From contig JAOZSM010000007.1 in assembly GCA_029939675.1 (NCBI GenBank), positions 1,448 to 33,552 of the forward strand: 32,105 bases of DNA. The letters run 5' to 3'. How positions within the stretch are numbered: position 1 is the first letter of the stretch; every line of letters starts with the position of its first letter. Below, one piece after another: positions 1 through 32,105 of this stretch. Source of the DNA: Fidelibacterota bacterium (GTDB lineage: Bacteria; Fidelibacterota; UBA8477; JABMPR01). The notes under the pieces were generated by a model. That model had not been told where the DNA came from. It searched no databases and was given only the letters and a program-made list of their open reading frames with translations. The position numbers were made by a program, and so were the translations under genes.

Positions 1-2087
1 TTTTCATTGGCTGGGTCAGAAGCAACCGTACCATCAAAGTAGATCACATTGTCCATAATCGGTGGTTTTTCAACATAGCCAAAGTTTCCGAAAACACTGA
101 AATTATCAGCAAGATGAAATTTACCACCACCCTTTACCTGCATGGCGCCAATTGCATCAGATTTGATGATCTCATTGGCAACAGTAAAGTGATCCTGGTA
201 AGAGTACTTAATGGAAGAGAAACCAGCCATACCGTAAGCAGAAATTGCACCGGCAGTATAGTTACCCTGAGCAAAGCCACCAATCCAGTCAACTGTGGTT
301 TCATTGTGATAAGCAATGATATCACCCAGCTCAACGCGTTTCCCATTAGGTGCGTTATCATCAGCAAAATCCAGATAATAATCGCCACCCAACAGATCAC
401 GAACTTCACGAGCATGTTCGATACCAGCAGTCCGCCAGTCAATACCAATCTGGAGTTTGAGCATTTCACTCATGTCAAAGTTCAGTTTGGAGATCAAGCC
501 GATGGTGCTTTGACGGTTGATACTATTACGTAAAATACCTACGGACTGGTTGTTGTTGTCACCATGTGTGCGCTCCAGGAGACCTTTGTCAACATAAACT
601 GAATCTTCCGAGCCTGAGTTCATGGCGATAAGAGCATCCCAATCACGGGTCCAGGGACCGCTACCATAGTAGAATTTGTAATCATCATCACCAAGGTTGC
701 CGTCAGCATCCATGGTGGGGATTTTACCATAAGTACCAGTACCACCACCGGAACCACCTGACCAATACAGAACTGAGGATAATCTTAATTTCTCAGAAAT
801 ATTCATATAATGGTTCAAGTTAACCAGAGGTTTGTGAAAGTAATTTTCCCGTTCGTTCAGGAAATTAGGATCATGACGTTCCATGGTTTTATCACCATAC
901 ATATACCAGTACTGTTCACCGGCATAATCAGAACTTATGGGAGACCAGTTCTGGTTAAATAAACGACCAGCGTCTGTGCCATCATCTTTGGTGAACTGAG
1001 CATTATACTCTTGCCAGTCACTGTCGCCATCACCATCAGAATCAACGGCATCCATAGCATCTTTATCGGCTACTTCTGCTGCAAATTCCTGGTCATAGGC
1101 CATTACGTTCTGTTTATACAGATTCTGGCCATGACGCTGAGGGGCGCCAATGGCATATACTTCAAAACGATTGTCTGAACTGACAGCATAAGCTGCACCA
1201 AAATAATAAGCCCATGAGTCGGTCCAGGTTTTATCAACAATACCGGTACCGGTTTTACGAACGATGGTGCTGCTAAGAGCAACTTTGTCACCGATTAGGC
1301 CAGTATTATAGTTAACAGTAGTTTTTAAGAAGTCACCTGATCCAGCTTCTTGTTTGAAGCTTCCACCAGCTTGAAGGGCAGTAGGATCGGTGATAATATT
1401 CATTGTTCCACCAATAGAAGGGGTAGCCAGGTTTACAGCACTAAGTCCACGCTGCATCTGGATTGAAGATGTTGCATCACCAACACCATCCCAGTTTGAC
1501 CAATATACCCAACCGTTTTCCATATCATTCTGAGGAACACCGTTGATCATCACAGCAACATTACGCTGGTTGAATCCACGAACATTGATACGGGCATCAC
1601 CAGCACCACCACCCTGATTGGTAGCGTATACTGATGGGGTTGTGTTAAGAACCAATGGAATATCCTGCGAACCAAGACGAACTTCCATTTCTTCTTTAGA
1701 AACATTTGTATAGGCTACGGGTGTGTTTCTATCAGCACGGGAGGCTAGCACTTCCAAAGCACTCATTTCCAAAGCTTGACTGGTAAGTGCAAAATTCAGG
1801 GTTGTAGCAACACCGCTGGCAATCTGAGCACTCATTGAGATTGTTTCGTAGCCGATCACAGAAGCGGATACGGTGTAATTACCGGCTGGAATGCCTTCAA
1901 TAACGTAGGCGCCGGACAAATCAGATGCACCACCATATGGCTGGCCATCAACGATCACATTTGCGCCTGGTAGGGCATCACCTGTGTTGCCATCTGTAAC
2001 TGTACCAGTAAGGGTACCCTGAGCCAGGGCCAATGCTGGAACCATTACAACAACGAGCAGTACAGCAAATAAGTAACGTTTACTCAT
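1..2087 (-). CDS. TonB-dependent receptor with N-terminal carboxypeptidase-regulatory-like domain (3' end truncated by window edge)
   Basis: Manual minus-strand translation from ATG at 2087 is open to the window edge: MSKRYLFAVLLVVVMVPALALAQGTLTGTVTDGNTGDALPGANVIVDGQPYGGASDLSGAYVIEGIPAGNYTV...; plug-like NVRGFNQRNVAVMINGVPQNDMENGWVYWSNWDGVGDATSSIQMQRGLS; strong SD (aaaggagg) upstream. Not in the ORF track because it has no stop in the window. Confidence 0.93.
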   Translation of the reverse strand, partial: MSKRYLFAVLLVVVMVPALALAQGTLTGTVTDGNTGDALPGANVIVDGQPYGGASDLSGAYVIEGIPAGNYTVSASVIGYETISMSAQIASGVATTLNFALTSQALEMSALEVLASRADRNTPVAYTNVSKEEMEVRLGSQDIPLVLNTTPSVYATNQGGGAGDARINVRGFNQRNVAVMINGVPQNDMENGWVYWSNWDGVGDATSSIQMQRGLSAVNLATPSIGGTMNIITDPTALQAGGSFKQEAGSGDFLKTTVNYNTGLIGDKVALSSTIVRKTGTGIVDKTWTDSWAYYFGAAYAVSSDNRFEVYAIGAPQRHGQNLYKQNVMAYDQEFAAEVADKDAMDAVDSDGDGDSDWQEYNAQFTKDDGTDAGRLFNQNWSPISSDYAGEQYWYMYGDKTMERHDPNFLNERENYFHKPLVNLNHYMNISEKLRLSSVLYWSGGSGGGTGTYGKIPTMDADGNLGDDDYKFYYGSGPWTRDWDALIAMNSGSEDSVYVDKGLLERTHGDNNNQSVGILRNSINRQSTIGLISKLNFDMSEMLKLQIGIDWRTAGIEHAREVRDLLGGDYYLDFADDNAPNGKRVELGDIIAYHNETTVDWIGGFAQGNYTAGAISAYGMAGFSSIKYSYQDHFTVANEIIKSDAIGAMQVKGGGKFHLADNFSVFGNFGYVEKPPIMDNVIYFDGTVASDPANE

Positions 2088-2660
2088 GTTCTTGTTTTCC
2101 TCCTTTTAGTGGATATACAATTTTTGCAACGACTGTGACAGACATCACATAATGAATGGACCCTACGGGGTTTTCCGCCCAGATAAGTTCCATAGATTTC
2201 TTAATTTACTCCATCCATTGCGGCGCAAGATAGACCGGCACTTTTCACCTGTCAATACCCAATTTGTTGGAATTTTGTTATATCATGGTGAAACGTTCAA
2301 CACCCACAACTATTAGGGGTTATCAGACATTTTGGCTCAATATGTTGTATATACGTGTTTTATTAGTGATATCATAATCAATGCCTGCGAAAAATATTTT
2401 CGAATACAGGAAAAATTAAAAAAGCATCTTTAAATTCGACCTTGTCTGCGAAATTACTTTGTGCGAATTGTCACAACTAAATTCCATTGCACTTTGCTTA
2501 TGGATACGCTCCCTCTGCCCTCCCATCTATGTTTCCGTGAAACTACGCCGTGGCAGGTTGGGCATCTCTCCCGAGGGGGAGAAAACTAGTGCAATCAAAT
2601 GAGTACTCGTTTAAACTGGGCATGTTAGATATGATCAAGAATTCAGACTGGAAGTAATCC

Positions 2661-3971
2661 ATGATAAAAACAAATGCTGAACTCCTCTTACCCGCAGGCA
2701 ACTTTGAAAAACTGAAATATGCCTTCGCCTATGGGGCAGATGCGGTTTATGCTGGTGTGCCTCGCTATTCGTTGCGGACCCGGGAAAATGATTTCCGGAA
2801 GGAATCCCTGGTAGAAGCTATCGCCTATACCCATGACCTGGGCAAACAGATCTATCTTACCATGAACATTTATGCCCACAATAGCAAAATCAAGGGTTTC
2901 ATGGTTGAGCTGGAGCGCATGATGCAGTACGATCCAGATGCTGTGATTATGTCAGATCCTGGTCTAATATATTTGGCTCGCAAAGAATTTCCTGATCTGG
3001 ATATTCATCTTTCAACCCAGGCGAATTGTACCAATTGGGCCAGTGCTGCTTTTTGGCGTGATCATGGAGCCAGCAGGATTATCCTATCCAGGGAATTAAG
3101 TCTAAAAGAAATTGCCGAGATTCATGCAAAGGTCCCAGATGTTGAGCTGGAAGCTTTTGTCCATGGTGCCATCTGTATCGCTTACTCCGGTCGCTGTCTG
3201 ATCACCAATTACATGAATAATATGGATGCCAATCAGGGGACCTGTACCAACTCATGTCGCTGGGGCTACAATTTTGGTCAAAAAACCCCCAGTTTACTTG
3301 CCTTGGAAAGCGAAGAGATTGTCCAGCCCGAAAAATATCAATCACCCGGTGATGGATTCTTTTTGGAAGAACCAAAACGTCCGGGGCAACATTTCAATAT
3401 GCTTGAAGATGAACATGGCACCTACATGATGAATGCCAAGGACCTGTGTTCCATCGAGCTAATTCAACAAATGCGGGATGCCGGAATCGTAAGCTATAAG
3501 GTGGAAGGTCGTACCAAATCAGTCTACTATGCCGCCATGGTGGCCCGCTCCTACCGCAAAGCCATCGATGACGTAATAAATGATAGGCCTTTTGATTCAA
3601 AAAATCTCCAGGACTTGATCGGCATTGCTCATCGGGGCTATATTTCAGGATTTTACACCAAGAATCCCCAGGAATATGGGCAAAACTATGTTGATCCTTC
3701 ATCCCAGGATTTCACCCACCAGAATGCTGGAATGGTCATCGGCTGGGATCAGGTGGCTCAACTTTTAGAATTTGAGATTAAGAACCAGATCAGAGTGGAG
3801 GATAGCCTTGAGGTCATCTCACCCAGTAAAACAGTCACTATCCAGGTCAAAGGATTGTTAAATGCCCGGAAACGTCCTGTTGATGTGGTTCATGGTGGGA
3901 CCGGTTTGGGCTATATCCCCTTTGATCACGATCCTGGTGATTTTACGGTGATGCGCAAAAAACTCAATTGA
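2661..3971 (+). CDS. trhP: U32 family peptidase / tRNA 5-hydroxyuridine modification protein TrhP (YegQ)-like
   Basis: ORF 436 aa; ELLLPAGNFEKLKYAFAYGADAVYAG, HLSTQANCTNWASAAFWRDHGASRIILSREL, EAFVHGAICIAYSGRCLITNYM...NQGTCTNSCRW are U32/YegQ family hallmarks. Confidence 0.9.
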   Translation: MIKTNAELLLPAGNFEKLKYAFAYGADAVYAGVPRYSLRTRENDFRKESLVEAIAYTHDLGKQIYLTMNIYAHNSKIKGFMVELERMMQYDPDAVIMSDPGLIYLARKEFPDLDIHLSTQANCTNWASAAFWRDHGASRIILSRELSLKEIAEIHAKVPDVELEAFVHGAICIAYSGRCLITNYMNNMDANQGTCTNSCRWGYNFGQKTPSLLALESEEIVQPEKYQSPGDGFFLEEPKRPGQHFNMLEDEHGTYMMNAKDLCSIELIQQMRDAGIVSYKVEGRTKSVYYAAMVARSYRKAIDDVINDRPFDSKNLQDLIGIAHRGYISGFYTKNPQEYGQNYVDPSSQDFTHQNAGMVIGWDQVAQLLEFEIKNQIRVEDSLEVISPSKTVTIQVKGLLNARKRPVDVVHGGTGLGYIPFDHDPGDFTVMRKKLN

Positions 3972-3972
3972 C

Positions 3973-3998
3973 CAAGCGGGGATTCGAATCCCCGCTTG
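3973..3998. repeat. 26-bp perfect palindrome CAAGCGGGGATTCGAATCCCCGCTTG
   Basis: Exact self-complementarity, 2 nt after the U32 gene stop; related copies at 8005-8032 and (interrupted) 14943-15226. Confidence 0.9.
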
Positions 3999-4051
3999 CA
4001 TATCCAATATTCTGTCCAGCTAACCAGTTTCCGGGAGAGTGTAACGATGAC

Positions 4052-4371
4052 TAATACCACTTGCATTTCCAAGCGGCCTATGAATTCAAAATATTTTTTC
4101 GTTTATCAATCTTGATGCCCCCGCAAAAAGTATATGACAGAACATGAAAATCACCTTAACATCAATAAATATAGTCATTTAGGCGAATACGGGCTATGTT
4201 TTTAATTATCAACACTTTGCGTCTCTGCGTTCTCTGCGAGAGGGACTTTTTGCGGGGGCGTCAATCTTCAAGTTTTTAAGCATAGCCATAGCTATGGTAG
4301 AAACTTTAAGTGCAGAGAAACGGGAAAAGATGCAGAAGTCATGGGCTGATTGGAAGTGCAATTGGTATAAG
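4052..4371. repeat. Fold-back (long inverted repeat) element, interrupted by a 149-bp MITE
   Basis: Left arm 4052-4087 TAATACCACTTGCATTTCCAAGCGGCCTATGAATTC matches the reverse complement of 4335-4370 (TTATACCAATTGCACTTCCAATCAGCCCATGACTTC) at 29/36; complementarity continues weakly inward to a CCATAGCTATGG centre. Confidence 0.75.
4114..4262. mobile_element. MITE-like element with near-perfect TIRs and 6-bp target duplication AATCTT
   Basis: Left end GATGCCCCCGCAAAAAGT, right end reverse complement GACGCCCCCGCAAAAAGT (17/18); AATCTT at 4108-4113 and 4263-4268; related copy at 31720-31971. Confidence 0.8.
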
Positions 4372-4434
4372 CTGGTTTCAACTCAACCCCGACTCTGCAA
4401 CCTGTTTGGCTCGCTCTGCTCCCTGAAAACAGGT

Positions 4435-4830
4435 TTATTGTAGGTATACCATCTTAATTGTCTGGCTAAAACTCCCCGCCTCCAATCGACAGAAATACAC
4501 ACCGGTACTCACCGGTTTTCCAACTTGGTTTAGGCCATCCCATTGAACTTGATAAGCTCCTTCAGGTTGGTGGTCAGTAGTTAGTGTGTTGATTAAACGA
4601 CCTCGTACATCGTAGATAAACAGCTTCACATCAGATGCTTCCGCTACCATTGGTAATGGTAAAGCCATTCAGAACAGCACTTGTTTCTCCAGAAGCAAAG
4701 GTAACCGTACTGCCATTTCCATTTCCATCGATAATTGTTGCTTCAGGTCCATTGGTTGATCGAAGGGTGATATTTTTACCATTGAAGTTGATGTTCTCCA
4801 CGTAGGTGCCGCGACTATCATCCAGACTAA
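4435..4830 (-). pseudogene. Remnant of a beta-helix surface protein: N-terminal beta-helix piece joined out of frame to a T9SS type A sorting domain
   Basis: Minus-strand frame 1 reads SRGTYVENINFNGKNITLRSTNGPEATIIDGNGNGSTVTFASGETSAVLNGFTITNGSGSI*, homologous to 23508..26012; then in another frame EASDVKLFIYDVRGRLINTL...VSTGVYFCRLEAGSFSQTIKMVYLQ. Middle of gene and 5' end missing. Confidence 0.8.
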
Positions 4831-4834
4831 ATTA

Positions 4835-7800
4835 ATGGATACCCGCCCCTTCTTACCTTTACTCCCCACAGTTTCATTTTCCAGATATTATCCTATATTG
4901 CAGGAAAGGATTAAAGCGTTATCATTTAGGTCGCAACAACGGGGAGCCTGTTTGTTTTTATACCGATATCTGTTCTTGCTATTTATAGCTGTCTTTTGTT
5001 ACGGTCATGAAGACCAACTAAAGTTTGATCACCTTACAGTCGAAGACGGGCTCTCCCAGGGAACTGTTTATGCCATTCTTCAGGATAATCGGGGCTTTAT
5101 GTGGTTTGGTACCCGCTTTGGTCTGAATCGCTATGACGGCTATAATTTCAGATCATTCAATAATGATCCCAATGACCTCAACAGTCTCCCCGGTCATCGA
5201 GTATTAGGCTTACTTGAAGATCATAATGGATCCCTATGGGTTGCTACTGAAATGGGGGGGGTGGCCAGATATAATCGTAATACAGAAAACTTTACAAATT
5301 TTAGACACGACGCAACTGATCCAGGGAGCCTGAGCAGCAATCTTACGATCACCCTTTTTGAAGACTCTGAACAAACCCTTTGGGTCGGAACTCAACAGGG
5401 TCTCAATCGCCTGGATAAAGACCAACTTGAATTTGAAAAATACTTCCATGTTGAGGGGGACAGCTCAACCCTTTCCAGCAGCCACATCTCAGCCATCGCT
5501 GAAATCATGCCAGGGACTTTGTTGCTAGGACTGGGTAATGGCTCTCTGGCAACATTGAATCTACTATCAGGAAAAATCACAAACATCCAAAATGGATTGT
5601 TTCATCCCTCCCGGTCCGGAACACGCCCTATCACCAGTATTACCAAAGATAGAGACCATGATTATCTTTGGTTAAGTCGGTATGGGTTTGGCCTGGTGAG
5701 GTATGATTTTAAGGACGGAATCCTGAATCATTATAAACAAGCAACTAATTCGTATAACGCAGTTGGAGCGAATTTTCTATATTCTATTGCTCAAGATCAA
5801 ATGGGCCAGTTATGGCTGGGGTCAGTGAGTGGACTGACTGTTTTTGATCCAAAGACTGAAGCATTCAGTTTCAATGTTCATGATGATCAAAACCCTGGCA
5901 GCATCAATGATGAGATTATCCAATCATGCTTTATTGATGAGCAGGGATTGGTCTGGGCCGGTTCCGAGTCAAAGGGTATCAATATTTACAAGCCCAAACA
6001 GATCCGTTTTGAGCACATCAGGTATGACGTAGATAATCCCCAGGGTCCAAGTGCAAATAGTGTTTACTCCCTTGCTGAAGATCAGGGTGGAGACATCTGG
6101 TTTACGACCATGCCAGGGGGCACAAATCGCTTTAATCCTGTTAGTGGTACATATAGATATTACCAGACCGATGATAGTAAGCCAGTCTGGAGTCTGAATT
6201 ATGCTATGCAGGTTATGATTGATCAAACCGGCATGGCCTGGATGGGGAGTGCCGCTGCAGGACTGTCTGAGGTTGACCCAGCTAGTGGCACACGCCTGAG
6301 TCTATATTTTAATCGCGCTTCAGATCCAATGAGCCTAAGTGAATCAAATATCCTTTCTATCACAGAGCGTCGTAATGGGACGATCTGGGTCGGGACTAAA
6401 AACAAGGGTTTGAATCGTTTCAATCGAGAGACAAATAATTTCACCCGGTTTCAATATGATCCAAATGATTCATCAAGTATCAGCGGGGACCGTATTTATG
6501 TACTTCTTGAAGATCATGCCGATGTGCTTTGGATTGGAACAGCTAAAGGTGGTTTGAATCGATTTCAGGCGGGTACTGAATCATTTACTGCGTATAAATA
6601 TGCTATTGATGATGATAATTGTATTGGGAGCAATTGTGTATTAACCCTCCATGAAGACAGTCGGAATAATCTCTGGATTGGTACTCGAGGGGGTGGTCTA
6701 AATAAACTGGATTCAACCCGCCAAACATTTTCCACATTGGATATTGGCTTTGATAATATTGATATCATCGTTTACAAAATTCTGGAAGATGATCACGGGT
6801 TTCTCTGGTTATCTACGAATAATGGCATAATTAAAGTTGATCCGGAGCAGGGATTTCTTAATCGATACACCCTTATTGATGGACTCCAGGGTACTGAGTT
6901 TTTTTACAACTCCGGCTTGAAAGATTCACAGGGCTATCTGTATTTTGGTGGAGCTAACGGTTTCAATCGCTTTCATCCCGACTCTATTTTGAATAACAAT
7001 CATATCCCACCCGTCGTGATCACGAATTTAAAAATTAATTATACCGATGTCCCTATTGGGGAAATGTCTGATGGTCGGACCGTCCTAAGCAAATCCATTA
7101 CTGAAACGAATAAGATTATTTTGAGTCACCTGGATAGGACAATTACTTTTACTTATTCTGCCCTGGATTACTCAGATACAGAGCGGAATCGGTTTGCCTA
7201 TATGCTGGAAAATTTTGATGATTCCTGGGTCGATGCTGGGGCCAATCATCAAGTGAGCTATATGAATTTAGAGCCCGGGGATTACATCTTTAGAGTGAAG
7301 GCTAGCAACAATGATGGCTTGTGGAACGAAGCGGGAGTATCCCTGGCTATTTCAATTTTGCCACCATTTTGGGAAACCTGGTGGTTTAAGCTTGTATCGT
7401 CGCTTGGATTAATAGTCATGATCCTCATCTATGTCCGTCTCCGAATGAAACATATGGAGCTTGAGAAAAAGAAGTTGGAAGCATTGGTCATAGAACGTAC
7501 GGCTGAACTAAAGCTGGAAATAGAAGAGCGCCAACGCGTTGAAACTGAAAAGATGCAACTGAAAGTTGACCATTTAAGAAGAGAGTTGGTCAGTCAATCC
7601 ATTTGTGTTACTGAAAAACAGGAGATCATGAATAACCTGTTTAAAGAGCTGAAAGATATCCAGAAAATGGATGCCAATGAGATGCGTGAACGCTTTAATG
7701 GGGTGGTCAGATACTTTAAGAATTTATTTAAGTCTGATCAGGATTGGGGCGAATTTGAAAAGTGGTTTACGGAAGTGCATACTGATTTCTTTGAGAATCT

Positions 7801-7996
7801 CCGTCGAGACCATAGCGAACTTTCTCAACGGGAGGTCAAAGTTTGTGCTTTGCTCCGTTTAAACCTGTCCTCCAAAGAAATTGCCAATCTCTTAAACGTC
7901 CAATTGAATACAGTGGAGATCTACCGTCACCGCATCCGAAAAAAAATAAATCTGCCCACAGAGGCCAACCTAAACCAATATTTTGCGCGGATTTAG
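4835..7996 (+). CDS. Membrane-spanning regulator: Reg_prop beta-propeller sensor, Y_Y_Y domain, TM helix, coiled coil, C-terminal LuxR-type HTH (true start probably TTG at 4952)
   Basis: Repeated ILQDNRGFMWFGTRFGLNRYDG-type motifs; AYMLENFDDSWVDAGANHQVSYMNLEPGDYIFRVKASNNDG = Y_Y_Y; TM WWFKLVSSLGLIVMILIYVRLRM; HTH LSQREVKVCALLRLNLSSKEIANLLNVQLNTVEIYRHRIRKKINL. Paralogue of 28534..31575. Confidence 0.9.
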   Translation: MDTRPFLPLLPTVSFSRYYPILQERIKALSFRSQQRGACLFLYRYLFLLFIAVFCYGHEDQLKFDHLTVEDGLSQGTVYAILQDNRGFMWFGTRFGLNRYDGYNFRSFNNDPNDLNSLPGHRVLGLLEDHNGSLWVATEMGGVARYNRNTENFTNFRHDATDPGSLSSNLTITLFEDSEQTLWVGTQQGLNRLDKDQLEFEKYFHVEGDSSTLSSSHISAIAEIMPGTLLLGLGNGSLATLNLLSGKITNIQNGLFHPSRSGTRPITSITKDRDHDYLWLSRYGFGLVRYDFKDGILNHYKQATNSYNAVGANFLYSIAQDQMGQLWLGSVSGLTVFDPKTEAFSFNVHDDQNPGSINDEIIQSCFIDEQGLVWAGSESKGINIYKPKQIRFEHIRYDVDNPQGPSANSVYSLAEDQGGDIWFTTMPGGTNRFNPVSGTYRYYQTDDSKPVWSLNYAMQVMIDQTGMAWMGSAAAGLSEVDPASGTRLSLYFNRASDPMSLSESNILSITERRNGTIWVGTKNKGLNRFNRETNNFTRFQYDPNDSSSISGDRIYVLLEDHADVLWIGTAKGGLNRFQAGTESFTAYKYAIDDDNCIGSNCVLTLHEDSRNNLWIGTRGGGLNKLDSTRQTFSTLDIGFDNIDIIVYKILEDDHGFLWLSTNNGIIKVDPEQGFLNRYTLIDGLQGTEFFYNSGLKDSQGYLYFGGANGFNRFHPDSILNNNHIPPVVITNLKINYTDVPIGEMSDGRTVLSKSITETNKIILSHLDRTITFTYSALDYSDTERNRFAYMLENFDDSWVDAGANHQVSYMNLEPGDYIFRVKASNNDGLWNEAGVSLAISILPPFWETWWFKLVSSLGLIVMILIYVRLRMKHMELEKKKLEALVIERTAELKLEIEERQRVETEKMQLKVDHLRRELVSQSICVTEKQEIMNNLFKELKDIQKMDANEMRERFNGVVRYFKNLFKSDQDWGEFEKWFTEVHTDFFENLRRDHSELSQREVKVCALLRLNLSSKEIANLLNVQLNTVEIYRHRIRKKINLPTEANLNQYFARI

Positions 7997-8004
7997 GGAT
8001 TCAT

Positions 8005-8032
8005 CCAGGCGGGGATTCGAATCCCCGCCTGG
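8005..8032. repeat. 28-bp perfect palindrome CCAGGCGGGGATTCGAATCCCCGCCTGG
   Basis: Exact self-complementarity, 8 nt after the regulator stop; same family as 3973-3998. Confidence 0.9.
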
Positions 8033-8063
8033 TAATACAAATAATGCAATGCATCTCCACAGA

Positions 8064-9389
8064 TCAGAAAATTAAATCCACCGAAATAAACTGGGTGTCC
8101 TCAAGATATTCATGGAGTACATAGGCGTAATCCAGTTTAATGATGACATCATCTACGCGGTGATGAAGACCAACTCCCAGGCTGCCTCTTTCATCAGCAT
8201 TGTTAAATTTATAACCGCCCCGCAGAATGAAACGTTGGGCGATGATTGTTTCCAGGCCAACCAGAACTTCTTCATCCTGATCATTATAGTGAGTGGCATC
8301 CAGGGCCAGTCTTGAATGAAGAAAAGGGGTTTGTAAGAGGTCCGTTGCCAGGCCAAATTGAAAGATCAAAGGGAGCGCATAATTTTCAGTTTGCAGATAT
8401 GTTGGTATCAAACGATTGGGGTACTGATCCAGAGGATCGTAGAAAGTAATCAGGTCAGAACCCTCAAAACGTAGTTCTTGCCCAAAATTACGCATAGACA
8501 TAGCAATGGTGGAATGGTTAAACTCAATATTATAGTGTGTCCCGCAATCGAAAGCCATACTGGTAGCTGTTTCATGCCAGATGCGTTGGCGAATATATTT
8601 CAGGGTGACTCCCACGCTGAATTGATCAATCAGTTTCCGGGCATAACTCACGCCTAACTGAAGATCCTGAGAATCAAAGAATTCCCCAGTTCCATCCGGT
8701 TGGAACTCTGTAGTTATTTCCATTTTTTCCATTCCCATAGCAAGGACCTGGAGTCCCACAGTACCATATTTTGGAGAACTCAAGGTGTACCCTATTGCCG
8801 TAACATCAAAAAATGTCATATGGGGTGTATGTGAAAAATGGAAGGCATGGGTATGATCCTGAGCTATTCCTGCCGGGTTCCAGAATAGAGCTGCGGCATC
8901 AATTGACATTCCTGTTACCGCACCACTCAAGGCCGCTGATCGGGCACCAGTGGGTATCTTCAGGAACTGGGCACCTACGGTTCCAAGATTTGGATTTTGG
9001 GCGTGTAAACCAGTTGTAAAAATCATGATCCACAAGACAGACTGAAGAGTGAGCAAGCCCTCTCGCAGAGTACGCCCCTCTACGCTCGATAAGCTTCGCC
9101 GGGCAAGCAGAGCCGCAGAGGTCGCGAAGGATAGTAACGAGTCACTCTTTTCTACATTGTAAAATCTCTTCCTGATCGGCAAAAGATAATACAAGGCTGT
9201 TGTATATCTTCGTGCCTTCGTGTCTTTGTGGCCAAAATTGTTAGCAACAATGCTTGGATTAAACGCCACTCCAGGTGATTGATTTTGGCTTTGGTCTTGA
9301 GATGCTAAACTTAACTGTTGAGCTTGTTTTGTCGTTGCACTTCTCGCAAAGACAAATCTGATAAATCCACGATTTGTATTGTAATTCAT
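8064..9389 (-). CDS. PorV/PorQ family outer-membrane protein (mature region from about NPNLGTVGAQFLKIPTGARSAALSGAVTG; ORF N-terminus largely repeat-derived)
   Basis: NLGTVGAQFLKIPTGARSAALSGAVTGMSIDAAALFWNPAGIA is the typical N-terminus of PorV/PorQ/UPF0164-type beta-barrels; ATG overlaps the upstream stop (ATGA). Confidence 0.82.
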   Translation of the reverse strand: MNYNTNRGFIRFVFARSATTKQAQQLSLASQDQSQNQSPGVAFNPSIVANNFGHKDTKARRYTTALYYLLPIRKRFYNVEKSDSLLSFATSAALLARRSLSSVEGRTLREGLLTLQSVLWIMIFTTGLHAQNPNLGTVGAQFLKIPTGARSAALSGAVTGMSIDAAALFWNPAGIAQDHTHAFHFSHTPHMTFFDVTAIGYTLSSPKYGTVGLQVLAMGMEKMEITTEFQPDGTGEFFDSQDLQLGVSYARKLIDQFSVGVTLKYIRQRIWHETATSMAFDCGTHYNIEFNHSTIAMSMRNFGQELRFEGSDLITFYDPLDQYPNRLIPTYLQTENYALPLIFQFGLATDLLQTPFLHSRLALDATHYNDQDEEVLVGLETIIAQRFILRGGYKFNNADERGSLGVGLHHRVDDVIIKLDYAYVLHEYLEDTQFISVDLIF

Positions 9390-12208
9390 TTGATCACCGC
9401 AAATCTATTGAAATATTCAAATCCCTGCGCTCGGACTTGGTAGAGATAAATACCAGAGACTATTTCCCGGCCGCCTTCAGCTCGCATATCCCAGGTTTCA
9501 GTTCCACTTGAAGTATTGTGCTCGATCGTCTTGATCAAGTTTCCGGATAAAGTGAAGATGAAAATTTCACATTCAGAGGGGAGGTTGATGAACTGCAGCT
9601 GCCGAATGGGCTCACGTCGGGTTGAACCATAATCATGCTCCCAGGCAGAATGGGTCATATATGGATTGGGAACTACTTTTATATTATTCAGATCATCGTT
9701 TGCCAGGATGGGCTCAATTGTATTTTCCGAAATACCAAAAGTGTAGGCATCCTGGATATGAGGGGTAACTGGTAGGACGGAAGTTAGGGTTGCTGATGTA
9801 CCCACAGTGGGCGGATTAGCGGGATCAAAACTAACGGTGGCTTCAATTCCATCAAAATAGCTTGATTCCATGTTCATTAATGTATCGGCTTCAATGATAA
9901 GTATGTCAGAATTTCGCAAGACTTGAATAACTAGAAACGATTCATCATCAAGATCTGTTCCTATTCCTGATACGGACACCTGATAAGCGGCATTGTACAG
10001 AGCATCTTCATCGACCACATTGAATTCAAGATCAAAATCAAGGATGGGGGGAATATTGATATCCTGCAGGATCGGTTGAGCCTCAAAAGTCAATAACAGA
10101 CCATCATCAGAGACCAGGGGCAGGTCAAGATCAAATTGTTGAGCATTCACTACAATCAGTGTGTCCTGCCCGGTGATTCGCTTAAGTGTTGCACAGAAAT
10201 TCACACTTAGATAATCTCCAGCCTCAGGAGTATTGCTGGCATCTGCCTGGTCAAGACGGACAGCCAGACCTGCTTCAAAAGGATATTCATAGCCAAGATA
10301 GAAGGGGATATCAGATCCCAGATTTACTTGAGTTGTTCGGTCATAGACATCGAAGCTGTTCGCTGAAGTGAAAGCAAGTCCGTAGTGTTTGGTCAGGGTT
10401 ACGCTTGAATCCGTAATAATAGGCACTGCAATAAGTCCATGGTCTCCAATTTCACTCCGGGCTACATAGTCGAAACTAAGGGAGTACTTATAGGTGCTCA
10501 ACAGCCCTGGGGAAAGGGGGTCAATCTTCAATAAGTAATTGGAACGACCGGTCCCCGTGTAAGTAATGTCGGAACCATTTGATGGTGAATGATTGCTGGC
10601 ATCTGTTCGCGGGATAATACTCACAATATTCTTAGAAGCAGTTTTACTGCCAATGGGACTCTCCAGCCGGGCAATTATTGAATCACCCTGATCAAAAGCT
10701 GTGAGGGAGTACCAGTATTCAAACCCATTGATAACCGTATCGTCTCTATAAGTGTATTTAATTCCAAGATCATCTCCAAGCCCATTTACCCGGTCAAAAC
10801 TTGCCAGGGGGACAGGGTAAGCACTAGCATCAGGAACGGTGTTACGATCGATCTGATCCCAGTTCATGCCGTAATCGAGACTCCGGAAGAGGTGATATCC
10901 CTCGAAGTCCAAAATACCAGAAGCCTCATCGGGAATAGACTCTATCGCATCTGACCAGTAGAGTGTCACAAAACCATCGCCAGTCTCAGCATTAAGTTCA
11001 GGCGTTTCAGGTGGTCGGGCAGTAACAAAGTTTTTGGCATATAAATCATGGGCAGCAGCCAGATTTGTATAGAGATCATCTCGATCGGTTCCAGCGATCA
11101 AACCGATAATAAATGTGAGCGTGTCTGAAGGGGTTAAGTCAAAGGGTCCCGATGAAATAGTGCCATTTACATCCATTCCACCAGCAGCTATAGTACCTAG
11201 ATCATCAAAATGAATGTCGGTGGAGCTGCCTGTGAAAAAGAAGTCGTCATGACTCACTCCCTCAGGGAGATAATCAAGATTGCTGGATAACAAGGCCATT
11301 TGGGTATCATCGTTATCATAAAAGCGACCATAATGCATATCGGTGACACCAGCCATGGCTCCGTTGATCATAGGCGTTTCGATAAATGCCAGCCCCATGA
11401 CACCTGGCACAATTCCCCATTCAGAAGAATAGTTGTCAGCATCATAGGCAATGATCAGGTCATTATTAAAGTCAAATTCAAGCTTGTCGTCTGTATAGTC
11501 ATTCACTCCTCCAGGGTCATTACCAATATCAAAATCGTGATAAAACCCAAAATACACGCTGTCGTAGCTGACTTCTGAATAGTTGGTGATCTCAAAAGTG
11601 AAGAAAAGCATATCTTTTATATCGGGCAGGACGAAGGCGTAACCCAATTGGGTTATCTGAATACCAAGAGGGTCAACCGTATTGGTCGCATCATTGTAGG
11701 CGCAGTAGCTATCCTGACTGGAAACGATTAAGGGTTGATCCTCCTCATCCTGAAAAAACCAGACTGAAGCAGGCCAGGTAGCAGGATTATCACTAAACGC
11801 GATATCAGTGGTTGCAGGATTATGATAACCGCCCAGAGCATCCCACTCTTTATCTGCGTAAAGGCTTTGGATCACGTTTGCTGCACGTCCTGATTCAGTA
11901 TCTGGTGCTACACCAACCAGTGGGCACAGCCTCCACAAATAATTATGACCACTATTAATCGGGAATTCACCCGCATTCCCGTAAGAGAACGCTCCGCGGG
12001 AGATGCGGCCATAATTCTCAAAAAATAATCTAATATTACTGGCATCATGGGTACCAGCAGCCCTGTCAGAAAGATCCAGAAGGATTGATTTCGTAGTCAC
12101 TTGTTCCTTTTCAGGCAGACCATGATCTGCTGCATGGATCTGAGCCAGTTGAAAAACAATGATCAGAATAACATAAATAGCTGCGCTTTTATTCATCATT
12201 ATCTCCAA
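9386..12208 (-). CDS. Large secreted protein with C-terminal T9SS type A / FlgD-like sorting domain
   Basis: 940 aa, signal peptide (IYVILIIVFQLAQIHAAD), C-terminus NIKVVPNPYMTHSAWE...IFIFTLSGNLIKTIEHNTSSGTETWDMRAEGGREIVSGIYLYQVRAQGFEYFNRFAVIK. Confidence 0.85.
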   Translation of the reverse strand: MEIMMNKSAAIYVILIIVFQLAQIHAADHGLPEKEQVTTKSILLDLSDRAAGTHDASNIRLFFENYGRISRGAFSYGNAGEFPINSGHNYLWRLCPLVGVAPDTESGRAANVIQSLYADKEWDALGGYHNPATTDIAFSDNPATWPASVWFFQDEEDQPLIVSSQDSYCAYNDATNTVDPLGIQITQLGYAFVLPDIKDMLFFTFEITNYSEVSYDSVYFGFYHDFDIGNDPGGVNDYTDDKLEFDFNNDLIIAYDADNYSSEWGIVPGVMGLAFIETPMINGAMAGVTDMHYGRFYDNDDTQMALLSSNLDYLPEGVSHDDFFFTGSSTDIHFDDLGTIAAGGMDVNGTISSGPFDLTPSDTLTFIIGLIAGTDRDDLYTNLAAAHDLYAKNFVTARPPETPELNAETGDGFVTLYWSDAIESIPDEASGILDFEGYHLFRSLDYGMNWDQIDRNTVPDASAYPVPLASFDRVNGLGDDLGIKYTYRDDTVINGFEYWYSLTAFDQGDSIIARLESPIGSKTASKNIVSIIPRTDASNHSPSNGSDITYTGTGRSNYLLKIDPLSPGLLSTYKYSLSFDYVARSEIGDHGLIAVPIITDSSVTLTKHYGLAFTSANSFDVYDRTTQVNLGSDIPFYLGYEYPFEAGLAVRLDQADASNTPEAGDYLSVNFCATLKRITGQDTLIVVNAQQFDLDLPLVSDDGLLLTFEAQPILQDINIPPILDFDLEFNVVDEDALYNAAYQVSVSGIGTDLDDESFLVIQVLRNSDILIIEADTLMNMESSYFDGIEATVSFDPANPPTVGTSATLTSVLPVTPHIQDAYTFGISENTIEPILANDDLNNIKVVPNPYMTHSAWEHDYGSTRREPIRQLQFINLPSECEIFIFTLSGNLIKTIEHNTSSGTETWDMRAEGGREIVSGIYLYQVRAQGFEYFNRFAVIK

Positions 12209-14733
12209 TCCAGGGTTAGACCGAGTCTTAGCGTGCGGGGAGGACCAAAATTTGCGGGGTTATGCATATATTCTTCACTATGTCCAGCTATCAGGGTGTA
12301 ATCCGGCTCACCTGTAGTTGTAAAAACGTACTTGACATTTGAGGCGTTGGAAAGATTTAGTATTTCCAGAAAAGTTCTGATCGATAGTTTGCCAGGAAGA
12401 GACCAACGTTTTCCAGCAACCATATCCAGGGAGTAGGTCCAGGGCTTACGCAGTGAGTTGGCTTCAACCAGTCCAATATCACGACCACTGGGGGTGTAGG
12501 GTTTGCCTGAGCCTGCTTGAAAAACAAATCCAAGATCCGTTCTTGAGAAAGGATGGGTATTGAAAACTTTCCAGCCTTGATGTTTGCCAATTCTCATTGA
12601 TCCAAAAAAGTTCAGGCCATGAGTTCTATCGAAAGCCAGGTAATAAAGTCTGGTCGATTCTGTTGTCCCGGGATATTGCTCATCAGCATATGAGGCACTT
12701 CCTTTTGCAATGGAATAGGTGTAGGTCATTTGGGCTGTAAGCATTTTATGGGGATCAAATTCCAGATTAAACTCAAACCCTTTTGAAAAAGCGTAATCTT
12801 CGTTGATGATCAAGGTGTATCCAACATACCGGTTGGGTGCATCATCGGCATAGGGTGCATAATAATGGGTCCCTACCAGGCCGGTGATATCCTTATAAAA
12901 AGCATTAAGACGTCCCAGGACTGCTGGATTGAATTGATGGGTAAGCCCGACTTCATAAGCCACGGTTCTCTCTACGTCCAGATCTGGAGATCCAAAAACA
13001 GGGGCAGGTACTGAGATATCATACTCTAATCTGTTGTATAGGTAACCATACTGTGGGTTTTGGAAGAAGTGACCATAGGCAAAATGAATTTTGGTACGAT
13101 CTGATATGGGATGGGCAATCCCGATTCGAGGGCTAATCTGGTTCTTAGGTGTGGCTTCAACTTGAGTAGTTTCGTCTAAGGGGTCAGTTCGGAAAGTTGC
13201 CCTCCCATCTACCTGATCAAAGCGGATTCCCAGATTAATCACCAGATAGGGGAACTCAATTTTATTCTGGAAATAGCCAGCAATTTCCAGGGGGTACTTT
13301 CTATAATTATCATGATAGGGGTGCTCTCTTTTTGGGTCATAAATATTTAACAACTTGAGATCATGCAGTTTTACCTGAAACCCGGTTTTCAGTTCATTCC
13401 AAGGATTGAATTGCCAAATGATATCTCCCCGAATGTCTGATGTCTTGCTGGTAGAAATGAGATAGGTAGGTGGGTTGCGTCGGGCATAAAATTCATATCC
13501 ATTTCCCAAATCTGGATTGTAGTCGTAATCACTATAGGACACATACTGACTGCTATCCTTCCAGGAAGCAGTAGAATCGATCCAGATTCCCTGACGGTGG
13601 TCTTGAATATACTGAGAAAGGCGTAACTCATAGAACAAATGCTCATTTAAGGTGTGGGTGAGGTTCAGGTTTATATGTTTTCGCGAAGACTCGTATTGAT
13701 AATATTGATCGGGGATATAGGCATATCTGTGGCTATAGTTTTGCCAATTGTGCCAGGAATCTCGGTACATCCCATTGATCTTAACATTGGGAATGCCGGT
13801 GAATGTCAGTTTACTTGTATATGAATTTTTATGATTGAACCCCCAGGGTAGATAGCTCTCCCTCTTCAAATGCTGGCCAGAAACAAACAACCTTAAATAG
13901 TCTCCCAGGAGGGGTCCACTAATGTGCCAGTTGGTTTGCTGACCCTCAGATTTATGCTTGTCACTGTTTTGGAAGGTCCCTGTCCGGCTTTCAATCCTGG
14001 ATCTCCATGTGCGAGCACCTTCACGAGTGACTATGTTTGCGATGCCACTCATGGCATTTCCGTATTCTGCATTGAAGGTTCCACTAAGGAGGGTTAATTC
14101 CTGGATCGCATTGGTACCCAGGTCATTGGCAAAGGAGCCCATAAAGGGGTCTTGAACGTAGACACCATCAATAAGATAGGCTACCTGATTGGCGCGTCCG
14201 CCGCGAATGTAAAGATAATCACCTGAGTTTGTAACGCCGGCCTGCAGGGTTAAAGCATTACTCATGCTGGCAATTGGGAGAGCATCAAATTGATCCTGAG
14301 TTACCACTGCACGGGTACCTGTCAGATCTTTTTTGATGATATCATCTGAAGCATAAACAATCACTTCCTGCCCCTCCAGGATTGATGATTTCAGCGGCAA
14401 ATTGAAGTGGGTCGTCAGGTCGGCAGTAATCGGGACATCTTCGACTACCACAGTTTCAAGCCCAATGAAGGATACTTGGACTACATAGGTCCCTGGCGGA
14501 ATGTTCAAAATGGCAAATCGGCCTGTTTTATCGGAGATACTTCCAAAATTGGTACCGGTCAATTGGATAGTTGCGCCTATAACGGGCTCCTCAGTCTTAA
14601 GCAAAGTTAGCTTGCCACTAATTTTCCCCGTAACACCAGCCCATAGTGCAGCTGGGCAAATAAATATACCGATTAATAATAGTATCTGAGAAAAGTGAAG
14701 AGCTTGGTAAAGCCTGAAATTTGATCGTTCCAT
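12199..14733 (-). CDS. TonB-dependent receptor with carboxypeptidase-regulatory-like domain
   Basis: GKISGKLTLLKTEEPVIGATIQLTGTNFGSISDKTGRFAILNIPPGTYVVQVSFIGLETVVVEDV followed by plug domain (ALPIASMSNALTLQAGVTNSGDYLYIRGGRANQVAYLIDGVYVQDPF) and barrel; 4-gene-end overlap with the next gene. Confidence 0.92.
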   Translation of the reverse strand: MERSNFRLYQALHFSQILLLIGIFICPAALWAGVTGKISGKLTLLKTEEPVIGATIQLTGTNFGSISDKTGRFAILNIPPGTYVVQVSFIGLETVVVEDVPITADLTTHFNLPLKSSILEGQEVIVYASDDIIKKDLTGTRAVVTQDQFDALPIASMSNALTLQAGVTNSGDYLYIRGGRANQVAYLIDGVYVQDPFMGSFANDLGTNAIQELTLLSGTFNAEYGNAMSGIANIVTREGARTWRSRIESRTGTFQNSDKHKSEGQQTNWHISGPLLGDYLRLFVSGQHLKRESYLPWGFNHKNSYTSKLTFTGIPNVKINGMYRDSWHNWQNYSHRYAYIPDQYYQYESSRKHINLNLTHTLNEHLFYELRLSQYIQDHRQGIWIDSTASWKDSSQYVSYSDYDYNPDLGNGYEFYARRNPPTYLISTSKTSDIRGDIIWQFNPWNELKTGFQVKLHDLKLLNIYDPKREHPYHDNYRKYPLEIAGYFQNKIEFPYLVINLGIRFDQVDGRATFRTDPLDETTQVEATPKNQISPRIGIAHPISDRTKIHFAYGHFFQNPQYGYLYNRLEYDISVPAPVFGSPDLDVERTVAYEVGLTHQFNPAVLGRLNAFYKDITGLVGTHYYAPYADDAPNRYVGYTLIINEDYAFSKGFEFNLEFDPHKMLTAQMTYTYSIAKGSASYADEQYPGTTESTRLYYLAFDRTHGLNFFGSMRIGKHQGWKVFNTHPFSRTDLGFVFQAGSGKPYTPSGRDIGLVEANSLRKPWTYSLDMVAGKRWSLPGKLSIRTFLEILNLSNASNVKYVFTTTGEPDYTLIAGHSEEYMHNPANFGPPRTLRLGLTLDWR

Positions 14734-14958
14734 TTGAGAACCCGTAAGCCTGGCAAGAGTTAATATCGGTCAATAATTAGGGAGAGTCTTTATCCCCACG
14801 AATAATTGAAAAATCCCATTACTCATATATATGACAATCAATTGTGCTTTAAACCATGGTGCAACTTAACCCAGTCTTAGGAGCATTGTGCAAAAATTCG
14901 TAAAACTGGAGTCCCAAAAAATTGCTTTGGATTTGAATATGACCAGGCGGGGATTCGA

Positions 14959-15210
14959 GGGGCTGTGTGAAAACGGCATTGCAAAACTATAGTGAGGAGA
15001 TTCTTAGCTAAAATCATTTGCTTGGTAACGCCACATACATCACTGTTATTATTAATACTTACCCCAGCATTTATGCTGGGGGTTATGAAAAGAATAAAAA
15101 AGAGGGACTTTAGTCCAAACAGATTGGGCTAAAACCCTGTGTATATAGAAGATAACATAACCCCCGCGATAAAACGCGGAGTAATTGTTGCTCTATTTTT
15201 ACACAGTCTC
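14959..15210. mobile_element. 252-bp non-coding element (MITE-like / REP-hairpin cluster) inserted into a palindrome
   Basis: Imperfect TIRs GGGGCTGTGTGAAAAC / GAGACTGTGTAAAAAT (12/16); flanked by TCGA at 14955-14958 and 15211-15214; internal hairpins CCCCAGCATTTATGCTGGGG, GGACTTTAGTCC, CCGCGATAAAACGCGG. Confidence 0.72.
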
Positions 15211-15327
15211 TCGAATCTCAGCCTGGAACAATTCGAATCCTCGCCGAGGAAGATCCCAAATCCCAACTTGAACCCGTCATATTTTGTTTGGAAAAGCCTA
15301 CTTTACAAATTAATCTCACCCCGCCGT

Positions 15328-16302
15328 ATGGGTTTGACAACTGCGAAATCTGCCTCTGAAAAACGCCTTCCGATCCGGGAGGTTAACCCCGTTGAATTAC
15401 TCGGCGCCAATGATACCAATCTAAAATTAATTGAGAATCAGCTGGAAGTTTCACTCTATGTTCGGGGTGATGAACTCATTGTCCGGGGTGATGAATCCAA
15501 GCTTCCATTGGTTGAAAATATCATTCTGGAAATGATGGCTGTACTCAGCCGCAAGAAATTTCTGGATAAGGATGATGTTTTGACCATCATTCGTTTAAGT
15601 CAATCCGGTCAGTCATCGCTGGGAGAAACGGGTCTGGATTCAGTTGTTCTTTTTACCCGTTCCGAAGTGATCAAACCGCGTACTCCAGGACAAGAACGCT
15701 ATTTTACAGCTGCCATGCAGAATGATATGGTTTTCGGTCTGGGGCCTGCCGGTACGGGTAAGACTTATATGGCTGTAGCCTTTGCTGTTTCCGCCCTGAA
15801 GAATCGGGAAGTCAAAAAGATCATTCTCACCCGGCCAGCAGTTGAAGCTGGTGAGCGCCTGGGCTTTCTGCCTGGTGATCTACGTGAGAAAGTGGATCCC
15901 TATCTCGCGCCCTTGTATGATGCTCTATTTGATATGATGGCTCATGATAAAGTGCACATCCTCATGGATCAGAAAACGATCGAAATTGTTCCCCTGGCCT
16001 ACATGCGAGGCAGAACATTGGACAATGCCTTTATTATCCTGGATGAAGCCCAAAATACCACCGTGATGCAGATGAAAATGTTTCTGACCCGGATGGGTGT
16101 TAATTCTAAGATCATTATTACTGGCGATCCCACCCAGATCGACCTGCCCAAACACGAAGAGTCGGGCTTGCGCCAGGCCGTGAATATCCTGAAAGGTGTT
16201 GAGGGGATATCCTTCGTCGAGTTTGATGAAAATGATATTGTGAGACATAAGCTGGTCAAGCGCATTATTGCTGCCTATGATCAGTCCACCAGCAATAAGT
16301 AA
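15328..16302 (+). CDS. phoH: PhoH family protein (PhoH/YbeZ-like ATPase); ORF-track start 15139 is probably too early
   Basis: TPGQERYFTAAMQNDMVFGLGPAGTGKTYMAVAFAV...ILTRPAVEAGERLGFLPGDLREKVDPYLAPLYDAL...FIILDEAQNTTVMQMKMFLTRMGVNSKIIITGDPTQIDLP are PhoH signatures. ATG at 15328 is in frame. Confidence 0.93.
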   Translation: MGLTTAKSASEKRLPIREVNPVELLGANDTNLKLIENQLEVSLYVRGDELIVRGDESKLPLVENIILEMMAVLSRKKFLDKDDVLTIIRLSQSGQSSLGETGLDSVVLFTRSEVIKPRTPGQERYFTAAMQNDMVFGLGPAGTGKTYMAVAFAVSALKNREVKKIILTRPAVEAGERLGFLPGDLREKVDPYLAPLYDALFDMMAHDKVHILMDQKTIEIVPLAYMRGRTLDNAFIILDEAQNTTVMQMKMFLTRMGVNSKIIITGDPTQIDLPKHEESGLRQAVNILKGVEGISFVEFDENDIVRHKLVKRIIAAYDQSTSNK

Positions 16303-16472
16303 TTGTATCGTAATTCCATCCTTATGAGGATGAATCGGTTTGGAACGATTTTTGACGCTTGAATAGTCAAGGTTACTCATGGTCGCTGTAAAATAGGGTT
16401 GAAAGACTTACCCAGTATACAGTTCATGAATATGATTGGTCCCAATATTGAGAAAACATAAAAGGAATTATC

Positions 16473-17669
16473 ATGAGTAGAGTCAGAGCCATTCGAAAAG
16501 TTGCTATTATTAGCGCAAAACGGACACCCATTGGAGCCTTCCAGGGTGGCTTAGCATCAATTCCAGCTACAAAATTAGGAGCTGGCGTTATCAAGGCAGC
16601 TTTGGAAGCTGGACAAGTATCACCGGATGACGTGGATGAAGTCATCATGGGAAACGTCATTACTGCTGGTGAAGGACAAGCACCTGCCCGCCAGGCTGCT
16701 CTGTATGCGGGATTGCCGGATTCAACTGAATGTATGACCATTAACAAGGTCTGTGGTTCTGGTATGAAGGCTGTCATGCTGGCTTCTCAAGCTATCCAGG
16801 TAGGTGACGCTAATGTGGTTGTCGCTGGTGGTATGGAGAGTATGTCCAACGTGCCCTATTATTTACCAGGTGCTCGTGGAGGTCAACGGTTGGGGCACGG
16901 TAAAATGATTGATGGAGTTCTCCAGGATGGACTCTTGAATGCTTACGATGGTATTCATATGGGAGTTAGTGGTGAACTATGTGCCACAGAATACAGCTAT
17001 AGCCGTGAAGCTCAGGACACCTTTGCCAAAGAAAGTTACCTCCGAGCTCAAAAAGCTCAAAAAACAGGCGCGTTTGCCAATGAAATTGCGCCAGTAAAGA
17101 TTCCGCAGCGCAAAGGTGATCCCATCATATTTGATACGGATGATGAACCGGGGAGAGGTAATTTTGAAAAGATGGTCAAACTGCGTCCAGCCTTTGCCAA
17201 GGACGGAACCATTACGGCCGCCAATGCCTCCAAAATCAATGATGGGGCTGCTGCATTGGTCCTCATGCGTGAGGGAGAAGCTGAGCGACGGGGGTTGAAA
17301 CCCATGGCCCTGGTAGTGGCTCAGGCCTCTGCTGCTCAAGCACCGGAATGGTTTACTACTGCACCAGTCAAAGCAATAACCAAGGTACTGAAAAAAGCCG
17401 GTATGACCCTGGGTGAGATTGATCTTTTTGAGATAAATGAGGCTTTCTCAGTGGTTACCATGGTCGCTATGGATGAGTTAAATATTCCTCACACAAAGGT
17501 AAATGTTAATGGAGGGGCTGTTTCACTGGGACACCCCATTGGTGCCTCAGGCGCCCGTATTGTGACGACCCTGTTGCATGCCATGGAAGCCAGAGAAGCC
17601 CGTTTCGGTTTGGCTGCTTTGTGTATTGGTGGCGGAGAGGCTTCCGCTATAATTGTTGAACGACTTTAG
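16473..17669 (+). CDS. Acetyl-CoA C-acetyltransferase (thiolase)
   Basis: TKLGAGVIKAALEAGQVSPDDVDEVIMGNV, NKVCGSGMKAVMLASQAI (active-site Cys), NVNGGAVSLGHPIGASGARI, LCIGGGEASAIIVERL. Confidence 0.95.
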   Translation: MSRVRAIRKVAIISAKRTPIGAFQGGLASIPATKLGAGVIKAALEAGQVSPDDVDEVIMGNVITAGEGQAPARQAALYAGLPDSTECMTINKVCGSGMKAVMLASQAIQVGDANVVVAGGMESMSNVPYYLPGARGGQRLGHGKMIDGVLQDGLLNAYDGIHMGVSGELCATEYSYSREAQDTFAKESYLRAQKAQKTGAFANEIAPVKIPQRKGDPIIFDTDDEPGRGNFEKMVKLRPAFAKDGTITAANASKINDGAAALVLMREGEAERRGLKPMALVVAQASAAQAPEWFTTAPVKAITKVLKKAGMTLGEIDLFEINEAFSVVTMVAMDELNIPHTKVNVNGGAVSLGHPIGASGARIVTTLLHAMEAREARFGLAALCIGGGEASAIIVERL

Positions 17670-17678
17670 GGGGTAATC

Positions 17679-18533
17679 ATGGAATTGAAAAAAATTGGTG
17701 TGATCGGTTCAGGAACAATGGGCAATGGGATCGCCCATGTTTTTGCTCAGTCAGGATATGAAGTCATCCTGGTGGATATCAAACAGGAATTTCTGGATAA
17801 GGGCGTTGCCACTATTGCCAAAAACCTGGACCGCCAGGTTAAAAAGGAACGTATCACAGAAGCTGATAAAATGAGTATTCTGGGACGGATCAGATTAACC
17901 ACTGACTTACAAGATTTAGGCGAAAGTCATTTTGTAGTAGAGGCAGCAACCGAGAATAGAGAAATTAAATTCCAGCTTTTTAGAGACCTGGATGCTATTG
18001 TGGCTCCTGAGGTCATTTTAAGCTCAAATACTTCTTCGATTTCGCTGACTGAAGTTGCGGCCCAGACCAGCCGACCAGATAAAGTGATCGGGATGCATTT
18101 TATGAATCCCGTACCCATGATGAAACTGGTCGAGATTATCCGCGGTCATGCCTGTAGCGATGAGACAGTGAAAACTACTGTCGAACTAGCCAAAGCGCTT
18201 TCCAAAGTTCCAGTTGAAGCCAATGATTATCCCGGGTTTGTTGCCAATCGGATCATCATGCCTATGATCAACGAAGCTGTATTTGCTTTAATGGAAGGTG
18301 TTGCCACCAAAGAAGCCATTGATGAGATCATGCATTTGGGCTTGGCCCATCCCATGGGACCTCTGGCCTTAGCAGATCTAATCGGTTTGGATGTTTGTCT
18401 TTCCATTCTGGAAGTCCTGCATTCAGGGCTGGGTGATCCCAAGTATCGTCCCTGTCCCTTGCTGAAACGCATGGTGGCTGCTGGTGAATTGGGCCGGAAA
18501 ACTGGTAAAGGTTTTTACGATTATCAGCGTTGA
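17679..18533 (+). CDS. hbd: 3-hydroxybutyryl-CoA dehydrogenase
   Basis: [100 protein letters not shown]. Confidence 0.95.
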
Positions 18534-18609
18534 TAGGGGCTAGACTGTTAAATCTTGAAGCCCTTCATGTGCTTCATTGTGAAGAAAAAAATAGGGAATA
18601 TATAAGAAA

Positions 18610-19752
18610 ATGAATTTTGAATTAACCGAAGAACAAAAGATGGTCCAGGAGACTATCCGGGATTTCGCCGAAGCTGAGATCAAACCGGGTGTCATGGAAC
18701 GTGATGAAAAGGCTGAATTTCCAGGCGAGATAATTAAAAAACTGGGTGATTTAGGTTTTCTGGGAATGCAGGTTCCTGAAGTCTATGGTGGTACAGAGAT
18801 GGATGCTGTTAGTCATGTTATAGCCCTTGAAGAAATTGCCCGGGTTGATGCTTCCACCTGCGTCATACTGTCAGTAAATAATTCATTGTTTTCCAATCCG
18901 CTGATCAAGTTTGGATCGGAATATCTGAAAAAGAAATATTTGCCACTGACTTCCAGTGGTGAAAAACTGGGAGCCTATTCACTCAGTGAACCGCAGTCTG
19001 GTTCTGATGCTAAGGCAATGTTGACCACTGCCACCAAAGATGGAGATTCATATGTTCTGAATGGTGTAAAAAACTGGGTGACCAGTGGTATTAGTTCAGA
19101 TGTTGTGATAGTCTTTGCCAAAACCGATAAAGCTGCCGGTCACCGGGGAATTTCAGCTTTTGTTGTAGAAAAAGGATTGCCAGGATTTACAACAGGCAAA
19201 AAAGAGGATAAACTGGGTATTCGCGGATCCGATACCAGCGAATTGATCTTCGAGAATTGTAGAGTACCTGCAGAAAACCTGATCGGTGAGGAGGGCATGG
19301 GTTTCAAAATTGCCATGGCCACCCTGGATGTAGGGCGGATCGGAATTGCTGCACAAGCACTGGGGATTGCCCAGGGAGCCCTGGATCGCTCCATCCAATA
19401 CGCCAAAGAACGTGAACAATTTGGAAAGCCCATCGGGATGTTCCAAGGTGTTGGATTTAAGCTCGCTGATATGGCCACCCGTGTGGAAGCCAGTCGTTTG
19501 TTGGTCTACCAGGCTGCCTGGTTAAAAGATCAGGGTAAGAACATCGGAGAGAAGGCCTCAATGGCGAAAGTATTTGCTGGCGACACTGCCATGTATGTTG
19601 CTACCGAGGCAGTCCAAATTCACGGGGGATATGGATATATTCGTGAATTTGAAGTTGAACGTATGATGCGGGATGCCAAGATCACCCAGATCTATGAGGG
19701 GACTAATGAGATCCAGAGATTGGTCATTAGCCGGCATCTGTTAGCAGATTAA
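18610..19752 (+). CDS. Acyl-CoA dehydrogenase (short-chain/butyryl-CoA dehydrogenase-like)
   Basis: LGAYSLSEPQSGSDAKAM; DVGRIGIAAQALGIAQGALD; IHGGYGYIREFEVERMMRDAKITQIYEGTNEIQRLVISRHLL. Confidence 0.95.
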   Translation: MNFELTEEQKMVQETIRDFAEAEIKPGVMERDEKAEFPGEIIKKLGDLGFLGMQVPEVYGGTEMDAVSHVIALEEIARVDASTCVILSVNNSLFSNPLIKFGSEYLKKKYLPLTSSGEKLGAYSLSEPQSGSDAKAMLTTATKDGDSYVLNGVKNWVTSGISSDVVIVFAKTDKAAGHRGISAFVVEKGLPGFTTGKKEDKLGIRGSDTSELIFENCRVPAENLIGEEGMGFKIAMATLDVGRIGIAAQALGIAQGALDRSIQYAKEREQFGKPIGMFQGVGFKLADMATRVEASRLLVYQAAWLKDQGKNIGEKASMAKVFAGDTAMYVATEAVQIHGGYGYIREFEVERMMRDAKITQIYEGTNEIQRLVISRHLLAD

Positions 19753-19790
19753 TGGTATTTCAGCTCACGATTAGAGTAGATATCTTTTTT

Positions 19791-19977
19791 TAGCCACAGA
19801 TGAACACGGATGGGCACAGATAAAGAAAAAGGGAATGATAGAGAATTTTACAAACCAACAGAATTCGATAACAGAATGGTATGTACGTTTATCAAATATC
19901 AGTAAACTAGCAAGTTATTGTCGAAATATATGAACTGTACTTCTCATCCCTCTGCGTCTGCGAACTCTGCGAGAGAG
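19791..19977. repeat. Intergenic repeat: starts GCCACAGATGAACACGGATGGGCACAGAT, ends CTCTGCGTCTGCGAACTCTGCGAGAGA
   Basis: Both end motifs are shared with the minus-strand repeat at 9060-9233; the right motif also occurs inside the MITEs at 4114 and 31720. Confidence 0.6.
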
Positions 19978-20020
19978 AATATTTTAAGATCGAGGATTAA
20001 AAAAATTAAAGGAGAAAATA

Positions 20021-21115
20021 ATGGGATTTTTTGATGCACCAGAGCTAAATCATCACGAGCATGTACTATTTGGTAAGGATGAAGAAACAGGACTAAAGGC
20101 AATCATCGCCGTTCACAACACCAGTCTGGGGCCAGCCCTGGGTGGTTGTCGGGTCTGGAATTATGAAAATGAACAAGATGCTGTAAGAGATGTCCTACGG
20201 CTTTCAGAGGGTATGACCTATAAATCAGCTTTGGCTGGTTTAAATCTTGGTGGTGGAAAATCAGTCATTCTGGGCCGTGTTCGAGATATTGGGAATGAGG
20301 CTGCTTTCCGTGCTTTTGGCCGGATCGTAGATAGTCTTGGTGGTCGCTATGTAACTGCTGAAGATGTTAATACGACCCCTCAGATGATGGAATGGGTCCA
20401 CGAAGAAACAGATTATGTGGCTGGTCTTAGTTCTGAGTTAGGTGGATCAGGTGATCCTTCTCCATTTACAGCCTGGGGTACCTTCGTTGGTATCAAATCA
20501 TCGGCAAATAAAGCATATGGATCTGACAGTCTTGAAGGTAAAACAATAGCAGTTCAAGGTCTTGGTCATGTGGGAATCTACCTCGTTGAACACCTTTCAA
20601 AAGCCGGTGCCAAGATTGTCGTCACTGATATTAAGGAAGATCGCATCAATGAGATGCTTAAGATAAAAAATGTTTCAGCAGTGGCTCCTGATGAGATTTA
20701 TGATGTAGATATGGATATTTTTGCTCCCTGTGCTTTGGGTTCAATCGTAAATGACGAGACCATTGATCGTCTCAAATGTCAGGTGATTGCCGGGGCTGCC
20801 AACAATGTTCTAGCTGACTATGATAAGCACGGTAAGATTCTGATGGAGCGTGGAATTCTGTATGCACCAGACTATGCTATTAATGCTGGTGGTGTGATCA
20901 ATGTTTATGGTGAGTTTGAAGGCTATAATGAAAAACGCTCCTACAGTCGGGTCAACCATATCTATGAGATTCTCCAACAGATCTTTTCGCGTTCTGAGGA
21001 AGATAATATTCCCACCATGGATGCTGCGGATATTCTAGCGGAAGAACGGATCCGCAAAATTGGTCGGTTAAAACAAATGCATCGGTCTGGAACGCGGTTG
21101 TTCTCAAAGATGTAA
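20021..21115 (+). CDS. Glu/Leu/Phe/Val dehydrogenase, leucine-dehydrogenase-like
   Basis: HNTSLGPALGGCRVWNYENEQDAVRDVLRLSEGMTYKSALAGLNLGGGKSVI; GKTIAVQGLGHVGIYLVEHLSKAGAKIVVTDI; YAPDYAINAGGVINVYGE. Confidence 0.93.
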   Translation: MGFFDAPELNHHEHVLFGKDEETGLKAIIAVHNTSLGPALGGCRVWNYENEQDAVRDVLRLSEGMTYKSALAGLNLGGGKSVILGRVRDIGNEAAFRAFGRIVDSLGGRYVTAEDVNTTPQMMEWVHEETDYVAGLSSELGGSGDPSPFTAWGTFVGIKSSANKAYGSDSLEGKTIAVQGLGHVGIYLVEHLSKAGAKIVVTDIKEDRINEMLKIKNVSAVAPDEIYDVDMDIFAPCALGSIVNDETIDRLKCQVIAGAANNVLADYDKHGKILMERGILYAPDYAINAGGVINVYGEFEGYNEKRSYSRVNHIYEILQQIFSRSEEDNIPTMDAADILAEERIRKIGRLKQMHRSGTRLFSKM

Positions 21116-21146
21116 AAAAAATAGTACAGGTTTCCAGGGATATCAT

Positions 21147-21183
21147 AGTTCGTTACTCTGAATGAAGTTGAGGGTAACGAACT
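21147..21183. repeat. Intercistronic hairpin AGTTCGTTAC-N17-GTAACGAACT
   Basis: Perfect 10-bp stem between the dehydrogenase and nusB, no following U-tract. Confidence 0.6.
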
Positions 21184-21247
21184 TGAGTTCCATGGTTCAT
21201 GACCAGACCTGAATCTATTATTTAAAGGAATAAGAAGGACCCAGTTC

Positions 21248-21676
21248 ATGCAAGAAAGACGTCGAGCGCGGGAATTTGTTGTACAGGTTTCATACGCTCA
21301 TGAAATTCAGGATGATAACTTTGATCAGACGTTTAATCTATTGGCTGAAACCAGTGATCTAACTGAGGAATTGCTCAAATTTTCAAGGGAGTTACTCAAC
21401 GGGATCATGGCTCATCGTCAAGAATTTGACGAACTGATTGCCAGTAAGTCAAGGAACTGGGATTTAACCCGGATTGCGCTTATGGACCGGTTGATTTTAA
21501 GGATGGCACTAACGGAATTCTTCTATTTTAAGGATATTCCGCCTAAAGTATCCATCTCTGAAGCGATCGAGATAGCAAAAGTCTTTAGCACTGAGGAAAG
21601 TAGCAGTTTTGTGAATGGTATTCTGGATGCCATCCTGAATGATGCCTTGGCAGAGGGAAAGATGTCCATGATCTAA
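21248..21676 (+). CDS. nusB: Transcription antitermination factor NusB
   Basis: QERRRAREFVVQVSYAHEIQ...WDLTRIALMDRLILRMALTEFFYFKDIPPKVSISEAIEIAKVFSTEESSSFVNGILDAI. Confidence 0.93.
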   Translation: MQERRRAREFVVQVSYAHEIQDDNFDQTFNLLAETSDLTEELLKFSRELLNGIMAHRQEFDELIASKSRNWDLTRIALMDRLILRMALTEFFYFKDIPPKVSISEAIEIAKVFSTEESSSFVNGILDAILNDALAEGKMSMI

Positions 21677-21703
21677 ATCTTGTATATTTGGATGGATAAT
21701 AGA

Positions 21704-21750
21704 AAGTGAGAATGATACTATTGATCACAGGGTATCATTCTCACTTTTGT
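21704..21750. terminator. Intrinsic terminator downstream of nusB (possibly bidirectional)
   Basis: AAGTGAGAATGATAC / GTATCATTCTCACTT perfect 15-bp stem, 13-nt loop, followed by TTGTTTAA. Confidence 0.85.
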
Positions 21751-21899
21751 TTAATACCAACGTTTTTTCAAACTCCACCAGTGCTGGCGAAAGAACAGGT
21801 GTAGGGGATCAGAATCGCCAGAATCACTATTGCCGTAACACTTATTATTCTCCATATTTTTTGAGTCATTTCCTTCTCTAGCAATTTATTCACCTTACC

Positions 21900-23504
21900 C
21901 TAACGTAGGTATAGCATCTTGATCGTTTGATTATGGACACCTGCATTTAAACGACAGAAATAGACGCCTGTGGATACTGAATTGCCTGACTGATTAACAC
22001 CATTCCATTGGACTGAGTAGCAACCAGCAGCTTGATGCGTGTTAACCAGAGATGTGATCCGACGACCTGCAACATCATAAACAAACAGGTCAACCTTAGC
22101 TGGTTCAGCTAGTTTGTAATGGATTGAGGTGGTGGGGTTGAAGGGATTGGGAGTGTTGGGTAACAACTCAAACTCAGAAGGAGATTCCAGTAACTCCGCA
22201 ACCCCGACAACAGTCACAGTATCCCAAGTGGCTGTGATGGTATAAGCCACTCCATTCAAGACATCGGTTTGACCCTGGTAGACACAATTGTAAGCAGTCA
22301 CTGTTGAAATACACTCAACACCAACATACCAGAGACCAGCTTCCTCAACAGGTACTTGGATCAAGTGCTCTGTTCCTTCAACAGGGCTGGTAAATTGAGC
22401 GGTATTTTGGAAGGCAAAATCACCTGGGTTAGCATATAGTTTAAAATCAAAATTTGATTCAGCGCTCAATTCGATAGTCAAAGTGTCTGCTTCAGGTGGC
22501 ACCATAACTGTGAAGTGGTGATACTGCAGATCTCCGATCCGGGTGAATTCAGGTTGGTTGTCTTCAGGAAATTGATCCATGGTGCGTAACTCACCGTTGA
22601 TGAGGTCTGCTTTAACCCGGGGAGAGCCGACTCCATCCAGAGCATAAAGCAGGATAGCCTGCATCAGATTTAGTCTTTCACCATCCTCTGCAGATTCTGG
22701 ATGTGACCCTGTAACGACGATCCGGCCCTGTTGCTGATCCGGTTTGTAAGCCCAGGTACTGGCTTTTTGGTGCATGCCCCAGCCGGGATAATCAAATCTG
22801 AGTAGTACTTCGGATCTAGATGGATAGTCAATTTGTTCGTTGGCATAACACCCCCCGTTATGTCGCACATTATCAATATATAAATCCTCTCCAAAATCAA
22901 AATATTGTAATAAAGCGGATTCTGCAGGAATGAAATGCCCGGTGTATGCATCGGTTAAACCTGTTGAGGATGCTCGACCCGGCCAGATATGATAATAATA
23001 TGGATGGGTCCCTGTCTCAGCCCAGTGTTCGCTGGCAATATAAGCACCTGCGCAGGATCCTGAATAACTCCCACCATTGGCATAATATGTTCTAATGCGG
23101 TTTCGACCGACTTCACCCAGTGATTCCCCATGATTGCCGGCGGTGCCACCATTGGTGTAGATCATGCGGAAACGCGGAGCACCATCGGGGTAAAGTAGGT
23201 GTCCGTTGCTATCGATTTCATCAGTAACCATGACACTATTTTGAAAACTAATATCAGAAGTGCATAAATATTCCAACGAAAGATCCAAAGTTTCGGCAGC
23301 ATCAAAATAGGTCATGGATGTTAAATAGGCCCCTCCATCGCAGAAAATATCCTTGAAAAACCCGGGTGTCTGAGCAAATGACAGTGTGATAGTCATGGTC
23401 AACCCGATCAGGTACAAATGGAGTTGATTTTTTAATGAGTTCATAACGTTACTCCCTGGGGTGGAGGCCCCGACCTGCATTGAGCAGGCCGGGGTATGTG
23501 ACAT
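21900..23504 (-). CDS. Secreted BPL_N / class I glutamine-amidotransferase-like protein with T9SS type A sorting domain (likely start 23444)
   Basis: GGTAGNHGESLGEVGRNRIRTYYANGGSYSGSCAGAYIAS (GATase-like nucleophile elbow), IVVTGSHPES; C-terminus LLPNTPNPFNPTTSIHYKLAEPAKVDLFVYDVAGR...VSTGVYFCRLNAGVHNQTIKMLYLR. MNSLKN start at 23444 precedes a signal peptide. Confidence 0.85.
   Translation of the reverse strand: MSHTPACSMQVGASTPGSNVMNSLKNQLHLYLIGLTMTITLSFAQTPGFFKDIFCDGGAYLTSMTYFDAAETLDLSLEYLCTSDISFQNSVMVTDEIDSNGHLLYPDGAPRFRMIYTNGGTAGNHGESLGEVGRNRIRTYYANGGSYSGSCAGAYIASEHWAETGTHPYYYHIWPGRASSTGLTDAYTGHFIPAESALLQYFDFGEDLYIDNVRHNGGCYANEQIDYPSRSEVLLRFDYPGWGMHQKASTWAYKPDQQQGRIVVTGSHPESAEDGERLNLMQAILLYALDGVGSPRVKADLINGELRTMDQFPEDNQPEFTRIGDLQYHHFTVMVPPEADTLTIELSAESNFDFKLYANPGDFAFQNTAQFTSPVEGTEHLIQVPVEEAGLWYVGVECISTVTAYNCVYQGQTDVLNGVAYTITATWDTVTVVGVAELLESPSEFELLPNTPNPFNPTTSIHYKLAEPAKVDLFVYDVAGRRITSLVNTHQAAGCYSVQWNGVNQSGNSVSTGVYFCRLNAGVHNQTIKMLYLR
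23467..23494. repeat. Intercistronic hairpin GCCCCGACCTGC-ATTGA-GCAGGCCGGGG
   Basis: Near-perfect inverted repeat between the stop-side of 23508 and the MNSLKN start at 23444. Confidence 0.65.
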
Positions 23505-23507
23505 CTT

Positions 23508-26012
23508 TTATTTTAGAATGCTGAATTTCTTGACTGCGTGAAATTCAGAACCATGGGTATTACTGAAACTTAGTTCATAAAGATAAATCCCTGCTTCAAG
23601 TGCATGGCCCTGTACATCTTTTGCATTCCAGTTCACAGAATGATAACCGGCTACTTGATTTCCCTGGAACAAGGTCATTACTGTCCGTCCCATAATATCA
23701 TAGATAATCAGCGAAACCTGGCCTGCTTCAGGCAGATCAAAACTGATTGTTGTAGATGGATTGAAGGGGTTGGGATAGTTTTGATGTAGAATCAGCTGGT
23801 TAGGTATGGTTGGATTATCATCCAGAGCCACAGGATCAGTACAACCAACTCCAAGAGCCCCCATGGGATATGTGCCAGATTCAGCTCCAGAACATGGCGA
23901 GGATTCAGCCAAAGTATATATATCTGAGTCTGGATCACAGAATAGTGGATCTGCATTTATACTGAATGCCCAGTTGACTGTACCGTTTCCATTGGTCTCA
24001 ACTCCTGATTCACCACCTTCAATATCTGAATACATTATTCCTATAGTATTGGATGCTGTTGAGGAGTAAAACTCAATTGAGTTGGGATAATTATCCCAGA
24101 TAATTGAGTTAGTCAGCGTTGGATTTGAGCCGGTGCTAACCCCTAATCCTCCGGCAATAATAGAGGTAATGTTGGGGTATGTACAGGTATTCTGTGTGAT
24201 GGTTACTTTATTTAAAATTGGTGCACCACCAGAGTGAACCCAGATACCAGCAGCCATGAAGCGAGCTGTATTATCATACACCAGCATTTCATCTACTTCA
24301 GAATCTGAATCCCAAAAATTGAGACCTCCACCAGTTACTCTGGCATGATTTCCATAAACTTTAACTCGTCTTAATGTGGGGCTTGATTCATAGGCGCAGA
24401 ATCCCCCAGCATAATCAGCTTCATTATTTCTAATGATAACATCCTCGATAAGAGCATCTGATCCATAGGCGCACATGATTCCACCAGCCATGGCAGTATC
24501 TCCCGGGGCTATGTTACCTTCAACAATAAGGTTTCTCAGGGTGGGGGTTGAGTTAAATCGACAGGCTATCCCAGCTCCAATGTAATGATTATATTCATTT
24601 AAGATTCCACTACCATTGGTAATTGTGAAGCCATCCAGGACGGCAGTAGCTTCACCTGATGCAATGGTTACAGTACTACCATTGGCATTTCCATCGATAA
24701 TGGTTAACTCAGGACCACTCACAGAGAGAACCACAATATCTTTACCGAGGAAATCAATATTCTCCACATAAGTGCCGGTACTTACCATTATTGTATCAGA
24801 ATTTGCGGCAGCACTGATTGCAGCCTGAATCGTGCTGTAATCACCTGGTACTGTAATTACCTCTGGATTAGGTAAATATTCCCAGGCACCCATATCTGGA
24901 GCTGATCCGCAATATTCTTCTTCCTGCATGTTAAGTAGAACAACAAAGTTATGGATGATCAATGCTTCACCGGCATCGATACATGGCGAGAAATTACTCA
25001 AAGAATAATCATTGTCCCCTGAATCTGTAAATGATGGATCAATGTTGATGTTTCCTGAGCCCCAAGTAACCGTCCCGTTCCCGTTGGTCTCAATTTCTGA
25101 TTGACCACCTTCAATATCTGAATAAAATATTGCTATGGTATTGGGGTCTGTTAAGTGGTAAAACTCAATCGAATTAGGATAATTATCCCAAATAATTGAA
25201 TTTGTGAGGATTGGATTTGATCCCGTGCTAACCCCAAGGCCCCCGGCGGAGATAGATGCCATATTGGGGTAGGTACAGAAATTTCCAGTGATAGTTACTT
25301 TGTTTAAAAGCGGTGTACCGCCATTATGAACCCATATACCAGCCGCCATATACCGGGCACTATTATCATACACCAGAACTTCATGTAGTTCAGAACCCGA
25401 ATCCCAGAATGTGAGACCTCCTCCGGTTACTCTGGCGTGATTCTCACAAACCTCAACCCGAAGTAAAGTGGGATTTGCCTCATAAGCTACGAGTCCACCG
25501 CCATAGTCAGCTTCATTATTTCTGATGATCACATCTTCCAGGGTCACCTCAGATCCCACAGAAATCAAAATTCCACCTCCCATGGCCGTATCTCCCACGG
25601 CATTGTTACCTTCAACGATGAGATTCATAAGGGTTGAATTTGAGCCGAACCGGCAGGCAATTCCACCTCCCATATGGTGGCCGGCATCATTCGGAGTTCC
25701 ACTACCATTGGTAATGGTGAAGCCATCCAGAACAGCAGTGAGCTCACCCGTGGAAATGGTCACTGTGCTTCCATTGGCATTTCCATCGATAATGGTTAAC
25801 TCAGGACCACTCACAGAGAGAACCACAATATCTTTACCGAGAAAATTGATATTCTCCACGTAGGTCCCACTGGCTACCAGGATAGTATCACCATCAGTTG
25901 AGGTCTCGATACCGGCCTGGATCGTAGCTGATTCTGCAGGCACGTTAATGGTTGCTGCAAATCCAGCACTAACGCTGACCAATAGCATAAGCAGGTTAAT
26001 TATTGATTTCAT
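23508..26012 (-). CDS. Right-handed beta-helix surface protein with internal tandem duplication and T9SS type A sorting domain (ORF track start 26174; likely start 26012)
   Basis: INVPAESATIQAGIETSTDGDTILVASGTYVENINFLGKDIVVLSVSGPELTIIDGNANGSTVTI repeated twice; C-terminal NQLILHQNYPNPFNPSTTISFDLPEAGQVSLIIYDIMGR...; ATG at 26012 preceded by AAGGAGAG. Confidence 0.9.
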   Translation of the reverse strand: MKSIINLLMLLVSVSAGFAATINVPAESATIQAGIETSTDGDTILVASGTYVENINFLGKDIVVLSVSGPELTIIDGNANGSTVTISTGELTAVLDGFTITNGSGTPNDAGHHMGGGIACRFGSNSTLMNLIVEGNNAVGDTAMGGGILISVGSEVTLEDVIIRNNEADYGGGLVAYEANPTLLRVEVCENHARVTGGGLTFWDSGSELHEVLVYDNSARYMAAGIWVHNGGTPLLNKVTITGNFCTYPNMASISAGGLGVSTGSNPILTNSIIWDNYPNSIEFYHLTDPNTIAIFYSDIEGGQSEIETNGNGTVTWGSGNINIDPSFTDSGDNDYSLSNFSPCIDAGEALIIHNFVVLLNMQEEEYCGSAPDMGAWEYLPNPEVITVPGDYSTIQAAISAAANSDTIMVSTGTYVENIDFLGKDIVVLSVSGPELTIIDGNANGSTVTIASGEATAVLDGFTITNGSGILNEYNHYIGAGIACRFNSTPTLRNLIVEGNIAPGDTAMAGGIMCAYGSDALIEDVIIRNNEADYAGGFCAYESSPTLRRVKVYGNHARVTGGGLNFWDSDSEVDEMLVYDNTARFMAAGIWVHSGGAPILNKVTITQNTCTYPNITSIIAGGLGVSTGSNPTLTNSIIWDNYPNSIEFYSSTASNTIGIMYSDIEGGESGVETNGNGTVNWAFSINADPLFCDPDSDIYTLAESSPCSGAESGTYPMGALGVGCTDPVALDDNPTIPNQLILHQNYPNPFNPSTTISFDLPEAGQVSLIIYDIMGRTVMTLFQGNQVAGYHSVNWNAKDVQGHALEAGIYLYELSFSNTHGSEFHAVKKFSILK

Positions 26013-26072
26013 GGCTCTCTCCTTCTTTGGGTTTAAGTTCGCTGTAAACTTAAGGTGAGAAGGTGATTTCAG

Positions 26073-26093
26073 CACCTTTACAAAACCTATACA
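26073..26093 (-). promoter_or_regulatory. Candidate regulatory box TGTATAGGTTTTGTAAAGGTG
   Basis: 16/21 match to the boxes at 28442-28462; fixed distance to a shared leader motif (26030-26048). Confidence 0.5.
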
Positions 26094-26133
26094 AATGCAG
26101 AAAAATGAAAATGCGTCTGCAAATTGGTGGAGG

Positions 26134-28341
26134 TCATTTGAGATAGACCATCTTAATCGTCTGACAAAATTCACTTGCCTCTATTCTGGCCAGGTACATC
26201 CCGGTGCTAACCTGTCTTCCGGCCTGATCTGTCCCATTCCATTGGATCTGATAACAGCCTGCAGCCTGTATTTGATTCACGAGACTTTGGATTTCCCGAC
26301 CTTGCATATCAAAAATGGTCAGACTTATTTCAGACTGTGTAGGTAACTCGTATTTGATTGTAGTTTCCGGGTTAAAAGGGTTAGGAAAATTTTGAGCAAG
26401 TTCATACTGAATCGGTGCCACATCAGATTGGGTTGATACTATCAGCGATTCGGAGCCAATGATGTACAAACCATCATCACCATCTGCCAAATAGATATTG
26501 CCATCATGAACGACCACGTCCCAGGCATAACCTCCTGTATTATAATAGCCTGTTTCTACAGGATTTTCTGGATCAGTGACATCCAGGATGCTTAGACCAG
26601 CATAACCATCAGCTACGTAAACATTATTAGCGTAGTAATAAACATCGATAGCCTCACCTGTTGTTTCAAAATTACTTATTTCGCTGGGATTAGTTGGATC
26701 AGAAATATTCAAGATACTGACACCACCCATCATTTGAGCAACATAGGCCAAGCTATCATTGACTGCTACACCCAGGCAGTAGCCCGACAGGCTCAAATCG
26801 CTCACCTCCAATGGATTGGTTGGATCTGAAATATCTATGGTCACTAGACCCCAAACTGCTGCTACATAGGCAAAATTACCACTGATCACGATATCCCTCG
26901 CGTTGCTCACGTTATTGTTTGAACCTACTACCGTCAGGTCATAGGGGTCAGAAATATCAATGATCTGTAGACCGTCCCAGCCAGATGCAACATAGGCAAG
27001 CCCTTCAACGGTCACAACATCCCAGACATCATTTAGTTCTAGACTTGCTGTTTCTGTTGGGTTAATCGGATCAGATATATCAACACACAATAATCCATGT
27101 TGGGCATCTGCCAGATAGGCATAATCACCGTTAACAGCCACACCAGATGCATTCCCGGATTCTAAAACTCCGACCTCTATTGGCTGGGAGGGCTCAGAAA
27201 TATCGATTATCCTTAATCCGGCAGCCTCAGCTGCTAGGAATGCATAATTGCCATTAATAGTCAAATTTTTTGCATAACCCCCCGTTGGATGATGAGTCAC
27301 TTCAACAGGTTCGGCAGGGTTGGATACGTCGATGATCTGCATCCCCAGATACGCTTGAGCGAGAAACACAGAATTACCGCTGTGAACAATCTGTTGCGGA
27401 AGTGACTCCCAATACGCAAAGAAATCCACCTCAAGCTCGATAGAACCTATTTCAAAAGGTGCCGTAGGATCAGAAATGTCCAGGATTCGAACCCCTTCCA
27501 TATCTATTAAATAGGCAAGATTTCCACTAACGGTCACATCAGCAGTTTCTACCGTTTGCAAAAAAGTCCCTGTTATAAATGGGGTGTTGGGATCAGACAT
27601 ATCGATTATGTGTAATCCAGTATAGTCAGCTAAATAGGCATATCCATCACCAACTGCTATGTTGCGAGTACCAGAATGATCTAAAGTAACAGTTTCCAGT
27701 GGGTTGGCGGGGTCAGATATGTCAATGATCATCAGACCATTATAAACGCTTGTTAGGAAAGCATAGTTACCATTAATGGCTACATCAGTAATTTTGCCCC
27801 CTAGATTTAAAAGCCCAACTTCCAGTGGCATAAATGGATCAGACACATCAAGGATTTGAAGACCGCTAATTCCATCAGCTACATAGGCGAATTCGTCGTT
27901 GATAGCAACTTGATAAGCATATCCTTCAGTATCAAAAAAGCCGACTTCAACTGGTTCGGCTGGATTGGAGATATCGATGATGCGTAACCCCGCCACCATA
28001 TCTGCTATATAGGCATAATTACCACTGACTGTTACACCAAGAACTATGGAGGGAGTGACGATCTTCCCCAATCCAAGGGGGTTCATGGGATCAGAAATAT
28101 CCAATATCTCCAGATAGCCCCCATTTCCTAGATATGCTGTAGTCCCGGATACGTCTACAGCATAGCAGGGACCGTTGGCCCAACGACCAACGAGATCAGC
28201 ATTGCTGGCTTGTCCAAGACTGGAGCCCGTCAGGATGATTAAAATTAAAAGGCTAGTTAATCGAAAATTCTTAATTGCACCCAGATCCTGAATTGACTTC
28301 AATAGAGTTGGGTATCTCCGAAGTGTCTTTGCTGATTGCAT
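26134..28341 (-). CDS. LVIVD-repeat (beta-propeller) surface protein with T9SS type A sorting domain (ORF track start 28401; likely start 28341)
   Basis: Many ...VSGNYAYIADMVAGLRIIDISNPAEPVEVG... repeats; C-terminus LAQNFPNPFNPETTIKYELPTQSEISLTIFDMQGREIQSLV...STGMYLARIEASEFCQTIKMVYLK; signal peptide after MQSAK start. Confidence 0.9.
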   Translation of the reverse strand: MQSAKTLRRYPTLLKSIQDLGAIKNFRLTSLLILIILTGSSLGQASNADLVGRWANGPCYAVDVSGTTAYLGNGGYLEILDISDPMNPLGLGKIVTPSIVLGVTVSGNYAYIADMVAGLRIIDISNPAEPVEVGFFDTEGYAYQVAINDEFAYVADGISGLQILDVSDPFMPLEVGLLNLGGKITDVAINGNYAFLTSVYNGLMIIDISDPANPLETVTLDHSGTRNIAVGDGYAYLADYTGLHIIDMSDPNTPFITGTFLQTVETADVTVSGNLAYLIDMEGVRILDISDPTAPFEIGSIELEVDFFAYWESLPQQIVHSGNSVFLAQAYLGMQIIDVSNPAEPVEVTHHPTGGYAKNLTINGNYAFLAAEAAGLRIIDISEPSQPIEVGVLESGNASGVAVNGDYAYLADAQHGLLCVDISDPINPTETASLELNDVWDVVTVEGLAYVASGWDGLQIIDISDPYDLTVVGSNNNVSNARDIVISGNFAYVAAVWGLVTIDISDPTNPLEVSDLSLSGYCLGVAVNDSLAYVAQMMGGVSILNISDPTNPSEISNFETTGEAIDVYYYANNVYVADGYAGLSILDVTDPENPVETGYYNTGGYAWDVVVHDGNIYLADGDDGLYIIGSESLIVSTQSDVAPIQYELAQNFPNPFNPETTIKYELPTQSEISLTIFDMQGREIQSLVNQIQAAGCYQIQWNGTDQAGRQVSTGMYLARIEASEFCQTIKMVYLK

Positions 28342-28398
28342 GTTGCCACCTTTCTGATTTAAGTTCGGTGTAAACCTAGGTCGGAAAGCGGAATCCAG

Positions 28399-28462
28399 CA
28401 TCTTTACTATATCTTTACAGGGGGGTAAAAAGGGGCCAAAACATCTTTACTTTATCTATACA
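28399..28462 (-). promoter_or_regulatory. Two candidate regulatory boxes upstream of the LVIVD gene
   Basis: 28399-28419 and 28442-28462 read TGTAAAGATATAGTAAAGATG and TGTATAGATAAAGTAAAGATG on the minus strand (19/21), offset 43 bp. Confidence 0.55.
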
Positions 28463-28533
28463 AGCTAAAAAATTTGAAAATAGTCACTGTTTTCTAACCT
28501 GAGCAATGACAGGCGACTTTGACATATATCAGG

Positions 28534-31500
28534 TTAGAACTGAGCTAAAAAAGTGGAAAGATTGTCCTCGCTGACCAGATTCATTTTCTTCCGGATGCGA
28601 TGCCGGTAAATATCGATGGATGCCGGTTGAACGCTCATCACCTTGGCGATATCCTTGGAAATCAGATTGAGTTTGAGTAGGGCACAAACCTTTAACTCAC
28701 TTTCAGTAAGCTCGGGATACGCCAGTCGTAGCTCAGAATAGAATCCCGTATGCACTTCCGTAAACCACAGCTCGAACTCCTCCCACCCCTGGGTAACGGT
28801 ACTACGATCTTTTAGAAAACGCAGCAGCTTATTGATTCTGGGCTTGACCTCCGCCTGCTTCATTTCAGACAGGCTCAGCAATTCTTCCTGAAGATTATCC
28901 ATGATCTGCTGCTTATCATTCAGGTGTAGTGTCTGCGTCAATAACTCACGTTTCAGATGATCCATTTTCTGCTGGGTCTTCTCAAGCTCTACTTGCTGCC
29001 GTTCTTCGGTTTCTGTTTTGAGCTGTTCCGTACGCTCTCTGACAAGTGCTTCCAGTTTGATTCGCTGGGCAATTAGATTGGAAGTGCGAAGATGAATGTA
29101 AAATATGATCGAGCCTAGCAACCCAATGATCGACAAGACCTTGAACCACATAGTCTTCCAGAAAGGGGGGGCGATAATGACCTGAACAGAGCTTCCGGTG
29201 AGATTCCAGATGCCATCATTATTTGACCCCCGTACTCGAAATAAATAATCACCTGCCGGTAAATTCATGTATTGAGCGGTATTCTCAGTCCCTGCTGCTA
29301 TCCAGTCTTTATCATAGCCTTCCATTTTATAGGCATATTGATTTTTGTAACTGGCAGAAAAATTTAAAGCAGCAAATTTGAACCTGATAACTTTATCCCA
29401 ATAGGTCAACCTAAGTTCATCAGTATGATTAATCGCCTGTTTAAGAATTATTTGTCCATTAATATTCTGGCCGATCAGGACTTCTTCATAATTGACAGAC
29501 AATCCAGTTAGAACCACAGGGGGTATGTACGGATTATTTTTTATGCTGTCAGGGTGAAATACATTGTACCCGTCGTTCCCCCCAAAATACATCTGGCCAT
29601 CAGATGCCTTCAAACAGGATGAAAAATAGAACCCTTCTTGAACGCCATCACTTGCGGTGTAGGAATTTATTAGACCACTATCAGGATGAACTTTTAAAAT
29701 GCCTTGGTTTGTGCTCAGCCATAAATAGTTATGATCATCCTGTAGGATTCCTTGAATTGTTAAATTGCCAGATTCAAAGTTCAAGTTAAACCTGGAAATG
29801 GATGATCGTTGTGGGTTCATCTTATTTAATCCACCATTCCGAGTTCCAATCCATAGATTGTTTTCAGAGTCCTCAAATAGTGAGGTCACACAATCGCTAG
29901 TGACTGAAGAATCTCCAGGACTTGCTGATTCATAGTGTGAAAATATTCCAGTATTACGATCGAATCGATTGAGACCTTTATCAGCAGTACCTATCCAAAT
30001 GAAACCAGATTCATCTTCTAAGAGACAGTATGTAAAATCACTGTTTATACTATTAGGATTATCAGAATCATTCCTGAAGTGTTCAAAAGTACCGGTCACT
30101 TTATCAAATTTTTCCAATCCCTGTGTTTCCGTGGCAATCCAGACGCTTTTATCTCGAGTGATGAGTATGTCTTTGGTTGTTTTATCACTAAAACTATCAG
30201 GATCACTTTCCATGTTTCTATAGTGGCTGAAGGTTTGTGTGGGAGAATCCAAAGTAAAAAAACCACATTGAAAAGTGCCAATATAGATGGTGTTAGCTTG
30301 ACCGGATCTTACTCGCGAAGCATAATTTGTATTCCAACCTTTATTGTGCCCCTGTTTGACGCCGTAATGAGTAAAAATACCAGTTTTAGTGTCCATAACA
30401 CTCACCCCCAGAGGTATGGTTCCAAACCAGATATTGTTTTTAGAATCTTCAGAAATGGAAAACACCATATCTGAGCGGATGCTGTTTATGTTATCGATCT
30501 GATTCGTTTTATGTCGAAAGCGGATGAGTCCCGGGTCATAAATATCAATGCCACTCGATTCTGTTCCCGTCCAGAGTATACCCTGCCGATCAACATAGTT
30601 CGTAATAAGTAGGTCATCACCAGGAGAGGATGGATCATTTCTATCGTGCGGGAACAGTTTAAATTTCTCTGAAATTGGATCATAATTTACCAAGCCATCT
30701 ACCGTACTGATCCAGAGTACCCCCTTTTTATCTTGTGCAAAAGCTACAGAGCCTCTGAGAGTGATACGGAGTGCTCTAGTTTCTGCAGCACAATAATTAA
30801 ATTCATCAATTTCATAATTATATCTGAATATTCCCTCACCAAATCGTCCTATATAGAGTGAGTTGCCAACGGTATCAACGATCATACATTTCAAATTGAC
30901 TGAGGTGGACAGGTCTCCTTCTAGGATTGTTTCAACTGTATAATTATCCAGGTCTATCTTAGAGAGTGAGCCATTCTCAGTACCTACACAAAGTGTCCCT
31001 GGTGGAAATTCAACCAGGGATGATATTCGGCTTTGTCTCAGTGTATTGAGATCATCAGGGTCATGATAAAAATTAATAAAAGTATTTGTTGATTTACTAT
31101 AGTTGCTCAATCCATTGACTGTGCCTATCCAAAGTGTTCCTCTGGAATCCAAGAGTAATTTGGTAACTGAGTTATTGGGCAGCGTATTAGAATTATCAGG
31201 GTTGTGTTTAAAATTAATAAAATTTTCAAGTGAACTATTATATCTACTCAACCCTCCACTTGTTGTACCAACCCACAAATCACCATCTTTATCTTCGCAT
31301 AGGGCTGAAACATGGTAACCGGGTAGACTATTTTCGTCTCTGGGATTATAGCTGAAGATTTTGAACTCATGACCATCATAACGATTGAGTCCAAGACGGG
31401 TGCCAAACCACATATAGCCCTGGTTATCCTCTAAAATTGCATAAACAGAGCTTTGAGATAACCCATCCGCCCGGGTAAGATGGTCAAATTGAACGGGTAG

Positions 31501-31575
31501 GTCCGTTGCCAACAATGGAATGCATAAGGCTAATAAAAATAATATTGTCGATATGCGAAATAACTTTTCAAACAT
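28534..31575 (-). CDS. Membrane-spanning regulator: Reg_prop propeller, Y_Y_Y, TM, coiled coil, LuxR-type HTH
   Basis: MFEKLFRISTILFLLALCIPLLATDLPVQFDHLTRADGLSQSSVYAILEDNQGYMWFGTRLGLNRYDG...; YAYKMEGYDKDWIAAGTENTAQYMNLPAGDYLFRVRGSNNDG; HTH LTESELKVCALLKLNLISKDIAKVMSVQPASIDIYRHRIRKKMNL. Confidence 0.92.
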   Translation of the reverse strand: MFEKLFRISTILFLLALCIPLLATDLPVQFDHLTRADGLSQSSVYAILEDNQGYMWFGTRLGLNRYDGHEFKIFSYNPRDENSLPGYHVSALCEDKDGDLWVGTTSGGLSRYNSSLENFINFKHNPDNSNTLPNNSVTKLLLDSRGTLWIGTVNGLSNYSKSTNTFINFYHDPDDLNTLRQSRISSLVEFPPGTLCVGTENGSLSKIDLDNYTVETILEGDLSTSVNLKCMIVDTVGNSLYIGRFGEGIFRYNYEIDEFNYCAAETRALRITLRGSVAFAQDKKGVLWISTVDGLVNYDPISEKFKLFPHDRNDPSSPGDDLLITNYVDRQGILWTGTESSGIDIYDPGLIRFRHKTNQIDNINSIRSDMVFSISEDSKNNIWFGTIPLGVSVMDTKTGIFTHYGVKQGHNKGWNTNYASRVRSGQANTIYIGTFQCGFFTLDSPTQTFSHYRNMESDPDSFSDKTTKDILITRDKSVWIATETQGLEKFDKVTGTFEHFRNDSDNPNSINSDFTYCLLEDESGFIWIGTADKGLNRFDRNTGIFSHYESASPGDSSVTSDCVTSLFEDSENNLWIGTRNGGLNKMNPQRSSISRFNLNFESGNLTIQGILQDDHNYLWLSTNQGILKVHPDSGLINSYTASDGVQEGFYFSSCLKASDGQMYFGGNDGYNVFHPDSIKNNPYIPPVVLTGLSVNYEEVLIGQNINGQIILKQAINHTDELRLTYWDKVIRFKFAALNFSASYKNQYAYKMEGYDKDWIAAGTENTAQYMNLPAGDYLFRVRGSNNDGIWNLTGSSVQVIIAPPFWKTMWFKVLSIIGLLGSIIFYIHLRTSNLIAQRIKLEALVRERTEQLKTETEERQQVELEKTQQKMDHLKRELLTQTLHLNDKQQIMDNLQEELLSLSEMKQAEVKPRINKLLRFLKDRSTVTQGWEEFELWFTEVHTGFYSELRLAYPELTESELKVCALLKLNLISKDIAKVMSVQPASIDIYRHRIRKKMNLVSEDNLSTFLAQF

Positions 31576-31719
31576 TAAGGTTACCGATAAATGGACAACA
31601 TTACCCAGTCTGTGTTAATTGAAAGTATCATTCATCCCCATTTTCTATAGTTAAATAATTTAGGCGAAAGCTAATTCAAAACAATTATCTGGCAACGAAA
31701 TTTAGCAATATTTAATATT

Positions 31720-31971
31720 GACACTCTCGTAAAAAGTATATGACAGAACATGAATATCACCCTACATCAATAAATATAGTCACTTATGTTGACATGGGTT
31801 GTATTTATAATTATCAACACTTTGCCTGCCTGCACCTTTCCGCCGTACTTCGTACTCGAGGAAGGCAGGCGAAGACCGACTTCAGCATAGGCAGGCGTCT
31901 CAGCGTTCTCTGTCTGCCGGGCGAAGCTCGAGGAACGCAGACTGGCGAGAGGAACTTTTTGCGGGATCGTC
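31720..31971. mobile_element. Second, diverged copy of the 4114-4262 MITE carrying two small secondary insertions
   Basis: Shares aaaaagtatatgacagaacatgaa.atcacc...acatcaataaatatagtcac/t, taattatcaacactttgc, gcgttctctg, gcgagagg.actttttgcggg with the first copy; extra CTGCCTGC...GCAGGC and TCTGCCGGGCGAAGCTCGAGGAACGCAGACTG segments. Confidence 0.75.
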
Positions 31972-32062
31972 AATAGCATTAAAACTCTAAAAAAAGGCTA
32001 AACAAGTATTTTAAACTTAATAAAGCACTTCTCATGCACGGAGTGGCAGTTATTTTAGCCCC

Positions 32063-32105
32063 ATGATTACTAAATTTATTACCAAAATATTCGGGACCAG
32101 TTCCC
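32063..32105 (+). CDS. Start of a gene running off the window, possibly SecA
   Basis: Only 14 codons: MITKFITKIFGTSS, resembling SecA N-termini (…LTKIFGS…). Too short for certainty. Confidence 0.35.
   Translation, partial: MITKFITKIFGTSS

Follow-up and report, generated by a model that had tools for sequence, protein, structure and literature searches.

The insertion analysed here lies in the intergenic region between a minus-strand ORF (12199-14733), the next gene upstream, and a phoH-like gene on the plus strand (15328-16302), which follows directly downstream, in a window that comprises the whole stretch of 32,105 nucleotides under study. At this site, an element of 252 bp (14959-15210, plus strand), flanked by a duplication of the tetranucleotide TCGA, divides a 28-bp palindrome at its centre, in the order CCAGGCGGGGAT-TCGA (14943-14958), element, TCGA-ATCTCAGCCTGG (15211-15226), with the left arm of the palindrome at 14943-14954, the copies of the target-site duplication (TSD) at 14955-14958 and 15211-15214, and the right arm at 15215-15226. 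When the flanks are rejoined, 10 of the 12 arm positions pair around TCGA, a score that random genome positions reach at a frequency of 1e-4; both the coordinates and the exactly central placement put forward in a previous reading of the DNA without database searches (the sequence-only reading) are confirmed. The element has no genes of its own and is bounded by imperfect terminal inverted repeats (TIRs) of 16 bp, GGGGCTGTGTGAAAAC on the left (14959-14974) and GAGACTGTGTAAAAAT, read on the minus strand, on the right (15195-15210). Its inner part (15062-15179) is a composite of three hairpins, namely a REP-like hairpin, CCCCAGCATTTATGCTGGGG (15062-15081), a central hairpin, GGACTTTAGTCC ... GGGCTAAAACCC (15103-15138), and a second REP-like hairpin, CCGCGATAAAACGCGG (15164-15179). 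The several hairpins that the earlier reading had noticed in the insert are indeed present, and the DNA fold of the element has a z score of -7.6. Farther downstream in the window, ORF 26134-28401 (minus strand) contains about a dozen coding repeats of 123-126 nt (26569-28116), and a duplication spaced by 1092 nt (23969-25890) lies within ORF 23508-26174 (minus strand).

Intact palindromes of the family to which the target site belongs had likewise been reported at two positions of the window, and a sequence scan recovers both, CAAGCGGGGATTCGAATCCCCGCTTG at 3973-3998 and CCAGGCGGGGATTCGAATCCCCGCCTGG at 8005-8032, with 0.09 matches to the 16-bp core (up to three mismatches) expected by chance. 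When GGGGATTCGAATCCCC is searched across the 3.2-Mb metagenome-assembled genome (MAG) with no more than two mismatches, about nine intact members emerge, and the remaining near-matches are tRNA-like: those on contigs C313 and C325 are called as tRNA genes, and the one on C13 is tRNA-like by appearance only. The likeness of GGGGATTCGAATCCCC to the tRNA T-arm is probably a coincidence. Members of the family also occur in small clusters of variants on contigs C65 and C117 (loci L031 1460-1540 and L038 1490-1620), for example as CCAAACTGGGATTCAAATCCCAGCCC adjoining CCAGGCGGGGATTCGAATCCCCGCCTGG, and a degenerate copy lies just to the right of the insertion (15231-15250). In the congeners, no unoccupied counterpart of the window locus upstream of phoH was found; those upstream regions that could be read contain no such palindrome.

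The element belongs to a larger population of short, gene-less, multicopy sequences. A second copy, 90% identical to the one in the window, is present on contig C199 of the same MAG. This genome contains 34 occurrences of the terminal motif GRCTGTGTRAAAA and none of the reversed control pattern; most of the 34 mark the ends of a second, 188-bp class of MITEs. In the congeneric genome G001, MITEs of about 240 bp with the same TIR have both ends visible at 16 places, and 7 of these 16 were found because they resemble the window element over its positions 84-252 (about 75% identity). Beside one end, members of the 188-bp class repeat the TIR a third time in inverted orientation, which forms a near-perfect terminal hairpin of 40 bp (GGCTGTGTGAAAACGGGTTGAGACCCGTTTTCACACAGCC); examples are L075 4136-4324, L077 967-1155, L073 3155-3342 and L072 13274-13461, all in the same MAG. 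Many contigs of this MAG, which is 91% complete, start (C24, C217, C234, C255, C277, C343) or end (C18, C142, C157) inside MITEs; thus, the assembly is broken at many repeat copies, and the numbers of MITEs and of full-length ISs are probably underestimated.

The same TIR terminates a larger element in the congeners G005, G007, G014 and G018 (the named congeners are Candidatus Neomarinimicrobiota). The complete autonomous IS in G014 (contig JABMQQ010000171.1, Candidatus Neomarinimicrobiota bin.62) is 1,774 bp long, has the ends GAGGCTGTGTGAGAAC/T and contains a single ORF encoding 483 aa, the product of which matches the NCBIfam model of the IS1182 transposase (NF033551; E = 1.9e-107, 360 bits against a cut-off of 270) as well as the Pfam families PF13751 (DDE_Tnp_1_6) and PF05598 (DUF772). 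The TIR of the autonomous IS in these sister genomes is GAGGCTGTGTGARAA; the MITE terminus GRGGCTGTGTGAAAAC corresponds to GAGGCTGTGTGARAAC/T at the IS ends in G014, G005 and G007, and the hexamer TTGCAA at positions 21-26 of the left end of the window MITE is also found at the right end of the IS. Because its TIR is shared with an autonomous IS that encodes an IS1182 transposase, the window element is, judging by its termini, an IS1182-type MITE, and we predict that it is mobilised in trans by such a transposase. No IS1182-family transposase of this lineage was found in the MAG that contains the window, a search with PF13751 included. The sequence-only reading had pointed to movers similar to IS1397 or IS621, or else to RAYT; the element with matching ends instead encodes an IS1182-family DDE transposase, which rules out an IS3 or IS110 mover.

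With respect to the target sites, the flanks could be rejoined for 22 two-sided insertions: 15 are from G001, 6 are from the MAG of the window, and the last is an autonomous IS in G005 that has its two ends on separate contigs, on the assumption that both belong to one copy. A full 4/4 TSD is present at 16 of the 22 sites and a 3/4 match at 4 more. With the TSD as the centre, 15 of the 22 sites form a stem with at least six of eight pairs, compared to 3.9% of random genome positions (p ~1e-16), and nine form a perfect 8/8 stem, against an expectation of 0.03%; when each left flank is counted only once, 10 of 16 sites retain the stem of at least 6/8 (p = 5e-11). At nine sites, that of the window copy among them, the pairing score for a fixed loop of 4 nt has a sharp maximum at offset 0. 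Since the targets belong to repeat families, the sites cannot count as wholly independent: of the combinations obtained by swapping flanks between sites, 18.6% still reach a stem of 6/8 or better. Among 71 distinct junction flanks, a few of which are probably chance matches, 66 have T as the first base of the TSD and 66 have A as the fourth, such that the duplicated 4-mer is mostly TNNA (TCGA at the window site).

The target sites share one geometry and differ in sequence, as illustrated by CCAGGCGGGGAT-TCGA-ATCTCAGCCTGG, CCCACGAC-TTAA-GTCGTGGG, CCCCGGCC-TTCA-GGCCGGGG and ATAAGGGT-TATA-ACCCTTAT. The autonomous copy in G005 sits in TAGCACCTGAC-TTAT-GTCAGGTGCTA, and half-palindromes adjoin the IS ends in G007, G014 and G018. 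Counting how often the palindromes of the window family are occupied, as the sequence-only reading had proposed, gives only about one member in 10 in this genome, in which 32 empty CCCACGACTTAAGTCGTGGG-like palindromes are also left. The preference is not specific to the window family; the sites support one for palindromes that differ in sequence, REP-like ones such as CCCACGAC-TTAA-GTCGTGGG foremost among them. At least five insertions lie at non-palindromic sites, on C199 and C156 of the MAG of the window and on C147, C177 and C192 of G001. The C199 and C147 copies also have no TSD: C199 has a REP half on its left flank only, and C147 combines a REP half on the left with half of the other target type on the right, and these junctions could be explained by recombination between copies or by assembly joins. 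The insertions on C177 and C192 are flanked by clean TSDs and lie in DNA without a palindrome, which implies that palindromes are preferred by the enzyme and not required. Earlier, the occurrence of the element at non-palindromic sites had been taken as incompatible with targeting; such sites do exist, on C199 and at a few other junctions, and yet the preference stands: palindrome targeting is strong and not absolute.

RAYT-like Y1 transposases (PF01797) are encoded in 16 of the 19 genomes of the genus, including that of the window. In G007, the palindromes around the RAYT genes (CACCCGAATGAATTCGGGTG and relatives) match the half-palindromes that abut the IS ends, GCACCCGAATTAA and CACCCGACTTAA. 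The target palindrome of the window does not flank the sole RAYT found in its own genome (on C117), which is flanked by CCCAGCCCTTCAGGGCTGGG and AAGGCCGTTAACGGCCTT, with a variant of CCAGGCTGGGATTCGAATCCCAGCC about 3 kb away. Several congeners carry the triple-hairpin composite of the window MITE without the TIRs, and a RAYT in G015 is flanked by hairpins that look like the outer and central ones of this composite; on this evidence the MITE has apparently taken up a REP composite.

The association between the IS1182 lineage and palindromes extends to at least one other phylum. A Bacteroidota MAG (JAUXOG010000010.1) contains a complete IS1182 element, with a transposase 46% identical to that described above and the ends GAGACTGTG/GAGGTTGTG, which is placed, between the flanks ACCCACGACTTAA and TTAAGTCGTGGGT and with the TSD TTAA, in the palindrome ACCCACGACTTAAGTCGTGGGT, that is, ACCCACGAC-TTAA-GTCGTGGGT. 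A more distantly related IS1182 element, in a Candidatus Tenebribacter MAG, seemingly sits at the base of a long, imperfect inverted repeat (L149 2780-2905, 4596-4610) that is reminiscent of an integron attC site. The attC site is another hairpin-forming recombination site.

Taken together, comparison of the sequences establishes that the MITE shares its TIRs with an autonomous IS1182 element of sister genomes, that 4 bp are duplicated at the insertions, that these lie repeatedly at the centres of several unrelated palindromes, and that autonomous IS1182 elements are placed in the same way. We consider it very likely that an IS1182-family DDE transposase recognises the ends of the MITE in trans, prefers the centres of palindromes and duplicates the centre through a 4-bp stagger. 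Under this proposal, the transposase would act in trans on the MITE ends, would preferentially attack the centre (loop) of palindromes, which in this genus are mostly REP-like hairpins, and would join the ends across the dyad centre at positions staggered by 4 bp, so that the central 4 nt are duplicated and the palindrome is halved exactly. The chemistry is presumably cut-and-paste, and the substrate might be either an extruded hairpin or only a dyad-symmetric duplex.

It could be argued that the transposase reads a REP-type sequence motif, that is, a half-site such as CCCNCGAC beside TNNA, and that the palindromic structure of the target is incidental, REPs being palindromes. Most of the 71 flanks do have a common half-site resembling CCCNCGAC-TTAA, and C156 and C199 have it on one side only; however, the window palindrome (GGCGGGGAT-TCGA-ATC) and the G001 site ATAAGGGT-TATA-ACCCTTAT are dyad-symmetric and do not contain that sequence, and the published targets of IS1272 and TnSha1 are hairpins with no sequence consensus (PMC4923244, PMC5678879), all of which makes this explanation unlikely, if far from negligible. 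That a MITE with little target preference merely happened upon a palindrome is next to incredible: the clean TSDs in non-palindromic DNA on C177 and C192 are what such an element would leave, but a stem at 15 of 22 sites against 3.9%, and a perfect one at 9 of 22 against 0.03%, are not, and the independent Bacteroidota case argues against repeat families alone explaining these counts. The same excess at many junctions supports the suggestion of the sequence-only reading that a non-autonomous element could plausibly have been directed to a palindrome.

The element could also be a product of RAYT or of an IS200/IS605-type (HUH) system, in which case a REP composite would have been spread by a single-strand Y1 transposase. 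Such an origin would accord with the wide presence of RAYT-like genes in the genus, the MAG of the window included, and with the existence of the composite without TIRs in congeners and its likeness to the repeats around the RAYT in G015. Y1 transposition, however, produces neither TIRs nor target duplications, and the 252-bp unit has both, with the same TIRs bounding the IS1182 element; as an account of the whole element, this scenario is highly improbable. The HUH component accounts for the cargo and not for the movement of the 252-bp unit, for which RAYT as the mover is rejected in view of the TIRs, the TSD and the IS1182 gene. Returning to the IS1182 transposase as the mover, we tentatively raise the possibility, which we rate at somewhat below even, of a layered parasitism, in which RAYTs spread REP hairpins, an IS1182 lineage present in at least two phyla lands in their loops with duplication of exactly the 4-nt loop, and its MITEs, which carry a REP-like triple-hairpin composite, spread new landing sites with each transposition.

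These observations link REP/RAYT repeats to a transposon family absent from the published list of REP-targeting elements and indicate that, in a little-studied phylum, REP-like palindromes offer insertions a haven between genes. Moreover, the many sites that retain both arms and have a duplicated loop constitute a natural data set bearing on whether these DDE enzymes attack an extruded hairpin or a symmetric duplex. No earlier description of an IS1182-type MITE in REPs, with exact duplication of the loop and REP-like cargo, was found in the open-access literature. Palindrome targeting by IS1182-family elements as such is already published, and what is unusual here is the combination of loop duplication and REP cargo.

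The closest known parallels are IS1272 and TnSha1, IS1182-family elements of staphylococci, which insert at hairpins and delete part or all of the stem-loop without generating a TSD (PMC5678879, PMC4923244). The elements described here resemble them in the IS1182-family transposase, the 16-bp TIRs and the inverted-repeat targets of differing sequence. Unlike them, the window element is non-autonomous, keeps the arms of its target and duplicates the 4-bp centre; in place of a deleted stem-loop without a TSD, the arms are retained and the TSD is 4/4 in 16 of 22 sites, whereas the staphylococcal mode of targeting partly destroys the target. For IS1272, which itself deletes the stem-loop, Wan et al. 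discussed a model in which attack on the loop duplicates only the loop (pathway c; PMC5678879), and the present data fit this loop-duplicating branch. Some IS1182 members are described as targeting palindromes (Siguier et al. 2015, as cited in PMC4923244), and, as far as the description in the citing paper goes, they share with our elements both the family and the palindromic target. The use of REP palindromes as preferred sites is shared with IS1397 and ISKpn1 (IS3 family), IS621, ISPa11 and ISPpu9/10 (IS110) and ISRm22 (IS4), which have transposases of other families; the survey of REP-targeting elements names the IS3, IS110, IS4, IS256 and IS5 families and not IS1182 (PMC1525189). With REP/RAYT systems (PMC2817692, PMC3116915), finally, the likeness lies in the internal composite and in many of the target palindromes, which resemble the REPs around the RAYT genes of the genus, and the difference in the 252-bp unit itself, which moves as an element with TIRs and a TSD and not as a REP.
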